From positions 1 through 64,000 of the forward strand of contig NSIR01000005.1 in the NCBI GenBank assembly GCA_002737445.1: a DNA stretch of 64,000 nucleotides, given 5' to 3'. Source of the DNA: Nitrosarchaeum sp. (GTDB lineage: Archaea > Thermoproteota > Nitrososphaeria > Nitrososphaerales > Nitrosopumilaceae). Shown piece after piece: positions 1-64,000 of the stretch. The notes under the pieces are model-generated. The model was not told where the DNA came from and made no database searches. It saw nothing but the letters and a program-made list of their open reading frames with translations. Made by a program: the position numbers and the translations under genes. Each line of letters starts with the position of its first letter. Within the stretch, counting starts at the first letter, position 1.

Positions 1-156
1 TCATTAAAAATAGAAATTGACGAAGAAATGGTATGTGGAATTGAACATCATATGAATAAACAGTTCACAGATGCATTATGTGTAATGTTAGGACATCCCA
101 GAAAATGTCCACATGATCATGATATTCCAATGGGCGAATGTTGTAAATCAAATTAA
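1..156 (+). CDS. DtxR/MntR-family metal-dependent regulator, C-terminal part
   Basis: Only the last 51 codons lie in the window; the start is off the left edge. The visible part holds the end of the metal-binding dimerisation domain: a Cys-Gly-Ile-Glu-His-His cluster near the start (family metal ligands), then Leu-Gly-His-Pro...Cys-Pro-His...Ile-Pro, the usual end of this domain in archaeal DtxR-type repressors. Members bind Fe(II) or Mn(II) and repress metal-uptake genes. The protein stops in a Cys-Cys tail with no SH3-like domain, so it is the short form. Its targets cannot be seen here. Confidence 0.75.
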   Translation, partial: SLKIEIDEEMVCGIEHHMNKQFTDALCVMLGHPRKCPHDHDIPMGECCKSN

Positions 157-197
157 GATATCCCAAAAGATATATCATATTAATAATTAGATCCATC

Positions 198-362
198 ATG
201 ACATGTTTCTGTGGTTGTGAAACTTATGTGAAAAATGAGGACGGATTTAGAATTGCATGTGTAAAATGTGAACATGGACCTCAAAATCATGATGATGCAT
301 TTAGACATGCTGCAAGAAAAAATGAATCACAAAGTCAGAAACGTGATGTAGATTTTGGATAA
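198..362 (+). CDS. Small cysteine-rich protein, probable zinc binder
   Basis: A 54-residue open frame starts with ATG 41 bases after the DtxR-type gene and runs in the same direction. It begins Met-Thr-Cys-Phe-Cys-Gly-Cys and has a second Cys-x2-Cys about 15 residues later, followed by a charged tail with several histidines. The cysteine spacing suggests one structural zinc site. I do not recognise the family. Co-transcription with the metal regulator is inferred from spacing only. The gene ends one base before the convergent YjbQ-family gene. Confidence 0.55.
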   Translation: MTCFCGCETYVKNEDGFRIACVKCEHGPQNHDDAFRHAARKNESQSQKRDVDFG

Positions 363-363
363 A

Positions 364-684
364 TTATTTGCCAATAATTTTAACTAAAACTCTTTTTGGT
401 CTTTGTCCATCAAATTCTCCATAGAAAATTTGCTCCCATGGACCAAAATCTAATTTGCCAGTAGTAATAGCAACAACAACTTCTCTACCCATTATTTGTC
501 GTTTTAGATGAGCATCGGCATTGTCTTCACCTGTTTTATTGTGTTCATATTGATCAATTGGTTCATGTGGTGCAAGTGCTTCTAACCATTTTTCATAATC
601 TTGATGTAATCCATTTTCATTATCAATAATGAAAACACTTGCAGTGACATGCATTGTATTTACAAGACAAAGTCCTTCTTGCAC
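364..684 (-). CDS. YjbQ/UPF0047 family protein, 5' end apparently frameshifted
   Basis: The 106-residue frame from a GTG at 684 contains the conserved core of the YjbQ (UPF0047) family, including the Asn-Glu-x-Gly-Leu-His-Gln-Asp segment, the Glu-Asp-Asn-Ala-Asp-Ala-His-Leu-Lys segment and the Gly-x-Trp-Glu-Gln-Ile-Phe motif. Some members have weak thiamine-phosphate synthase activity; the physiological role is unclear. Family proteins are about 135-140 residues, so about 30 are missing. In-frame codons upstream of 684 still encode family-like sequence (Ile-Thr-Thr-Glu-Ile-Arg) with no ATG before a stop. A second frame starting with ATG at 779 supplies a plausible N-terminus and then stops near 747, implying a one-base shift around 741-755. 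The true gene probably spans 364-779. Confidence 0.7.
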
Positions 685-815
685 TTTACTTTTCAGAACT
701 AATTGTCTTATCTCAGTGGTAATATTTAGAAAAGATCTTTTTGTTTTTACACTGTAAAATATTCAGTAAGAAATTTCATGATAAAAATTATCATCACTAT
801 CATAAATTCTTAGAG

Positions 816-875
816 CAGGCTCAGAACTCAAGATCCTCATCATCAATCAAAGGGATAGGGTCATCACTGCCCACA
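816..875 (-). ncRNA. Probable C/D-box small guide RNA
   Basis: Read on the minus strand, the segment has the four boxes of an archaeal C/D sRNA in order: box C GTGATGA (867-861), a 10-base guide (860-851), a D' box TTGA (850-847, one change from CTGA), a 4-base spacer, box C' TGATGA (842-837), a 12-base guide (836-825), and box D CTGA (824-821). Flanking GGC (upstream of box C) and GCC (downstream of box D) can form the terminal stem of the kink-turn. It is less AT-rich than nearby noncoding DNA. Such RNAs direct 2'-O-methylation with fibrillarin, Nop5 and L7Ae. The targets were not worked out. Confidence 0.6.
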
Positions 876-949
876 AGGTATTATTCAGGCAGATGCCTAT
901 TGAATCTTTCAAGAAGCTTGATAAATGGCGAATTAATTATTCATTCAAA

Positions 950-1366
950 ATGGTTGCAATTGATACTCCAGCATCATTGGAAAGTTTTAGAAGATTTGTA
1001 ATTGGTAGTACGTGTCGTTCTTATGCTCCAAGAAATTACTTGGAAGATTCGGAGGTATTTGCAGAAAGAGAGGATAGTTTGGGTTCAATTTATGTAGAAG
1101 CCGCAGATAAAGTTACTTTAAAAAAAGTAAGAGACATTACATTTGTAAATGCTAGAGATATTCTTGGAATTATATATAATTCAAAAAGTGGAAATACTGC
1201 ACTAAAATGGCGTCAACTACGAAAAAATAATGGAAAGGTAGTAGGTGAAGCTTCTGCAAACTCATTAACAAATTTAGCTGAATCAGGTGTTCTTACTATA
1301 GATTGGGTTGAAAATTATCTAAAGAAAAAAACTGAAGAAACAAAAACTAGCAAAGTCACAAGCTAA
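950..1366 (+). CDS. Conserved-looking hypothetical protein
   Basis: The frame encodes 138 residues from ATG 950; an in-frame ATG at 893 would add 19. I prefer 950 because GATAAATG centred near 924 lies at the right distance for a leaderless archaeal transcript. The protein is soluble, mixed alpha/beta, with a stretch rich in Arg, Ser and Tyr near residues 18-30 and a Lys/Thr-rich charged tail. No catalytic motif, signal peptide or membrane segment is visible and I do not recognise a family. It lies 32 bases upstream of pelota on the same strand and may be co-transcribed with it. Confidence 0.6.
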   Translation: MVAIDTPASLESFRRFVIGSTCRSYAPRNYLEDSEVFAEREDSLGSIYVEAADKVTLKKVRDITFVNARDILGIIYNSKSGNTALKWRQLRKNNGKVVGEASANSLTNLAESGVLTIDWVENYLKKKTEETKTSKVTS

Positions 1367-1398
1367 ACTCTTTTGTTTGTCTTAATTGGAATAACATT

Positions 1399-2451
1399 AT
1401 GATTACAAAAAACATTGATGAAAATTCTATTTCTGTAATACCAGAAGATTCAGATGATTTATTGAATTTGCGTCGTGTAATTAAACAGGGAGATAGGATA
1501 ATTGGTGATACAACTAGAGTAATTAAAATAGAAAAAGATTATGCAAGACCTGACAAGGGAGAAAGAATTAGAATTAGAATTGCACTTAACGCAGAAAAAA
1601 TATCATTAGATCATGTTTTAGATAGACTAAGAATTGGTGGCATCATAATCGAATCAAGTAATGAATCTGTACCTCATGGATCACACCATTCATTTATTCT
1701 TAAAGTAAATGACGCTATTACAATTACAAAAAAAAATTGGTTGCCAATTGAGAAAAATCTAATAGAATCAAACAATAAACAAATTGGATTTGTACTAGTT
1801 GCAATTGATACGGCAGATTGTGGTATTGCAAGATTAAAAGGAACACATTTAGAATTTATTCCAAATATTTATTCAGGTGCAGGAGGAAAAAGATACAAAA
1901 CAACTTTTAATATTGAAAAATTCTTTGAGCAGGTTCAGCAGGCGTTATTTTCAATAATTAAAGAATCCGATTCCATTATAATTTTTGGTCCAGGAGAAAC
2001 AAAGAAAAGATTTTCTAATTTTCTTTCAAAATCCCAAAATGCTCAAAAATATAAAATTCAAGTCACAGAGGGAATTGATTCAGGTGGGGAAGATGGAATC
2101 TATACTTTCACAAAATCTCAAACAATGAAGGAAATAATGTCTGAAAGTAAACTTGCCAAAGTATCTTCGATTATTGATGAAATTATGCTCAGAGCAAATA
2201 AAAAAAGCCGGAAATTTACAATGGGATTTGAGGAAACACTCAAAGCAAATCAATTTGGTGCAGTTGAATTACTTGTATTTTCAGATAAAGCAATTCAGAC
2301 AAATGATGAGAATAGAATCATTGAACTTCTCAATGATGCAGAAGGTAAGGGGGTAAAAACTTTCAGTGTTGATTCATCAACAGATATTGGTCTCAGAGTA
2401 ACAGGATTAGGAGGAATTGTTTCTTTGTTAAGATATGCAATAGAATCTTAA
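1399..2451 (+). CDS. pelA: Pelota (Dom34) mRNA surveillance protein
   Basis: The 350-residue protein has the full pelota layout: an Sm-like N-terminal domain (about 1-130), a central domain of the eRF1 type (about 130-255) and a C-terminal L7Ae-like domain (about 260-350). Pelota enters the A site of ribosomes stalled without a stop codon and, with aEF1A and ABCE1, splits them. As expected for pelota it lacks the Gly-Gly-Gln peptide-release motif of eRF1. Its end overlaps by 4 bases with the convergent cutA gene. RqcH, another rescue factor, is encoded at 52364 in this window. Confidence 0.92.
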   Translation: MITKNIDENSISVIPEDSDDLLNLRRVIKQGDRIIGDTTRVIKIEKDYARPDKGERIRIRIALNAEKISLDHVLDRLRIGGIIIESSNESVPHGSHHSFILKVNDAITITKKNWLPIEKNLIESNNKQIGFVLVAIDTADCGIARLKGTHLEFIPNIYSGAGGKRYKTTFNIEKFFEQVQQALFSIIKESDSIIIFGPGETKKRFSNFLSKSQNAQKYKIQVTEGIDSGGEDGIYTFTKSQTMKEIMSESKLAKVSSIIDEIMLRANKKSRKFTMGFEETLKANQFGAVELLVFSDKAIQTNDENRIIELLNDAEGKGVKTFSVDSSTDIGLRVTGLGGIVSLLRYAIES

Positions 2452-2759
2452 TTTGTTGATTCAACTAGCCATTTAAGATAAGATTTGTTTATTGATGTAA
2501 TCGTAATTTCAGCAATTTCGGGAACTTTGTAAGGGTGAGTTACTTTGATTTTTTCTTTCAGAACTTTTTTGTTTTTTTGTGTGGTTTTAAATAATGCAAT
2601 ATATTCTGATGTGTTTTTAATTTTACCTTGCCAAGAATAAATTGATGAAATTTTAGTAATGTTAACACATGCAACAATCTTATTTTTTACTAGAACATTT
2701 GCAATTTTTGTAATTGAATTTTTGTTGGGATAAGTTGAGATAATTATGATTGGTTTCAT
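2448..2759 (-). CDS. cutA: CutA1 divalent-ion tolerance protein
   Basis: The 103-residue product matches the CutA1 family along its length: an N-terminal beta strand, the Val-Ala-Cys-Val-Asn-Ile segment, a Ser-x-Tyr-x-Trp-x-Gly-Lys-Ile motif and the His-Pro-Tyr-x-Val-Pro-Glu-Ile segment near residues 75-82. CutA1 forms very stable trimers with a ferredoxin-like fold resembling PII signalling proteins. It was first linked to copper tolerance in E. coli, but its role in archaea is unsettled. Length is normal. Confidence 0.9.
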   Translation of the reverse strand: MKPIIIISTYPNKNSITKIANVLVKNKIVACVNITKISSIYSWQGKIKNTSEYIALFKTTQKNKKVLKEKIKVTHPYKVPEIAEITITSINKSYLKWLVESTN

Positions 2760-2801
2760 AATAAGTATAAATGACTGTAGTTTAAAAAATTAACAATTAC
2801 T

Positions 2802-4004
2802 TTGAACTTTGATATTTTTAGTCAATATCCAATTATTTACATGTTAATAGCGTGGGGAGTAATTTTAGGAATTGCCAAGGGTTTAAAATTAGAAAAATAT
2901 GGCTTTGAGTTAAAAATATACAGTCTAGTATACAAAAATCAGCAAGTACAGTCTATTCTAACAAAAATTCTTGGGCGAACCAGGCGAGGAATTAAAATTT
3001 TTGCTAATGTTAGTGTAGTTGCCGGCTTTGTTATGATGGGTTTTGCATTTTGGTTTTTAATATCAAATGTTTCTAAATTCTTTGTAGCTCCAAGTGATTT
3101 TGCTCCAGTTACAGTATTAATTCCAGGTGTAACTTTGACCTCTGGACCATCAATTTTATACTTTTTACTTTCCATACCAATTGTTTTAGTTATTCATGAA
3201 GGTGCACATGGTATTGTTGCAACACTAGAAAAAATAAAGATCAAAACGGGTGGATTTGCAATATTTATTGCAATGTTTGCGGGATTTGTAGAACCAGATG
3301 AGGATGAATTTAACAGAGCAAAAAAGATCTCAAAATTAAGAGTTATTGGTGCAGGAGCTACTGCCAATGTGATCTTTGCATTGGTATTAGCATTGATACT
3401 GTTGACAAATCCTTTTTTTGCAACTGTATTACCTGAACCATTACTAAGTACATTTTATGATTTACCAAATGGAGTAATGATACTTTCAATAATTGAAAAT
3501 TCTGGGGCTGAAAAAGCAGGATTACAAGCAAATGATATCATAACTTCAATCAATGGAATTCAAATAGTGAGTCCATTAGATTTTCAAAAGGCACAACTAA
3601 TTCCTGGTGAAATTGCCAAAGTTTCCATACTTAGAGACGGACAGACATTACAATTTCCAGTTGAAATAATACCATCACCAGAAGATTCAGATAAAGGATT
3701 AATTGGAATTATGAGAGATAATTCACTTGCATACAAACCTGTTTTGAATTTTATTGAATGGAAAGATCCATCAGTTTCAATGTTTTTGTTATGGTTGTGG
3801 ATGATTTCATTTTTTATTGGAATAATCAACATGTTGCCACTACCAATTTTAGACGGGGGAAAATTTATTCATACAGTTATTGATAAAAAAATCTCAGAAA
3901 AGGCAGTAAATATTACAATGTGGGGGATTTACGCATTCACATTTGCATTATTTGGATTAAATATTGCATTATCATATATGAAATCAGGATGGTTTACCAT
4001 CTAA
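2802..4004 (+). CDS. Site-2 protease, M50 family, with PDZ domain
   Basis: The 400-residue membrane protein starts at a TTG. The zinc-protease motif His-Glu-x2-His lies near residue 130 within a transmembrane segment, and the partner motif Leu-Pro-x-Pro-x-Leu-Asp-Gly is near residue 348. Between them a PDZ domain (about 220-305) carries the Ala-Gly-Leu-x-x-x-Asp-x-Ile-x-x-Ile-Asn-Gly pattern. Several hydrophobic helices flank both active-site parts. Such proteases cut transmembrane substrates such as anti-sigma factors in bacteria; the archaeal substrate is unknown. It is 41 bases upstream of the thiolase gene, same strand. Confidence 0.88.
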   Translation: MNFDIFSQYPIIYMLIAWGVILGIAKGLKLEKYGFELKIYSLVYKNQQVQSILTKILGRTRRGIKIFANVSVVAGFVMMGFAFWFLISNVSKFFVAPSDFAPVTVLIPGVTLTSGPSILYFLLSIPIVLVIHEGAHGIVATLEKIKIKTGGFAIFIAMFAGFVEPDEDEFNRAKKISKLRVIGAGATANVIFALVLALILLTNPFFATVLPEPLLSTFYDLPNGVMILSIIENSGAEKAGLQANDIITSINGIQIVSPLDFQKAQLIPGEIAKVSILRDGQTLQFPVEIIPSPEDSDKGLIGIMRDNSLAYKPVLNFIEWKDPSVSMFLLWLWMISFFIGIINMLPLPILDGGKFIHTVIDKKISEKAVNITMWGIYAFTFALFGLNIALSYMKSGWFTI

Positions 4005-4045
4005 AATATCTAAAGAATAATTAATGAAAAAAATCACATAATTTT

Positions 4046-4960
4046 ATGAAGTGTGATAGATGTGAAAATCAGGCAGCATACACTCGTAAATATTCTGGAG
4101 AAAAATTATGTTCAGAATGTTTTTCAAATTCCATACTAAGAAAAACTGCAAAAACTATTTCAAAATACAACATGATAAAACATGGTGAATTAGTAGCTGT
4201 TGCAGTATCTGGTGGTAAAGATTCACTTGCTTTACTAAATATTATGAATTCCATGGCTACAACACATAATTTTAGAATTAAAGCAATAACAATTGATGAA
4301 GGAATTCCAGGTTATAGGAATGAAGCATTAGAAATTGTTCAAACATTTTGTGCCAAATTAAATGTGGAACACAAAGTTTTTTCTTATAAAGAATTATTTG
4401 ATTTAACATTAGATGAGGCTTTAGATTTACGAGGAAATGAAAAAACATCTTCATGTTCCATATGTGGAACTTTGAGAAGACGTGCAATTGATCATGCAGC
4501 AAAAGATATTGGTGCACATGTAATTGCAACAGGACATAATTTAGATGATACATTACAGACATTTGTAATTAATATGATATCTGGAGATACTACAAAGATT
4601 GGGTGGATGGATCCTGATACATCAAGTAATACATTGAGGAAAATAAAACCGTTTTGTGAGATTTATGAATCTGAAATTGTATTTTATGCATTTACAAATG
4701 ATATTCCATTTCAAACAGAGCCTTGTCCACACATGAATGAAGGAATAAGAACTGAAATTCGTGAATTTCTAAATTCATTAGAAGGTAAACATAATGGAAT
4801 TAAAAATAATCTATATCAATCAATAATCAAAATATCTCAAATTGTAAAAGATACTAGTTACAAACAAAAGATAATTTGTATAAAATGTGGCAATGAATGT
4901 ACTGGAAATATCTGCTCAGTGTGCAATATGATTTTAAAACTAAAAGCGAATCAAACCTAA
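4046..4960 (+). CDS. tRNA 2-thiolation protein, TtuA/Ncs6 family
   Basis: The 304-residue protein has the TtuA/Ncs6/Ctu1 layout: an N-terminal zinc knuckle (Cys-x2-Cys near residue 3 and Cys-x2-Cys near 31), an ATP-pyrophosphatase PP-loop Ser-Gly-Gly-Lys-Asp-Ser near residue 55, Cys-Ser-Ile-Cys near 138 and a later Glu-Pro-Cys-Pro-His, which supply the three cysteines that hold a 4Fe-4S cluster in TtuA, and a C-terminal zinc ribbon. It adenylates a tRNA uridine and installs sulfur. Whether it modifies position 34 (Ncs6-like) or 54 (TtuA-like) cannot be settled from sequence alone. Confidence 0.87.
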   Translation: MKCDRCENQAAYTRKYSGEKLCSECFSNSILRKTAKTISKYNMIKHGELVAVAVSGGKDSLALLNIMNSMATTHNFRIKAITIDEGIPGYRNEALEIVQTFCAKLNVEHKVFSYKELFDLTLDEALDLRGNEKTSSCSICGTLRRRAIDHAAKDIGAHVIATGHNLDDTLQTFVINMISGDTTKIGWMDPDTSSNTLRKIKPFCEIYESEIVFYAFTNDIPFQTEPCPHMNEGIRTEIREFLNSLEGKHNGIKNNLYQSIIKISQIVKDTSYKQKIICIKCGNECTGNICSVCNMILKLKANQT

Positions 4961-4963
4961 TGC

Positions 4964-4971
4964 AAATATAA
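4964..4971 (+). promoter_or_regulatory. TATA box of the SRP RNA gene
   Basis: AAATATAA is centred about 24-25 bases before the 5' end of the predicted SRP RNA, the usual archaeal TATA-to-start distance. It sits just after the stop codon of the thiolase gene, so the RNA has its own promoter. Confidence 0.5.
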
Positions 4972-4990
4972 CATGTCATCTTAGAAAAAA

Positions 4991-5307
4991 CGGTAGTAGG
5001 TAGGATTAGGGTGCTAGCCGTGCCCTGTTCTGAAACCGGCTATACGCAGAGATCAGCAACTGTTGGGTAAATCTCTAGATAGGTAATTCCCACTTGGTGT
5101 GCGGAAATGAAATCACGCCGAGGCGGGTGGTTGCAGGACGAGAATTATCCGAAGGGATAACGTCTAAGTTCGAACCATCGAAATGGATGAGGTCCGGGAG
5201 GGAGCAATCGTAAGGTGGAGCATCCACGCTTCCTCGTCTACGTGGCGGATCTTGTATGCCTTGAGATGGGGTTATCCGCCTAGACTGGAACCAACGGATC
5301 TACTACC
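4991..5307 (+). ncRNA. Signal recognition particle RNA (7S, archaeal type)
   Basis: A GC-rich block of about 317 bases in AT-rich surroundings. The ends pair (GGTAGTAG at about 4992 with CTACTACC ending at 5307), forming helix 1, typical of archaeal SRP RNA. An Alu-like 5' domain (GTGCTAGCCGTGCCCTG...) is followed by a long rod. A hairpin with a GAAG loop (TTATCC-GAAG-GGATAA, about 5147-5162) fits helix 6, and GGTCCGGGAGGGAGCAA (about 5191-5207) fits the helix 8 loop that binds SRP54. The length is normal for archaea. RNase P RNA was considered, but its GAGGAAAGUCC signature is absent. Confidence 0.88.
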
Positions 5308-5336
5308 TTTATAATTAAAATTAAATTTTTACTATC

Positions 5337-5669
5337 ATGGAAGGAATAATTTCTTTTGGAAATAAAAGAGATTACAATGATTTTAAAAAACAAATTCCAT
5401 ATATGGTTCAGCCACTTTTTAATTTAATTAGAGAATTTTGTCTCTCATTAGGAGTAAATGTGGTTGAAGATATCAGAATGCACAGAGTTGTTTTTGGAAA
5501 ATCTATGACATTTAGATGGTTTGTAGATGTAGAACCAGAAAAAGAAGGTGTTATAATTAAAATTCAAAAAACTAGAAAAGAAAGCCCTCAAATTTTACAA
5601 ATCAAAATAGGACAAGAGATCACAGAATTAAAAGAAATTATAAAAAATGCTTTTGATACAATCAATTAA
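5337..5669 (+). CDS. Hypothetical protein, about 110 residues
   Basis: The frame starts with ATG 29 bases after the SRP RNA and encodes a soluble alpha/beta protein. The middle reads Arg-Met-His-Arg-Val-Val-Phe-Gly-Lys and then Phe-Arg-Trp-Phe-Val-Asp-Val-Glu-Pro, suggesting strands of a small nucleic-acid or substrate-binding fold, with a charged C-terminal helix. It faintly resembles small DUF5655-type domains, but I cannot support an assignment. No cysteines suited to metal binding and no membrane segment. It overlaps the convergent acylphosphatase gene by 4 bases. Confidence 0.6.
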   Translation: MEGIISFGNKRDYNDFKKQIPYMVQPLFNLIREFCLSLGVNVVEDIRMHRVVFGKSMTFRWFVDVEPEKEGVIIKIQKTRKESPQILQIKIGQEITELKEIIKNAFDTIN

Positions 5670-5944
5670 TACAAAACATCAAATTTAGAAAATTCTCCAA
5701 TAAATGTTTCATTTCTAATTTCTACATCTTCCACTTGTGCATTAGGCGGTCCTCCATGCGACCATTCAATCATTCTACTAATTTTTTCTTGATTACCTTC
5801 TAGAACAGCTTCAACTCTGCCGTCTTTAAGATTTTTTACCCAACCAAAAATATTATTTTTTTCAGCCATTGTTTTTAAGGTTTGACGAAAAAATACACCC
5901 TGTACTTTTCCTGTTACAAAAATATGAATTCGCTGATCTGACAT
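5666..5944 (-). CDS. acyP: Acylphosphatase
   Basis: The 92-residue protein is a standard single-domain acylphosphatase. The phosphate-binding loop Gly-Lys-Val-Gln-Gly-Val-Phe-Phe-Arg supplies the catalytic arginine (about residue 20), and Gly-Trp-Val-Lys-Asn supplies the catalytic asparagine (about residue 38), followed by Asp-Gly-Arg-Val-Glu-Ala. The family hydrolyses acyl phosphates such as carbamoyl phosphate and acetyl phosphate. Length and motifs are complete. It lies 54 bases downstream of the L2 gene on the same strand. Confidence 0.93.
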   Translation of the reverse strand: MSDQRIHIFVTGKVQGVFFRQTLKTMAEKNNIFGWVKNLKDGRVEAVLEGNQEKISRMIEWSHGGPPNAQVEDVEIRNETFIGEFSKFDVLY

Positions 5945-5998
5945 ACAAAAAATTGTTTTAATGAGCTATTAATCAATTTTATGTAAGAAAATAAAATG

Positions 5999-6733
5999 TT
6001 ACTTTCTCTCTTTGATTCTTGCTCTACCAGTTTTTCTTGCAGCAATACTACCTACTTTAGCTCCTGGTGGAGCGTTACGAGAAACTGTAGAACTTTGTCC
6101 AACGTGTTGGTGTCTTCCACCACCGTGTGGGTGTACATAAGCTGCTTGAGCTACACCTCTGACAATTGGGAATTTCTTTCCTTTAGCTCTAAAACTACGC
6201 CATTTGTTACCTGCACTCATAAAGAATCGTTCACTTGCTCCGCCGCCTGCTAAAATTCCAATCATTGCTCTATTTTTTGGATTAAGTGTTGTGAATTTTC
6301 CAGATGGAAGTTTTAATGTGACACCCTCCTCACCATGAGAGAAAATTGTTGCGTTGGTACCTGCTGATTTAACTATAGCACCACCATCACCAAAGTGTTT
6401 TTCAACATTACACACAATGGTTCCGTCAGGAATATTTTGAACGCTAATTACATTACCTTTTTCAATTTTTGATTTTAATCCAAATTGGAATGTTTCACCT
6501 ACTTTAGTTCCAAGAACTGCTGGCATAAATGAGACTGCACCATCTTCAAATCTTATTTTTGCAAGAGGTGCTTCTCTACCTCGTTCATGGACTAAATCTA
6601 TAACTAAACCTGTATGCTGCTCAGATAATGAAAACCTAGGATATTTTGCTTTACTGCCTACTTTACCAGTAGAAGTAGATCTAAATTGAAATCCTCCACG
6701 GCCACGTCTTCGTACTAATGGTCTTTTACCCAA
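5999..6733 (-). CDS. rpl2: 50S ribosomal protein L2 (uL2)
   Basis: The 244-residue product is archaeal uL2, a primary 23S rRNA binder near the peptidyl transferase centre. The Gly-Gly-Gly-Arg-His-Gln-His segment near residue 208 corresponds to the conserved loop with the functionally important histidine, followed by an Arg/Lys-rich tail ending Ala-Arg-Ile-Lys-Glu-Arg-Lys. The start is a TTG. A TTTAAG-like TATA element (about 6759-6766, minus strand) would place the transcript start within a few bases of it, so the mRNA may be nearly leaderless. The gene stands outside any ribosomal-protein cluster here and is divergent from cdc48. Confidence 0.95.
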   Translation of the reverse strand: MGKRPLVRRRGRGGFQFRSTSTGKVGSKAKYPRFSLSEQHTGLVIDLVHERGREAPLAKIRFEDGAVSFMPAVLGTKVGETFQFGLKSKIEKGNVISVQNIPDGTIVCNVEKHFGDGGAIVKSAGTNATIFSHGEEGVTLKLPSGKFTTLNPKNRAMIGILAGGGASERFFMSAGNKWRSFRAKGKKFPIVRGVAQAAYVHPHGGGRHQHVGQSSTVSRNAPPGAKVGSIAARKTGRARIKERK

Positions 6734-6806
6734 GTAGATCGTGTATTTTTCATTAAGGATTTTAAGCTTGTGATTTTATCGGGTAATTTGATAAAATAAC
6801 CACAAA

Positions 6807-6816
6807 GATATAAAAA
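6807..6816 (+). promoter_or_regulatory. TATA box of cdc48
   Basis: GATATAAAAA is centred about 26 bases before the ATG at 6838, with an A/C-rich stretch upstream where a BRE would lie. The distance implies transcription starting at or next to the start codon, that is a leaderless mRNA. Confidence 0.5.
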
Positions 6817-6837
6817 TTGGTCAAAAGAAAATAGTAT

Positions 6838-9024
6838 ATGAGTCAGAATGCACTTTCCCTAAAAGTTTTAGAAGCCTATACACGAGACGTGGGACGTGGA
6901 GTTGCAAGAATTGATTATGATTCTATGGATACGCTAAATGCCTCTACTGGCGATGTAATTGAGATAAAAGGCAAAAGAAGAACAGTTGCAAAATGTCTTC
7001 CACTTTACCCATCAGATGAAGGAAAAGGAATTATCAGAATTGATGGATTAGGTCGTAATAATTCAGGTATTGCGATAGGCGATACTATTACTGTAAGAAA
7101 AATTAAAGCAGTCGCAGCTGAAAAAATTGTAGTAGCACCACTAGAAGCAATTCCTCCAATTGATGAACGCTATCTTGCAGATGCTTTAGAAAGTGTTCCT
7201 TTGATTAAAGGGGATAATGTAATGGTTCCATATTTTGGCGGTCGTTTAACATTTCAAGTAATCGGAGTAACACCAGCAGCTGATGCAGTATTAGTTACTC
7301 AAAAAACCGTTTTCCATATTGCAGAAAAAGGTGAAACATTACGAGGTGTACCTCAAGTAACTTATGAAGACATTGGCGGTTTAACTGATGAAATAAAGAA
7401 AGTTAGAGAAATGATAGAGTTACCATTAAGACATCCAGAAATTTTTGAAAAGTTAGGAATTGAAGCTCCAAAAGGTGTATTGTTGTATGGTCCACCAGGA
7501 ACAGGAAAGACATTACTTGCAAAAGCAGTTGCAAATGAAAGTCAAGCTCATTTCATTAGTATTTCTGGACCAGAAATTATGAGTAAATTTTATGGTGAAA
7601 GTGAAGCTAGATTAAGAGAAATTTTTAAAGAAGCTAGAGAAAAATCACCATCAATTATTTTTGTTGATGAAATTGATTCAATTGCACCAAAAAGAGAAGA
7701 AGTTACTGGAGAAGTTGAAAGAAGAGTAGTATCACAAATGTTATCATTAATGGATGGATTGGAAGCCAGAGGTAAAGTTATCGTAATTGCAGCTACAAAT
7801 AGACCAAACGCAATAGATCCTGCACTAAGAAGACCTGGAAGATTTGATAGAGAAATAGAAATTAAAGTTCCAGATAAAAAGGGAAGAAAAGACATTCTTG
7901 CCATTCATAGTAGAAACATGCCATTATCGGATGATGTTAATGTAGAGAAAATATCTAGTGTTAGTCATGGATATGTTGGAGCAGATCTAGAATATCTCTG
8001 TAAGGAAGCTGCAATGAAATGTTTGAGAAGATTACTACCTGAACTTAACATGGAAGATGAAAAACTTTCTCCAGAGACATTAGATAAATTAATTGTAAAT
8101 AATGAAGATTTCCAAAAGGCATTGATTGAAGTGACTCCATCTGGAATGCGAGAAGTTTTCATTGAAAATCCAGATGTAAAATGGGATGAAGTTGGTGGGT
8201 TGGAAGATGTAAAACGTGAGCTTCAAGAGGCAGTAGAATGGCCAATGAAATATCCTGGATTATATGATAAATTAGGACATAAAATGCCAAGAGGAATTTT
8301 ACTTCACGGACCAAGTGGAACTGGTAAAACTCTGTTGGCAAAAGCTGTTGCAACTGAAAGTGAAGCTAATTTTGTTTCTGTAAGAGGTCCAGAATTACTT
8401 TCAAAATGGGTTGGAGAATCAGAAAGAGGAATTAGAGAAATTTTCCGAAGAGCAAGACAAGCTTCTCCATGCGTTGTATTTTTTGATGAAATTGATTCAA
8501 TTGCACCAATTAGAGGAGCAGGTGGAGAAACAGCTGTAACAGAAAGAGTTGTTAGTCAATTACTAACTGAATTAGACGGTATGGAAAATATGCACGGTGT
8601 AGTTGTTTTAGCAGCTACAAACAGACCAGACATGATTGATCCAGCATTGTTAAGACCAGGAAGATTTGATAAAATTATTCAGATACCATTACCTGATAAA
8701 GAAAGTAGAAAAATGATTTTGAAAATTAATGCTGAAAAGATACCAATAGTTAATGACATTAATAATCCACAGCATGTAAACATAGACAAAATTGCAGAAA
8801 TGACAGATGGTTTAAGTGGAGCAGATACTGCTGCAATTGCAAATACTGCAGTATCTCTAGTTATTCATGAATTTTTAGATACACATCCAGATGTGAAAGA
8901 TATTGAGAAAAGTTCTGACGGTGCAAAAGTAACTATGAAACACTTTGAAGCAGCAGTAAAGAAAGTAAGAGAACAGAAAAACCTCAAGATAGGCGAAAAA
9001 CTAGTTGCTTCCTATTACAGGTAG
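6838..9024 (+). CDS. Cdc48/VCP-type AAA ATPase
   Basis: The 728-residue protein has the N domain of Cdc48 (double-psi barrel plus four-stranded part, about 1-185) and two AAA modules. The first Walker A (Gly-Pro-Pro-Gly-Thr-Gly-Lys-Thr) is near residue 218 with Walker B Ile-Ile-Phe-Val-Asp-Glu; the second (Gly-Pro-Ser-Gly-Thr-Gly-Lys-Thr) is near 491 with Val-Val-Phe-Phe-Asp-Glu. Both have the Asn-Arg-Pro sensor and Arg-Pro-Gly-Arg-Phe-Asp arginine-finger segment. It is a hexameric unfoldase that pulls substrates apart and feeds the proteasome. The end lacks the aromatic-rich HbYX tail. Confidence 0.95.
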
Positions 9025-9056
9025 TTTTTATTAAATAGACAAACCAACACTCGTAA

Positions 9057-10346
9057 ATGTCTGAATTTACAGGATATAATGGGAAATCTTTAGAGTTTTT
9101 AAAAACTAATAAAATAATTGTAGGTGATTCAGTAAAAATTCTTGCAGATTTAACATATACCGGAATAATTATGCCAAGATACGAACATCGTGATGAGAAA
9201 CATTTGGTTCTTAAATTAAAAAGTGGATATAACATTGGATTAGAAATAGAAAAGATTGAGAAAATAGAAAAAATATCTAGGCCCGAAAAAATTATTCCAA
9301 AAAAAGAAAATTTAGAAAAAAATCAGGATTTACCAAAAATTCTCCTGTTATCTACAGGTGGAACAATTGCAAGTAAAGTAGATTATAGAACTGGTGCGGT
9401 CACTCCTCTTTTAACTGCTGATGAACTTAATTCCTCAGTTCCAGAACTGGCAAAAATTGCCAACATAGATACAGAAGTACTGTTTTCAGAGTACTCGGAA
9501 AATATAATGCCAGAACATTGGTTAAAAATTGCTGAGAAATTAAAAGAATATTCAGCTTCAACATATACTGGAATAATTATTGCACATGGAACAGACACAA
9601 TGCATTATACATCATCATTTCTTTCATTTGCACTTGCGGGATTCCCAATTCCAATTGCGCTTGTAGGTTCACAAAGATCTTCTGATCGTGCTTCATCAGA
9701 TGCCGCATTAAATTTAATTGGTGCAATAAAATTTCTGACTAATTGTAAAACAAATGGTGTCTATATTGTAATGCATCAAGATGAAAATGATGAAACAATT
9801 GCATGTCACATAGGAACAAGAGTAAGAAAAAACCATACAAGTAAAAGAGGCGCATTCCAAACTATTGGAGATAATCCAGCATTTATTGTAGTAAATGAAC
9901 AAATTGAGAAAAATATAAAAGATGAATTTTTTAAAATTAAGGAATTTCAACCAAAAATTAAAGTTAATACAAAAGTGGCACTAGTAAAATATTATCCAGG
10001 ATATGATCCCAATCTATTGGGAAAAATTATTGAAATGAATTATAATGGAATAATTTTTGAGGGTACTGGTCTAGGACATATTGGAAAAACAATGTATGAA
10101 AATGTAAAAAAAGCAAATGAAAAAGGTATTTTTTTAGGTATGACCTCACAGTGTATTGACGGTAGAGTAGGAATGACGGTGTATGAAAGTGGTCGGGATT
10201 TACTTAATTTGGGAATAATTTCTTTAAAAAATATGATTCCAGAAGTGGCTCTAGTCAAAGCTATGTGGGCTTTAGGAAATTCAAATACATTAGAAGATGT
10301 AAAAAATATCATGCTTCAAAATATTGCTTCAGAGATATCTGATTAA
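9057..10346 (+). CDS. gatD: Glutamyl-tRNA(Gln) amidotransferase subunit D
   Basis: The 429-residue protein has a GatD-specific N-terminal extension (about 1-90) and an L-asparaginase-like domain with the two threonine motifs Ser-Thr-Gly-Gly-Thr-Ile-Ala (about residue 98) and His-Gly-Thr-Asp-Thr-Met (about 177). GatD releases ammonia from glutamine or asparagine and passes it to GatE, which converts Glu-tRNA(Gln) to Gln-tRNA(Gln) in archaea. It lies 15 bases before gatE on the same strand. A tRNA-Gln gene is nearby at 19062. Confidence 0.96.
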   Translation: MSEFTGYNGKSLEFLKTNKIIVGDSVKILADLTYTGIIMPRYEHRDEKHLVLKLKSGYNIGLEIEKIEKIEKISRPEKIIPKKENLEKNQDLPKILLLSTGGTIASKVDYRTGAVTPLLTADELNSSVPELAKIANIDTEVLFSEYSENIMPEHWLKIAEKLKEYSASTYTGIIIAHGTDTMHYTSSFLSFALAGFPIPIALVGSQRSSDRASSDAALNLIGAIKFLTNCKTNGVYIVMHQDENDETIACHIGTRVRKNHTSKRGAFQTIGDNPAFIVVNEQIEKNIKDEFFKIKEFQPKIKVNTKVALVKYYPGYDPNLLGKIIEMNYNGIIFEGTGLGHIGKTMYENVKKANEKGIFLGMTSQCIDGRVGMTVYESGRDLLNLGIISLKNMIPEVALVKAMWALGNSNTLEDVKNIMLQNIASEISD

Positions 10347-10361
10347 AAATGAGTTGATTTA

Positions 10362-12275
10362 ATGTCTGAATTTTTAATTGAAAATATTGGATTGAAAGTG
10401 GGTCTTGAAATACATCAGCAATTAGACACTAAAAAAAAATTATTCTGTAATTGCATACCAATTGAATCAGATGAATACACCATAAAATTTCAAAGAAAAT
10501 TAAGACCAGTTAAAGGTGAGTTGGGAGAATTTGATCCAGCCGCACTTTTTGAAAGTTCGAAATCAAAAACTATTGTATATTACGCTAATTTGGAAAGTAG
10601 TTGTTTAGTAGAACAAGATGAAGAACCCCCTCATAATTTAGATAATGATGCAAAAAATCTTGTATTAATAATTTCATCTGCGCTTCAATCAAATATTTTT
10701 AGTGAAATTTATCCAATGAGAAAGACAGTAATTGATGGTTCAAATACAACTGGTTTTCAAAGAACAATGTTAGTTTCTCAAGGAGGGTATATTGAAGTAA
10801 GTGGTGAAAAAATTGGCGTTCAATCAATTTGTTTGGAAGAGGACGCTGCAAAATTACTTGGTGATACAGGAGACATTAGAGAATATAGTTTAGATCGTCT
10901 TGGTGTTCCTTTAATTGAAATTGCATTAGAACCCGTAGATGGTGATCCAAAAAAAATAAAAAGAATTGCATTATCACTTGGAAGATTATTTCGAACTACA
11001 AAAAAAGTAATGCGTGGAATTGGTTCAATACGACAAGACGTAAATGTTTCCATAAAAGATGGTGGAGGAATAGTTGAAGTTAAAGGAGTTCAACAATTAG
11101 ATCAGCTGGAAAAAGTAGTGGAATTTGAGGCTAAAAGACAACATGGTCTTGTAAAAATAGCTGAAAAATTAAAGAATTCTAATTTTGGAGAAATATCAAA
11201 AAACGATGACGTCTTTGATATAACAAATAATTTTAAGAGTTGTGAATCCAAAATTATTCAAAAATCATTAAAAGATAATTATATCATTAAAGCAATTAGA
11301 ATTACAAATTTTGCAGGCATGTTTGGGTACACGCCATATGAAGGAATACGATTGGGAAAAGAAATTGGTCAATTAGTAAAATTTTATGGTATTGGTGGGG
11401 TTTTTCATTCAGATGAATTACCAAATTACGGTATTGAAGAAAACCACATATGCATTGTTAAAAAAATATTAAAAATCAACGAAAAAGATGCATTTTTAAT
11501 AATTGCCGCGCCTTTGATAAAAATTGATTTTGCAATTGATTCTATAATTAAAAGAATAAGTCAAGCAAAAATCGGTGTTCCTTCTGAAACTAGATTGGCA
11601 ACTCAAATTGGTGAAACAGTATTTCTTAGACCAAGACCAGGTGCATCAAGAATGTATCCTGAAACAGACATTCCCCCAATTATTATAACAAAAAAAGAAT
11701 TAGATAATGCAAAAAGAAACATACCAAAATCATGGGATGAATCTCTTAATGAGATAGGAAAAAAATATAATTTAAATTTACAATTATCAGAACAGATTTT
11801 TGATTCAAGTTATTTAGAAATTTTTGAAAAAATTTGTAAAAAAACTTTAATTGTACCAACTTTTGTTGCCTCAATTCTTTGTTCTACAATTACTAGTTTA
11901 GAAAGAAATGGTTTGAATTCAAAACTATTAACAGATGAAGAAATTTTAAAAACATTTGAATTTTTAGCGGAAGGAAAAATTGCTAAAGAATCAATTGAAA
12001 TCATATTTGAAAATATTATGTCTGGAAAATCAAAAATAATTGAATATGCAATAGAAAATACATCAATTACAAGTGTTAGTAAAAAGGAATATGAGAAAAT
12101 TATAGATAATATAATTACAAATAATAAAGAAATCATTCAAAACCAAAAAGAGCGTTCAATTAGTCCATTAATGGGAATTGTAATGAAAGAACTTAGAGGG
12201 AAAATATCTGGTGAGACGGTGAATGATATACTTTTAGAAAAGATAAAAAAGTTTTTAGAAAATAATAATCAATAA
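10362..12275 (+). CDS. gatE: Glutamyl-tRNA(Gln) amidotransferase subunit E
   Basis: The 637-residue protein starts with the GatB/GatE signature Val-Gly-Leu-Glu-Ile-His-Gln-Gln-Leu and Lys-Leu-Phe-Cys-Asn-Cys, continues through the kinase/transamidase cradle domain, carries the inserted AspRS-like domain typical of GatE (about 270-400) and ends in helical and Yqey-like tail domains (about 480-637). It phosphorylates the glutamyl ester and amidates it with ammonia from GatD. Full normal length, in an operon with gatD. The tRNA-Leu gene follows on the other strand. Confidence 0.96.
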   Translation: MSEFLIENIGLKVGLEIHQQLDTKKKLFCNCIPIESDEYTIKFQRKLRPVKGELGEFDPAALFESSKSKTIVYYANLESSCLVEQDEEPPHNLDNDAKNLVLIISSALQSNIFSEIYPMRKTVIDGSNTTGFQRTMLVSQGGYIEVSGEKIGVQSICLEEDAAKLLGDTGDIREYSLDRLGVPLIEIALEPVDGDPKKIKRIALSLGRLFRTTKKVMRGIGSIRQDVNVSIKDGGGIVEVKGVQQLDQLEKVVEFEAKRQHGLVKIAEKLKNSNFGEISKNDDVFDITNNFKSCESKIIQKSLKDNYIIKAIRITNFAGMFGYTPYEGIRLGKEIGQLVKFYGIGGVFHSDELPNYGIEENHICIVKKILKINEKDAFLIIAAPLIKIDFAIDSIIKRISQAKIGVPSETRLATQIGETVFLRPRPGASRMYPETDIPPIIITKKELDNAKRNIPKSWDESLNEIGKKYNLNLQLSEQIFDSSYLEIFEKICKKTLIVPTFVASILCSTITSLERNGLNSKLLTDEEILKTFEFLAEGKIAKESIEIIFENIMSGKSKIIEYAIENTSITSVSKKEYEKIIDNIITNNKEIIQNQKERSISPLMGIVMKELRGKISGETVNDILLEKIKKFLENNNQ

Positions 12276-12280
12276 TTGAA

Positions 12281-12365
12281 TGCGGGAAGTGGGATTTGAA
12301 CCCACGAACTCCTAAAAGATAAGGATCTGAACCTTACGCCTTTGACCAGGCTGGGCTACTCCCGC
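12281..12365 (-). tRNA. tRNA-Leu (anticodon CAG)
   Basis: On the minus strand the 85-base sequence folds as a class II tRNA: acceptor GCGGGAG pairs with CTTCCCGC, with discriminator A. The anticodon arm TAAGG-TTCAGAT-CCTTA gives anticodon CAG, a long variable arm follows, and the T arm carries GGTTCAAATCC. The long variable arm and A73 agree with leucine. CCA is not encoded. No intron is seen. Confidence 0.93.
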
Positions 12366-12445
12366 AATATGAATTTTTGAAATCTAGAATAAGTTTCTTT
12401 ATCATGTACATTTATTTAAAATACACAAGAATAATTAATTAAAAT

Positions 12446-12619
12446 ATGGAATTCAGAGAAATTTATTGTAGTAATTGTAAAAAAATTTTAGGACGATATA
12501 ATATAAAATTTTATAGTGATGATAAAATTGGAGAAATATTAAATCTGCATCATACATCACATATACGAAATGGTCATCATGTTACAATAAGAAAATTTAT
12601 CAAAAAGATTGGATTATAA
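12446..12619 (+). CDS. Small protein with Cys-x2-Cys, probable metal binder
   Basis: A 57-residue frame from ATG 12446 encodes a basic protein with Tyr-Cys-Ser-Asn-Cys near the N-terminus, spacing typical of half a zinc ribbon, and several histidines in the middle (His-His-Thr-Ser-His...Gly-His-His) that could complete a site. The C-terminus is Lys/Ile-rich. It overlaps the convergent HAD gene by 6 bases. I do not recognise the family; such small zinc proteins are frequent in thaumarchaeal genomes. Confidence 0.55.
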   Translation: MEFREIYCSNCKKILGRYNIKFYSDDKIGEILNLHHTSHIRNGHHVTIRKFIKKIGL

Positions 12620-13156
12620 TTTCAATTGTTCTATAGCTTCAGATAAAGTTGAAATTCTTTTAATTCGAGGATCTGATATGTGTTGATTCCATGGTTGTGA
12701 ATATAAAAAAACATTTTTTTTATGTTCTAAAAATTTAATTGCATTTATTGGTGAATCATCTATAAAAATATCATAATCTAAATCTGCTTTCATTTTACCA
12801 TCAATCACTGAAACATAATTTTGATAAGTTATATCATGTAATTCAAGCCAGTTTTTTACAAAAGAATTGGTAGATAATGCTCTAGCTGTAAGAATGTCAA
12901 CTTGTCCTAAATTAGAAAGATTTTGTGTAGTTTTTGATAAATTATCTTCCACAGTAGGAATAGAATGCCAGTCTTTCCAGCATAAATTTAATTCTTCATA
13001 AAAATCATATCTATTAATTTTGAATTTTTTCCAAAAATCCCAATTAGTTATTTGCTCAATAGAAATATGTGGTCTAATTGAATTACTGTGAATTAACCAC
13101 GATTTAATTACATCTGCCAGTACACCATCTACATCTAAAGCAATTTTCAATTTCAA
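12614..13156 (-). CDS. HAD-superfamily phosphatase, 5'(3')-deoxyribonucleotidase-like
   Basis: The 180-residue protein has the HAD motifs: Asp-Val-Asp-Gly-Val-Leu-Ala-Asp near residue 8 (nucleophile and acid/base aspartates), Leu-Thr-Ala-Arg near 94 (motif II), a lysine near 122-124 and Phe-Ile-Asp-Asp-Ser near 132-136 (motif IV). The cap region and length fit the NT5C-type 5'-nucleotidase group, which dephosphorylates nucleoside monophosphates; substrate is inferred. It is 6 bases downstream of dnaJ on the same strand and may be the last gene of the chaperone operon. Confidence 0.75.
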   Translation of the reverse strand: MKLKIALDVDGVLADVIKSWLIHSNSIRPHISIEQITNWDFWKKFKINRYDFYEELNLCWKDWHSIPTVEDNLSKTTQNLSNLGQVDILTARALSTNSFVKNWLELHDITYQNYVSVIDGKMKADLDYDIFIDDSPINAIKFLEHKKNVFLYSQPWNQHISDPRIKRISTLSEAIEQLKL

Positions 13157-13162
13157 TTCAGA

Positions 13163-14242
13163 TTATTCATATGATTTTTCAAATTCATCTAAAAGAGATT
13201 TTTGATGTTTGCTAAGTTTTTTTGGAATATTGACAATAATGCGGATATATTGATCTCCTCTACTTTTTGAATTCATATGTGGAACACCTTTACCTTTTAA
13301 TTTTATAATCGTATTTGGTTGACTACCTGATTCTACTTTTAATTTTTCAGTTCCTTCTAAAGTTGGAATTGTTATTTCACGACCTAGAGTAGCGTCAATC
13401 ATAGATACATCCTGATCATAGAAAATGTCCATACCATCTCTCTTAAATTTTGGGTGTGATTGAACTCTAATTCTCACAATTAAATCTCCATTAATTCCTG
13501 AAGGTACTTCATTTCCTTCTTGTTGAACAGTATAGTCACCACTATCAACACCTGGAGGTATATCAAAAGATATTTTTTTGATACCTTTCTTTCTACCGTG
13601 TCCTTTACATTCACTACATGGTGTTTGTATGATAGAACCTTGTCCCTTGCATGCAGAACATGTTTCTACGGTAACAAATGAGGCATATCCCATAGTTCTA
13701 GTTTTACGTACCTGACCTTGACCATTACATGCTGTACACTTGTTCTTTTTTGTATTTGGTTTACACCCAGAACCATTACATATTTGACATTGTATTTCCT
13801 TTTGTAAATTAATTTCCATTTTCTTTCCATGAAGTACATCTTCAAGAGTTACTGAAGTTTCATAAAGAATATCAGAGCCTCTTTGTTGTCCATAACTAGA
13901 TCCTCCATTTCTACCAAAAATAGATTCAAAAATTGAATCAAATCCACCAGTCCTTCCAAATAGATCACTAAAATCACCACGTGCACCCTCAAAAATATCA
14001 TCGTTACTGTATCTTCCATCTACGCCAGCATGTCCTTGTTGATCGTAAACTTTTCTTTTTTCAGGATCTGAAAGAACACCGTATGCCTCAGAAATTTCTT
14101 TAAAATGTTCTCCAGATTCACTTGATTTATTACGATCAGGATGAAATTTTAATGCTAATTTTCTATATTGTGCTTTGATTTCACTGGCTGGAGTATCTTT
14201 TGAAACACCTAAAACTTCATAATAATCACGTTTTGCAGACAT
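13163..14242 (-). CDS. dnaJ: Chaperone DnaJ (Hsp40)
   Basis: The 359-residue protein is a full type I DnaJ: J domain (about 5-68) with the His-Pro-Asp motif, a Gly/Phe-rich linker (about 75-115), four Cys-x2-Cys-x-Gly-x-Gly zinc-finger repeats (about 145-215) and the two-lobed C-terminal substrate domain. It delivers unfolded proteins to DnaK and stimulates its ATPase. It lies 44 bases downstream of dnaK in the order grpE-dnaK-dnaJ. The family came to archaea from bacteria. Confidence 0.97.
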   Translation of the reverse strand: MSAKRDYYEVLGVSKDTPASEIKAQYRKLALKFHPDRNKSSESGEHFKEISEAYGVLSDPEKRKVYDQQGHAGVDGRYSNDDIFEGARGDFSDLFGRTGGFDSIFESIFGRNGGSSYGQQRGSDILYETSVTLEDVLHGKKMEINLQKEIQCQICNGSGCKPNTKKNKCTACNGQGQVRKTRTMGYASFVTVETCSACKGQGSIIQTPCSECKGHGRKKGIKKISFDIPPGVDSGDYTVQQEGNEVPSGINGDLIVRIRVQSHPKFKRDGMDIFYDQDVSMIDATLGREITIPTLEGTEKLKVESGSQPNTIIKLKGKGVPHMNSKSRGDQYIRIIVNIPKKLSKHQKSLLDEFEKSYE

Positions 14243-14286
14243 AGATTATCATTTAATTGTAATTGACGTATAAATTGTAGAATTTA

Positions 14287-16149
14287 TTAGTTTTTAGTTT
14301 CATCAGTTGAGTGTGATTCAGAATTTTGTTGAGTGTTATTTTGATCTTGTTGTTCATTTGCTCCAGAATTTTGTTGAGTTGAATCAGATTCAGTTGTGAC
14401 ATTTTTGTATAATTCGGTAGTAACTTCATTGACTATAGATTTTAAAGTATCAAGTTTTGGTTTAAGTTCATCTATTTCCCTATCAAGTGACTCTTTAACC
14501 TCTTTTACAGCTTCAGATATTTTAATTCCTTGTTCTTGAGAAATTTTATCTTTAAGATCGTGATTAACAAGTTTTTCTACAGTGTAAATAAAACTTTCAG
14601 ACTCATTTTTTAAATCAATTTTTTCTTTTTTCTTTTTATCTTCATCAGAAAACTTTTCAGCATCTTCTTTAAGTTTTTCAATTTCTTCTTTTGATAATTT
14701 TGAATTAGATGATACAGTAATTTTTGCTTCTTTTTTTGTACCAAGATCTTTTGCTGCAACATTAATTATTCCGTTTGCATCAATATCAAATTTTACCTCA
14801 ATTTGTGGAATACCTCTTGGTGCAGGTGGTAAATCTGTAAGATTAAAACTACCTAAAGAAACATTATCGCTTGCCATTGGTCTTTCTCCTTGAACTATAT
14901 GAATTGTAACTGCTGTTTGATTATCTACTGCAGTGGTAAAGACTTTACTTTTTGATGTAGGTATTGTTGTATTTCTTTCAATTAATGGCTCTCGTACTCC
15001 ACCCAAAGTTTCAATTCCTAATGTCAATGGAGTTACATCAAGTAATACAATATCACTAGTTACATCACCTGCAATTATTCCTGCCTGGATTGCTGCACCT
15101 ACTGCAACTGCTTCCATTGGATCTACGCCAGATTCTGGTTCTTTTCCAAGAACTTCACCAACAAATTTTTTCACTGATGGTATTCTTGTTGGACCTCCAA
15201 CCATTACAATTTTGTTAATATCAGATTTTGTTAATTTAGCATCTGCAATTGCTTTTTCAAGAGAAGGTTTACATCGTTGAATAATTGGTCGAATTAATTC
15301 ATCAAGTTTTGCTCTAGTTATTCGTAATTCAAGATTTTTTGCACCTGATGAAGGATCATGAGAAATGAAAGGAAGATTAATGTCAGTTTCCATAATTGTA
15401 GAAAGTTCAATCTTTGCTTTCTCTGCAGCTTCTCTTATTCTAGCTATTGCGGTTGTATCTTTAGAAAGATCAACACCTTCTTTTTTCTTAAATTCGTCAA
15501 GAATGTAATCTACTACAACTTTGTCCATGTCTGTTCCGCCTAATTGTGTATCACCAGAAGTACTCAGTACTTCAAATACACCACCACCCATTTCCATTAT
15601 TGTAACATCAAGTGTACCTCCACCAAAATCAAATACAAGAATTTTCATATCTTGATTTGTTTTATCTAAACCAAATGCCAAAGATGCAGCTGTCGGTTCA
15701 TTTATTATTCTAACAACATCAAGACCTGCAATTGTTCCTGCATCCTTAGTTGCTTGACGTTGATTATCATCAAAATATGCTGGAACCGTAATTACAGCTT
15801 TATCTACTTGTTCACCTATGAATGCTTCAGCATCTTTTTTTATTTTTTGAAGAATAAATGCTGAGATTTGTTGAGGTTTGTAATTTTTATCCTGTATTTT
15901 ATAAATATAATCAGTACCCATTTTTCTTTTTGCTGCAGCAATAGTACTGTCAGGATTGGTTACAGCTTGCCTTCTTGCAGGTTCGCCTACTAAAAGTTCA
16001 CCTGTTTTAGTAAATGCTACAACAGAAGGAAATGCTTTACCACCTACAGTTGCACCTTCTGCCGCAGGAATAATTGTAGGTTTTCCACCCATTATTACTG
16101 CAGCCGCAGAATTACTTGTTCCTAGATCTATTCCAATTATTTTAGTCAT
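14287..16149 (-). CDS. dnaK: Chaperone DnaK (Hsp70)
   Basis: The 620-residue protein carries the Hsp70 signatures: Gly-Ile-Asp-Leu-Gly-Thr-Ser-Asn-Ser at the N-terminus, Asp-Phe-Gly-Gly-Gly-Thr-Leu-Asp-Val (about residue 173) and Val-Gly-Gly-Pro-Thr-Arg-Ile-Pro (about 317). A substrate-binding domain and helical lid follow, ending in a Gln/Asn/Ser-rich acidic tail. ATP binding and hydrolysis control holding and release of unfolded chains. Its start overlaps the grpE stop by 4 bases, so the two are probably translationally coupled. Confidence 0.98.
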
Positions 16150-16724
16150 TTAATTTCATTCTCATTTTTTGATATTTCAACTAGCGTTGGTCTAATAACC
16201 CTGTTATGAGAAATATATCCTTTCCTAAGTTCTTTAGTAATTGTATTATCACTTAACTCAAAATCAGTAATAAAGGATATAGCTTCATGAAAATTCGGAT
16301 TAAATATTTCACCCAATGCATCGATAACAGTCACATTATATTTTGCCAGAATAGAATCCATGTTTTTTAAAATAGAATTCAATCCTTCCGTATTGATCTT
16401 ACTTTCTGTAAATACTTGTTTAGCACGGATAAAATCATCATAAATATTTAAAAAATCTAACATAATGTCATCAATTTTTGTATTGACCCCTTTTTCTATA
16501 TCAGATTGTGTTTTTTTAGTTAAATTTTGATAATCAGCTAATACATGTCTAATTTTTTCTTCATTATCTTTTACTTTTTGTTTTTCTTTTTCCAAAAGAT
16601 TTTCTAGTTGAATAATAGTTGAACTCTCTGGAACTAATTTAATTAACTCATCATCTAAATTATTTATTTCATTTTTAGAAATTTTTTTACTGAGAATTTT
16701 ATTAGTATTATTTTCCTCTGACAA
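16146..16724 (-). CDS. grpE: Nucleotide exchange factor GrpE
   Basis: The 192-residue protein has a charged N-terminus, a long coiled-coil helix (about 35-110, with Leu-Ala-Asp-Tyr-Gln-Asn near its end) and a C-terminal beta domain carrying the family segment Asn-Pro-Asn-Phe-His-Glu-Ala and a final Ile-Arg-Pro-Thr-Leu-Val-Glu-Ile. GrpE exchanges ADP for ATP on DnaK. It is first in the tight grpE-dnaK-dnaJ block; a Rossmann-fold gene lies 35 bases upstream. Confidence 0.95.
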
Positions 16725-16759
16725 TTTAAATATAATAATAAATAAGCTAATTTATAGTA

Positions 16760-17899
16760 TCATTGGATAATTTCGCATAATGGATTAGCTTTAATTATAA
16801 TAATATTACTATCATGTTTATTTTTTTCTATATTATCAAAATCTGTTTTTGAACATGCAATAATAATGGTAGTCTTATCTGTATGAAATAAATCGAAATT
16901 TGGATGTTCATAAGCTTCAACATCACCAATATAATCGCGTAATCTTGAAGTTAAATTTTGTAACATTTCAATTTTATCTCCACGCATTTCATGTTGATCA
17001 AGTGTCCACGATATAGCAATTTTTGTTCTACTAGCTTTAAGATCATTTTTCTTTAATGTAAAACGAATATCATCAATAAGTTTCTTGATATAACCATCAA
17101 TTCCCTTTACACTTCCATTAATTAGATACATCAATGTATTTGCACCTTCAAATGATGAACCTAATGATTTAAGATCATACAAACCACTAACCATATTATC
17201 TAAGAAAATTTCTTGCAAGTTATCTGAAGAAAGATCATTTTTTGTTATGTCATCCTGTACATATCTACAAACCTCTAGAATACTAGTAAGATTAGAAAAT
17301 CTAGATAGTATGTTAATCGCATGAAAATGCTCAGATGATGAAATAGCTACAAATTTTTTTTCTTTTTTTCCAGTTGTTAAAAGATCGGCTAAAACTAAAT
17401 CTTCTTTACCATTAAATGAACCAATTACTTTTGGTTGTTGATTTAGATCTTCCAAAGGATAATAAAAATATGAAATTTGTTTTCCTACTTCAAGACCTGT
17501 TACATGTTCAAGTAATGATATATTTTCATTATTTCCACCAAATCCAGTTGGTAGAGTGTAAATCAAAGCACTATTTTTTTTTAAAGAAGTAGTAGCATCT
17601 TTAAATTTTGAGTGAATTTCAGTTTTGATATCTTGTCCTGTTTTTCTAATTCGTGGTGTGAAGAATAGGTATTGAGCTTTTGAAATAGCTACATCGATTG
17701 GTTCCATAGCCAATAAGGGTTCATCTTCTTTTAAGGAAGAAACATTTGGATATGTTTTTGCTATTTCTGCTTTAAGAGAAATTGCTGATGGAGTTGATTC
17801 ATCAATAATGTAGACATCTGCTCCCTTTATTGCCATTTGACATGCAATAGCATATCCCTCAGTACTAAGTCCATAAACAACAACTTTTGCTCCCGTCAT
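16760..17899 (-). CDS. NAD-binding protein resembling nucleotide-sugar dehydrogenases
   Basis: The 379-residue protein opens with a Rossmann dinucleotide fold (Val-Val-Val-Tyr-Gly-Leu-Ser-Thr-Glu-Gly-Tyr-Ala, then Tyr-Ile-Ile-Asp-Glu) and a helical middle, as in UDP-glucose/GDP-mannose dehydrogenases. The catalytic cysteine segment Gly-Gly-His-Cys of true dehydrogenases is not found, so activity is doubtful. It is on the same strand 35 bases upstream of grpE and is divergent from a DUF354 gene, which suggests a link with cell-surface sugars. Function is inferred from fold only. Confidence 0.55.
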   Translation of the reverse strand: MTGAKVVVYGLSTEGYAIACQMAIKGADVYIIDESTPSAISLKAEIAKTYPNVSSLKEDEPLLAMEPIDVAISKAQYLFFTPRIRKTGQDIKTEIHSKFKDATTSLKKNSALIYTLPTGFGGNNENISLLEHVTGLEVGKQISYFYYPLEDLNQQPKVIGSFNGKEDLVLADLLTTGKKEKKFVAISSSEHFHAINILSRFSNLTSILEVCRYVQDDITKNDLSSDNLQEIFLDNMVSGLYDLKSLGSSFEGANTLMYLINGSVKGIDGYIKKLIDDIRFTLKKNDLKASRTKIAISWTLDQHEMRGDKIEMLQNLTSRLRDYIGDVEAYEHPNFDLFHTDKTTIIIACSKTDFDNIEKNKHDSNIIIIKANPLCEIIQ

Positions 17900-17963
17900 T
17901 ACACATAAGGCTAGTAATTGACTAAGAAAAACTTATTGAACTTAGCTATATTATGAGAAATAC

Positions 17964-18989
17964 TTGAAAATATGGATTGATATTCTAACTCCTAAACAGT
18001 TATTGTTTTCCGAGTCAATGGTTGAAAGATTAAGGAAAAAACACGATGTTTTGTGTACTTCACGATCTTATAATGAAATTACAAGACTTGCAAAAATTCG
18101 AAACTTTGATCTAGTTTATGTTGGAAAACATGGTGGAAATGAAAAATATGATAAGCTTGAAGCCAGTACTGATCGTATAAAAAAACTAACATTATTAATC
18201 GATAAATTTTCTCCAGAATTAACAATAAGTTTTTGTTCCCCTGAAGCAGCCAGAGTATCTTTTGGAATGGGAATTAAACATATTGCATTTTGTGATTCTC
18301 CACATGCAAACGCAGTAATGAAATTAACATTACCTTTAATTCAAAAATTATTAATACCATGGATTATTCCTAAAAAAGAATTTTCTAAATATGGAATAAA
18401 TACAAAAAATATTATTTCATATAAAGCAATAGATGCATATGTTACAATAAAGAGAGAGATAATACAGAAAGATTATTTACCATTTAAAAATAATAATAAA
18501 AAAAATATCTTGATTAGAGTAGAAGAAGAGCAGGCTGCATATACACAAAAATCAAAAATAATAATTCCAATCATAAAAGAAATCATAAAAGAATTTGGTG
18601 ACGAAAATATAGTGATTCTTGGAAGATATAGTAAGCAAATTGTAAATCTAACAAAAATATTTGGTAAAAAGGCTAGAATTATAAAAATGTCTTTTGATGG
18701 AAAATATTTACTAAATTACACTGATGTTTTTATAGGATCAGGTGGTACTATGACAGCAGAATCAGCTTTACTTGGAGTTCCAACTATTTCTTATAATGCA
18801 GTGCCCAATATAGTCGAGAAATATTTAGTAAAAAATAATCTAGTAAAAAGAGAAACAAATCCCGAAAAAATTAGTAAAATTATTAAAAAATTACTAGAAT
18901 CACATAATAATGATATACAAAAACAGAAGAAAATTTTAAGAGGTATGGAAGATCCGATTGAAAAATTAATTCAAGTTATTAGTGAATAA
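17964..18989 (+). CDS. DUF354 family protein, glycosyltransferase-like
   Basis: The 341-residue protein belongs to the DUF354 family of archaea, which has a GT-B-like fold: Met-Lys-Ile-Trp-Ile-Asp-Ile-Leu-Thr-Pro-Lys-Gln at the start, a mid segment [27 protein letters not shown], and a C-terminal nucleotide-sugar-like loop Gly-Ser-Gly-Gly-Thr-Met-Thr-Ala-Glu-Ser-Ala near 255-266. No biochemical function is established. Its position between two nucleotide-sugar-dehydrogenase-like genes supports a role in surface glycans. Confidence 0.75.
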   Translation: MKIWIDILTPKQLLFSESMVERLRKKHDVLCTSRSYNEITRLAKIRNFDLVYVGKHGGNEKYDKLEASTDRIKKLTLLIDKFSPELTISFCSPEAARVSFGMGIKHIAFCDSPHANAVMKLTLPLIQKLLIPWIIPKKEFSKYGINTKNIISYKAIDAYVTIKREIIQKDYLPFKNNNKKNILIRVEEEQAAYTQKSKIIIPIIKEIIKEFGDENIVILGRYSKQIVNLTKIFGKKARIIKMSFDGKYLLNYTDVFIGSGGTMTAESALLGVPTISYNAVPNIVEKYLVKNNLVKRETNPEKISKIIKKLLESHNNDIQKQKKILRGMEDPIEKLIQVISE

Positions 18990-19061
18990 TTATCAATGAT
19001 TTATGTAAGGAATAAAAGTAAATAAAAAGTTCATTAAGGGAATTAGAGACGTCGTTTTAGC

Positions 19062-19137
19062 AGCCCGGTAGTGTAGCGGTCAAGCATAGGGGCCTTTGAA
19101 GCCCTTGACCCCAGTTCGAGTCTGGGCCGGGCTACCA
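19062..19137 (+). tRNA. tRNA-Gln (anticodon TTG), CCA encoded
   Basis: Acceptor AGCCCGG pairs with CCGGGCT, followed by discriminator A and an encoded CCA (19135-19137). The anticodon stem GGGGC/GCCCT holds the loop CTTTGAA, giving TTG, which reads CAA and, with wobble, CAG. The T arm has AGTTCGAGTCT. The first pair is A-U, a feature by which archaeal amidotransferases tell tRNA-Gln from tRNA-Glu, consistent with GatDE in this window. Confidence 0.92.
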
Positions 19138-19198
19138 TATTTAAAAAAATATTTACTGTAACATGAATATAATACACTAGAATTTTAGATGGTAACAA

Positions 19199-19954
19199 AT
19201 GACTGATATCATTTTAGGAATGGGTGAAGTAGGTTCTACTCTTTTTGATTTACTTGTTCAACGTGGTTTTAATTGTGTAGGTATAGACATTGATAAATCT
19301 AAATGTAAAAACTACAATGAAAATAATTTAATAGAAAATCCAGAATATCTACATGTTTGTATTCCAGGAGAATTAAATGAATTTATAGAAATTACATTAA
19401 AGAATATTAATAAAATAAAAAATTTACAAGTTATTGTTATACATTCTACTGTAAAACCAGGAACTACAAAAAATATTCAAAATAAAATAAATTTGCCAGT
19501 TTTATTTTCACCAGTACGTGGTGTACATAATAGATTTTTAGAGGATATGAAAAAATATACAAAATTTATCTCTACAGATAAAAAAGAAATTAGTACTAAA
19601 ATTAAATTAGAATTAGAAAAAAGATTTCAAAAAATACAATGGATGTCTTCTACTAAAACAGCTGAACTTGCAAAAATTCTAGTAGATACGACATATTATG
19701 GCTGGTTAATCAATTATGCTCAGATTACAAAAATAATTTGTGATAAAGAAAATATTGATTTTGAAGAAATGTGGAAATTTGCAGATGAGATTCACAAAAA
19801 TTTAGGAAATAGACCAAAAATGTTTCCAGGAATTATAGGTGGTCATTGTGTAATACCGAATCTAAATTTAGTCAAATATGATAATTTAGATTTAATTAAA
19901 AAAATAAATGAACTCTACAAGAGTTTTTCTGATATTAAAAATTCTACTAACTAG
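19199..19954 (+). CDS. UDP-glucose/GDP-mannose dehydrogenase-like protein
   Basis: The 251-residue protein has an N-terminal Rossmann loop (Gly-Met-Gly-Glu-Val-Gly-Ser), a central His-Ser-Thr-Val-Lys-Pro-Gly-Thr-Thr segment, as in nucleotide-sugar dehydrogenases, and Gly-Gly-His-Cys-Val-Ile-Pro near residue 218, matching the catalytic cysteine motif. It is much shorter than the usual 400 or more residues: the C-terminal UDP-binding domain is missing. It overlaps the convergent ABC permease gene by 4 bases. Probably oxidises a sugar nucleotide or related compound. Confidence 0.65.
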   Translation: MTDIILGMGEVGSTLFDLLVQRGFNCVGIDIDKSKCKNYNENNLIENPEYLHVCIPGELNEFIEITLKNINKIKNLQVIVIHSTVKPGTTKNIQNKINLPVLFSPVRGVHNRFLEDMKKYTKFISTDKKEISTKIKLELEKRFQKIQWMSSTKTAELAKILVDTTYYGWLINYAQITKIICDKENIDFEEMWKFADEIHKNLGNRPKMFPGIIGGHCVIPNLNLVKYDNLDLIKKINELYKSFSDIKNSTN

Positions 19955-20718
19955 AAATTCAATTTTGTGATTGATTTTGTTGCAATGATAAAAAGTACAA
20001 TTGCAATTATAATCAAAACAATCATCTCTATAATTACAAATTCTGTAATATCACCAAAAATACCTGCACGTATAATATCAACCAAATAAGTAAGAGGATT
20101 TAGGTAAAAAGCTGTTCTGAGAGGTTCAGGCGAACCTGATGCTGGATAAAATGCAGTACTTACAAATGCAAGAAATAAAAAAACTGTGTTTATAATTACG
20201 TTAAATCCTTCACTAGAACGCAATCTTGTAGAAATTATTGATGCGATTGAACCAAATAAAATAGAACCAACTATTGCTGCAAAAATAATCATTGGAATTG
20301 TAATTAGAGAAAATTGAATTGAATCAAAAAATACAGGGTATCCAACAAGAGCAATCAAAGATGCACTTACTAATCCAACAATTCCAATAGTGCAAATATT
20401 ACTTAAAATATAATTGGTTCGTGTAAATGGACCTGACATTATTTGTTCAAACATTCCATGTCTCCTATCATTCCAAATTATTATTCCTGAAATAAGAGTA
20501 CTATTCATAATATTGAAACCGATCATGCCAGATGCTAAAAATGCTGGATATCCAATACTTTTGTTACCAAAAGGGACTTCTTGAATTAATGACGTATACG
20601 CATAACCTGCAACAAAAATATAGATTAAAGGAAAAATTACTTGCCAAATTAAAAATCCAGGATTAATGGATATTGTTAAATTTCTATTTACAAGTCTAAT
20701 TACTGGATGCATTATCAC
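19951..20718 (-). CDS. ABC-2 type transporter permease
   Basis: The 255-residue protein has about six transmembrane helices and the ABC-2 layout, including the segment Tyr-Pro-Ala-Ser-Gly-Ser-Pro-Glu-Pro-Leu between helices 5 and 6 and Tyr-Leu-Asn-Pro-Leu-Thr-Tyr-Leu-Val-Asp, which marks the DrrB-like export family. It overlaps the ATPase gene by 23 bases, so the two form one exporter. Substrate is unknown; relatives export drugs, lipids or polysaccharides. Confidence 0.88.
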   Translation of the reverse strand: MIMHPVIRLVNRNLTISINPGFLIWQVIFPLIYIFVAGYAYTSLIQEVPFGNKSIGYPAFLASGMIGFNIMNSTLISGIIIWNDRRHGMFEQIMSGPFTRTNYILSNICTIGIVGLVSASLIALVGYPVFFDSIQFSLITIPMIIFAAIVGSILFGSIASIISTRLRSSEGFNVIINTVFLFLAFVSTAFYPASGSPEPLRTAFYLNPLTYLVDIIRAGIFGDITEFVIIEMIVLIIIAIVLFIIATKSITKLNF

Positions 20719-21634
20719 TCACCATTTTTAAAAATATTTCTTCAAGATTTGTAGGAACTGCAGAAAGATCTTCAATGTCAATTTTATTTTCATTTAAAAT
20801 TCGTAAAATCTGTAATAAGACAAGTTCTGATTGTTCTGAATGAATTATAATATTAGTTCCAGCATCAAAATCAATTTTGCAATCAGGGATACCTAATAGT
20901 AAATGGATTATTTTATTATGTTTTTCAGATAAATGTATTTTTACTGTTTTTTCTTTTCCAAATCTTTTTTTTAAAGCTTCAGGTGTATCTACAGTAAGAA
21001 TTTTTCCTTTATCTATGATAGCTATTTGATCACAAAGATATTCAGCCTCAGTTAGAATATGTGTGGTGTAAAATATGGTTAAACCAGTTTTTATTTTATT
21101 TTTTAAATAATCTAATAATTTTCTCCTTGCACTAGGATCCAACCCTACAGTTGGTTCATCTAAAAATAAAAGATCCATATCATGCATGAATTCACGAGCT
21201 ACTTGCACTCTTCTTCTTTGACCAATAGAAAGATCTTCGTTTCTTTTTTTACGAATATCTAACAAATCAAAATCTTTTAAAAGTTGTTCCATTCTTTTTT
21301 TACGTTCAATTTTTGGAACATTCCACATCATACCATATTTATCAAGAGATTTTTCAACAGATAATGTAGGTTCGTAGCTAGGTTGTTGTAAAACCACTCC
21401 AATTTTATGACGAATTTGTAGAGGATGTTTTATTGCATTTATTCCTAAAATTGTTAAAGACCCACTTGAAGGTAAAATTAGTGTTGTTAGAAGTTTAATC
21501 GTGGTTGATTTTCCTGCACCGTTCGGACCTAAAAATCCGAAAACTTGACCTGATTTTATAGACAAAACAACATCATCAACTGCTTTTACATCTCCATAAG
21601 ATTTGGATAAATGTTCAACTTCTATACAATACAT
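20696..21634 (-). CDS. ABC transporter ATP-binding protein (DrrA-like)
   Basis: The 312-residue ATPase has Walker A Gly-Pro-Asn-Gly-Ala-Gly-Lys-Ser-Thr (about residue 36), Q-loop, signature Leu-Ser-Ile-Gly-Gln-Arg-Arg-Arg (about 138), Walker B Leu-Leu-Phe-Leu-Asp-Glu-Pro and the switch histidine in Thr-Thr-His. The signature has Ile-Gly-Gln where most have Gly-Gly-Gln. The extra C-terminal domain (about 225-312) is usual in DrrA-type exporters. First gene of the pair with the permease; divergent from RPA. Confidence 0.92.
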   Translation of the reverse strand: MYCIEVEHLSKSYGDVKAVDDVVLSIKSGQVFGFLGPNGAGKSTTIKLLTTLILPSSGSLTILGINAIKHPLQIRHKIGVVLQQPSYEPTLSVEKSLDKYGMMWNVPKIERKKRMEQLLKDFDLLDIRKKRNEDLSIGQRRRVQVAREFMHDMDLLFLDEPTVGLDPSARRKLLDYLKNKIKTGLTIFYTTHILTEAEYLCDQIAIIDKGKILTVDTPEALKKRFGKEKTVKIHLSEKHNKIIHLLLGIPDCKIDFDAGTNIIIHSEQSELVLLQILRILNENKIDIEDLSAVPTNLEEIFLKMVSDNASSN

Positions 21635-21742
21635 AATAGAATTATAACTTCTGGGTATAATATGATTGATCAGAGAAATATGATCGATGTGAGCCTTGTA
21701 TGGATGAAATTTTTATTAAGACATCTAGTTTGAGATAAACAA

Positions 21743-23140
21743 TTGTCCGAATTTGATATTCTTATAAATAAATTATTAGAACAAAAACCTGAATTAACAA
21801 GAGTGAACATTGAAGAAGAAATCAAAAATAAAAAAGAGAAAATTGGTGCAGGGTATTTAACAGATCAGGGAGCTCTATTTTTGATTGCTTCTGATTTTGG
21901 AATTTCTTTATCAGGATCATTAAAAGTTGAAATGAGTTTAAAGGATCTATATGCTGGAGCAAAAGAAATTTCTTTAGAAACCAGAGTTCTTAACGTTTCT
22001 CCCGCAAAAGAATTCTCTCGTAAAGATGGTTCTTCTTTTCATCTTAGAACAATGACCGTATATGATACAAATTCAACTGCTAGTGTAAAATTATGGGATG
22101 AAAAAGCAAATCTCCCTGGAATTGAAAATATTAAACCAGGAGATCTAATTAAAATTATTAAAGCATATGTTAAATCGGATCTTGGTGGATCTCCAACTAT
22201 CAATATTGGTTCAGGTTCCAATATTGAAATAATAAATAACAAAAGTGAAATTCCAACAATAGACAAAATTACAAAAGATATCAGTGATCTAAAAGAAGGA
22301 CAAAAGGATCTTGTAATTTCAGGAATGATAGATGGTATTGTGAGTAGCATGGAATTTACAAATTCACGAGGTCAACCTGGAAAAGCACTAAAAATGAGGC
22401 TAAAGGGAAAAGAAGCAACTTTCATGAGAGTAGTTTTATGGGGAAAAGACGAATCAGATATTCCGAATATGATTTCTCAAAATGCTAAAGTTAGATTACT
22501 TGGCGTAAATATAAAAAATAGTAATCAGGGTTTAGAAATTCACGGAAATGATTCAACAATAATAGAAATTGATGGTGGTAAAGAAGTAGAGCCAATAATT
22601 GCAAGAATTCTTTCAATTGCATCAACAGAAAATGGAAGAAATATGATTTTAGGTGTAGATAATAATAAAAATATTTACAATATTACAGATTATTCAAATT
22701 CTACTAGTAGCTGTAATGAAGGAGATGTGATTGAATGTATGCCATCTAAAGTATATGGAAATTCTATAACATTAGATAATAATTCATTTGTAAGAAAATT
22801 GGAAAATGATAAATTAATTCCATCATTATCACAAATAAGAACAAAGATTAATGATGTTAAAGTAGATGGAAATTATTGTATTGAAGCTATAATACTTAAA
22901 ATTCCAGAAAGAAAAGAAATTCAAACAAAAACTGGAGAATCAATTCAATTATCAGAGATGTTTGTTGAAGATGATACAGCACAAATTTGGATAAAAGGAT
23001 GGAGAAATCAATCTAGAATAATAATCAAATGTGAATTAGGAGAAATAATTTCAATTACAGCAGTAAATGCAAAGGCAGGTTTAGAAGGAAGAATTGAATT
23101 AGTTTTAACACCATTTTCAAAAATTATAAAGAAAAACTAA
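21743..23140 (+). CDS. Replication protein A-like single-stranded DNA-binding protein
   Basis: The 465-residue protein from a TTG start is an archaeal RPA with at least three predicted OB folds: about 65-165 (Leu-Glu-Thr-Arg-Val-Leu-Asn-Val, Ala-Ser-Val-Lys-Leu-Trp-Asp-Glu), about 180-285 (Met-Arg-Val-Val-Leu-Trp-Gly) and about 365-460 (Ala-Gln-Ile-Trp-Ile-Lys-Gly-Trp). No C-terminal zinc finger of the euryarchaeal kind is seen. It coats single-stranded DNA in replication and repair. The pseudogene of an Lhr helicase follows on the other strand. Confidence 0.85.
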   Translation: MSEFDILINKLLEQKPELTRVNIEEEIKNKKEKIGAGYLTDQGALFLIASDFGISLSGSLKVEMSLKDLYAGAKEISLETRVLNVSPAKEFSRKDGSSFHLRTMTVYDTNSTASVKLWDEKANLPGIENIKPGDLIKIIKAYVKSDLGGSPTINIGSGSNIEIINNKSEIPTIDKITKDISDLKEGQKDLVISGMIDGIVSSMEFTNSRGQPGKALKMRLKGKEATFMRVVLWGKDESDIPNMISQNAKVRLLGVNIKNSNQGLEIHGNDSTIIEIDGGKEVEPIIARILSIASTENGRNMILGVDNNKNIYNITDYSNSTSSCNEGDVIECMPSKVYGNSITLDNNSFVRKLENDKLIPSLSQIRTKINDVKVDGNYCIEAIILKIPERKEIQTKTGESIQLSEMFVEDDTAQIWIKGWRNQSRIIIKCELGEIISITAVNAKAGLEGRIELVLTPFSKIIKKN

Positions 23141-23695
23141 GAACCTAAAATCACTAGTTACAACATATTGTCTTTTTGCTTCATAGATTTGTTTAAAAGA
23201 TATTCCTCATTCACCATATTTCCTAATATATTGGCAGCGGTATCAGCACCTACTCCATATCCAGAAATAACAGTTATTGCAATTTTCCCAAAATTTTCTA
23301 TTAATGAAGAAACTTTCTAAGCTCGATCAAATTTATGATTTTCTTCCGGTGAAAGTTTTTTTCATTCATAGTTTTTACGTATTATTTTTAGAAGATCATA
23401 ATCGGAATAAAAAATAGCAGTTATTTTTTTGTCTTGCAGTTTGAATTGTGTCACCATGTCGTACTTCAATTGAAAGATTATCACCTTGAGTATATTTGAT
23501 AATTCTTCTAAATACATCACAATTTAATACACGTAAAGGAGTAATGTAAATAATTTTAATTTTTCCAAGTTTTTTAGATTTTTTACTAGTGAAATAACAC
23601 AACATTCTGTTTTACTAGAACCAGTTGGTACAATCACCAAAGAATCTTTTTTTTGTAAAATTATTGAGAATGCTTTTTTTAAATTTATGTAAGTT
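23141..23695 (-). pseudogene. Decayed Lhr-type DEAD/DEAH helicase
   Basis: Two remnants lie in order on the minus strand. From about 23679 to 23400, two frames together give motif I (Val-Pro-Thr-Gly-Ser-Ser-Lys-Thr-Glu, where Gly became Ser), then after a frame change motif Ia (Tyr-Ile-Thr-Pro-Leu-Arg-Val-Leu-Asn) and Arg-His-Gly-Asp-Thr, all typical of Lhr helicases. From about 23360 to 23145 a C-terminal piece reads Ile-Ser-Gly-Tyr-Gly-Val-Gly-Ala-Asp-Thr-Ala followed by a frame change to Ile-Tyr-Glu-Ala-Lys-Arg. At least one in-frame stop and two frameshifts are present and most of the roughly 800-900-residue protein is deleted. Confidence 0.75.
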
Positions 23696-23735
23696 CTACA
23701 AATTCAAAATTTGAAAACAGTAAAAAAGAACAGAG

Positions 23736-23855
23736 TTATGATACTGATTCTTTTGCTGTATTTGATCGTGATCTTTCATAAATCATTACACCAAGTAACC
23801 CAAGTGCAAATAAAACTACAGTTAATATTGGAATTGAATCATATATTCCTGCCAC
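23736..23855 (-). CDS. Small single-span membrane protein
   Basis: A 39-residue frame begins at GTG 23855 with an AAGGTG-like ribosome site upstream (about 23861-23866). After a short polar start (Ala-Gly-Ile-Tyr-Asp-Ser) comes one hydrophobic helix of about 19 residues, then a basic stretch Tyr-Glu-Arg-Ser-Arg-Ser and a polar tail. The topology resembles the C-terminal anchor of secreted thaumarchaeal proteins, but here it stands alone. Function unknown. Confidence 0.5.
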   Translation of the reverse strand: MAGIYDSIPILTVVLFALGLLGVMIYERSRSNTAKESVS

Positions 23856-23877
23856 TAGTACACCTTATTTTTCACAG

Positions 23878-24537
23878 TTAAATATCTTCAGCATAATCAG
23901 ATAATCCCGCACTAATTATTTTATATGAAAAAATAGTTTGATATTGAAGCCATTTAATTTCTCCATGAAATTTTGATGATGATTTTGCAAGTTTAATTTT
24001 GATATGTGTAAATGGATCAATAGCTGTTCTCATATTTTCTAATTCTTTACCTTCTATGTTTCGTATCATATTTGTAATAACAATGGGAATTTTTTTATTA
24101 ATTGAAACTGAGGATAAATTATGAATATATTTTATGAATAATGAATTCTTTTGAAATATTGTATTATTTTTTTGGTATTCAAATGAAAATAAATCAGTAA
24201 TATTATCAATTACAATTAGAGAAAAATTAGAGACTTTCATTTTTTCGATTGATTTTATTTGCTCAAAAGTATTAGTAATTCGTGAAACAGTTATTTTTTC
24301 AAGAATGTCAAATGTTAAATTTTGTTGTTTCTGTATTTCCAGGATTCGTTCAGGTCTAAAACTACCTGTTGTGTCTTGATATAGAACATTACCTCCATTC
24401 TTTATTGCATTTATACAAATTTGAAATAGAAATTGGGTTTTACCAGTTCCACTTGCACCATAAATATCAGTGATTACACTATTTGGTATTCCACCAGCTA
24501 AAAATTTATCTAATTTTTGTAATCCTGTTGAAATCAT
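23878..24537 (-). CDS. radB: RadB-like RecA-family ATPase
   Basis: The 219-residue protein consists of only a RecA core: Walker A Gly-Ala-Ser-Gly-Thr-Gly-Lys-Thr near residue 27, Walker B Leu-Ile-Val-Ile-Asp-Asn near 107. It lacks the N-terminal helix-hairpin-helix domain of RadA and so matches RadB, a RadA paralogue that helps in recombination and repair. The C-terminal part diverges from euryarchaeal RadB; a KaiC-like paralogue is the alternative. Confidence 0.72.
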   Translation of the reverse strand: MISTGLQKLDKFLAGGIPNSVITDIYGASGTGKTQFLFQICINAIKNGGNVLYQDTTGSFRPERILEIQKQQNLTFDILEKITVSRITNTFEQIKSIEKMKVSNFSLIVIDNITDLFSFEYQKNNTIFQKNSLFIKYIHNLSSVSINKKIPIVITNMIRNIEGKELENMRTAIDPFTHIKIKLAKSSSKFHGEIKWLQYQTIFSYKIISAGLSDYAEDI

Positions 24538-24643
24538 TTTCTAATTATTGAAGACGATTAAAAAATTTAAAGAATTTCATAATTCATAAAACTGGCAAGG
24601 CTTTTATGTTGGAGAACAAAGAAAATTAAACAAGTAATAATTA

Positions 24644-24889
24644 ATGTCACAAACGAGTACTGCAAAAAGACCATTAACAACGCTTCAAAAAAGCACAAAG
24701 AAGAAAGTTACGGTAAGGCTCAAAAATGAAGTTGAGTATAAAGGAAAAATGGATAATGTTGATTCTTACATGAATTTAATCATGACTGATGCAGAAGAAC
24801 TACATGACGGAAAAATAATTGCTAATTATGGTAAAGTAATTGTAAGAGGAAATAATGTATTATTTATCAAACTAGAAAGCGAACTCTAG
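24644..24889 (+). CDS. Sm-like archaeal protein (Lsm)
   Basis: The 81-residue protein has the Sm1 motif ([13 protein letters not shown] near 22-34, with Asp and Met-Asn-Leu further on) and the Sm2 motif (Lys-Val-Ile-Val-Arg-Gly-Asn-Asn-Val near 66-74). Archaeal Lsm proteins form heptameric rings that bind U-rich RNA. It lies 8 bases before metK on the same strand, so the two are probably co-transcribed. Confidence 0.93.
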
Positions 24890-24897
24890 TATTTTGT

Positions 24898-26064
24898 ATG
24901 ACTAACAATTTTTTATTTACTTCAGAATCAGTTACCGAAGGTCATCCTGATAAAATCTGTGATCAAATATCAGATGCATTTTTAGATGAATTTCTTAGGC
25001 AAGATCCAGATTCTAGAGTAGCTGTAGAAACTATGGTCACAACTGACTTTGTAGCAGTAGCTGGAGAAGTAACATCAAAAGCTAATTTCGGCATAAAAGA
25101 TCAAGAGCAATTAATTAGAAAAGTAATTAGAGATATTGGATATGACAATAAAGATTTAATGTTTGATACCGAGTCTTGTCAAATTGTACTAAAATTACAT
25201 TCTCAAAGTCCAAATATCAGTCAGGGAGTAACTGCAACTAAAGAAAAGGAACAAGGAGCTGGAGATCAGGGATTGATGTTTGGTTACGCCTCAAATGAAA
25301 CAAAAGAATTAATGCCCATGCCAATTTTAATCGCACATAAATTAACACAGAAATTAGCAGAAGTTAGAAAAAATAAAGTATTACCTTGGATAAGACCAGA
25401 TGGAAAATCACAGGTTTCAGTTAGATATGAAAATAACAAACCAACAAAAATTGAAACAATTGTAATTTCAACTCAACATGCACCTGAGGTTTCACAGGAA
25501 GAAATATCAAAAGAAATAATCGATAAAGTGATCAAACCGGTTTTAGGAAATCTTTGGAATGAATTTATAAAAATTTACATTAATCCTACAGGAATATTTG
25601 TAATAGGAGGTCCACATGGTGACTCTGGACTTACCGGAAGAAAAATAATTGTTGATAGTTACGGTGGGTTTGGAAGACATGGTGGCGGTGCATTTTCAGG
25701 AAAAGATCCATCCAAAGTAGATAGATCAGCATGTTACATGTGTAGGTATATTGCAAAAAATATTGTGGCAGCAGGTTTGGCTGAAAGATGTGAAGTTCAA
25801 TTAGCGTATGCAATAGGAGTGGCAGAACCAGTTTCATTGTATATCAATACATTTGAATCAAGTAAGATCCCAGAAAAAGAAATTGAAGAATTAGTTAAAA
25901 AGAATTTTAATATGAAACCTTCAGGAATTATTTCACAGCTTGATTTGAAAAGACCCATTTATAGAAAAACTGCAGCATATGGACATTTTGGAAGAAATGA
26001 GCCTGAATTTAATTGGGAAAAAACAGATAAAGCAGATATTTTAAAAAAGGCTGCCGGACTTTAA
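24898..26064 (+). CDS. metK: S-adenosylmethionine synthetase, bacterial-type family
   Basis: The 388-residue enzyme has the classic MetK motifs: Ser-Val-Thr-Glu-Gly-His-Pro-Asp-Lys near residue 11, Gly-Ala-Gly-Asp-Gln-Gly near 120 and Gly-Gly-Gly-Ala-Phe-Ser-Gly-Lys-Asp near 261. It makes SAM from ATP and methionine. These motifs belong to the bacterial/eukaryal family, not to the divergent archaeal MAT family found in most Euryarchaeota and Crenarchaeota, so the gene was probably acquired. SAM made here serves the many methyltransferases of the cobalamin clusters. It overlaps the convergent epimerase gene by 24 bases. Confidence 0.95.
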
Positions 26065-26910
26065 AATTTTTTGTATAGAAGTAAATTCCATATCAGCAAA
26101 AATTTTTAATTTATTAAAATTTCCCTTAAAATTTCCAATTAAGAGATTAAGATCATCTACTCCAAAATCACTATGAGGATCAGACATAGCTTTATTGTAA
26201 ACATTTTCTAGATTAATTTTTTTAATTTTAGTATTCGTTCCAGCAGAGAACTCTTTAACATATTTTTCAAAAGTTATAGATTGTGACCCTACAAGATCTA
26301 AAATTTTGTTTCTAAATTTATTTTGAATTATAGAATTAAAAATAATTTGTGAAACGTCATCAATGTAAATAGGTTGTAAAGAATAATTGCCAGATCCAGG
26401 AATTTCAATTTGTCCTTTCATAATTTGTTTTTTAAGGTATTTTGTAAAATGATCATTTTTACCTACAACATATGAAGGTCTAAAAATTGTATAATCTAAT
26501 TTTGAATTAATTATTTGTTTTTCTGCATTATATTTTGAAATAAAATATCCAAGAGTAGTATTTTTTGAAACACCTAGTCCACTTGTATAAATAATTTTTT
26601 TGATTTTAGATTTTTTACATAAATTAATAATTTTTTTTGTAAGTTCGATATGAATCAAATTGTAATCAATATCAATATTTTGTTTTCCAATTCCAATTAG
26701 ATGGATTAATGCATTGGAATTTTTAATTTTGGTTACAATATTTTTTTCATCATATTTTTTTGTGATAATTTTTGTCTCATTTGGAAATTTTTTAAAATCT
26801 TTTCTTGAAATTGATATTAATTTTACATTATTGTCAGAAAGAAATTTTCTTACATTTTTTGCTATGAAACCACTTGCTCCTGTTACAACAATTTGCATTT
26901 GCTTTACCAT
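26041..26910 (-). CDS. NAD-dependent epimerase/dehydratase family protein (atypical SDR)
   Basis: The 289-residue protein starts with a Rossmann motif Val-Thr-Gly-Ala-Ser-Gly-Phe-Ile-Ala and has the Leu-Ile-His-Leu-Ile-Gly-Ile-Gly segment and a Phe-Arg-Pro-Ser-Tyr-Val-Val-Gly motif, as in NDUFA9-like atypical SDRs. The canonical Tyr-x3-Lys is replaced by a Tyr-Phe-Ile-Ser-Lys-Tyr-Asn-Ala segment, which still offers Tyr and Lys. Relatives bind NAD(P) and may act on quinones or sugar nucleotides. Substrate unknown. Confidence 0.78.
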
Positions 26911-27032
26911 ACTAGACTAATTTTTATTATAAATATATTCTAAAGAAATTCACATAATGTAATTTAAAATTAAGACATATTTTCACTATGAAATCAAAAA
27001 ATTCAAAGAAGAGTTAATACATCAAAATAGGC

Positions 27033-28127
27033 ATGAGTTATGTGGAAGAAATAAAAAAACAAAAATTAAAAACTGGATTTACTACAGGTACTTCTGCAAC
27101 AGCTGCTGCAAAAGCTGGATTATTGTCAATTATTAATCAAATAAAAATTGAAGATGTTGATGTTAAATTACCTAAAGGAAGTTTGATTAAAATTCCAATT
27201 CATTTATTACAATTTAATGAAAATACAGCAAAATGTTCTGTAATAAAAGATGGTGGAGATGATCCAGATGTCACTCACGGTGCAGAGATAATAGTAGAAT
27301 TATCATTTACAGATAAAATTAATGAAATTGATATTGATGGTGGAGAAGGAGTAGGAATAGTTACTAAACCAGGATTAGGTCTTGAAATCAATAAAGCTGC
27401 AATAAATCCAGTTCCAAAAAAAATGATATGTGAAAATTTAAGAGAAGTTGTGGATAAATATAATTTAAAAAAAGGTATCAAAATCATAATTTCGGTTCCA
27501 AAGGGAAAGGAGTTAGGTCCTAAAACAGACAATCCAAGACTGGGTATTTTGAATGGGATTTCAATTTTAGGTACAAGTGGTATTGTAATACCATTTTCAA
27601 CTGCATCATACGCAGCTTCAATTAGACAAAATCTAGATGTTTCAATTGCGATGGGAAATTCTACGGTAGTACTTACTACTGGTGGAAGAAGTGAAGATTA
27701 CGTAAAAAAAATAATAGATTTACCAGAACATTGTTTTGTGCAAATGGGTGATTTTTCTGGGTATACAATACAACAATGTGCAAGAAAAGAGATCAAAAAA
27801 GCATATGTTGTAGGTTTTATTGGAAAATTAGCTAAAATGGCAATGGGTGTAAAACAAACACATGTAAAAGGTTCTAAAGTAGATATGAGTTTTTTAGCAG
27901 AGTTAGCTAGAAAATGTAATGCAAATGAAACAATAATTCAAAGCATAAAGAAAGCAAATACTGCTAGACATGTATCTGAAATTATTATAGAAAATAATGT
28001 AGGTGGATTCTTTGATGAAATATGCAATGAAACATACAAACACATGAGAAAACACTCTGAAGAAAAAGTCGAATTGGATGTAATATTGTTTGATTTTGAT
28101 GGGAATATATTGGCTAGAAAGTTCTAG
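27033..28127 (+). CDS. cbiD: Cobalt-precorrin-5B (C1)-methyltransferase CbiD
   Basis: The 364-residue protein matches CbiD throughout: Leu-Lys-Thr-Gly-Phe-Thr-Thr-Gly-Thr-Ser-Ala-Thr-Ala-Ala at the start, Lys-Asp-Gly-Gly-Asp-Asp-Pro-Asp-Val-Thr-His-Gly (residues about 71-82), and Gly-Asp-Phe-Ser-Gly-Tyr. CbiD methylates C1 of the corrin ring in the anaerobic (cobalt-early) route. First gene of a run cbiD-cbiG-cbiX-cbiC. No cobalamin riboswitch is recognisable in the AT-rich region upstream. Confidence 0.95.
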   Translation: MSYVEEIKKQKLKTGFTTGTSATAAAKAGLLSIINQIKIEDVDVKLPKGSLIKIPIHLLQFNENTAKCSVIKDGGDDPDVTHGAEIIVELSFTDKINEIDIDGGEGVGIVTKPGLGLEINKAAINPVPKKMICENLREVVDKYNLKKGIKIIISVPKGKELGPKTDNPRLGILNGISILGTSGIVIPFSTASYAASIRQNLDVSIAMGNSTVVLTTGGRSEDYVKKIIDLPEHCFVQMGDFSGYTIQQCARKEIKKAYVVGFIGKLAKMAMGVKQTHVKGSKVDMSFLAELARKCNANETIIQSIKKANTARHVSEIIIENNVGGFFDEICNETYKHMRKHSEEKVELDVILFDFDGNILARKF

Positions 28128-28164
28128 TAGCAAGGTATTTTATTTAATTGAATGAAATTTAATT

Positions 28165-29217
28165 ATGGAAAAAATTTCAATACTTGCAATAACAAAAAAT
28201 GGGGTAAATATAGGGCTAAAATTAAAACAACATTTTCCAAACTGGGATATTTTTGCGCCAATAAAATTTTTGAGTGAAAACAATCAAATAATTTGGTATT
28301 CAGATTCTACAACTGAAAAAATTGTTGAACTTTTTAAAAACAATAATGCAATAATTTGTTTATTTTCATTAGGTGCAGTAATAAGATTAATTGCACCGTA
28401 TTTAAAAGACAAAAAAACTGATCCTGCGGTAATTGTAATTGACGATCAGAGTAATTTTGTAATAAGTGTTTTATCTGGACATTTGGGTGGAGCAAATGAA
28501 TTGACGCAAATTATTGCTCAAAAATTAGATTCAATACCGGTAATTACAACTGCAGCTGATGTCAATAAAACAATAGCAGTTGATCTTGTTGGAAAGGAAT
28601 TTGGTTGGAAAATAGATGATGGTTCAACAGTAACTAAAATTAGTGCACATATGATAAATGAGGAAAATATTGCCATATATCAAGAAGTAGGTAAAATGAA
28701 TTGGTTTAAAGAATTACCAAAAAATGTAAAAATTTATCATAGTCTAGAAGAAATGCAAAATTCGAATTCTAGTGGGTATTTGATAATTTCTGATAGAATT
28801 TTTGAGGGTGATTTTCTTAAAAATTCCGTAGTTTATAGACCTCCTAGTCTAGTAGTAGGAATTGGATTGCATTGGGATACATCTAAAGAAAAAATAAAAG
28901 AATGTTTGGATTTTTGTTTACAAAAATTCAAGCTAAGTGAAAAATCAATTGTAAAATTAGTTTCTATAAAAAAACCAGAAAATGTGAAAGGGCTAGTTGA
29001 TATTGGAAAAGAAATGGGAATTGCTGTGGAATATGTAAATAGAGAAGATTTAGCAAAAATTTCTATTCCTAATCCATCAGACACAGTTAGAGCATTTGAA
29101 GGAACTTCAAGTGTGTCAGAGGCTGCAGCAATAAAAGTATCAGGTGGAAAGTTAATTGTTGAAAAACAAAAATTTCCTCCAGATTTAACTATAGCAATAG
29201 CGAGGATATTAGATTGA
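28165..29217 (+). CDS. cbiG: Cobalt-precorrin-5A hydrolase CbiG
   Basis: The 350-residue protein has the CbiG N-terminal and middle domains (Ser-Leu-Gly-Ala-Val-Ile-Arg-Leu-Ile-Ala-Pro near 72-82; Leu-Ser-Gly-His-Leu-Gly-Gly-Ala-Asn near 107-115) and the CbiG/CobE C-terminal domain (Val-Val-Gly-Ile-Gly near 229). It opens the delta-lactone of cobalt-precorrin-5A and releases acetaldehyde, the step before CbiD. It overlaps cbiX by 4 bases. Confidence 0.93.
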   Translation: MEKISILAITKNGVNIGLKLKQHFPNWDIFAPIKFLSENNQIIWYSDSTTEKIVELFKNNNAIICLFSLGAVIRLIAPYLKDKKTDPAVIVIDDQSNFVISVLSGHLGGANELTQIIAQKLDSIPVITTAADVNKTIAVDLVGKEFGWKIDDGSTVTKISAHMINEENIAIYQEVGKMNWFKELPKNVKIYHSLEEMQNSNSSGYLIISDRIFEGDFLKNSVVYRPPSLVVGIGLHWDTSKEKIKECLDFCLQKFKLSEKSIVKLVSIKKPENVKGLVDIGKEMGIAVEYVNREDLAKISIPNPSDTVRAFEGTSSVSEAAAIKVSGGKLIVEKQKFPPDLTIAIARILD

Positions 29218-29966
29218 AACGTGGATTATTACTAATTGACAGAGGTAGTAGAGAAAGAGAAGCCTCTGAAGAATTAGAAGTTATTTGTAATGCAATTAAA
29301 ATAAAGGGAAATTATGTATTTGCAGAATATTGTTTTCTAGAAGTAGAACCCCCATTTATCGAAGATGGGATTGCTAAATGTCTAAAATATGATATAGATA
29401 ATTTAACAATAGTTCCTTATTTTCTATATCCTGGAAAAAAAGTAAAAAATGCAGTTACAGATGTAATGAAATTTCAAAAAGATACCAAAGTAAAATTTGT
29501 TGTTACTAGACCAATGAGTATGCATAAAACTCTAATAAATTTAGTTGCAAATAGAATATCTACAACTTTACAAGAAAATCATGTTACAATTCCAGAAAAG
29601 GATGTAGATGTATTAATTATTGGACATGGTAGTAAAGATCCTAATGCACAAATGTCATTAGATTATGTTGTAAATGGATTAAAAAAAAGTTATAGAAATG
29701 TGGATAAGTGTTGGTTAGAGATAGAACAACCAGATATTGTACAAGGAATAAAAACTTGTGAAAAAAATGATCCTAAGATTCTAGTAATTGTATTTTATTT
29801 CTTACATGAAGGTGCGCATGTAAAAATTGATGTAAATAATGATCTTTTACCAGCACTTCAGAATTCAAATATAAAGAAAACATACGTCACAAAACATTTA
29901 GGAACTGATGAAAAAATGATTGAATTAATAATGGAAAGAACAAGAGAAGTAGAAAATGCAAACTAG
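29214..29966 (+). CDS. cbiX: Sirohydrochlorin cobaltochelatase CbiX, two-domain form
   Basis: The 250-residue protein contains two repeats of the chelatase half-domain: Leu-Ile-Asp-Arg-Gly-Ser-Arg-Glu-Arg-Glu at the start and Leu-Ile-Ile-Gly-His-Gly-Ser-Lys-Asp near residue 129. The first copy has Arg where the second has the metal-binding His, so the second half keeps the His-Gly-Ser and a later Leu-His-Glu-Gly-Ala-His. It inserts Co(II) into sirohydrochlorin, defining a cobalt-early pathway. The TTG start overlaps the end of cbiG, and the end overlaps cbiC by 11 bases: translational coupling is likely. Confidence 0.88.
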   Translation: MKRGLLLIDRGSREREASEELEVICNAIKIKGNYVFAEYCFLEVEPPFIEDGIAKCLKYDIDNLTIVPYFLYPGKKVKNAVTDVMKFQKDTKVKFVVTRPMSMHKTLINLVANRISTTLQENHVTIPEKDVDVLIIGHGSKDPNAQMSLDYVVNGLKKSYRNVDKCWLEIEQPDIVQGIKTCEKNDPKILVIVFYFLHEGAHVKIDVNNDLLPALQNSNIKKTYVTKHLGTDEKMIELIMERTREVENAN

Positions 29967-30597
29967 AAAGGGTCAATCAATTGAAGATGCAAGTATGCAA
30001 ATGATTGATGATGAAATAGGTATTCATCAGTATAATGAAAAGGAATGGCCTATTGTTAGAAGAGTAATTCATTCAACTGCAGATTTTGATTTTGCAAAAG
30101 AAAATAAAATACTTTTTCATAAAAAAGCTATTGAAAGTGGATTGAGTGCTCTAAAAAATAAATGTAGTATTGTAGTTGATGTAAATGGTGTAATCGGTGG
30201 ATTAAATAAACAAAATCCAATTGATTTTCAAAATAAGATAGTTTGTAATATTTCAAATGTGGAAATTATGGAGATTGCAAAAAAAGAAAATAAAACACGA
30301 TCTCAAGTATCAATGAGATCTGCATTATCAGATATTGATGGTGGAATACTTGCAATTGGAAATGCACCCACTGCACTTTTGGAAGTAATACAAATGGTAA
30401 GAGAGGGTATTGTAAAACCTGCGTTAATTATTGGAATTCCTGTAGGATTCATTTGTGCTACAGAATCAAAAGAAGAATTGATAAAATTAACAGATACACC
30501 ATTTATCACAAATATAGGAAGAAAGGGAGGAAGTTCATCAGCATCAGCAATAATTAATGCATTATACAAACTTGTAAGAGCAGAATTAATTTCTTGA
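29956..30597 (+). CDS. cbiC: Cobalt-precorrin-8 methylmutase CbiC
   Basis: The 213-residue protein has the CbiC/CobH motifs: Arg-Arg-Val-Ile-His-Ser-Thr-Ala-Asp-Phe-Asp (about residues 35-45) with the catalytic histidine, and Pro-Ala-Leu-Ile-Ile-Gly-Ile-Pro-Val-Gly-Phe (about 155-165). It moves the C11 methyl group to C12, giving cobyrinic acid. It overlaps cbiX upstream by 11 bases and the convergent cbiA by 12. Length is normal. Confidence 0.94.
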   Translation: MQTRKGQSIEDASMQMIDDEIGIHQYNEKEWPIVRRVIHSTADFDFAKENKILFHKKAIESGLSALKNKCSIVVDVNGVIGGLNKQNPIDFQNKIVCNISNVEIMEIAKKENKTRSQVSMRSALSDIDGGILAIGNAPTALLEVIQMVREGIVKPALIIGIPVGFICATESKEELIKLTDTPFITNIGRKGGSSSASAIINALYKLVRAELIS

Positions 30598-31938
30598 GTA
30601 ATTAATACAATTTTTTACAAAAATTTTTGCATAATTAGAACTGTCAAAATAGAGATGTCCATATGAGGCAAGGGTATTGTGTTGAATCATTCCGTCTTTA
30701 TGATTTTTGATTCCTTGACCAACATCTAATTCATATGCAAATTTCGAATCAGACGAAACAGAATCTAATTCGGAATAGTGAAATTCGTGTCCACGTAAAT
30801 CATGTTTTTTATCTGAAATAATATTTTTAGAGATTATTTTACCTTTAGTATAATTTAATTTCATTTTATGAGTCATTTTTGTTTCTGCATCAAAAAGACC
30901 GACCATTTTATATTTTTTATTTCCATAATCAATAGATTTTGTTAGATACATCAATCCTCCACATTCAGCATAAATTGGAGTATTATCTTCAGATAGTTTT
31001 TTTATAGTTTTTTTCATAAGTTGATTTTTTTCAAGTGAATCACTTAGAATTTCTGGGAATCCACCTCCTATGTAGATTCCATCAGATATTGGAATTATTT
31101 TATCATTTACTGGACTAAAAAACTTTAGATTTGCACCTTCCCGCTGTAATGCTTGTAGATTATCACGATAGTAAAAATTAAAAGAGCTATCTAGTGCAAT
31201 TGCAATTGTAATTTTTGATTTTTTAATTGTAATAGTATATTTTTTATCAATAGGTGTAGGGTTTTTCATGATTTCTAAAATTTTTTCAATATCAAGTGAA
31301 TTGGAAATTATTTTGGATATTTTTTCTATTTTATATTTAAGATTTTTTTCGGATGCTGGAATCAATCCAAGATGTCTAGATTCAAAATTTAATTCAGAAT
31401 TTTTATAAATTATTCCCACAATTGGAAGTTTCGTGATTTCAAGAGCTTGCCTACATAGATTTTCATGCTTTTGACTACCAATTTTGTTTAAAATAATTCC
31501 TGAAATTCTAGAATTTCTATGAAATTTTTGAAATCCAAGTGCTGTTGCTGCAATTGATCTAGCAGTCTTACTTGCATCTAAAATTAGAATCACAGGGGAT
31601 TTTGTTAGTGATGCAACGTGTTGGGTGCTAGCATAGTTTGAATCTCCACTAAATCCATCATAATACCCCATCACACCCTCTATTACAGAAATATCAGATT
31701 TTGAATGAGATACAAAGCTCTCTAAAAGTTTATTTTTTCCCATTAACCAAACGTCAAGATTTGATGTTTCATTTTTCGATATGCTTGAAAGATAGCTAGG
31801 ATCAATGTAATCAGGACCTACTTTGAAGGGTTGTACCGAAAATCCTTTTTTCTGTAAAGCATAGATAATAGCACAAGTGATGGTTGTCTTTCCAACCCCA
31901 CTTGTTGCTCCTGCTATTGTAATTCTGGGTATTTTCAA
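30586..31938 (-). CDS. cbiA: Cobyrinate a,c-diamide synthase CbiA/CobB
   Basis: The 450-residue enzyme has an N-terminal ATP-binding domain (Gly-Ala-Thr-Ser-Gly-Val-Gly-Lys-Thr-Thr, about residues 9-18) and a C-terminal class I glutamine amidotransferase domain with Glu-Cys-Gly-Gly-Leu-Met-Tyr-Leu (about 325-332), whose cysteine is the nucleophile, and a later His. It amidates the a and c side chains of cobyrinate. It reads toward cbiC and is divergent from cobO. Confidence 0.93.
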   Translation of the reverse strand: MKIPRITIAGATSGVGKTTITCAIIYALQKKGFSVQPFKVGPDYIDPSYLSSISKNETSNLDVWLMGKNKLLESFVSHSKSDISVIEGVMGYYDGFSGDSNYASTQHVASLTKSPVILILDASKTARSIAATALGFQKFHRNSRISGIILNKIGSQKHENLCRQALEITKLPIVGIIYKNSELNFESRHLGLIPASEKNLKYKIEKISKIISNSLDIEKILEIMKNPTPIDKKYTITIKKSKITIAIALDSSFNFYYRDNLQALQREGANLKFFSPVNDKIIPISDGIYIGGGFPEILSDSLEKNQLMKKTIKKLSEDNTPIYAECGGLMYLTKSIDYGNKKYKMVGLFDAETKMTHKMKLNYTKGKIISKNIISDKKHDLRGHEFHYSELDSVSSDSKFAYELDVGQGIKNHKDGMIQHNTLASYGHLYFDSSNYAKIFVKNCINYSRN

Positions 31939-32028
31939 TTCATATATTTAGAATCGTTTTAATTTAAATTAATATATTTTTTATAAATAAAACTTAATGT
32001 TTTTACTAGGATAACTCATTAATTATCT

Positions 32029-32562
32029 ATGGATAATGATGGGTTAACTATTGTATATACTGGAAAAGGTAAAGGAAAAACCACTGCTGCTTTAGGAATT
32101 GCATTAAGGGCAACTGGGTATGGGAAAAAAACCTGCATGATACAATTTATCAAAGGATCATGGCATTATGGTGAAATGTATTCATCTAAAAGACTTGAAC
32201 CTGAATTTGAAATGATTGCTATTGGAAAGGGATTTGTAGGAATAATGGATGATAAGAGCGCTAGAGAAGAACATGAAATGATTGCAAAAGATGCAATTAA
32301 AATAAGTATTGAAAAAATTCAATCAGGAAAATATGACATTATAATTTTAGATGAGATAAATTATGCAATAAATTTAGGTCTAGTGAAAATTGAAGATATT
32401 ATTGATATAATTAAATCAAAACCAAGTACATTGGATCTTGTATTAACAGGAAATTATGCGAAAGATGAAATAATTGAATTGGCAGATCTAGTCACAGAAA
32501 TGAGAGAAATTAAACATCCATTTCAACGTGGCATAAAAGCAAAAAAAGGAATTGATTTCTAA
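32029..32562 (+). CDS. cobO: Cob(I)yrinic acid a,c-diamide adenosyltransferase, CobO/BtuR type
   Basis: The 177-residue protein has the P-loop Gly-Lys-Gly-Lys-Gly-Lys-Thr-Thr-Ala near residue 12, Ile-Gln-Phe-Ile-Lys-Gly and the Ile-Ile-Leu-Asp-Glu-Ile-Asn motif near 104, all as in CobA/BtuR. It transfers the adenosyl group of ATP to cobalt(I) corrinoids and may also salvage corrinoids. It is 40 bases upstream of the aIF2-alpha gene, same strand. Confidence 0.93.
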   Translation: MDNDGLTIVYTGKGKGKTTAALGIALRATGYGKKTCMIQFIKGSWHYGEMYSSKRLEPEFEMIAIGKGFVGIMDDKSAREEHEMIAKDAIKISIEKIQSGKYDIIILDEINYAINLGLVKIEDIIDIIKSKPSTLDLVLTGNYAKDEIIELADLVTEMREIKHPFQRGIKAKKGIDF

Positions 32563-32602
32563 CTAGCAACATTAATTTACAGATTAAAGAAAATTACAAG
32601 AA

Positions 32603-33400
32603 ATGTCTACAGAAGTCCAAGAGATGCCAGAACAAGGAGAAATTGTTCTTGCTACAATAACTAAAGTAATGGATCATGGAGCATATGTTACTTTAGACGA
32701 ATATAATGAAATTCAAGGATTTTTACATATTTCAGAAATTGCACCAGGTTGGATTAGATCAGTAAGTAAATTTGTTAAAGATGGTGAAAAAAAAGTATTA
32801 TTAGTAAAAAAAGTAAACCCGGGGAGAGGTGATATTGATCTTTCATTAAAACAAGTATCAAAAGATCAAAAGAAACAAAAATTAAAAGAAGTAAAGAAAT
32901 TTGAAAAAGGAAAAACACTACTACAAAATGTTAAAGAAAAAGGAGATCTTTCTGATGAAGACATTGAAAAGTTAGAAGATTGTATTTATTCAAAATTTGA
33001 TTCTGTATATGATGCATTTATTGAAATTGGAAGAAATGGAATAGAATCAATAAAAGAATTAAAGATTCCTAAAAAAACTGCAACAGTTATTGAAGAAATA
33101 TGTTCTAAAATTAAACTACCTTCAGTAGAAATTAGAGGAATTATGGAAATTACGAATAATAAATCAGACGGAGTTGAAATTATAAAAAAAGCACTTTTGG
33201 ATGCAACAAAAAAAGATCCTACTATAGATATCACTTATTTGGGTGCTCCAAAATATAGACTGTCTATTACTTCAGAAGATTTCAAATCTGCTGAAAAAAC
33301 TCTAAAACCAATAATAATAGAAATTCAGGAAAGCATAGAAAAAAAGAAAGGTTCATTCAAATTTACTAGAGAAGAATCTAAAAAAACAAGAGAGAATTAA
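32603..33400 (+). CDS. Translation initiation factor aIF2 subunit alpha
   Basis: The 265-residue protein has an N-terminal S1 domain (Gly-Glu-Ile-Val-Leu-Ala-Thr-Ile, Gly-Ala-Tyr-Val, Gly-Phe-Leu-His-Ile-Ser-Glu-Ile, about 10-85), a helical middle (about 90-175) and an alpha/beta C-terminal domain (about 180-265) that binds aIF2-gamma. With gamma and beta it brings Met-tRNAi to the ribosome. The eIF2-alpha serine loop region has no clear phosphorylation site. Nop10 follows by one base; the gamma subunit is at 36653. Confidence 0.94.
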   Translation: MSTEVQEMPEQGEIVLATITKVMDHGAYVTLDEYNEIQGFLHISEIAPGWIRSVSKFVKDGEKKVLLVKKVNPGRGDIDLSLKQVSKDQKKQKLKEVKKFEKGKTLLQNVKEKGDLSDEDIEKLEDCIYSKFDSVYDAFIEIGRNGIESIKELKIPKKTATVIEEICSKIKLPSVEIRGIMEITNNKSDGVEIIKKALLDATKKDPTIDITYLGAPKYRLSITSEDFKSAEKTLKPIIIEIQESIEKKKGSFKFTREESKKTREN

Positions 33401-33401
33401 A

Positions 33402-33557
33402 ATGAGATTTCAATTAAGAAGATGCCCAAAGTGTAATCACTATTCATTAAAAGAAAAGTGTCCATTATGTAATGAAGATACAGTTTCTGCACATCCAGCT
33501 AAATTTTCACCAGATGATAAATACATGCGATATAGATTAGCTGAAAGATATAATTAA
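33402..33557 (+). CDS. nop10: H/ACA RNP protein Nop10
   Basis: The 51-residue protein starts one base after the aIF2-alpha stop. It has the zinc ribbon Cys-Pro-Lys-Cys (about 8-11) and Cys-Pro-Leu-Cys (about 20-23), then the Pro-Ala-Lys-Phe-Ser-Pro-Asp-Asp-Lys-Tyr motif and a basic helix. Nop10 is part of the archaeal H/ACA complex with Cbf5, Gar1 and L7Ae that makes pseudouridine in RNA. Linkage with aIF2-alpha is common in archaea. Confidence 0.95.
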   Translation: MRFQLRRCPKCNHYSLKEKCPLCNEDTVSAHPAKFSPDDKYMRYRLAERYN

Positions 33558-33568
33558 AAAAGATAAAA

Positions 33569-35704
33569 TTATTTTAATGAAACAAAGTCCTTGTTTACCT
33601 GATAAACAAAGACACCAATCAGTGGTTGACCTTTCTCACCATTGAAACTTGGAGATGCATGTACCAGTTTTAATGGACCGTTACTATCAGATGGATATTT
33701 AATATCTTTGACATAAATTGGTATAAATCCTGGCTGATATGTTTCAGATTCTTGATTTGTTTGTAAATTAAGATATTCTATAACTGTAAATGGAAACATT
33801 TTACCAAGTAATGTATTATTCCAAAAATAATTAGTTCCAGTAATACCATCTGATTCTAAATATTGTGCCAAGGGTACACCTGCAATATGCATAAACCATG
33901 ATTTTTTGGATTCATCACCACCACCTTGTAATATGTAAAGTGGTTGTTCATTATAATCAATATTTAATCTCTCACCTGAAACAAAAACTACAACATAATC
34001 TGCTTGCATATCTTGTAACATTTTCCATCCATCTTCAGGGGAACTAGAAAACATTTGTGCGACATTTTTGATAATATGATCAATTAGTGTTGAATTATCA
34101 TTTATTGTCGCTCTTTCCCCTAGTGTGGAAATCCAATATCCATAATCCCACCATGATGCTATTACTGCATCTTTAGGTGTATTATTTTTTATCCAGTCCA
34201 TAGATTCAGTCCAATCATTTGTAGAAACAGGATAGATAGAACCACCATTAAAAATTGTAGGTGGCATTTTTGCTGATGTGATCCAATTACTATTTGTTGG
34301 AAAAGAAAGTGGAATTAATAAAAGAATTATTATTCCTAAAAGAAAAAAATATTTAAAAAGTGAATTTTTGAAATTTTTTCTTTCAGTACTGTTAAAAATT
34401 TCTTTTACAAGTAAAGATAATCCTAATGAAGATAATATGATTAAAGATAATGATGCAAAAAGTTCTAATCTTATAAATGCAGAACTAATGTATATGCCAA
34501 ATAAACCAATAATCAATGAAAATGATATCATATCATTTTTCAAATAAATTGAATTTTTTATTTGATTATTTCTTAGAAGTAACCAAATTCCTAATGCTGC
34601 AAAAATCATTAAAATTGAATGAAAAAAGAATGATTGTTCTATATTTGTAGTAGCGTGTTCCGAAACTGAATCAGTTAAAGGATTTGCAGTTGTAAGCAAT
34701 GGATAAATTGCATTAAGATACCTAAAGCTTGGAAGTGGTAAAAAGTGTGTACTAGAATTAATTATAAAAATAAACATAATAAATATCAAAATAATAGCTA
34801 AAAATAACAAGCCATTTCTTGTTTTTTTGATTTCACTACTTTTATGCTGAATAAAAATACAGACTATTAGAAAAATAGTTGGGAATATTAGTACAATACC
34901 ACCCAATCCAAAAATAAAAGTTGTCACTCGTTCAAAAGCAAGAGATGTGATTATCACTACAGATGTAAAAAGAGGAATTGCCCAGATAATAAATTTATGA
35001 TCGGATCTTAGAAATGGTAGTGTAAGGAAAAAAACACCAAGCGGAATTATAAAAAATTGACTTCCACCCCAAGCTGATATTGCCAAAGGTACAGTAATTC
35101 CTGCAATGATTAGTTTTATAATTGATATTTTTTTATTTTTAGAATTTATACCGCTAAGAAAAAAGTAAGTTGCTAAAATACCAAGAAATAATCCTAGTGG
35201 TTCGGATTTGAACCAACCAATAGTTCCTCTTAATATAATTGGTAAAGAAACTGAGAAAAATAATGCAGAAAATAATCCAGCTGTTGTTCCACCAATTACT
35301 CTCACTAGTGCAAAAATCACAATAACACTTAGGGAACCAAAAATTACAGGAAAAAGTATTGTAAAGTCATAAAGATCCATTCCACCACCGAAAATCCAAT
35401 AAGTGTAAGCAGCAATCATGTGAAGTGCCACTTGTGAAGTTTGTGAAACGTCTCTACCATGAGGATACCAACTATGATCGTCATTCCAATCAAAATATGC
35501 AGTTATTCCATTATCAACTATATATTGTGTAGCTCTATAATTGAAAAATGGATCAAATTCATTTAGTTCCCAACCATAATCAGCTGCTTGGGATCTTACT
35601 AAAAATGAAATTGAAAATGACAGAGAAAGTATTCCTATAACCAAAAGATGTTGTAATTTTAAATCAAATTTTCCTACTGAAAGTAAAGTTTTGTTTGATA
35701 TCAA
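33569..35704 (-). CDS. Oligosaccharyltransferase AglB/STT3
   Basis: The 711-residue protein has an N-terminal membrane domain of about 12 helices and a soluble C-terminal domain. The first luminal loop has Asn-Glu-Phe-Asp-Pro-Phe-Phe-Asn-Tyr (about 48-56), with the metal-binding aspartate; a second acidic motif is in the next loops. The substrate motif Trp-Trp-Asp-Tyr-Gly-Tyr-Trp lies near residue 522. It moves a lipid-linked glycan onto asparagine of secreted proteins such as S-layer proteins. Its end faces the nop10 end with an 11-base gap. Confidence 0.95.
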   Translation of the reverse strand: MISNKTLLSVGKFDLKLQHLLVIGILSLSFSISFLVRSQAADYGWELNEFDPFFNYRATQYIVDNGITAYFDWNDDHSWYPHGRDVSQTSQVALHMIAAYTYWIFGGGMDLYDFTILFPVIFGSLSVIVIFALVRVIGGTTAGLFSALFFSVSLPIILRGTIGWFKSEPLGLFLGILATYFFLSGINSKNKKISIIKLIIAGITVPLAISAWGGSQFFIIPLGVFFLTLPFLRSDHKFIIWAIPLFTSVVIITSLAFERVTTFIFGLGGIVLIFPTIFLIVCIFIQHKSSEIKKTRNGLLFLAIILIFIMFIFIINSSTHFLPLPSFRYLNAIYPLLTTANPLTDSVSEHATTNIEQSFFFHSILMIFAALGIWLLLRNNQIKNSIYLKNDMISFSLIIGLFGIYISSAFIRLELFASLSLIILSSLGLSLLVKEIFNSTERKNFKNSLFKYFFLLGIIILLLIPLSFPTNSNWITSAKMPPTIFNGGSIYPVSTNDWTESMDWIKNNTPKDAVIASWWDYGYWISTLGERATINDNSTLIDHIIKNVAQMFSSSPEDGWKMLQDMQADYVVVFVSGERLNIDYNEQPLYILQGGGDESKKSWFMHIAGVPLAQYLESDGITGTNYFWNNTLLGKMFPFTVIEYLNLQTNQESETYQPGFIPIYVKDIKYPSDSNGPLKLVHASPSFNGEKGQPLIGVFVYQVNKDFVSLK

Positions 35705-35800
35705 TTATATTTTTACCAAAAACTTTGCTTATTACTCTTTGTGTAAAAAAAATTAAAAACGTTCGTATTAAAAATAATAATTAAAATATATAATGATTAT

Positions 35801-36256
35801 TTAAGGAGAAAATTTTCCTATTAATTGAGCTTCTGCAATAATGTGATTTTTCATAGATGCTTCTACTTGTTCTTTTGAAGCACCTACATTCAAATTTAAT
35901 TTATTATCTAATGCATATAATTTGAAAATATATTTATGTTCTTTATCAGGGGGAGCTGGACCTCCATAACCAATTTCTCCAAAGTCAGTTTTACCCTCAA
36001 TTGCACCTGTTGGAATAGAATTTTCTTTAATTTCTTTTGTTGTAGATTCAATATTCCATAATATCCAGTGAACCCAAATTTTTCCTACAACATTCATTGC
36101 ATCAGGATCATCCATTATTAGTACTAGTGATTTAGTATTTTGTGGTATTTGTTTAATATTTAGTGGTGGATTTATGTTGTTATTTTTATAACCATATTTT
36201 TTTGGGATTTCTTGCCCATTTTTAAAAGCATTACTTTCTAAAATTAAATTATCCAT
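35801..36256 (-). CDS. YbhB/YbcL-type PEBP family protein
   Basis: The 151-residue protein shows the PEBP motifs: Pro-Pro-Leu-Asn-Ile near 30, Leu-Ile-Met-Asp-Asp-Pro-Asp-Ala near 46-53, Trp-Val-His-Trp-Ile-Leu-Trp-Asn-Ile near 62-70 and Tyr-Gly-Gly-Pro-Ala-Pro-Pro near 97-103, forming the anion-binding pocket. The family binds phosphorylated ligands; in bacteria and archaea no clear role is known. No signal peptide is present. Confidence 0.92.
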   Translation of the reverse strand: MDNLILESNAFKNGQEIPKKYGYKNNNINPPLNIKQIPQNTKSLVLIMDDPDAMNVVGKIWVHWILWNIESTTKEIKENSIPTGAIEGKTDFGEIGYGGPAPPDKEHKYIFKLYALDNKLNLNVGASKEQVEASMKNHIIAEAQLIGKFSP

Positions 36257-36291
36257 TCAAATCATAGATAAATTCAACAAATTAAATTTTA

Positions 36292-36660
36292 CTATGATTC
36301 TAGAACTATTTTATTATTTGAAAATGACATGATAGAACCACCATATTCTTTAATTCGTTTTTTTAATTCTTTATCCAGAGTACCAATTATGACTCTGTTT
36401 TTCTTTACATAATCAATTAATTCTTTATCTGCAAAATTTCCAGAAATTGATATGATTTTAAAAGATTTTATAAAATCTCTAGTTCTAAGTGCAATTTGAT
36501 TTTTTTGTGGATTTTTAATTAATTCAGAAATCTCATTATGAACTACTTGAGGAACTACAAAAGTAATTTGTCCTATTTCTACATCAAGATTATCAATATT
36601 TTTGATTCTTGTATTTGCTAAATGAATTAAAAAACTCGTATCGCAAATTACTTCAACCAA
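36292..36660 (-). CDS. PIN-domain protein, Fcf1-like, linked to aIF2-gamma
   Basis: The 122-residue protein is one PIN domain: Val-Ile-Cys-Asp-Thr-Ser-Phe-Leu-Ile near residues 4-12, a conserved Glu near 44, and Ile-Gly-Thr-Leu-Asp-Lys-Glu-Leu near 91-98, giving the acidic residues of the nuclease site. Its start overlaps the end of aIF2-gamma by 8 bases. In archaea this gene neighbours S6e and aIF2-gamma, which argues for rRNA processing rather than a toxin; no antitoxin gene is adjacent. Confidence 0.85.
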   Translation of the reverse strand: MVEVICDTSFLIHLANTRIKNIDNLDVEIGQITFVVPQVVHNEISELIKNPQKNQIALRTRDFIKSFKIISISGNFADKELIDYVKKNRVIIGTLDKELKKRIKEYGGSIMSFSNNKIVLES

Positions 36661-37918
36661 TTATTCCTGCACCGATTAATCTCCATCTTTCAGTAATTTT
36701 TCTACTAATAGCTACATTACCTCCTTCAAATATGCAAGCTGGTCGTCGCAGTTCAACGTCTATACTGTTTGTTTTAATTTTAGATACTTTACCTAAAATT
36801 GGAGCAGTTCCAATGTTTAGACGTAATAATTCTCCTACTTGAATTGGAAGTACTTTGGTATCTTCTGATGCTCCAACAGCAGAATCAAATAAATTTACTT
36901 CAAGTTTAATTTGTGAGGAATTTTCTGGGAGTGTTCCAGGTTTTCCAATTACAGATCCTATAAAAGAGTCACTTCTTGTCATTGCTGGATCAAGTTTTGT
37001 ACCAATTGCTACCAATCCACCAGGTTTTACAGAATCTACAATGCCTGCAGCAGTACCTAATGAAGTAATTTCAGTTAATAATGGCTCATATGTTTTCTTT
37101 TTTTCATCCATCATACCAGGTTTGATTTCAATTTCATCACCGACATTAAAAGTTCCTTGAGTTAAACTACCTCCAATTACACCGCCTTTGATGTTTTTTA
37201 GTTTTGTACCAGGTTTGTTTACATCAAAAGATCGTAAGACATGCATTATTGATTCTTTAGATTCATCTCGTTCTGGAGTCTTTATGCTAGATTCAATTGC
37301 GCCAATCAATGCATCAATGTTAAGACCAGATTGTGCAGAGATTGGTATAATTGGTGCTTTTGCAGCATATGAGCCTTTAACAAATTGTGTAATTTCTTGA
37401 TGATTGGCAAGTGCTTCTTCATATGAAATTAAATCTATTTTATTTTGAAGTATAACAATTTGTTGTATGCCAAGTGTTTGTAATGCTAAAAGATGTTCCT
37501 TAGTTTGTGGTTTAGGTACTTGTTCATTAGCAGCAACAAGTAATAATGCTCCATCCATTAATGCAGAGCCTGAAAGCATGTTTGCCATCAGACTTTCGTG
37601 TCCAGGACTATCTACAAAACTAACAACTCTAGATAATTCACTTTCTTTTCCACAGTTATTACACGTTGGAGTTGTTGAATATCCTAATGGTTCTTCACAA
37701 CTTTTACATTTGTAAAATGCTGCATCTGAATAACCAACACGAATTGTAATTCCTCGTTTTAATTCTTGACTGTGAACACTTGTCCACGAACCTGTTAATG
37801 CTTGAATAAGTGTAGTTTTACCATGATCCACGTGACCTGCTGTTCCAATATTTACACAAGGTTGATGACCATATTTTTTTATGTACCATTCTGGAAGTGT
37901 TTCTCTCCAATGCATCAA
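36653..37918 (-). CDS. Translation initiation factor aIF2 subunit gamma
   Basis: The 421-residue GTPase has the G1 motif Gly-His-Val-Asp-His-Gly-Lys-Thr-Thr near 28, a zinc knuckle (Cys-Lys-Ser-Cys...Cys-Asn-Asn-Cys, about 73-89), Asp-Ser-Pro-Gly-His-Glu (G3) and Gln-Asn-Lys-Ile-Asp (G4), then two beta-barrel domains as in EF-Tu. The start may be the second Met. It binds Met-tRNAi and, in Sulfolobus, protects mRNA 5' ends. It follows S6e on the same strand. Confidence 0.96.
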   Translation of the reverse strand: MMHWRETLPEWYIKKYGHQPCVNIGTAGHVDHGKTTLIQALTGSWTSVHSQELKRGITIRVGYSDAAFYKCKSCEEPLGYSTTPTCNNCGKESELSRVVSFVDSPGHESLMANMLSGSALMDGALLLVAANEQVPKPQTKEHLLALQTLGIQQIVILQNKIDLISYEEALANHQEITQFVKGSYAAKAPIIPISAQSGLNIDALIGAIESSIKTPERDESKESIMHVLRSFDVNKPGTKLKNIKGGVIGGSLTQGTFNVGDEIEIKPGMMDEKKKTYEPLLTEITSLGTAAGIVDSVKPGGLVAIGTKLDPAMTRSDSFIGSVIGKPGTLPENSSQIKLEVNLFDSAVGASEDTKVLPIQVGELLRLNIGTAPILGKVSKIKTNSIDVELRRPACIFEGGNVAISRKITERWRLIGAGIIG

Positions 37919-37967
37919 TCAAAATATAGTAGCGGTATATGTTAATCTATTCTTTTTATTTATTTTT

Positions 37968-38348
37968 TTAAGATTCTACTGGTACTTCTACAGGAACTTC
38001 AACTGGTAACTCGCCATCATATTTACAATTTATTTGATATATTTCTTCTGACACAGTATTTCCACGCATAAGTTTTCTTACTCTTTGTCCAATTTCTGTT
38101 GCTTGTAATCCAACACCTTTGGAAAGTAAAACATATTTTCTTGCTGAACCATGAATATCTTTTCTCATTGGTACACCAGATTTATCACTACCACCAGTTA
38201 AATTTAATTTTCCTTTTAATCCAACTATTGACGCATCTGTTTGATTACCTAATTGTAAACCTAGTAATGTATTTGCATCACTATCTTTCAATTCTTTAGT
38301 AATAGATTTTCCTTTAATGTCGGATATAGTAAGTTTGAAATTTGTCAA
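37968..38348 (-). CDS. rps6e: 30S ribosomal protein S6e
   Basis: The 126-residue protein has the S6e core: Phe-Lys-Leu-Thr-Ile-Ser-Asp, Leu-Leu-Gly-Leu-Gln-Leu-Gly, Gly-Gly-Ser-Asp-Lys-Ser-Gly-Val-Pro-Met-Arg near 53-63 and Arg-Val-Arg-Lys-Leu-Met-Arg-Gly-Asn-Thr-Val near 88-98. The tail ends in a short Pro-Val-Glu-Val repeat. It heads the S6e-aIF2-gamma-PIN gene block, a conserved archaeal order. Confidence 0.95.
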   Translation of the reverse strand: MTNFKLTISDIKGKSITKELKDSDANTLLGLQLGNQTDASIVGLKGKLNLTGGSDKSGVPMRKDIHGSARKYVLLSKGVGLQATEIGQRVRKLMRGNTVSEEIYQINCKYDGELPVEVPVEVPVES

Positions 38349-38422
38349 TTATTAGAAAAAAAAGTTGAACGACTAATTAACCTTTGGACATTATTTTTAA
38401 ATGCAGATTATATCAAATACAC

Positions 38423-38545
38423 ATGGATGATGAAATTCTATGTCCAAAATGTAATAGTAAGATGGTAGATTTACAAGCATGTCATATGTTTTGTCCTAAC
38501 TGCGGAGCACATTTAGATTGTTCAGATAAAGGAAATTTTTGGTAA
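38423..38545 (+). CDS. Very small zinc-ribbon protein
   Basis: A 40-residue frame from ATG 38423 encodes Cys-Pro-Lys-Cys near residue 7 and Cys-Pro-Asn-Cys-Gly near 24, plus a third cysteine pair member between and after them, a compact zinc ribbon. TATATCAAAT about 10-18 bases upstream could hold part of the promoter. It ends exactly where the next gene on the other strand ends. Function unknown; small zinc ribbons may be adaptors or transcription/translation accessory factors. Confidence 0.6.
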   Translation: MDDEILCPKCNSKMVDLQACHMFCPNCGAHLDCSDKGNFW

Positions 38546-38734
38546 TTAAATGCCAGATCTTTTTGGAATATAATTATATGACATGTTTATTGCTTGATCT
38601 TTCATAATTTCAAGATAGGCATCATAATCAGCTTCAAAATTACAATGAGGGCAAGTCACTTTAGTCATTTCATCATTTAAAATTGCTATTTTTTCACATT
38701 CGGGGCAGCGCGCATCCATGATATTCTTTTTCAA
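38546..38734 (-). CDS. Small zinc-ribbon protein
   Basis: The frame encodes 62 residues, or 57 if the second ATG at 38719 (Met-Asp-Ala-Arg-Cys) is used, which I consider equally likely. Cys-Pro-Glu-Cys (about 10-13) and Cys-Pro-His-Cys (about 29-32) form a zinc ribbon; the rest is a short acidic-to-polar helix. No family is recognised. It is tail to tail with the small zinc-ribbon gene at 38423. Confidence 0.6.
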   Translation of the reverse strand: MKKNIMDARCPECEKIAILNDEMTKVTCPHCNFEADYDAYLEIMKDQAINMSYNYIPKRSGI

Positions 38735-38771
38735 TCAAGATATTTAATCATAATTATTAAATTCTATTTAA

Positions 38772-38845
38772 GCGAAGTTAGTCTAGCTCGGTAAGATGTC
38801 AGCTTCCCAAGCTGAAGGTCGCGGGTTCAAATCCCGCACTTCGCA
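38772..38845 (+). tRNA. tRNA-Gly (anticodon CCC)
   Basis: The 74-base sequence folds as a normal tRNA: acceptor GCGAAGT pairs with ACTTCGC, discriminator A. Anticodon stem TCAGC/GCTGA closes the loop TTCCCAA, giving CCC. The T arm is GCGGG-TTCAAAT-CCCGC. CCA is not encoded and there is no intron. Confidence 0.95.
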
Positions 38846-38849
38846 TGTA

Positions 38850-39812
38850 TTATAATTCTCTAATTGCCTGTTCAATGATTCCTCTATCTTTAGCTTTTGG
38901 AAAAAGCATTAGATAATTTTTAAGATCATTTATTGCTTCAGAATTATTTTTTTGTTTCTCTTTTAGGTAAGCACGATTTTTATAAATTTTTGCAGATCTT
39001 TTTGGATTTATTTGAATAGCTGTACTATAAGCTAATTCAGCTTTATCAAATTGATTAGATTTAAGATAATAATTACCAAGTCCATTATATGCAAGATAAA
39101 ATCTATTATTGATTTTTATACATTTTTCATAGTGTTGAACACATTCATTAGAATTTTGTTCGTTTAGTAAACTTGCTAATAAATAAAATGCTATCGGATT
39201 ATTTTCATCTAACATGATAGCTTTTTTTAGAGTTATCAAAGCATCTGATATATTTTTTTGTATGATTAATCTTTCAGAAATAAAGCATAATCTATTTGAT
39301 TTTTCACTTGAATCACTTTCTAATTTTATTGATGATAAAATATCTGCAGGAGCTAAAATTATCAATAATCTTGCTTCTTCAGACCATTCTTTATCAAAAA
39401 TCTCGTTAGGAATAACTCCTTCTTGTAATTCACCTTTACGATTTCCTTTTTGAATATAATGAAAAATAGTTTTTTCGTTTTCATCATATCCAGATATTAC
39501 TGAAGCATGTTGAGTGATTTCAGGAATTCCTGGAAGAATTACTATTGGTGGAATTCCTAAATCAATAATTTTTTTTAATTGAGATAAAGAAGAATTGATA
39601 ATTTTACATTCTAATCCGTGTCTTTCTGCAAATTCTATTCCTTCAATTAAAATACTCCCATTAAAATCGCCATATTGTTTTGCTATTTCTAAAGCTTCTT
39701 TGATTGAAAGTTCAATATTCCAATATTTTGAAACTACGTTAATTGGAAGTGGTAAACAAATATTTTCATCTTCTACTATAGGAAGTAAAAGTTGGTGTTC
39801 CAAAGAATCCAT
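38850..39812 (-). CDS. TPR-repeat protein with N-terminal peptidase C39-like domain
   Basis: The 320-residue protein has an N-terminal alpha/beta region (about 1-160) that resembles papain-like C39 domains: Pro-Pro-Ile-Val-Ile-Leu-Pro-Gly and His-Ala-Ser-Val-Ile-Ser-Gly-Tyr-Asp-Glu near 108-117 look like the histidine part, but the expected catalytic Cys near the N-terminus is not seen, so it is probably inactive. The C-terminal half (about 170-320) has four TPR-like repeats (for example Ala-Tyr-Asn-Gly-Leu-Gly-Asn-Tyr-Tyr). Likely a protein-binding scaffold. It follows the amidotransferase gene by 33 bases. Confidence 0.65.
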   Translation of the reverse strand: MDSLEHQLLLPIVEDENICLPLPINVVSKYWNIELSIKEALEIAKQYGDFNGSILIEGIEFAERHGLECKIINSSLSQLKKIIDLGIPPIVILPGIPEITQHASVISGYDENEKTIFHYIQKGNRKGELQEGVIPNEIFDKEWSEEARLLIILAPADILSSIKLESDSSEKSNRLCFISERLIIQKNISDALITLKKAIMLDENNPIAFYLLASLLNEQNSNECVQHYEKCIKINNRFYLAYNGLGNYYLKSNQFDKAELAYSTAIQINPKRSAKIYKNRAYLKEKQKNNSEAINDLKNYLMLFPKAKDRGIIEQAIREL

Positions 39813-39845
39813 AAAAATGATAAATTTGAGAGTAATTAAAATTAA

Positions 39846-40388
39846 TCAAAGAGCACAAAATTTTTCAATGAGACTTTGACCATTCTCAGTCATTTCAGGG
39901 TGAAATTGAGTGCCAAAAATTAGTTTTTTGTTGTATTGAATAATTTCAACTTTACAATTTTTAGATATACCAATTACAATTAAAATATCAGGTAATTTAG
40001 AAATTTCAAATCCATGACTTTCATATACATCTAAATCATTATTGCAAAGAAGGTTTTCTTTTTGAATATTTATTTTTTCGTTGCCTTTTTGAACAAATGC
40101 AAGTTTTCTGATTGTTCCCCCCAAAGTTAAAGCTAGTATTTCTGCACCATAACAAATTCCTAATAATTTTTTATCATTTATAATGGAATAATTAATTATT
40201 TTAGAATTTATTTCGTTAATTTTTTTTTCATTTTTTCTTCGTCCAGATAAAATAAAGGAATCATAATTATCTAGTGATTTTAGATCTAGTTTGTGTGGTA
40301 TCTGCTTTTTAAATTGTATTTTTTTACAATTTAAAAAATCAATTAAATTTTTTGTATAAATTGAACCATTATCAATAACCAGAAGCAA
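39846..40388 (-). CDS. Class I glutamine amidotransferase, GuaA-N-like
   Basis: The 180-residue protein is a stand-alone class I amidotransferase domain: Leu-Gly-Ile-Cys-Tyr-Gly-Ala-Glu near residue 77 (nucleophilic Cys) and Phe-His-Pro-Glu near 163 (catalytic His and Glu). The domain layout fits the small subunit of archaeal GMP synthase, but the partner synthetase subunit is not in the window and an amino-acid-synthesis role is also possible. Confidence 0.75.
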   Translation of the reverse strand: MLLVIDNGSIYTKNLIDFLNCKKIQFKKQIPHKLDLKSLDNYDSFILSGRRKNEKKINEINSKIINYSIINDKKLLGICYGAEILALTLGGTIRKLAFVQKGNEKINIQKENLLCNNDLDVYESHGFEISKLPDILIVIGISKNCKVEIIQYNKKLIFGTQFHPEMTENGQSLIEKFCAL

Positions 40389-40512
40389 GTAGTGAACTAA
40401 AATGAATTCTCCTAATTTAATGTTCTAAAATATTAATGGTTAATTATCATAATACAATTTTATATGTTTTAATTAGAAATCTATAATTTCTTATGATTTT
40501 TTTGTTTAATGA

Positions 40513-43374
40513 TTATTTACCGACTGAAATTGAAATATAATGTATTTCAGGGATACTGTCTTTTACTATGATTGTTCCAATATTGAGATTAGTGTCTTCT
40601 TCCCATACGAACACTCTATCACTTCTTGGTTTTACAAAAGTATCTATAAAATTAGTCAAGAAATCATTTGTAGATGCACGATCACTTTCAGTAAAAAATG
40701 CAATCTCTCCCTCATTAAATGATAATGGAATTTGTATTGATGTTGGTTCAGAAATCTCAATTCCATTTTCTTTGAATAAGGATTTAACAATATTGATTCT
40801 GTCTGATCTTCCTAATTCAACATAATTGGAATCAATTGAAGTTGAAGAAGCAGATACACCAGATACCTTTTTCAAGTATGCTTCAAATGCCTCTTGTTGT
40901 GTATCTCCCAAGCCAACATAATACTCTCCAGTAAATGCTGCACCTACTGCTGCAATAGTACCAAGTTGTGCAACTACCCCACCAGCTCCAGCAGTGTATA
41001 CGGGAATAAAGTAGACATCATGCTCACCAACTCTATATAGAATGTTATCTCCAATTCTAGGATTTCTCAAAAGTGTTTTCAATTCAGCAAATGCTGGATC
41101 TTTATCCAACGCTTCTTTGACTGCAGTAGGACCAATCAATTTGGTAGTAGAATTTAATGGAACTTCATAAAATTGTATATCCCCTAAGTGTTTAAGATCA
41201 TTTTCAACTATCATGTATCCTGCAAGATTTCTTCCTTGTGAACCTCGTAATTCTAATGAAAGCAAACCGATGAATTCAGTCTTTTCAAACCCTGGTGGTT
41301 TAGCTTCTACATAATAAGTTTCTAACCCTTGAGGAATTTCATAAAATTCATTTGCTTGGATAAATGTTTCAACATCATTTACATGATAAATATTATACAT
41401 TTGAGCTTTCCAATTAAATAATTCTACCGGGTATCGAATTTGTTTTTCAAGCCAAGAGGGTATTGGTTTGAATTGATCAGAATATTCACTAGTAAACATT
41501 TCAGTAAAGAAATCATTGCCTGTTTTTAATAATTGAATATCACCATTGTAACTATCTATGAGAGCAAATCCTACTAATCGGAGATATGGATTTCCAGAAG
41601 ACCATGGTACATCATGAGTGTCAAATCCAATTATTAGTGGCATTAACCAATAGGAATGTTCTCCATCAGTTACTGGAATAGAATCTAATTCTTTACCAAA
41701 TACATCGTATAGGAAATAAGGATACAAAGTTTTCATTCTATCTTGAACATCTTTGTATCTCATTACGTGAACTGATTCTGTAGGAAATGAAAGTAAAAAG
41801 TTAGGTTCAAAACTCCAGCTAAGTGGCGGAGAAACATCTAATCCTCCCTTTCCATTATAAAATACACCTCCTAACTCTGCAGTGGTAGAACCCCTAGAAT
41901 TTGGATATGCTGACCAGGTTTGCCCGAAGAGTCCTCCTTCACCATAATAAATTTCTCTTTGTTTAAAGAATTTACCACTATCTACAATTTGACCATTTGT
42001 CGCCTCAAGTGTGAGGAATCCATCTGGAACATGAGTATACACAAGATGTTCATTATACCATCTATTTTCAAGACTTACAGAAGAGGGTAGGACAGGCTTC
42101 ATTGAGGCAGTCCAGTATAATGTATTATTAAAACGAAGAATATCATTATCCTCAAAATCTACATTTGGTATTAATCCAATTTCAGGTTTTAATTTAGCAA
42201 ACGCTGCTTCCCAATCCCAAATTCTAACTGTATCAAGTACATCAGCGTTCTTACTTACATAATTTTTAATATTATTTGGAGATATAGATTGTAATTGTAC
42301 ATCATGTGTGTTTTCTTTAATATCGTCAAGTTGACCTATGTAACGATTGACACCAATTTGTTGAGCAGTATAAGGTCCCAAATATTCAATTTTTTTTGTA
42401 TCTGCAATACTATTATTGACAGTTACTAATCCACCAACCATAATTGCAATTACTAAAACAATTAAAATTCTAATGTATACGTCTCTTTTTAACATATGAG
42501 TAAGAACACGTGCTCTTATTCTATCTACAATTGAAAAAGATAAAAGAATAAATCCGATTAATAGTGTTCCACCTACAATATACCGTGTATTATAATTAAT
42601 TTCATCAGTAAAAAATAGATTAAAACCTATCCATAGTATACCTACACCAATTATGGTTTCTATAGTTGAAACATAATTTAGATATCGTGGTTTTCCACTT
42701 TTTGAATCTTTAAGATACAAAGTAATTACATTAAGTATTTTGTGAATACCAACATACAAAACTAAACGGATTGTAATTGCTGCAAGAATTGGAGGTAAAA
42801 GAATTACTAAGCTTGGAATCATTGGAACAACTTGTTCAACGGCATAATTAGGATCAGTATTTGGAGTTACAAATGGTAAAGAAAATAGATTTGATAAATT
42901 TTCTATACCTATGCTATTTCCATTAATAAAAGATACTGCTGCAAATCCAAACATAATATTCACAAAAAATGCTCCAAAGAGCAAAATCTTTGTAATTTGC
43001 CAAATGGTAAATTGTATTGGACTTAGTTTGTAATCCTTAAAGTTTTGAATTTGATTTGAAATTGGTTGTTGTGTATTTTTTCCAATAAAACTAATAGCAG
43101 TATAAATTGCGTACCAAAAAATAGATGATCTTCCAAAGATGTTCACTCGTACCAAAGCAATTGCTGAAAGAATGATAGTTGAAACTAGAGAAAAATAGAG
43201 AGGTTTTGTAAATTGGTCGCCAAATTCTGCAAAATTCATAGATAGAATTACACCCTGATTTCCAGCAACTGCCAATATTGCAACTGCAATTATGGCAACT
43301 ATGATTAATCTAACGAGTTTTCCTGCATCTGGAGGGGGAGCTCGCTTATCAGTAGAGGCGCTATACAAAATCAA
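40513..43374 (-). CDS. UPF0182 family large membrane protein
   Basis: The 953-residue protein has about seven transmembrane helices in the first 320 residues and a very long extracytoplasmic domain with the UPF0182 motifs (Tyr-Leu-Gly-Pro-Tyr-Thr-Ala-Gln-Gln, Asn-Arg-Trp-Tyr-Asn-Glu-His-Leu-Val-Tyr-Thr-His, Tyr-Phe-Leu-Tyr-Asp near 555, Arg-Val-Gly-Glu-His-Asp-Val-Tyr-Phe-Ile-Pro-Val-Tyr near 780). The family occurs in Actinobacteria, Cyanobacteria and some archaea; function unknown. The length is normal. A 14-base palindrome lies upstream at 43422. Confidence 0.9.
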   Translation of the reverse strand: MILYSASTDKRAPPPDAGKLVRLIIVAIIAVAILAVAGNQGVILSMNFAEFGDQFTKPLYFSLVSTIILSAIALVRVNIFGRSSIFWYAIYTAISFIGKNTQQPISNQIQNFKDYKLSPIQFTIWQITKILLFGAFFVNIMFGFAAVSFINGNSIGIENLSNLFSLPFVTPNTDPNYAVEQVVPMIPSLVILLPPILAAITIRLVLYVGIHKILNVITLYLKDSKSGKPRYLNYVSTIETIIGVGILWIGFNLFFTDEINYNTRYIVGGTLLIGFILLSFSIVDRIRARVLTHMLKRDVYIRILIVLVIAIMVGGLVTVNNSIADTKKIEYLGPYTAQQIGVNRYIGQLDDIKENTHDVQLQSISPNNIKNYVSKNADVLDTVRIWDWEAAFAKLKPEIGLIPNVDFEDNDILRFNNTLYWTASMKPVLPSSVSLENRWYNEHLVYTHVPDGFLTLEATNGQIVDSGKFFKQREIYYGEGGLFGQTWSAYPNSRGSTTAELGGVFYNGKGGLDVSPPLSWSFEPNFLLSFPTESVHVMRYKDVQDRMKTLYPYFLYDVFGKELDSIPVTDGEHSYWLMPLIIGFDTHDVPWSSGNPYLRLVGFALIDSYNGDIQLLKTGNDFFTEMFTSEYSDQFKPIPSWLEKQIRYPVELFNWKAQMYNIYHVNDVETFIQANEFYEIPQGLETYYVEAKPPGFEKTEFIGLLSLELRGSQGRNLAGYMIVENDLKHLGDIQFYEVPLNSTTKLIGPTAVKEALDKDPAFAELKTLLRNPRIGDNILYRVGEHDVYFIPVYTAGAGGVVAQLGTIAAVGAAFTGEYYVGLGDTQQEAFEAYLKKVSGVSASSTSIDSNYVELGRSDRINIVKSLFKENGIEISEPTSIQIPLSFNEGEIAFFTESDRASTNDFLTNFIDTFVKPRSDRVFVWEEDTNLNIGTIIVKDSIPEIHYISISVGK

Positions 43375-43421
43375 TACTTGTTGTGACTCGGTAAATTAAT
43401 GTCTTACCAGTAAAAATTCAG

Positions 43422-43435
43422 AAATTAGCTAATTT
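43422..43435. repeat. 14-base perfect palindrome upstream of UPF0182 gene
   Basis: AAATTAGCTAATTT reads the same on both strands and lies about 48-61 bases before the start codon of the UPF0182 gene, where an operator could sit. It may also be a chance AT-rich palindrome. The convergent direction of transcription is absent here (primase genes point the same way), so it could also lie between two units. Confidence 0.3.
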
Positions 43436-43488
43436 AAAAAAATTTTTGCTTTAATTTTTATATCGATGATGATCAAATGATAAAAAAT

Positions 43489-44610
43489 TTAGCAAATATT
43501 AGCCAATTTTTTGCAAATCATGTATACCGCAGCATATGTTGGAATTGATACTTTTTCATTAAAAAAAGGTCCAAATTTTCTATTTTTTAGACTAAATTCT
43601 ATAGGACAGTTAGCAATTACTTCAACTAAATTATCATTTAAAAATGAGGCTTCAGTATATGGATCAAAATCTGGAAGATTATCACAGTGAATTTTTGTCA
43701 TGCCACTTTTACTATTTACTGAACCTGGAAGTCTAAATATTCTATGAATATCCATAGTTACATTCGGATCAATTTTAATCCCAATTGTATTTGCAATTTC
43801 ATCGAGAGTTTTTTGAAAAGAAGAATAACCATTTTCAATTAATTCAGATATAATTTTTGATCTTTTTGATTTTGAGCCATAAATTTCTTTTGAAAATCTT
43901 CCTCGCCACCCCTTTTCTTCAAAATCTGGAAATGATGAACGATTTGGTTTAATTTTTTTCATACCAAAAGTTTCTGGAATTGATCCATTTAGCATGATAT
44001 AATCAGTTAATTCTGAACGTTCTCTTGATCCAATTTGTTGATATTGTGAATTATAAACATGAATGTGGAATCCTTCGTTACCAGAAAAATAAACATGGAT
44101 ATCATTTTGCTTAATGCCTAAATCTTCAATTAAAATCTGTGATAGTTTTGATACTTGATTCTTACAAGCATTTATACAATTTTTACATGTAAGTGATTTT
44201 TTTTCTAATTTTGTAGAGTTGCATTTACTACAGTTACTATTGTTTAAAGATATTTCATCACATTCAGTACATTTAGAAATTGTATGATTTTTTCTACATT
44301 CTAAATTAAGATCTTTTGCATCAATATCAAAAATAAGATCTGCTTCTTTCCAATCCTTTTCATTCATAGATAAATTTGGGAAAGAGTAACATGCATTAGA
44401 ACAGTACACGTCTGAAGGAATATTTTTAATTAATAAAAGACGTAATTCTTTATCGTCTTTTATTGAGATATGTCGTGTCATGCCAGAATTAAATTTTTGA
44501 AAGCCAAATTCTCTCTCAGAAGTTCTATTTGGTACACGTATAAGATCAAAATGATCAAAATAGTATTTTTTAAAAGTATCTTCCAAAAATGCTACATTAT
44601 TTTCTTGCAT
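43489..44610 (-). CDS. priS: DNA primase small (catalytic) subunit PriS
   Basis: The 373-residue protein has the archaeo-eukaryotic primase motifs: Leu-Ile-Phe-Asp-Ile-Asp-Ala-Lys-Asp near 92-100 with catalytic aspartates, a cysteine-rich zinc region (Cys-x2-Cys pairs, about 108-148), Tyr-Phe-Ser-Gly-Asn-Glu-Gly-Phe-His-Ile near 165-174 and His-Arg-Ile-Phe-Arg-Leu-Pro near 290. It makes RNA primers. Its start shares one base with the end of priL, so the two subunits are translated in tandem. Confidence 0.95.
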   Translation of the reverse strand: MQENNVAFLEDTFKKYYFDHFDLIRVPNRTSEREFGFQKFNSGMTRHISIKDDKELRLLLIKNIPSDVYCSNACYSFPNLSMNEKDWKEADLIFDIDAKDLNLECRKNHTISKCTECDEISLNNSNCSKCNSTKLEKKSLTCKNCINACKNQVSKLSQILIEDLGIKQNDIHVYFSGNEGFHIHVYNSQYQQIGSRERSELTDYIMLNGSIPETFGMKKIKPNRSSFPDFEEKGWRGRFSKEIYGSKSKRSKIISELIENGYSSFQKTLDEIANTIGIKIDPNVTMDIHRIFRLPGSVNSKSGMTKIHCDNLPDFDPYTEASFLNDNLVEVIANCPIEFSLKNRKFGPFFNEKVSIPTYAAVYMICKKLANIC

Positions 44611-45635
44611 TAGATTTTCTTAGTTCCAAATTGATTAGGATTAATTATATTATTACATTCGGGTATTATAAAACATAAATTTTGAGTTTTTAGTTTTTCA
44701 CAAGAAGGACATGAGTAGTGTGTACCACTACCTGAAGCTCCTGCCAAGTGTTTTAATTGATATAAAGTTACTCGTTCATTATAATCTGGTGCATTTTTGA
44801 ATAGTGGTGCAATTTCTTCAACTGATTGATTTTTTCCTAAAAGAAACGTTGCAAGCATAAATCTTCCAGAGTGTGGAAGATTTTCACCCTTCTCAAGAAT
44901 TTCAATGGCGTGTTTTATGCATGGTGGATATTCTCCTGTAGATACCGTGTAAGTTACAAACTTTTTAGATATTGAAATTAATTTATTTATTGAATCTTCA
45001 AAGCCTGAAATCATAGGTGGTGTTTTAGCATTAATAATTTTTGAACTGATATATGTTCCAAGTTCTTTACGAATTAATCTAACTGTTTCATGTGGAGTAA
45101 GAAAAACTTGGCCATTTTCTAAATGTCTGTTTATTAATTTCCATTCTCTTTCATGAAAATGTATTGAATGTTTGAGATAATCAGAAACAGGTATCACGAA
45201 AAAATCATTTTGCTTTTTTACTTGAACTGAAAATAGATCATCAATTATTCTTATTGCTAATTGATTCTTTGATTCATCTGAAATATTTGCCAAATCCCTT
45301 TCCAAGTATTTTTCTGCACGTCTAGCTTCTGCAAGTGCGAATCTTTTGATTAGTGTAGTCATTCCACTTAATTTTAGTAATACGATTGCTAAAAGAAAAG
45401 AAAACACTTCTCGTGGAAGTGCAGCCTGATTTGATGCTTGATCACCAATTAATTCAGATTGATATATTTTTCCATCTGCAGCTACTTCAATTCGATTAAA
45501 TGCTTTTTCAATTAATGATTTTAAATCTGGATCAGTTCCAAATTGCTCAAGTGTGAATCCTTTATCTTTTAGATATTGACCGGCATCTGCCAAAAAAGGG
45601 TATTTTGCAATTTCATCCTGTCCAAGTGCAAGCAT
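44610..45635 (-). CDS. priL: DNA primase large subunit PriL
   Basis: The 341-residue protein has an N-terminal helical domain and a C-terminal iron-sulfur domain: Cys-Ile-Lys-His (about 236), Gly-Arg-Phe-Met-Leu-Ala-Thr-Phe-Leu (about 254-262), Tyr-Ser-Cys-Pro-Ser-Cys near 308-313 and a last cysteine near 320, the four 4Fe-4S ligands. It controls primer length and start for PriS. It lies directly upstream of priS in the same unit. Confidence 0.94.
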   Translation of the reverse strand: MLALGQDEIAKYPFLADAGQYLKDKGFTLEQFGTDPDLKSLIEKAFNRIEVAADGKIYQSELIGDQASNQAALPREVFSFLLAIVLLKLSGMTTLIKRFALAEARRAEKYLERDLANISDESKNQLAIRIIDDLFSVQVKKQNDFFVIPVSDYLKHSIHFHEREWKLINRHLENGQVFLTPHETVRLIRKELGTYISSKIINAKTPPMISGFEDSINKLISISKKFVTYTVSTGEYPPCIKHAIEILEKGENLPHSGRFMLATFLLGKNQSVEEIAPLFKNAPDYNERVTLYQLKHLAGASGSGTHYSCPSCEKLKTQNLCFIIPECNNIINPNQFGTKKI

Positions 45636-45724
45636 AATAATGATTATAGATAATTACATAAAAATATGGTTTTAGTTTTTTTAATATAGCTGATTTAAAT
45701 TATGTTTAGTTAATGTTATAACAT

Positions 45725-46564
45725 ATGCAGATCGGTTGCCATGTTTCGATCTCGGGTTCAATTGACAAGGCAGTAGATAATGCGGTTGAAAGAGAATGCT
45801 CATCATTTCAGATATTTACACGAAATCCTAGAGGCTGGAATGCAAAAGATCTTTCAGAAAATGATATTACTAATTTTAAAGAAAAATTAAAAACAAGCAA
45901 AATAGATAGATTTGCAACATGTGCACATATGCCTTATTTACCAAATTTATCCAGTCCAAAAGAAGATGGTTTTGAAAAATCAGTCAATACGTTGATAGAT
46001 GAAGTTGATAGATGTGTAAAATTAGGTATTCCATATTTGGTTACACATCTTGGTAGTCATTTGGGAACAGGGGAAGATGCTGGAATCAAACAGCTTGTCA
46101 AAGGATTAACTAGAGCAGGGCAAACAAAAAATGATGTAATGATTTTGCTTGAAAATACAGCTGGTCAAAAAAATTCAGTAGGTTCAAACTTTGAACAGTT
46201 GGGAAAAATTTTCAATCAATTGAAACCTACAAAAAAATTTGGTATTTGTCTGGATACGTGTCATGCATTTGTTTCTGGTTATGATTTAAGGACAGAAAAA
46301 TCAGTGAATGATACTTTTGCAAACTTTGATAAGTTTGTAGGATATGATAATTTAAAAATATTACACCTTAATGATGCAAAGGGAGAGATAGGATGTAATC
46401 TGGATAGACATTATCATATTGGATTAGGAAATATTGGAGAAAAAGGATTATCACAAGTAATAAAAATTGTCAATAATAAAAAAATTCCAATAATATTAGA
46501 AACTCCTATTGATGATGTTAGAAATGATTTTGAGAATATAAGAAAAGTTAAAGAGTTAGTCTAA
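45725..46564 (+). CDS. nfo: Endonuclease IV (AP endonuclease)
   Basis: The 279-residue TIM-barrel enzyme matches the Nfo family: Gly-Cys-His-Val-Ser near the start, His-Met-Pro-Tyr-Leu-Pro-Asn-Leu near 68-75, Leu-Leu-Glu-Asn-Thr-Ala-Gly near 141-147, Leu-Asp-Thr-Cys-His near 177 and His-Leu-Asn-Asp-Ala-Lys near 215, the zinc-binding set. It cuts DNA 5' of abasic sites and complements the Nth glycosylase at 55936. Confidence 0.96.
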   Translation: MQIGCHVSISGSIDKAVDNAVERECSSFQIFTRNPRGWNAKDLSENDITNFKEKLKTSKIDRFATCAHMPYLPNLSSPKEDGFEKSVNTLIDEVDRCVKLGIPYLVTHLGSHLGTGEDAGIKQLVKGLTRAGQTKNDVMILLENTAGQKNSVGSNFEQLGKIFNQLKPTKKFGICLDTCHAFVSGYDLRTEKSVNDTFANFDKFVGYDNLKILHLNDAKGEIGCNLDRHYHIGLGNIGEKGLSQVIKIVNNKKIPIILETPIDDVRNDFENIRKVKELV

Positions 46565-46595
46565 AAATTTACTGAATTATTGGTGAAATGATACA

Positions 46596-48053
46596 ATGAA
46601 TTATGAAGACGTAATGAAGTTAGCACTTGAACGTGGATTTTATTTTCCTAGTTGTGAGGTTTATGCAGATGCACAAGCAGGTTTCTGGGAATATGGTCCT
46701 TGTGGTGTAAGTTTAAAAAATAAATTTCTAGAGTTATGGCGTAGAGAACTAATTAGAAGAGATGGTATGATGGAAATTGATGGTTCACAGATAATGTCAA
46801 AATCTGTATTTGAGGCATCTGGACATTTGGGAAATTTTGCAGATCCAATAATTAAATGTACAAAATGTAAATCTACTTTTAGAGCAGACAAAACAATTTA
46901 TGATATTTCAAAAATTAACATTCCTGAAAATGCAAATTTAGAAGAGTTCGATAAAGCAATTTTACAAAATAAAATAAAATGTCCAAAATGCAAAGGAGAT
47001 TTTGAAAATACAAAAAAATTCAATATGATGTTTAAAGTTGGAATTGGTCCTGAGGAAGAAATTGCATATCTTAGACCCGAAACATGTCAATCCATTTTTG
47101 TTGATTTTCCAAGATTGTTTAAAACTATGAGAGGAAAGTTACCGTTGGGAATTGCTCAAGTAGGTAAAAGTTTTAGAAATGAAATTTCGCCAAGACAAAG
47201 TTTGCTGCGTCTTCGTGAATTTTATCAGGCTGAAATTGAAGTGTTTTGTAATCCGAAAAAATTAGATGATGTAGAAAAATTTTCAGAAATTGCAGATACA
47301 ATAATTAGAATTCAAGTGGGTTCTAAATTAGAAATTATGACATGTCAGGAAGCAGTTAATTCAAAAATAATTCCAAATAAGTTTGTAGCATATTATTTAG
47401 CAATTTTAATTGAATTTTATGAGAAAACAGGAATTGATATAACAAAAAGTAGATTCAGAAAATTGGATGATAAAGAAAAGGCATTCTATGCAGAAGTTGC
47501 ATTTGATTTTGAAGTAGAAACTACAATAGGTTGGCTTGAATTAGTTGCATGTAATTACAGATCAGATTATGATTTATCTAGTCATGCAAAGAAAAGTAAA
47601 GAAAAATTTGAAGTTATGGATAATGATGAGAAAGTATTGCCACATGTTTTTGAGATTTCAATGGGAATTGATCGTAGTCTTTACACAATCCTGGAACATT
47701 CGCTTTATGAGGATAAAGAAAATGAAAGAACAGTGTTATCTCTAAAACCATATTTGGCTCCTATACATATTGGGGTACTTTCACTTATAAAAAAAGATGG
47801 CTTGAAAGAAAAAACTGATGAAATATATCTTCAAATTAAAAGAAAGTATGATGTATTTTTAGATCATTCCGGTGCAATTGGAAGGAGATATAGAAGATTG
47901 GATGAAATAGGTGCACCGTTTGCGATTACTGTTGATTATCAAACTTTAGAGGATCAAACTGTAACATTACGTAGTAGAGACTCAATGGAACAAAAAAGAA
48001 TCAAGATTTCAGAAGTTGATTTAATTCTTTCTCAATTTACAGGTTATCCATAA
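46596..48053 (+). CDS. glyS: Glycyl-tRNA synthetase (class II)
   Basis: The 485-residue synthetase has the alpha2-type GlyRS features: Tyr-Ala-Asp-Ala-Gln-Ala-Gly-Phe-Trp-Glu-Tyr-Gly-Pro (motif 1 region), a zinc-binding insertion with Cys-Thr-Lys-Cys and Cys-Pro-Lys-Cys (about 89-130), Leu-Arg-Pro-Glu-Thr-Cys-Gln near 155-161, Phe-Arg-Asn-Glu-Ile-Ser-Pro-Arg motif 2 near 193-200, and motif 3 Gly-Ile-Asp-Arg-Ser near 356. The C-terminal anticodon domain is complete. A tRNA-Gly gene is at 38772. Confidence 0.95.
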   Translation: MNYEDVMKLALERGFYFPSCEVYADAQAGFWEYGPCGVSLKNKFLELWRRELIRRDGMMEIDGSQIMSKSVFEASGHLGNFADPIIKCTKCKSTFRADKTIYDISKINIPENANLEEFDKAILQNKIKCPKCKGDFENTKKFNMMFKVGIGPEEEIAYLRPETCQSIFVDFPRLFKTMRGKLPLGIAQVGKSFRNEISPRQSLLRLREFYQAEIEVFCNPKKLDDVEKFSEIADTIIRIQVGSKLEIMTCQEAVNSKIIPNKFVAYYLAILIEFYEKTGIDITKSRFRKLDDKEKAFYAEVAFDFEVETTIGWLELVACNYRSDYDLSSHAKKSKEKFEVMDNDEKVLPHVFEISMGIDRSLYTILEHSLYEDKENERTVLSLKPYLAPIHIGVLSLIKKDGLKEKTDEIYLQIKRKYDVFLDHSGAIGRRYRRLDEIGAPFAITVDYQTLEDQTVTLRSRDSMEQKRIKISEVDLILSQFTGYP

Positions 48054-48092
48054 TTTTTCTAAAATACAATTTAATAGTAATTGGTGTTTACT

Positions 48093-48111
48093 TTTACAAA
48101 AAATTTGTAAA
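48093..48111. terminator. Inverted repeat between convergent glyS and cdvB
   Basis: TTTACAAA and TTTGTAAA form 8-base arms around a 3-base loop in the 109-base convergent spacer, surrounded by T- and A-runs on both sides. It could end transcription from either gene. Weak AT hairpin, so the role is uncertain; archaeal termination mostly uses T-tracts. Confidence 0.3.
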
Positions 48112-48162
48112 TAGAGATTTTTAATAAATAAAATAAAAAGTGACAGTCGTCTTTCCTTAATT

Positions 48163-48810
48163 CTAATATGTAGAAGAAGAGGATTGTGACGATAGTCCAG
48201 TTGGTGTTGGTACAGATGGGAATTTTTCTCCAATCTGTTGCTCTGCTACTGCAGATGCTTCTTGTAAGATTCTTTCTGTTTCTTCACTTGAAGCACCAGT
48301 CTCCATGCTAAATGAGTCTCCGGCTAAGGAGTCCATCATTAAACCATTGAGTGTCTGTGTCATGGAATTCAATTCTGAGTCTGCTTCTGGCATAAATCTT
48401 CCTAGTGATGACTTCAATCCCTTCATTGTTGACATCGCTGGGCCGATTGCTACCATAGCATCGCCTAGATCATGAATAGTTGTCAGTCTTAATTGGACTT
48501 GTTCCAATGACATTCTTGCATTGCCGAGCATCTTTGTAACTTTACGAATTTCAGCTAATTCGTTTGACAAAACTCTGCTTGTACTTGTATCATGTTGCTG
48601 CATTGCAGTCACGACTCTTTGGAAGAGCTGCGCGTCTCTTTCATGCAATTTACCAAGCATAGAGTCCATTTTAGATATTTGGACTTGTAGTTTGTTTACT
48701 GCAGTTTGGATTCGTGGTTTTAATGCACCTTGTGGTTTGATTGTTTCACGGAGTTTGTCGGTTACACCTGGTGACTCTTGACGAGCCCAAGTCTTATCGA
48801 AGTTTGGCAT
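48163..48810 (-). CDS. cdvB: CdvB, ESCRT-III-like cell division protein
   Basis: The 215-residue protein has the Snf7/ESCRT-III helical core (about 20-165), with basic helix 1 at the start (Thr-Trp-Ala-Arg-Gln) and a long helical hairpin, then an acidic stretch and a Pro/Ser-rich tail (Phe-Pro-Ser-Val-Pro-Thr-Pro), which may hold the site that recruits the CdvC ATPase. CdvB polymers constrict the membrane in thaumarchaeal division. cdvA and cdvC are not in the window. Directly repeated upstream sequence is described separately. Confidence 0.93.
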   Translation of the reverse strand: MPNFDKTWARQESPGVTDKLRETIKPQGALKPRIQTAVNKLQVQISKMDSMLGKLHERDAQLFQRVVTAMQQHDTSTSRVLSNELAEIRKVTKMLGNARMSLEQVQLRLTTIHDLGDAMVAIGPAMSTMKGLKSSLGRFMPEADSELNSMTQTLNGLMMDSLAGDSFSMETGASSEETERILQEASAVAEQQIGEKFPSVPTPTGLSSQSSSSTY

Positions 48811-48843
48811 GTCGAGTCATTTAGAAATTAGCTCTTAATGGAG

Positions 48844-48878
48844 AGAGTAAATTTAGATAAACATTAGAGTAAATTTAG
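48844..48878 (-). promoter_or_regulatory. Two direct repeats upstream of cdvB
   Basis: AGAGTAAATTTAG occurs at 48844-48856 and again at 48866-48878, both copies identical, with starts 22 bases apart (two helical turns). They lie 34 to 68 bases before the cdvB start codon. On the minus strand each reads CTAAATTTACTCT. Such spacing puts both copies on one face of the helix and suits a dimeric regulator or duplicated promoter element. Confidence 0.4.
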
Positions 48879-48914
48879 CTAACAAACTAATTCTAGAGAT
48901 AAATTCAACAAATC

Positions 48915-49676
48915 GTGGTAAGAATAGCTGTTTTTGATTCAGGTCTAGGCTCATTATCAATAATAAATGCCATACAAAAAAATTGTAAATCTGAAATTAT
49001 CTATTTTGCAGATCAAAAGAATTTTCCATATGGGGGAAAATCAAAAAAACAATTGGAACTAATCATAAAACATACAATACAAAAATTAGAAGATAATTTC
49101 AGTCCGGATTTGATCATAATGGCATCAAATACTCCAAGTTTAATAGTAAAAATTACAAATAAAAAAGTAATTGGGGTATTTCCTCCGATAGAGGAAGCAA
49201 TGATTCTATCAAAGACAAAAAATATTGCAATACTTGCAACAAAAGCAGTAATTAAAAGTGAAAATTTATCAAATTATATTAAACAATTTAATTTTTCAAA
49301 TGAGAAAAAAATATACAAAGTAGATTCATCATTACTTGTAGATTTAGTTGAATCAAATAGATTTATAAAAAATACAAAATACTGCAAAAATATTATCAAA
49401 AAAATTCTTTTAAACACTTTTAAAAATAAAATAGATGTTGCAACATTATCAAGTACACATTTACCATTTTTAAAATCATTATTAAGTTCAGAATTTCCAC
49501 ATATAAAATTTATTGATCCATCAGATAGTGTAGTACAAAAAATTCTGAAAAATATAAAAAAAAATAAATCGACTAAAAATAAAATAAAAATATATACATC
49601 AGGGAATATAAAATTATTTGAAAAAAATCTACGTGTACTTGGAATAAAACATAAAGTAAAGTTTTTTACTATTTAA
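48915..49676 (+). CDS. Glutamate racemase-like protein lacking both catalytic cysteines
   Basis: The 253-residue protein has the MurI fold signatures: Val-Phe-Asp-Ser-Gly-Leu-Gly-Ser near 6-13, Tyr-Phe-Ala-Asp-Gln-Lys-Asn-Phe-Pro-Tyr-Gly near 30-40 and two half-site motifs. In true glutamate racemase each half-site has a cysteine (Ala-Cys-Asn-Thr and Gly-Cys-Thr-His). Here they are Ala-Ser-Asn-Thr (Ser71) and Ser-Ser-Thr-His (Ser180). Racemisation by two-base cysteine chemistry is therefore unlikely. Starts at GTG. It overlaps convergent cbiF by 8 bases. Archaea lack peptidoglycan, so a classical MurI role would be odd anyway. Confidence 0.72.
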   Translation: MVRIAVFDSGLGSLSIINAIQKNCKSEIIYFADQKNFPYGGKSKKQLELIIKHTIQKLEDNFSPDLIIMASNTPSLIVKITNKKVIGVFPPIEEAMILSKTKNIAILATKAVIKSENLSNYIKQFNFSNEKKIYKVDSSLLVDLVESNRFIKNTKYCKNIIKKILLNTFKNKIDVATLSSTHLPFLKSLLSSEFPHIKFIDPSDSVVQKILKNIKKNKSTKNKIKIYTSGNIKLFEKNLRVLGIKHKVKFFTI

Positions 49677-50433
49677 TTTTGGATTTTCTATATCCATGAC
49701 TAAATTTTTTATCATATAATTTTGAATACTCGTAAGTTTTTGGATCAATAACGTCACTAATAATTACAATTGCAGTTCGTGTTATTTTTTCATCTTTAAT
49801 TTTTTTTGTAATATCATCTAAAGTGCCTTTTATAATTTTTTGATCATCCCAACTTGCTCTATACACTACCGCAACAGGTGTAGATTTTTTGTATCCACCT
49901 GCAATAGATTCTTTTACAATAGTTGAAAGTAAATGGACACTAAGATAAAAAATTAAAGTTGCTTTATGTTTTGCGAGTTCAGAAATTTTTTCTCGTTTTG
50001 GTACTTTGGTCCTAGATTCGGCTCTAGTGACAATAATGGTTTGAGTGACACCTGGAAGAGTAAGCTGCATACCTATGGCAGCAGCTGAGGCTAAAAATGC
50101 AGTAATGCCAGGAATTACAATTGATTCAATTCCTTTTTTTTCTAAATTATCTATTTGTTCTTTTATTGCTCCATATATTGATGGATCTCCATCATGTAAT
50201 CGAACAACTAATTTATCATTTTTTGCATTTTTGTACAACAAATTAAAAATTTCTTCTCTAACTAAACCTGAAGCATCGTGTAATTCTCCTTTTTTACATA
50301 ATTTTAAAATTGGCGGTGGAATTAAAGATCCTGAATAAACTACAATGTCTGCTTTTTGAATTAATTTTTTAGCTTTAATTGTAATTAGTTCTGGATCACC
50401 TGGACCACATCCGACAAAATAAACTTTAGACAC
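49669..50433 (-). CDS. cbiF: Cobalt-precorrin-4 C11-methyltransferase CbiF/CobM
   Basis: The 254-residue enzyme has the corrin methyltransferase SAM-binding motifs: Gly-Cys-Gly-Pro-Gly-Asp-Pro-Glu-Leu near 8-16, Arg-Leu-His-Asp-Gly-Asp-Pro near 78-84, Ile-Pro-Gly-Ile-Thr near 106-110. The pattern of Tyr-Ser-Gly-Ser-Leu near 34 marks the C11-methylase. Its start overlaps cbiL by 8 bases, so the two are translationally coupled. Part of cbiF-cbiL-cbiT. Confidence 0.9.
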   Translation of the reverse strand: MSKVYFVGCGPGDPELITIKAKKLIQKADIVVYSGSLIPPPILKLCKKGELHDASGLVREEIFNLLYKNAKNDKLVVRLHDGDPSIYGAIKEQIDNLEKKGIESIVIPGITAFLASAAAIGMQLTLPGVTQTIIVTRAESRTKVPKREKISELAKHKATLIFYLSVHLLSTIVKESIAGGYKKSTPVAVVYRASWDDQKIIKGTLDDITKKIKDEKITRTAIVIISDVIDPKTYEYSKLYDKKFSHGYRKSKIK

Positions 50434-51148
50434 GTTTTACCACCAATATTGAAAAATATTTTGTAGTTAAAGTTCCATCAGTTACTTCTCCTAGTGTTAA
50501 TTTTCTAATAATTTCATTTTCAGTTCCAAGATCTTGTCCAATTGCAAAGATAGAATTATCTGGAAATCCGGATTCTTTGAGTAAATCAATTACTTTATCG
50601 AAGTATCTACCATCTTTTAAAAAAACCATTGTTTCAGAATTTTTTGCAATTTCCTTTACTGTACTTAAATCATAACATGATGGAATTATAGCAACTTTTT
50701 CTGAACCTTCTGCAATACTTATACCGACTTTAGCTGCAAATGTAAACATTGAGACAATTCCTGGAATTACACTGATTTTAATTTCGGGATGGTTTAGTTG
50801 AATATCTTTATGCATGTAAATCCAAGTACTGTACAAATATGGATCACCTATTGTCAAATATACAACATTTTTTCCGGTTAAAACTTTTTCAGCCATTATT
50901 TTGGCATTTTTTTTCCATGTTGCTTCAAGAATATCTTTATCTTTAGTCATTGGAAAAATTAGTTTTATAATCTCTTGATTTTTAGATTTATCTATTAATG
51001 AAGATATAATAGAAAATGCAATACTTGCCCTATCTTCCCCTGAGGCAGGACACATTATGGTATCAGCATTTTGAATTGCCTTGGCAGCTTTTAATGTAAG
51101 TAATTCTGGATCGCCCGGACCGACCCCTATTCCAATTAATTCAGGCAT
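50426..51148 (-). CDS. cbiL: Precorrin-2 C20-methyltransferase CbiL/CobI
   Basis: The 240-residue protein has Gly-Val-Gly-Pro-Gly-Asp-Pro-Glu-Leu near 8-16, Leu-Thr-Ile-Gly-Asp-Pro-Tyr-Leu-Tyr-Ser-Thr near 98-108 and Ile-Pro-Gly-Ile-Val-Ser-Met-Phe near 127-134, the C20-methyltransferase pattern. It acts on the metal-containing precorrin-2 in the cobalt-early route. It sits between cbiT upstream and cbiF downstream. Confidence 0.9.
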   Translation of the reverse strand: MPELIGIGVGPGDPELLTLKAAKAIQNADTIMCPASGEDRASIAFSIISSLIDKSKNQEIIKLIFPMTKDKDILEATWKKNAKIMAEKVLTGKNVVYLTIGDPYLYSTWIYMHKDIQLNHPEIKISVIPGIVSMFTFAAKVGISIAEGSEKVAIIPSCYDLSTVKEIAKNSETMVFLKDGRYFDKVIDLLKESGFPDNSIFAIGQDLGTENEIIRKLTLGEVTDGTLTTKYFSILVVKRV

Positions 51149-51184
51149 AAAAAACAGAGTTTTAGTCCCAATTAAAAATCTAGA

Positions 51185-51772
51185 TTAGATTTTTGTGGCA
51201 GAAATTATTGTGACTGGATTTCTAGCAAGCATCATAGTACCTTTTGAGGTCTTTCTACTCTTAGAAATAGTTACTTGAGTAATATCTAATGAATTAAATT
51301 GTAAATTCTCAAGAGTCTGTAATACCGAATATAATGTTTCAATTAAGATTATTCCAATAACGATTCTACCTCCAGATTTTAGTTTATTCTCACAAAGTTT
51401 TACAATTTCTGCGGTATCACCTCCAGTACCACCAATGAATATGGTATTTGCTTCATCTAGTTTTAAGATCTCTTCTTTTGCATTACCTAAAATTACAGAA
51501 ATATTTGTTAATCCAAATTTTTGAATATTTTTTTTGGTTAATTCTATTGCATTGATATCATAATCAATTGCAATTACTTTACCTGATTCAATTTGAATTG
51601 CAGCTTCTACTGATATGGAACCACTTCCACATCCAATATCATATACAGTGTACCCAGGACACAACCTTGCTTTACTTATTTGTATAACACGCACTTCTTC
51701 TTTTGTAATTGGTACATTCTCTAAACGCTCAAAAGTATCATCTGGTATTCCAGGTGTTTTATAATTCCACAT
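51185..51772 (-). CDS. cbiT: Cobalt-precorrin-6B C15-methyltransferase (decarboxylating) CbiT
   Basis: The 195-residue SAM-dependent methylase has Gly-Ile-Pro-Asp-Asp-Thr-Phe at the start, motif I Val-Tyr-Asp-Ile-Gly-Cys-Gly-Ser-Gly near 42-50 and Ile-Phe-Ile-Gly-Gly-Thr-Gly-Gly near 111-118, typical of CbiT. It decarboxylates the C12 side chain and methylates C15. A CbiE partner domain is not fused or adjacent here. It is the first gene of the cbiT-cbiL-cbiF block. Confidence 0.92.
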   Translation of the reverse strand: MWNYKTPGIPDDTFERLENVPITKEEVRVIQISKARLCPGYTVYDIGCGSGSISVEAAIQIESGKVIAIDYDINAIELTKKNIQKFGLTNISVILGNAKEEILKLDEANTIFIGGTGGDTAEIVKLCENKLKSGGRIVIGIILIETLYSVLQTLENLQFNSLDITQVTISKSRKTSKGTMMLARNPVTIISATKI

Positions 51773-51788
51773 AAAAAATCAAAAATTG

Positions 51789-52259
51789 TTATGAAAGTGG
51801 AGAAGGAATGCCCGTGGTAACAGTACTTGCATGCACTATAGTATATGTTAGAATCCAGACAAACAAGTATATGAAAATATAACTTCCTATAGCTTGTGTA
51901 ACAATTTTTTTCCTGTCAGATGCTGGTAATTGTATTTTCATTGATTTTGCAATAAATATAGTTACAATAAAAATAATGATCATGAATATGATTGATGCCC
52001 ATCTTCTGTCTTCTCCTTGTATATGCTCAAATAGAAAAGTTGCCAAAGTACCTGCAATTGTTGCAAAAATAATCCTTAACCAAAATAATTTATCTAATTT
52101 CTTGTCTTTTTCACTTTTTTCTTCATGATTTACTATTGGTTCTGAAGATTCAGAACCAGTGGAACCTGCTTCTATTTCTGGAATTTCATTATTAATTTCA
52201 TTAATTGACTCTTTACTATCAGGTGTTGGTTCAGATTTCTTTTTTTTAAATTTTGCCAA
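51789..52259 (-). CDS. Hypothetical membrane protein with acidic N-terminus
   Basis: The 156-residue protein has a charged, low-complexity start (about 1-57, Lys-rich then Glu/Ser-rich) and about three transmembrane helices (roughly 60-82, 88-107, 122-147). No catalytic motif is visible. The helices and charges faintly recall EMC6-like small membrane proteins, but this is not supported further. It is 16 bases upstream of cbiT on the same strand and divergent from rqcH. Confidence 0.6.
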   Translation of the reverse strand: MAKFKKKKSEPTPDSKESINEINNEIPEIEAGSTGSESSEPIVNHEEKSEKDKKLDKLFWLRIIFATIAGTLATFLFEHIQGEDRRWASIIFMIIIFIVTIFIAKSMKIQLPASDRKKIVTQAIGSYIFIYLFVWILTYTIVHASTVTTGIPSPLS

Positions 52260-52363
52260 GTAAATTTCTAAAATGACTCAATTTAGCCTTGTTTAAAATC
52301 TTTGGTAAAAAAATGACCGTGAAATAGAGTAAGAGTATAATTTCGGATAAGGAATGAGTTATT

Positions 52364-54277
52364 GTGACTCTTGCAGGAATTGAACTGTGTTATTTAGTAA
52401 ATCAAATTTCTGATGCAACGCAGGATTACTATGTAAGTAATATCTACGGTGTTACAAAAGACAGTATATTATTCAAACTTCATCACACTGAAAAATCAGA
52501 TATCTATATGATGATATCAACATCGGGTGTTTGGCTAACATCTGTAAAAATTGAACAAATGGAGCCAAATAGATTATTGAAAAGATTAAGAAGTGATTTG
52601 TTACGATTAAAACTAAAAAAAGTGGAACAGATTGCATCAGAAAGAATTGCATACTTTACTTTTGCCGGATTTGATAAAGAATTTGTCATAGTTGGAGAAT
52701 TTTTTGCAGAAGGAAATATTTTACTTTGTAATAATGAAATGAAAATACTGGCATTGCAGCACTCTATTGATGTAAGACATAGAAAGCTTGGTGTAGGTCT
52801 AGAATATACTCCACCTCCTATGAATGGTTTGGATGTAATTAAAGTGAATGAATCTAATTTTGAAGAACTAAAAACATCGGATTTGTCTGCAGGAAAATGG
52901 CTTGGACGAACGTTGGGATTACCAAAAAAATATGTTGAGGGAATTTTTGAAATTTCTAAAATTGATTCAAAATGCATAGGAAGTGAATTAACATTAGAAA
53001 ATATAAAAACACTTTATGAAACAACAAAAAAAATTGTAACAAATGTTGTTACAGGTAAACATGAACCGGTAATTATAAGAAATGAAAAAACAGAAATTAT
53101 TCCAATTAGATTAGGAGAGTTAGACGATAAATGTACGCCTGTTAATAGTTTCATTGAGGGTTTAGATGTTGTTTTTACAGAAAATCTTGTTGAAATTGGC
53201 AAGTCAATTCAAACTGGTGGATCGGATAAAAAAATAAAGGAACTTGAAAATCAATTATCAGAACAAGAAAAAGCAATAGATGTAGTTAAAGAAAAATCAA
53301 GTCATATCAGTAATGTTGCAAATTCAATTTTTGAAATGATCTTAAAAGGCATAACATCCATTCTAGATCAAAGAGTTGAGGAAATTTTAGCTATTAATAA
53401 TTCAAAAATAATAAAAGAAAAAGGAATTGTACTCATTGTAGTTGATGATGAAAAAATAAAGATAAATTCTCAATCTCCATTACAATCAATTGCTTCAATA
53501 TTATTTAATGAGGCAAAAAGAAAATCTGGTGCAATTAAATCAATTGAACAAATTAAAATAAATACACAGAAAAAATTAGTAAAATTACAAAATAAGGCTG
53601 AAATAGAAAAAGACATAGTTTCAGTTACTGAAATTAGGAAAAAGAATTGGTATGAAAGATATAGATGGTTTTTTACATCAGATGGGGTTCTTGCAATAGG
53701 TGGCAGAGATGCTCCATCAAATTCAGCTGTTGTGCGCAAACATTTAGGAAAAAACGACAAAATATTTCATGGTGATATTTTTGGATCACCTTTTTTTATT
53801 CTAAAAGATGTAGAAAATCCATCAACAATTAGTTTGAATGAAATTGCTCATGCAACTGTATGTTTTAGCAGGGCATGGAGAGAAGGCATGTATGGTGTAA
53901 GTGCATTTTGGGTAAATCCAGATCAAGTAAAAAAATCGGCTCCTACTGGTCAATTTCTACCAAAAGGATCATTTAGTATAGAAGGACAGCGAAATTTTGT
54001 TAAAATTGCCACTCTCAAATTAGCTATAGGAATAATTCCTCAAGGAGATGATTATGTTGTAACATGTGGTCCTCCAGATCCAATTAAAAAAAATTCTATT
54101 TGTTATGCAATAATAGAGCCACACGGATCGGATATGGTAGATATTGCAAAGAAAATTAGATTGGAATTTTTAAAATTAGAAGAAATTATTACAAAGAAAA
54201 TAAATATTGATGATTTTGTTCGTGCTCTTCCAGCAGGACAAAGTCAGATTACAGAAGTAGGTTTAGGAAATGCTTGA
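52364..54277 (+). CDS. rqcH: Rqc2/NFACT homologue RqcH
   Basis: The 637-residue protein starts at a GTG and has the NFACT layout: NFACT-N (about 1-220, Met-Thr-Leu-Ala-Gly-Ile-Glu-Leu), an HhH/coiled-coil middle (about 280-430) and NFACT-R (about 440-560) with Ala-Pro-Thr-Gly-Gln-Phe-Leu-Pro-Lys-Gly-Ser-Phe. It binds 60S/50S subunits with trapped peptidyl-tRNA after ribosome splitting and can add alanine tails. Pelota at 1399 acts earlier in the same rescue route. Confidence 0.93.
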   Translation: MTLAGIELCYLVNQISDATQDYYVSNIYGVTKDSILFKLHHTEKSDIYMMISTSGVWLTSVKIEQMEPNRLLKRLRSDLLRLKLKKVEQIASERIAYFTFAGFDKEFVIVGEFFAEGNILLCNNEMKILALQHSIDVRHRKLGVGLEYTPPPMNGLDVIKVNESNFEELKTSDLSAGKWLGRTLGLPKKYVEGIFEISKIDSKCIGSELTLENIKTLYETTKKIVTNVVTGKHEPVIIRNEKTEIIPIRLGELDDKCTPVNSFIEGLDVVFTENLVEIGKSIQTGGSDKKIKELENQLSEQEKAIDVVKEKSSHISNVANSIFEMILKGITSILDQRVEEILAINNSKIIKEKGIVLIVVDDEKIKINSQSPLQSIASILFNEAKRKSGAIKSIEQIKINTQKKLVKLQNKAEIEKDIVSVTEIRKKNWYERYRWFFTSDGVLAIGGRDAPSNSAVVRKHLGKNDKIFHGDIFGSPFFILKDVENPSTISLNEIAHATVCFSRAWREGMYGVSAFWVNPDQVKKSAPTGQFLPKGSFSIEGQRNFVKIATLKLAIGIIPQGDDYVVTCGPPDPIKKNSICYAIIEPHGSDMVDIAKKIRLEFLKLEEIITKKINIDDFVRALPAGQSQITEVGLGNA

Positions 54278-54338
54278 AAAAAAATGTAATATTTTAAGTT
54301 AATTTACAAAAACAATAATAAAATATGAACATAAAAAG

Positions 54339-54728
54339 TTAGATATTGGTTATTGGATTTAATGACTCAGTATCTAGTAAAATTTTTTGTCCAGTATGAA
54401 ATGATGAAAATTCATTCTCATTTACTATAATTAGTGGAATATTAGCTAAAGCACAACCTGTTGCAACAGTAAGATCTGCTTTTTGACAAATCATTGCAAG
54501 TGGTGCTACATTATTAGATTTAATAGAATAAATTGTATATGCACCTACGCTACTTCCAACACCGTTTGGAAATACTAAAATACAATTTTTAATTGATTTA
54601 TCAAAGAGATCATGATTTTTGTCACTAATAACTCCAGTTTGTTTATCAACTGTGCCTAAAAAATTAATTGGATTTAGTGATTTAAGAATTATTCCTTGTG
54701 TTTTTCCTTTAACTAATATTTTTTTCAT
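54339..54728 (-). CDS. Phosphomevalonate dehydratase small subunit (aconitase X swivel domain)
   Basis: The 129-residue protein is the DUF126/AcnX small subunit: Pro-Asn-Gly-Val-Gly-Ser-Ser-Val-Gly-Ala near 53-62 and a late Ile-Val-Asn-Glu region. It starts inside the end of the large-subunit gene (4-base overlap). In the archaeal mevalonate pathway the enzyme converts 5-phosphomevalonate to trans-anhydromevalonate 5-phosphate. Confidence 0.9.
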   Translation of the reverse strand: MKKILVKGKTQGIILKSLNPINFLGTVDKQTGVISDKNHDLFDKSIKNCILVFPNGVGSSVGAYTIYSIKSNNVAPLAMICQKADLTVATGCALANIPLIIVNENEFSSFHTGQKILLDTESLNPITNI

Positions 54729-55879
54729 CTTGTTTCATCTTTAATTATTTGTGAGAGAGATTTTAAATTAACGTCAACACCGTTAGAGTTTTTTAAATAA
54801 TAAGCACCTTTGATGCTGTTTGTCGTAACTGAATCAACATTATTTTTATTAATTAATGGAGTAAGACATGTGCAACAATCAGCTAAAATCTCACAGCCAG
54901 CTCGTTGTAATTCATTTGTATATCCAATTTTTATTGCTTGTTCTTTTACTATTCTAGGACAAAATATTATACATCTTTTTTTAAAGGAACGGCCTTTTAA
55001 TTTACTAGTAAGATCGGAAATTTCTTCTAAACCCAATTGAGGACTTCCAAGTGTGATTAAATCACCTTTTTCTGCTGTGTTTAATTCATCGTAAATATTA
55101 TTCATTTCTTTTTTATCAAAATCTACCTTTTCACAATTAGATTCTCCATCACCAAAAAGAAATTTGGCACAAGTGCCTGAAGTACCCATTCCACCACACA
55201 TGGCTTTACAGCTACGTCTATCCATTTCTTCTATACCAGAAATATTTACAGAATCATTACCAACTTTACCAGCAAAAAATCCAAGCATTCCATATGTCAT
55301 TTCATTTGGATTGTCCACCTTCATTCTAATTGTTATATTTGGAGAATCTTCTTTTCGTAGTAAAGAATACGGACTTTTTCCAGTAATTGCACTTGCAAGC
55401 GCACTAAATGCACTTTCTTTATTCGTTTTTAGATTATTAAATGAATTTGCATGAATTGCCGCATTACTTTCTGCAAAAGATACGTGGGTTCCCTCTTTTG
55501 GGATATCAAAAATTTCGTAGGGTATGCAAGAAAAAGATGGAATTACACCCATTGCTTCATATGATTTTCTAATTGAGAGTTGTTTTGAAATAAAATTATC
55601 GTCTAAACCATAATTTGATACATTATCAATATCAAATCCCATGGGATTAAGAGTTGTTTTAACCTTGACTCTTGCGGTTTTACTAATACCGGATAAAAAT
55701 TCCTCTCCAGAATCTCCAATTGTATTATAATTTACACCAGAAAGATGTGCCCATTCTATTGGAATTAATTTATCTGCATCGGTTGCCTCTCCGGTGGCAA
55801 CTAAAATTCTGTATGCCATTTGCATGATTTCTCCTTGTTCACCTTTTAATGCAGATTCTTCTTCTTTTGTAAGTTCCAA
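54725..55879 (-). CDS. Phosphomevalonate dehydratase large subunit (aconitase X)
   Basis: The protein is the AcnX large subunit (DUF521), about 384 residues. I chose the TTG at 55879 (Met-Glu-Leu-Thr-Lys-Glu-Glu-Glu), where family similarity begins; a longer frame to 56002 would run into the divergent nth gene. The iron-sulfur cysteines lie in Cys-Lys-Ala-Met-Cys-Gly-Gly-Met-Gly-Thr-Ser-Gly near 229 and Cys-Cys-Thr-Cys near 340. It joins the small subunit to make isoprenoid precursors for archaeal lipids. Confidence 0.9.
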   Translation of the reverse strand: MELTKEEESALKGEQGEIMQMAYRILVATGEATDADKLIPIEWAHLSGVNYNTIGDSGEEFLSGISKTARVKVKTTLNPMGFDIDNVSNYGLDDNFISKQLSIRKSYEAMGVIPSFSCIPYEIFDIPKEGTHVSFAESNAAIHANSFNNLKTNKESAFSALASAITGKSPYSLLRKEDSPNITIRMKVDNPNEMTYGMLGFFAGKVGNDSVNISGIEEMDRRSCKAMCGGMGTSGTCAKFLFGDGESNCEKVDFDKKEMNNIYDELNTAEKGDLITLGSPQLGLEEISDLTSKLKGRSFKKRCIIFCPRIVKEQAIKIGYTNELQRAGCEILADCCTCLTPLINKNNVDSVTTNSIKGAYYLKNSNGVDVNLKSLSQIIKDETR

Positions 55880-55935
55880 TAATACTGCTTTAACTATTAC
55901 AGATATAATACTTGTACGTATAATTCTATACAGAT

Positions 55936-56586
55936 ATGCAAAAAATTCTTCGTGGAATGATGAATACGATGATTTTGGTAAAACCACCAAGAATGACTGC
56001 ATTAAGAGAATTGCATGAAGCAGAGACTGGATCTTTTAGCATACTTATTGGAACAATACTTTCTGCTCGAACAAAAGATGAAACTACTACAAAAGTAGTA
56101 AAAATATTATTTTCAAAATATAAAAATGCAAAAGAACTTGCAAATGCCAAAATAAAAGATGTAGAAAAAATTATCAAATCAATTGGTTTCTATCATGTAA
56201 AATCTAAAAGAATAATAGAGGTTGCTAAAATTATTAATTCTAAATACAATGGTATTGTTCCAGATAGTTTAGAGAAATTAATAGAATTACCAGGAGTTGG
56301 TAGAAAAACAGCAAATTGTGTACTAGTTTATGCATTTGATAAACCAGCTATTCCAGTAGATATTCATGTTCACAGAATTTCAAATAGATTAGGATTAGTA
56401 AATACAAAAACTCCTGAAGAAACAGAACATGAATTAATGAAAATAACACCAAAAAAATATTGGGTACAGGTTAATGACACTTTTGTAATGTACGGTCAAA
56501 ATATTTGTAAACCAATAACTCCAATGTGTGGTGTTTGTAAAATCAAAAAAGATTGTAAATATTTTAAGATGCAGAACGCTTCTTAG
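55936..56586 (+). CDS. nth: Endonuclease III (DNA glycosylase/AP lyase)
   Basis: The 216-residue protein has the helix-hairpin-helix Leu-Pro-Gly-Val-Gly-Arg-Lys-Thr-Ala near 116-124 with catalytic Lys, the catalytic Asp in Val-Asp-Ile-His-Val near 142, and the 4Fe-4S cluster Cys-x6-Cys-x2-Cys-x5-Cys near 193-209. It removes oxidised pyrimidines. It overlaps the next convergent gene by 23 bases. Confidence 0.95.
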   Translation: MQKILRGMMNTMILVKPPRMTALRELHEAETGSFSILIGTILSARTKDETTTKVVKILFSKYKNAKELANAKIKDVEKIIKSIGFYHVKSKRIIEVAKIINSKYNGIVPDSLEKLIELPGVGRKTANCVLVYAFDKPAIPVDIHVHRISNRLGLVNTKTPEETEHELMKITPKKYWVQVNDTFVMYGQNICKPITPMCGVCKIKKDCKYFKMQNAS

Positions 56587-57238
56587 TTATGAGTAGAGCA
56601 CTAATCAATATTCCAATTCCTGCAGCAACATAAAATGGAAATAATGCTAATGGGTTTTTAGCTGGATCACCTGAGAGAAATTCCACAATCATACTTCCAG
56701 AATTCACTGACGGTGGATCAGTAGAGCCTTCCAATCCATGAACAGAATATGAATTAATTACAAACGTACCAATATCAAGATTAGATACTACAATTCTAGC
56801 ACCATTGTTAACTGTCAATCCTGCTCTTTCAGTATAAGATATAATTATTTTAGATGTAGGAACCCAACCTCGTTCCAAATTACTATGTACAACAACATAT
56901 CCTTCTTTTGGAGTCTTTACTGCAATCCAAAATTTATTATTAGGTTGAGAACCCATACCGATTTCAACTAATTTATCAGGATTATCTTTATCATAGATTC
57001 TCAAAATCGCATTACCTTCAGGATTTGTATAAATGAGATTATTATCAATTGTAACCTGCCAGCTTATTCCATGAGATCTTTGCATTTGAATTATTTCTGT
57101 ATCTCGAAGAATTTTATTAAATTGAAATGAAGAAATATCAATTGTATCTATAATTAATGTTGGATTTTTTGATTGTTCTGCAAAAACAGGAAATGTGGTA
57201 AATCCACATAATAAAATTAATATGAAAATATACTTCAT
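56564..57238 (-). CDS. Secreted protein with C-terminal membrane anchor
   Basis: The 224-residue protein starts with a signal peptide (Met-Lys-Tyr-Ile-Phe-Ile-Leu-Ile-Leu-Leu... ending Pro-Val-Phe-Ala) and ends with a single hydrophobic helix followed by Lys-Lys-Arg. The part outside is beta-rich with no cysteines and no visible enzyme motif. The topology is typical of thaumarchaeal cell-surface proteins. It is on the same strand 30 bases upstream of sat in reverse order, that is downstream of sat. Function unknown. Confidence 0.65.
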   Translation of the reverse strand: MKYIFILILLCGFTTFPVFAEQSKNPTLIIDTIDISSFQFNKILRDTEIIQMQRSHGISWQVTIDNNLIYTNPEGNAILRIYDKDNPDKLVEIGMGSQPNNKFWIAVKTPKEGYVVVHSNLERGWVPTSKIIISYTERAGLTVNNGARIVVSNLDIGTFVINSYSVHGLEGSTDPPSVNSGSMIVEFLSGDPAKNPLALFPFYVAAGIGILISALLITKKRSAS

Positions 57239-57268
57239 GGTTTAAATCTAGTTTTAATGAATAAATAC

Positions 57269-58408
57269 TTAATCAACAAATGGATGTGGGTAATCTAGAA
57301 TTACCTTGGAGACTTCAGGTCTTAAAATAAATTCAGATGGTGATTCACCATTATCAATCATTTGTCTAAGTTTGGTTCCACTAATCTGTTCTTTTGCATC
57401 ATCATTGTGTGGACATGCCTTTGGATTTGTATAAGTTAAACATTTTCTACAATAGAAAAATGCTGGAAAAAATATTGGGGATATTTCTAATTCAGGATAA
57501 TTATCAAATATTTTTTGTGCTGCAAATGGATCATAAAATGTTCCAACTCCAGCATGATCTCGTCCAATAATAATATGTGAGCAACCATAGTTTTGTCTCA
57601 TTATTGCATGATGAATTGCTTCTTTTGGTCCAGCATACTTCATTTCTGTATGCAATGTTCCAAGCTTGCATCTATTTTCCGGATAATAATGCTCAATCAT
57701 AGTTTCATAGCACTTTATAATTACTTCATCTACAAAATCACCAGACTTTTTTTTACCTATTACGGGATTGACAAATACCCCGTCTCTTGTCGTGATAGAT
57801 GCTTTTTGAAGCATTTCATGTGCTACATGTGGTGGATTTCTTGTTTGAAAAGCCACAATTGTCTTCCATCCTGCTTTAGCAAATGTCTCTCGGGTTTGCA
57901 AAGGAGTTAATCTATATTTTCGAATTTCAGATTCTTCAGGTCTTTGAATATAATCAATTTTACCTCCAACTAGATATTCCTGCATAGACATTGTCTTTGC
58001 AACCCCAGGATGTGAAGAATCAATTGTTCCGTATACCTCTTTTGCGGTTTTTTCTTTATCAAATCTAAATATTTCTTTAACATGTAAAATTGCTATTTGC
58101 ACTCCTTGAGAATTTTGAAGTGTTATTTTACTAGCTTTCTTTATTTTTACAGCCGTGGATTTATCAACATCAAGAACTATAGGAATTGTCCAAGCCAAAC
58201 CATTTGATAGTCTACCTTTTGATATTACATTTTCAAAATCTTTTTTACCCAAAAATCCTTCAAGAGGACTAAAAACTCCATCTGCAATATTTTCAACATC
58301 ATTTGCAAGATCATCTGAGATTATTATTGAGTATAATCCGGATGAATCTGCTTTAGTAATTCTATTTATCAGTTTACCTCCATGTGGTTTTATACATTTG
58401 TCATACAT
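57269..58408 (-). CDS. sat: Sulfate adenylyltransferase (ATP sulfurylase)
   Basis: The 379-residue enzyme has the ATP sulfurylase motifs: Phe-Ser-Pro-Leu-Glu-Gly-Phe-Leu near 46-53, Phe-Gln-Thr-Arg-Asn-Pro-Pro-His near 193-200 and Gly-Arg-Asp-His-Ala-Gly-Val-Gly near 286-293. A late Cys-x2-Cys...Cys-x8-His forms the zinc site of this type. It makes APS from sulfate and ATP. It follows cysH by 10 bases. Confidence 0.96.
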
Positions 58409-58418
58409 TACTAATTCC

Positions 58419-59135
58419 CTATTTATGATCTATATGAAGGCCGCATTCTTTATCTCCGCCCTGTTCCCACCACCAACGTCCTGCTCTCAAATCTTCTCCA
58501 GGTTTGATTGCTCTAGTACATGGCTCACACCCAATACTTGGATAACCCTTGTCAAGAAGAGTATTGTAAGGTAAATTATTTGTTTTAATATAATTTTGAA
58601 TTTGATCCCAAGTCCAATTGATTATTGGATTTATTTTTAAAATATCATTATGCATATGATCTATTTCAAAAATATTAGTATCATTTCTTATTATAGTTTG
58701 TTCACGTCTTAATCCAGTAATCCAACCATCAAGTGATGACAATATTCTATTAATTGGATGTACTTTACGAATTTCACAACACAATTTTCTATTTTCTACA
58801 CTATCATAGAAAAGATTGATTCCTTTTTCTTTAACCATATCTTCAACTTCTTTAGTGTCAGGAAATAAAACTTCAATTACAACATTATATTTTTTTTTTA
58901 CAATATCCATAATGTCATACGTTTCTTGTGGTAATCTACCTGTATCTAATGTGAAAAATCTAAATTTTGGATTAATTTTAATCATAATATCCATAATTAC
59001 TGCATCCTCAGCACCAAAGCTAGATGCTTTGGCAACTCGTGGATGAAGATTATCAGAAACCCACAAAAGTGCATCATTAGTTGTCTTTATTTTTGAATTA
59101 AGTTCATCAACCTGTTCCTGAGTAAATTTTTTCAT
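58419..59135 (-). CDS. cysH: Adenylylsulfate (APS) reductase, assimilatory CysH type
   Basis: The 238-residue protein has the CysH fold (Ala-Ser-Ser-Phe-Gly-Ala-Glu-Asp near 36-43, Leu-Asp-Thr-Gly-Arg near 62-66, Gly-Leu-Arg-Arg-Glu-Gln near 140). It carries Cys-Cys (near 118) and Cys-x2-Cys (near 203), the four ligands of a 4Fe-4S cluster, and a C-terminal Glu-Cys-Gly-Leu-His with the catalytic cysteine. That cluster marks APS rather than PAPS reductases, so no APS kinase is needed. First gene of cysH-sat. Confidence 0.92.
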
Positions 59136-59221
59136 AAAGAAAGTAATATTGTTTTCTTTTATATTGATTACCCGATAATTTATCCTAAATTATAAACAGG
59201 CATGTATTATAAAAATAAAAG

Positions 59222-60340
59222 ATGGAAGATATTTCATATGTAGTAGTTTTTCCAAATGTTTTTTCTAAAAATAAAATTCCACAATTAATTATAAATATTA
59301 AAAAAATTCTAAAAATTCAAAATCATAAATATCAATCAGTAAAACAAGATGGTGATGTAATTTTAGTAGTTGCAAACGATCCAGTATTTTCATCTTCTGC
59401 AATTAATTTACTTTTTGGAATTGAAAAAATAGCTATTGCTAGGCAAGTAAAAAATGATTTTCATAAAATTGTATCAGAAATTACTGCTGTTAGTGGAAAT
59501 TTACTTTTAAAAGGAGAAAAATTTCTCATTAAAGTTGAAGGGACATCAAAAGGATTTTTTACAAAAGATATTGAAATTGCAGCCACGTCAAGCATAATTG
59601 AAAAAAAAGCCAATATGGGTGCACGTCCTGGAACTGAAGAGAATTTTGATAAATTACTGTATACGTATCTAACAAAAAAATTTGGGTATGTTTGTATATT
59701 TTTAGATAAAGGACAAGGTGGTATACCATATGAATCACAAAATAATAATGCCATATGCAGTGTTTATGATGAAATTTCAGCGATCGCTTGTTTTGAAACA
59801 ATAAAACAGGGTTTTAATTCAAAAATAATAATTTGTTATAGACAAAAATCAGAATTAATATATTTAGTTAAAATGATTAATCAGATTATTCCAAGATTAG
59901 TAAAACAGGAAATTATATTAGAATTCTATAATCTTAAGATAAACCATATTGGAATTAAAAATTATTTAATTTTTGTAAATTCAGTATTAGAAATTATGCT
60001 TCATGAAGCAAAATTAAACAACATAAATCATGTAACACTTGCTTTATCTCCGCTAATATTTTCAACGAATTTTATTGATTACTCATTAAAACGAGTATTT
60101 CAAAAAAATAGATTACCAATAATTCCATTAAGTGGTGTTGATACTAATCTTTTTGAAGAGGCCAAAGAAATTGGAATAGAAAAACGAATTTCTAAATTAG
60201 AAAAATTATTTTTAATTAAATCAAACCAAATACATAATTTTTCAATTAATCATGTAAATTGTGCCATAAAATCAAAAAAAAGTATCACTGTGAAAATAGG
60301 GCCAAATAATGTGCATGATATTCTTGATTCTTTAGAATAA
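59222..60340 (+). CDS. ThiI-like protein with a lost PP-loop
   Basis: The 372-residue protein shows a ThiI-type THUMP layout (about 60-165) with Gly-Asn-Leu-Leu-Leu-Lys-Gly-Glu-Lys near 92 and Lys-Gly-Gln-Gly-Gly-Ile-Pro near 163-169, the linker just before the PP-loop of ThiI. At the position of the PP-loop Ser-Gly-Gly-Ile-Asp-Ser (near residue 181) the protein has Val-Tyr-Asp-Glu-Ile-Ser. ATP-dependent thiolation of uridine 8 is thus doubtful. The last part keeps a Rossmann-like shape. It may bind RNA through the THUMP domain. Confidence 0.6.
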   Translation: MEDISYVVVFPNVFSKNKIPQLIINIKKILKIQNHKYQSVKQDGDVILVVANDPVFSSSAINLLFGIEKIAIARQVKNDFHKIVSEITAVSGNLLLKGEKFLIKVEGTSKGFFTKDIEIAATSSIIEKKANMGARPGTEENFDKLLYTYLTKKFGYVCIFLDKGQGGIPYESQNNNAICSVYDEISAIACFETIKQGFNSKIIICYRQKSELIYLVKMINQIIPRLVKQEIILEFYNLKINHIGIKNYLIFVNSVLEIMLHEAKLNNINHVTLALSPLIFSTNFIDYSLKRVFQKNRLPIIPLSGVDTNLFEEAKEIGIEKRISKLEKLFLIKSNQIHNFSINHVNCAIKSKKSITVKIGPNNVHDILDSLE

Positions 60341-60378
60341 ATCATTGCGAATTTAAACGGCATTATGAATTACACATT

Positions 60379-61614
60379 GTGTTAAAAATCGGGGAATTCA
60401 TCTATCCGTGGGGAAGTGGTCATTATACTCGAATGATGAGGCTAAATGCAGTATTAGAAGATCATATTAAAAAAAAAATTGAAGTTCATTTTTCAAGCAA
60501 AGATCATGTTTATCAAAAATTATTAGAGAAATTTCCTAATCAAAAGGATCAAATCCATGAAATATTAATGCCAACACCGATTGATGGAAAATTTGGTCCT
60601 AGTGTTTCTTTATCACTTTTAAATTTATTTTTACCAGTTTCAAATAATCCTCCACTTGTAAAACAAATTACAAGTTACTTAAGACAAGAAAGTAAATTGT
60701 ATAATGAGATTAAATTTGATCTAGTAATTAATGATGGTGATATGGGTTCAAATATTATAGCAAAAAATCATCAAATTCCAAGTTTATTTATAACAAATCA
60801 ATTTCGTCCAAAATTATATACAAGTAAATCATATTTTTATCCAGCAATAATTTTTGTTTCAAAACAAATTGCTAAGGCTACTAAAATACTTGTAGCAGAT
60901 TCTCCGCCACCATATACAATGTGTGAATATAATTTAAATTTTACAAAAGAAGTTTTAAAAAAAGTTGTTTTTGTTGGACATTTTACTGCTAACAAAAATT
61001 TAGAAAAAAAACCTATTTCTGATCTTGAAAAACTTATAGAAAATTCAGAGTTTGGATATTGGATGAGGACTGGAAATAAATCCACTAATAATGGAACTGG
61101 AGAAAGATATGAGCAAGTATTTCATCAAATTGAAATGAGAAATGAAAGAAGAATTATTTCTCATGCAAAAAATAATCAAACAATTGATTCTGTTTTGGGA
61201 AAAGATGGAAAAAAATATAGCATATCTGATGCTTTGGAAAAAAAAATAGATTGGATTCAAATTGATATTGGTTTTTTATCAGAACAAGAAAAAGAAACTG
61301 TTTTGAATTTGTGTAAATATGCTGTAGTAAATGGTTCTCATACTGTAATGGGTGAAATTCTTGGAGGGAAAGCTAAACCAATAATTGGAATTCCTATTTA
61401 TGATGAACATACAAATAATATAAAATGGGCTCAAGACAAAAACCTTGGAATATTAGCAGTTAAAACTAGACAAGTCATTAACTCAATTACAAAAATTAAA
61501 GATAATTACAATAAATTCCAAGAGAATTTAGATGATTTTTCCAAAAATTTTGTACCTAATGGAGCAGATAATACCGCAAAAATAGCAGCAAGTATTCTAG
61601 AACAAAAGAAATAA
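60379..61614 (+). CDS. Glycosyltransferase-like protein (GT28/MurG-type fold)
   Basis: The 411-residue protein starts at GTG. The start, Ile-Tyr-Pro-Trp-Gly-Ser-Gly-His-Tyr-Thr-Arg near 8-18, is the Gly-x-Gly-His loop of GT-B glycosyltransferases. A second-domain loop Asn-Gly-Ser-His-Thr-Val-Met-Gly-Glu-Ile-Leu near 316-326 resembles the donor-binding Gly-Gly-His-Gly-Thr-x-x-Glu segment. Between the two domains is an insertion rich in charged residues (about 215-290). Donor and acceptor are unknown. An orphan structured RNA follows. Confidence 0.65.
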   Translation: MLKIGEFIYPWGSGHYTRMMRLNAVLEDHIKKKIEVHFSSKDHVYQKLLEKFPNQKDQIHEILMPTPIDGKFGPSVSLSLLNLFLPVSNNPPLVKQITSYLRQESKLYNEIKFDLVINDGDMGSNIIAKNHQIPSLFITNQFRPKLYTSKSYFYPAIIFVSKQIAKATKILVADSPPPYTMCEYNLNFTKEVLKKVVFVGHFTANKNLEKKPISDLEKLIENSEFGYWMRTGNKSTNNGTGERYEQVFHQIEMRNERRIISHAKNNQTIDSVLGKDGKKYSISDALEKKIDWIQIDIGFLSEQEKETVLNLCKYAVVNGSHTVMGEILGGKAKPIIGIPIYDEHTNNIKWAQDKNLGILAVKTRQVINSITKIKDNYNKFQENLDDFSKNFVPNGADNTAKIAASILEQKK

Positions 61615-61640
61615 TACTTTATTTTTACATTTTTAATTAT

Positions 61641-61710
61641 CTGGCACGCGGGATGTTCGATGGGCGAACGGACCGCAAGGGATGACGATAAAATCCGCGT
61701 GTCAGATTTT
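61641..61710 (+). ncRNA. Unassigned GC-rich structured RNA, three-way junction
   Basis: A sharp GC-rich island in a very AT-rich gap. It folds exactly: P1 CTGGCACGC (61641-61649) with GCGTGTCAG (61697-61705), 9 pairs with one G-U; P2 61650-61674, two G-C pairs, a tandem G-A step, then TGTTCG/CGAACG around the loop ATGGG; linker GCAAG; P3 GGAT/ATCC around a 9-base loop. TTTT follows at 61707. CTTTATTTTT at about 61617-61626 fits a TATA box. No tRNA, C/D or H/ACA layout fits. It may be an independent sRNA or a leader element of the next gene, though the next gene has its own TATA box. Confidence 0.6.
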
Positions 61711-61738
61711 AAATAGATCAAAAAATAAGGTGGGAACG

Positions 61739-61746
61739 CTTTTATG
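61739..61746 (+). promoter_or_regulatory. TATA box of the 61770 gene
   Basis: CTTTTATG is centred about 26-27 bases before the GTG start at 61770, implying a leaderless transcript and separating this gene from the structured RNA upstream. Confidence 0.4.
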
Positions 61747-61769
61747 GAAAAAATTAAGTCATTTGATTA

Positions 61770-62078
61770 GTGCCTAATTGTCCAGAATGTACAGCAAGAG
61801 AAAGAACAAAAATTAAAACAAAATACGAGGCAGAAACTGCAGAAGAGAGTAGAGGCAGAGATGATCTATTCAAGTTATTTGATCAAGTGGAAATTCCTAT
61901 GAAAATGGATTCTGCCACAAAACATTTCATTTGTAAAAGATGTGGTCTTTATGCTACAAGAGAACAAGTATCTGACATCAAATATAGATTAAATCAAAAA
62001 GAAAAAACACGTGAAGATAAGCAAGATGATTATTTAGAATGGTGGCAAAAAAGTAAAAAAGATAAAGAATTGGATTAA
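61770..62078 (+). CDS. Small zinc-ribbon protein
   Basis: The 102-residue protein starts at GTG with Pro-Asn-Cys-Pro-Glu-Cys and has a second Cys-Lys-Arg-Cys-Gly-Leu-Tyr near residue 55, giving a split zinc ribbon joined by a charged helix. The C-terminal half is a Lys/Asp-rich helix ending Glu-Trp-Trp-Gln-Lys-Ser. The fold suggests a nucleic-acid-binding adaptor, but no family is recognised. It is 12 bases upstream of the next gene and likely in one unit with it. Confidence 0.6.
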   Translation: MPNCPECTARERTKIKTKYEAETAEESRGRDDLFKLFDQVEIPMKMDSATKHFICKRCGLYATREQVSDIKYRLNQKEKTREDKQDDYLEWWQKSKKDKELD

Positions 62079-62090
62079 AAGTGTCATCGT

Positions 62091-62534
62091 ATGGTTAAAA
62101 AAATAGTCGGTGATAAACCGAATAAGAAAGGAAAGGAATCAGCTAAAGAAGAAGACATTCCAAATTGGGTATCTGATGAAATTCAAAATGCAAAATTTGA
62201 GAAACCTGAAGAATTAAAGAGGACTGGGTATATTCTCGAAATTTACGATTCTGATAATAAAATTGATACTCAAATGTATGACTCAGTAGAAGATGGTAGA
62301 CATATAGTTACGCTGGATTTACCAAAAAAAATTAAAAGCTCGGATTTAGAAAAAGGAGTGGTGTATGAATTTACTTTTGATCAACATAGAGCACCATTAA
62401 CTAAAAAGGTGGTGGAATATCTTCAAAAAGAAAAAGAGATTGAAATGAATACTATTTATAAATTTGAACTGAAAAAAATGGAGTTACTTGAAGTAGGAAC
62501 AAATAATTCGGTTGATAATAATTTAGAAGAGTAA
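62091..62534 (+). CDS. Hypothetical acidic/basic soluble protein
   Basis: The 147-residue protein starts with a Lys/Glu-rich disordered stretch (about 1-30) and continues as a beta-rich domain (Gly-Tyr-Ile-Leu-Glu-Ile-Tyr-Asp-Ser near 46-54; Tyr-Glu-Phe-Thr-Phe-Asp near 91-96) with an acidic tail. It has no cysteines. It follows the zinc-ribbon gene at 61770 on the same strand. No family recognised. Confidence 0.55.
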   Translation: MVKKIVGDKPNKKGKESAKEEDIPNWVSDEIQNAKFEKPEELKRTGYILEIYDSDNKIDTQMYDSVEDGRHIVTLDLPKKIKSSDLEKGVVYEFTFDQHRAPLTKKVVEYLQKEKEIEMNTIYKFELKKMELLEVGTNNSVDNNLEE

Positions 62535-62553
62535 TATTAATTTTAAAATAGAA

Positions 62554-63330
62554 TTACTTTTTAAAAACTCTAGCAATAATAGGATTAATTAAATAGGGGA
62601 ATGTATTTTTTATCCAAACAGCTATACGTGCTATTGAAGGAATAATAATTTCTAATCGTGAAGAATTTGCTGCACGTAAGATTCCTTTTGCAACTGCTTT
62701 ATCATCAAGAGATATTGCAGAATTTTTTGGCATTTTTTTAAATGATGGGTGATCAAAAAAGTTAGTTCTAACCATAATTGGACTTACAACCGTTATTCCA
62801 ACGCCTGTTCCTGTAAGTTCATGTTTTAGACCTTCTGAAAAACCCAACATTGCAAATTTTGATGCGCAATATGAAGCAATTCCAGGTAAACCAAAACTTG
62901 CTGCAACTGAAGCCACATTAACAATATGGCCGGATTTATTTTTAATCATAATTGGAAGAAAATTTTTGATACAGTAAATCATACCAAAATAATTTGTTGC
63001 CATTTGTAATTCAATTTCCTCAGTTGTCAAATCAGAGACATTTCCATAAATTGCAAATCCAGCATTATTTATTAAAATATCAATAGAACCATATTTTTCT
63101 AAAACATATTCCGACATTTTTTTTACCTCTAATTTATTAGAAACATCACATTCACAAATTAGAGTTGAAATATTGAATTTTTTTAATTCAATTTCTATTT
63201 CTTCTAATTTTTGTTTTCTACGTGCAATTAGAATCACCTTAGCACCTTTTTCAGCAAATTGAAACGCAGTTTCTTTTCCTATTCCAGATGAAGCACCTGT
63301 AATTAGTACAATTTTATCTTTAAAATCCAT
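62554..63330 (-). CDS. Short-chain dehydrogenase/reductase
   Basis: The 258-residue protein is a classical SDR: Thr-Gly-Ala-Ser-Ser-Gly-Ile-Gly near 11-18 (NAD(P) binding), Asn-Asn-Ala-Gly near 87-90, catalytic Ser near 141, and Tyr-Cys-Ala-Ser-Lys near 154-158. The Arg-Arg-Lys-Gln after the second strand suggests NADP preference. The last 30 residues are hydrophobic, as in membrane-associated lipid reductases. Substrate unknown. Confidence 0.88.
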   Translation of the reverse strand: MDFKDKIVLITGASSGIGKETAFQFAEKGAKVILIARRKQKLEEIEIELKKFNISTLICECDVSNKLEVKKMSEYVLEKYGSIDILINNAGFAIYGNVSDLTTEEIELQMATNYFGMIYCIKNFLPIMIKNKSGHIVNVASVAASFGLPGIASYCASKFAMLGFSEGLKHELTGTGVGITVVSPIMVRTNFFDHPSFKKMPKNSAISLDDKAVAKGILRAANSSRLEIIIPSIARIAVWIKNTFPYLINPIIARVFKK

Positions 63331-63364
63331 AAATCAAAAAATTCCTTAAACGATAAAGCAGTTT

Positions 63365-64000
63365 CTATAATTTTTCATTTTTCGGTATTTTACTTAAGGC
63401 TAGTTTTACCAGTAAAAGCCAAGTTATCATAATAGGAACATAGTATGTAGCAATTCGCCAACCAATTACAGCATCCCATCCAACGGTATTTTGAGAAATT
63501 GTAAGATTAAATGGATCCAAATTATTCAGATATGAAATAATACCAAACTCTGCTAATCCAGAACCACCTAGTGTAATTGGTAAATTTGCAATTGCATTTG
63601 CCCCCATTACAGCCATAATTGAATCAAAAAGATTAATCAGGTGTTCTGTTCCCATTGAAATTATCATAAAGGAAATTCCATAAAGCGACCAAGATATAAT
63701 CGAGAAAATAAAAGAAACTGTAAAGATTTTTTTGGATTCTGCTGTCCTGATGTTATTTCTGCTCATTATACAAACTTCTTCCATCCAAGAATTTGTTTGC
63801 TCTATGTATTTTTCTCCTTTTTCTTTACCAAATCGTTTAATTAAATGAACAATAATTGTTGGGACTTGAAAATTTCTCTTGGAAGATAAAAAGAATAAAA
63901 TCATCCATAATGAAGTTACAATAATACTAATTGTTAAAATCATAATACCTACAACATATGCTCCGTTTATCAATGCAAAAATTCCAGCCATAATTGATAA
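63365..64000 (-). CDS. Membrane protein of the lysylphosphatidylglycerol synthase-TM (UPF0104/AglD) family, partial
   Basis: The frame is open to the window edge, and the first Met (63991) lies within continuing sequence, so the N-terminus is off the right side. The visible 208 or so residues have about five transmembrane helices and the conserved Leu-Gly-Gly-Ser-Gly-Leu-Ala-Glu segment, typical of the UPF0104/LPG_synthase_TM family that includes AglD-like proteins in archaea. Possible role in transferring sugars or lipids across the membrane. Confidence 0.72.
   Translation of the reverse strand, partial: LSIMAGIFALINGAYVVGIMILTISIIVTSLWMILFFLSSKRNFQVPTIIVHLIKRFGKEKGEKYIEQTNSWMEEVCIMSRNNIRTAESKKIFTVSFIFSIISWSLYGISFMIISMGTEHLINLFDSIMAVMGANAIANLPITLGGSGLAEFGIISYLNNLDPFNLTISQNTVGWDAVIGWRIATYYVPIMITWLLLVKLALSKIPKNEKL

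Follow-up and report, generated by a model that had tools for sequence, protein, structure and literature searches.

The nucleotide equivalent to C1402 of E. coli 16S rRNA is 2'-O-methylated in three domains of life, as Cm1376 in Pyrococcus abyssi and likewise in yeast, human and bacteria (PMC7005279). The P. abyssi site is also numbered Cm1369 (PMC11542601), and the other equivalents are m4Cm1402 in bacteria and Cm1639/Cm1703 in yeast/human (PMC7005279, PMC11542601). By the N+5 rule, the target of a box C/D guide lies opposite the guide nucleotide five places upstream of box D (PMC11542601, PMC4644070), and a second C/D motif has been reported to be essential for archaeal guides (PMC8413462). 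In eukaryotes the guides for this nucleotide are SNORD43 and snR70. For the archaeal C/D RNA sR12, the equivalent site has been predicted as the target (PMC3511168). The RNA described below shares its predicted target, the C1402 equivalent, with sR12 of Pyrococcus and Sulfolobus, and shares both target nucleotide and the guide core GACGGGCG with SNORD43 (U43) and snR70 (RF00221 and RF01238). A published primer for human SNORD43 reads ACTTATTGACGGGCGGACA, with the same guide core and the same 2-nt spacing to the box. In this primer the guide core is followed by CA.., which we take to be that box. There are also differences: ordinary archaeal C/D guides have two motif pairs, whereas in the new RNA a single kink-turn is combined with a long P1, and SNORD43 and snR70 differ from it in overall architecture. 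Their Rfam models do not recognise it.

The window, a 64,000-nucleotide stretch of Nitrosarchaeum sp. DNA, carries the RNA in the gap between a glycosyltransferase-like gene and a small zinc-ribbon gene. An earlier note, made from the sequence alone, had described a GC-rich island at this place as a three-way junction of helices P1, P2 and P3 that could not be assigned. The features as now understood are:

61618-61626 (+): TATA-like TTTATTTTT, a possible promoter, from its sequence and weak positional enrichment
61641-61705 (+): the island RNA, 65 nt, GC-rich
61641-61651 (+): P1, 5' strand, CUGGCACGCGG, all 11 pairs with both-side changes across 46 sequences
61656-61668 (+): P2 hairpin, UUCG-AUGGG-CGAA
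61658-61666 (+): guide CGAUGGGCG, complementary to 16S rRNA at E. coli 1400-1408, 5'-CGCCCGUCG-3'
61664 (+): guide position 5 (G), pairing with C1402 of 16S, where 2'-O-methylation is predicted
61669-61672 (+): box D-like CGGA, for which most relatives have CUGA (alignments A1 and A2)
61673-61680 (+): apical stem-loop CC-GCAA-GG, which closes the kink-turn
61682-61688 (+): box C-like AUGACGA (RUGANGA family-wide), in sheared G-A pairs with box D
61695-61705 (+): P1, 3' strand, CCGCGUGUCAG, all 11 pairs with both-side changes across 46 sequences
61739-61747 (+): TATA-like CTTTTATGG, about 30 nt before the GUG at 61770

Fold, conservation and distribution of the island RNA

The island is where the earlier note placed it and is a genuine structured RNA, with a folding energy of -27.9 kcal/mol against a mean of -18.5 for shuffled sequences (z = -3.3); one shuffle of 200 folded as well. 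The search of Rfam that the note had proposed was run on release 15 and returned no matching family. Among the C/D families, neither RF00221 and RF01238 nor any other matched the window RNA at E values up to 10, and identities as tRNA, SRP, RNase P or H/ACA RNA were rejected. We found no description of the RNA in the open-access literature. The family is new but varies on a known kind of RNA, and databases beyond those searched may list it.

A covariance model of the island RNA (R1) matched 313 of 400 sampled Nitrososphaeria genomes, covering 63 of 82 genera and 194 of the 220 high-quality genomes, and a genome with the RNA almost always had a single copy. DNA searches likewise recovered it from most genomes of the window's genus and family. 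A few good-quality genomes (G015, G018, G150 and G066) had no match, and when the genomes lacking one were scanned by pattern for diverged copies, background was all that came up. The strict pattern TGATGA..GACGGGCG..CTGA had no match in 397 genomes of the phylum, so that no ordinary C/D guide with exact boxes was seen to take the place of this RNA (the canonical RNA of locus L125, described below, came from a covariance model). A looser pattern scanned over named genomes returned mostly bacterial chance matches, together with records of Nitrosopumilus, Nitrosopelagicus, Nitrosarchaeum and marine group I.

The proposed test for compensatory changes in relatives separated the three helices. P1 passed it: in an alignment of 46 diverse sequences all 11 pairs show changes on both sides, 98.2% of cells are paired and the whole structure scores above all 500 shuffles. 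The sequences had been aligned by fitting them to the model, but the MAFFT alignment A1, made without such fitting, leads to the same conclusion. P3, drawn as GGAU with AUCC, shows compensatory change at none of its pairs among the aligned relatives and is broken in some of them, and was rejected. P2 is present as a hairpin in the sequence and is a weak helix (85.2% of cells paired in the 46 sequences), at -3.5 kcal/mol for the window's GUUCGAUGGGCGAAC and 0.0 for two variants. Its proposed extension through a G-A step (columns 10-11 with 34-35, 14 with 31 and 16 with 30) finds no support except two A-U cells at one pair. In L126 and L127, both from genus g21, P1 and P2 are absent while both the guide and the kink-turn remain identical. 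A conserved TTTGAATATAAC was also observed upstream of each of these two matches.

The tandem G-A step itself is real. It belongs not to P2 but to the third element of the RNA, which, as read from the aligned sequences, is a kink-turn of box D and box C in place of P3. Its layout is C[U/G/C]GA - CC-GNRA-GG - GAU - GA[C/A/U]G with a 3-nt bulge, and the consensus across aligned copies is CNGA for box D and AUGANGA for box C, with tandem GA; the window copy has the variants CGGA and AUGACGA. Both GA steps are invariant in A1. The apical stem is paired in 100% of cells although its sequence and length vary, with compensatory changes such as that from C-C/G-G to G-C/G-C in L029, and the pair between box D position 2 and box C position 4 occurs as U-A, G-C, A-U and G-U. 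The island RNA does have a box C/D-like layout, which the earlier note had not recognised. The layout was probably missed because box D precedes box C with closure by an apical loop, because the window copy reads CGGA for CUGA and AUGACGA for RUGAUGA, and because the competing P3 hides the kink-turn when the sequence is folded in isolation. No aligned copy has a second C/D motif pair, there being neither a box C on the 5' side nor a box D on the 3' side, and for this reason we describe the RNA as C/D-guide-like and stop short of counting it among the canonical guides.

Complementarity to the 16S decoding centre

The sequence CGAYGGGCG lies directly 5' of box D and can form 9 bp with the 16S decoding centre through guide positions 3-11. 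The guide is rRNA-complementary and in register, with its N+5 nucleotide opposite C1402, and it has the GACGGGCG core over the C1402 equivalent, the target of SNORD43 and snR70 and the predicted target of sR12. Every one of the 46 sequences pairs with 16S at positions 4-10. Positions 4-7, 9 and 10 are invariant in this set, an invariance of the core that is partly ascertained since similarity was the means of finding the homologues. Position 8 is U in 25 sequences and C in 21, both of which pair with G1405. Position 3 is A in 4 of the 46, breaking one pair, and position 2 is mismatched with 16S. The target is identical in all 23 of the 16S genes fetched. In the window's own assembly, rated 99% complete, no 23S rRNA gene was found, so the 16S target of the window's own genome was read from relatives.

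When guides were scored over aligned 16S and 23S rRNA from 21 genomes, the 16S site CCGCCCGTCG ranked top with a mean of 8.60 of 10, against 7.86 for the next-best site. In 122 of 3000 trials (4%) a column-permuted guide matched some rRNA site just as well, and complementarity alone is accordingly not decisive. The guide-16S duplex is worth -17.8 kcal/mol, compared with -3.5 for P2 and, in the window's genus, -9.4 for the A-loop of 23S rRNA. The A-loop was the first idea, and the match to the C1402 methylation site was noticed after the fact. P2 is probably the resting fold of the guide.

A proposed guide with one kink-turn and the alternatives to it

Taking register, boxes and conservation together, we consider it likely that the island RNA is a box C/D-type guide for Cm1402, with a single kink-turn and with P1 replacing the second C/D motif. 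Once expressed, the RNA would be bound by L7Ae at its only kink-turn and, so bound, would recruit Nop5 and fibrillarin. CGAYGGGCG would leave the weak P2 hairpin and pair with 16S at E. coli 1400-1408, whereupon fibrillarin could 2'-O-methylate C1402 by the N+5 rule. P1 would close the molecule and take the place of the C/D motif, terminal or second, that normal archaeal guides have. Fibrillarin was found in all five genomes tested, that of the window included.

The absence of the second C/D motif that archaeal activity is said to need would also fit an RNA that, bound by L7Ae at the kink-turn, acts on the decoding centre by pairing with it, as a chaperone or checkpoint of assembly, and leaves C1402 unmethylated. 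One copy per genome and a nearly invariant core agree with such a role, yet it gives no reason to expect a universally methylated nucleotide to lie precisely at N+5, and we regard it as unlikely. Guidance or chaperoning of the 23S A-loop (5'-CUCGCCYAU) has considerably less to commend it. This is the second-best site and G168 has the full 10 bp, but a mismatch interrupts the pairing in the window's genus (GCCAAU) and in all GACGGGCG lineages. Failing in the window's own genus and in the GAC lineages, the A-loop was rejected as a target. An H/ACA guide, or some other structured RNA whose AYGGG loop binds a protein, is scarcely more plausible. Archaeal H/ACA RNAs also contain kink-turns (PMC3608112) and P2 could present the loop; however, no ACA box follows P1 in any of the 46 aligned copies, the fold is branched and lacks a single-hairpin pocket, and P2 is not kept in L126/L127.

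Least probable of all is a cis-regulatory element of a neighbouring gene, whether riboswitch or 3'-UTR element, a reading that draws on the fixed position of the RNA in Nitrosopumilaceae, about 30 nt after the glycosyltransferase-like gene and before the zinc-ribbon gene. Both of these neighbours are missing near most copies outside that family, several basal lineages instead have the RNA gene directly 5' of tRNA-Ala, and the constant association with a downstream gene that marks riboswitches and leader RNAs was not found. The zinc-ribbon gene, moreover, has a TATA-like element of its own, kept in many aligned relatives, which is probably the separate leaderless promoter of this GUG-start gene and no part of the RNA, as the earlier note had also supposed. 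The changing context argues for a stable trans-acting RNA, not a riboswitch. The earlier view of an independent RNA with no database match is in this respect upheld, and it is the description of that RNA as unassignable that falls away. Of the flanking signals that were noted, the TATA-like stretch upstream is no more than suggestive of a promoter, exact TTTAAT, TTTATA, TTTAAA or TTTATT hexamers being weakly enriched at about -35 to -16. Relatives do not conserve the TTTT that follows P1.

If the island RNA is indeed a one-kink-turn guide for Cm1402, a function would be assigned to a housekeeping RNA that is absent from Rfam and present in most sampled ammonia-oxidising archaea, and a further lineage would join the handful with known machinery for this universal decoding-centre modification. 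More tentatively, and with the balance leaning somewhat against it, Nitrososphaeria may use a distinct class of C/D guide with one kink-turn, closed by an ordinary helix and active as a half-particle. Such activity would run counter to the notion that two C/D motifs are required in archaeal guides, and the RNA would offer a naturally minimal C/D guide for testing whether one kink-turn suffices in archaea.

Related RNAs and other matches

In another class of the phylum, the sequence at L125:1486-1559 (-), ..CGACGGGCGGA-CUGA-AGAG-AUGAAGA..CUGA-GCUCCAA, can be read as a canonical C/D sRNA with two motifs, and it lends independent support to the guide reading of the island RNA. Its guide CGACGGGCGGA is the same and is followed by CUGA in the register of the island RNA; unlike the latter, which has no second pair, L125 comes to two motif pairs through a terminal stem (UUGGAGC/GCUCCAA) that goes with a box C-like GUGAGG and another CUGA. 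It is, to all appearances, an sR12-like canonical C/D sRNA with a C1402 guide.

Pre-tRNA-Trp introns are a known home of C/D guides. Three matches from outside the class (L122-L124) and one from inside it (L128, where a tRNA model spans the match) look like such introns, around 1501-1560, and probably are pre-tRNA-Trp introns with a C/D-like RNA of one kink-turn. Picked up by model R2, they share the layout of the island RNA, with a long outer stem, a guide, CUGA and GAUGA; the two may have an origin or a mode of assembly in common. The introns differ from the island RNA in lying inside tRNA genes, and the L122-L124 guides, ACGGGUUUG, in matching tRNA, not 16S: they complement a CAAACCCGU-like tRNA sequence. 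The guide of L128 is different again.

Other RNA features were observed in passing. The window has an archaeal SRP RNA gene at 4994-5305 (Rfam RF01857) and tRNA genes at 12280-12366 (-), 19062-19137 and 38772-38845, and L070:2034-2186 (-) contains three evenly spaced, weak CRISPR-repeat-like matches (RF01354) that lie below the curated cut-off.
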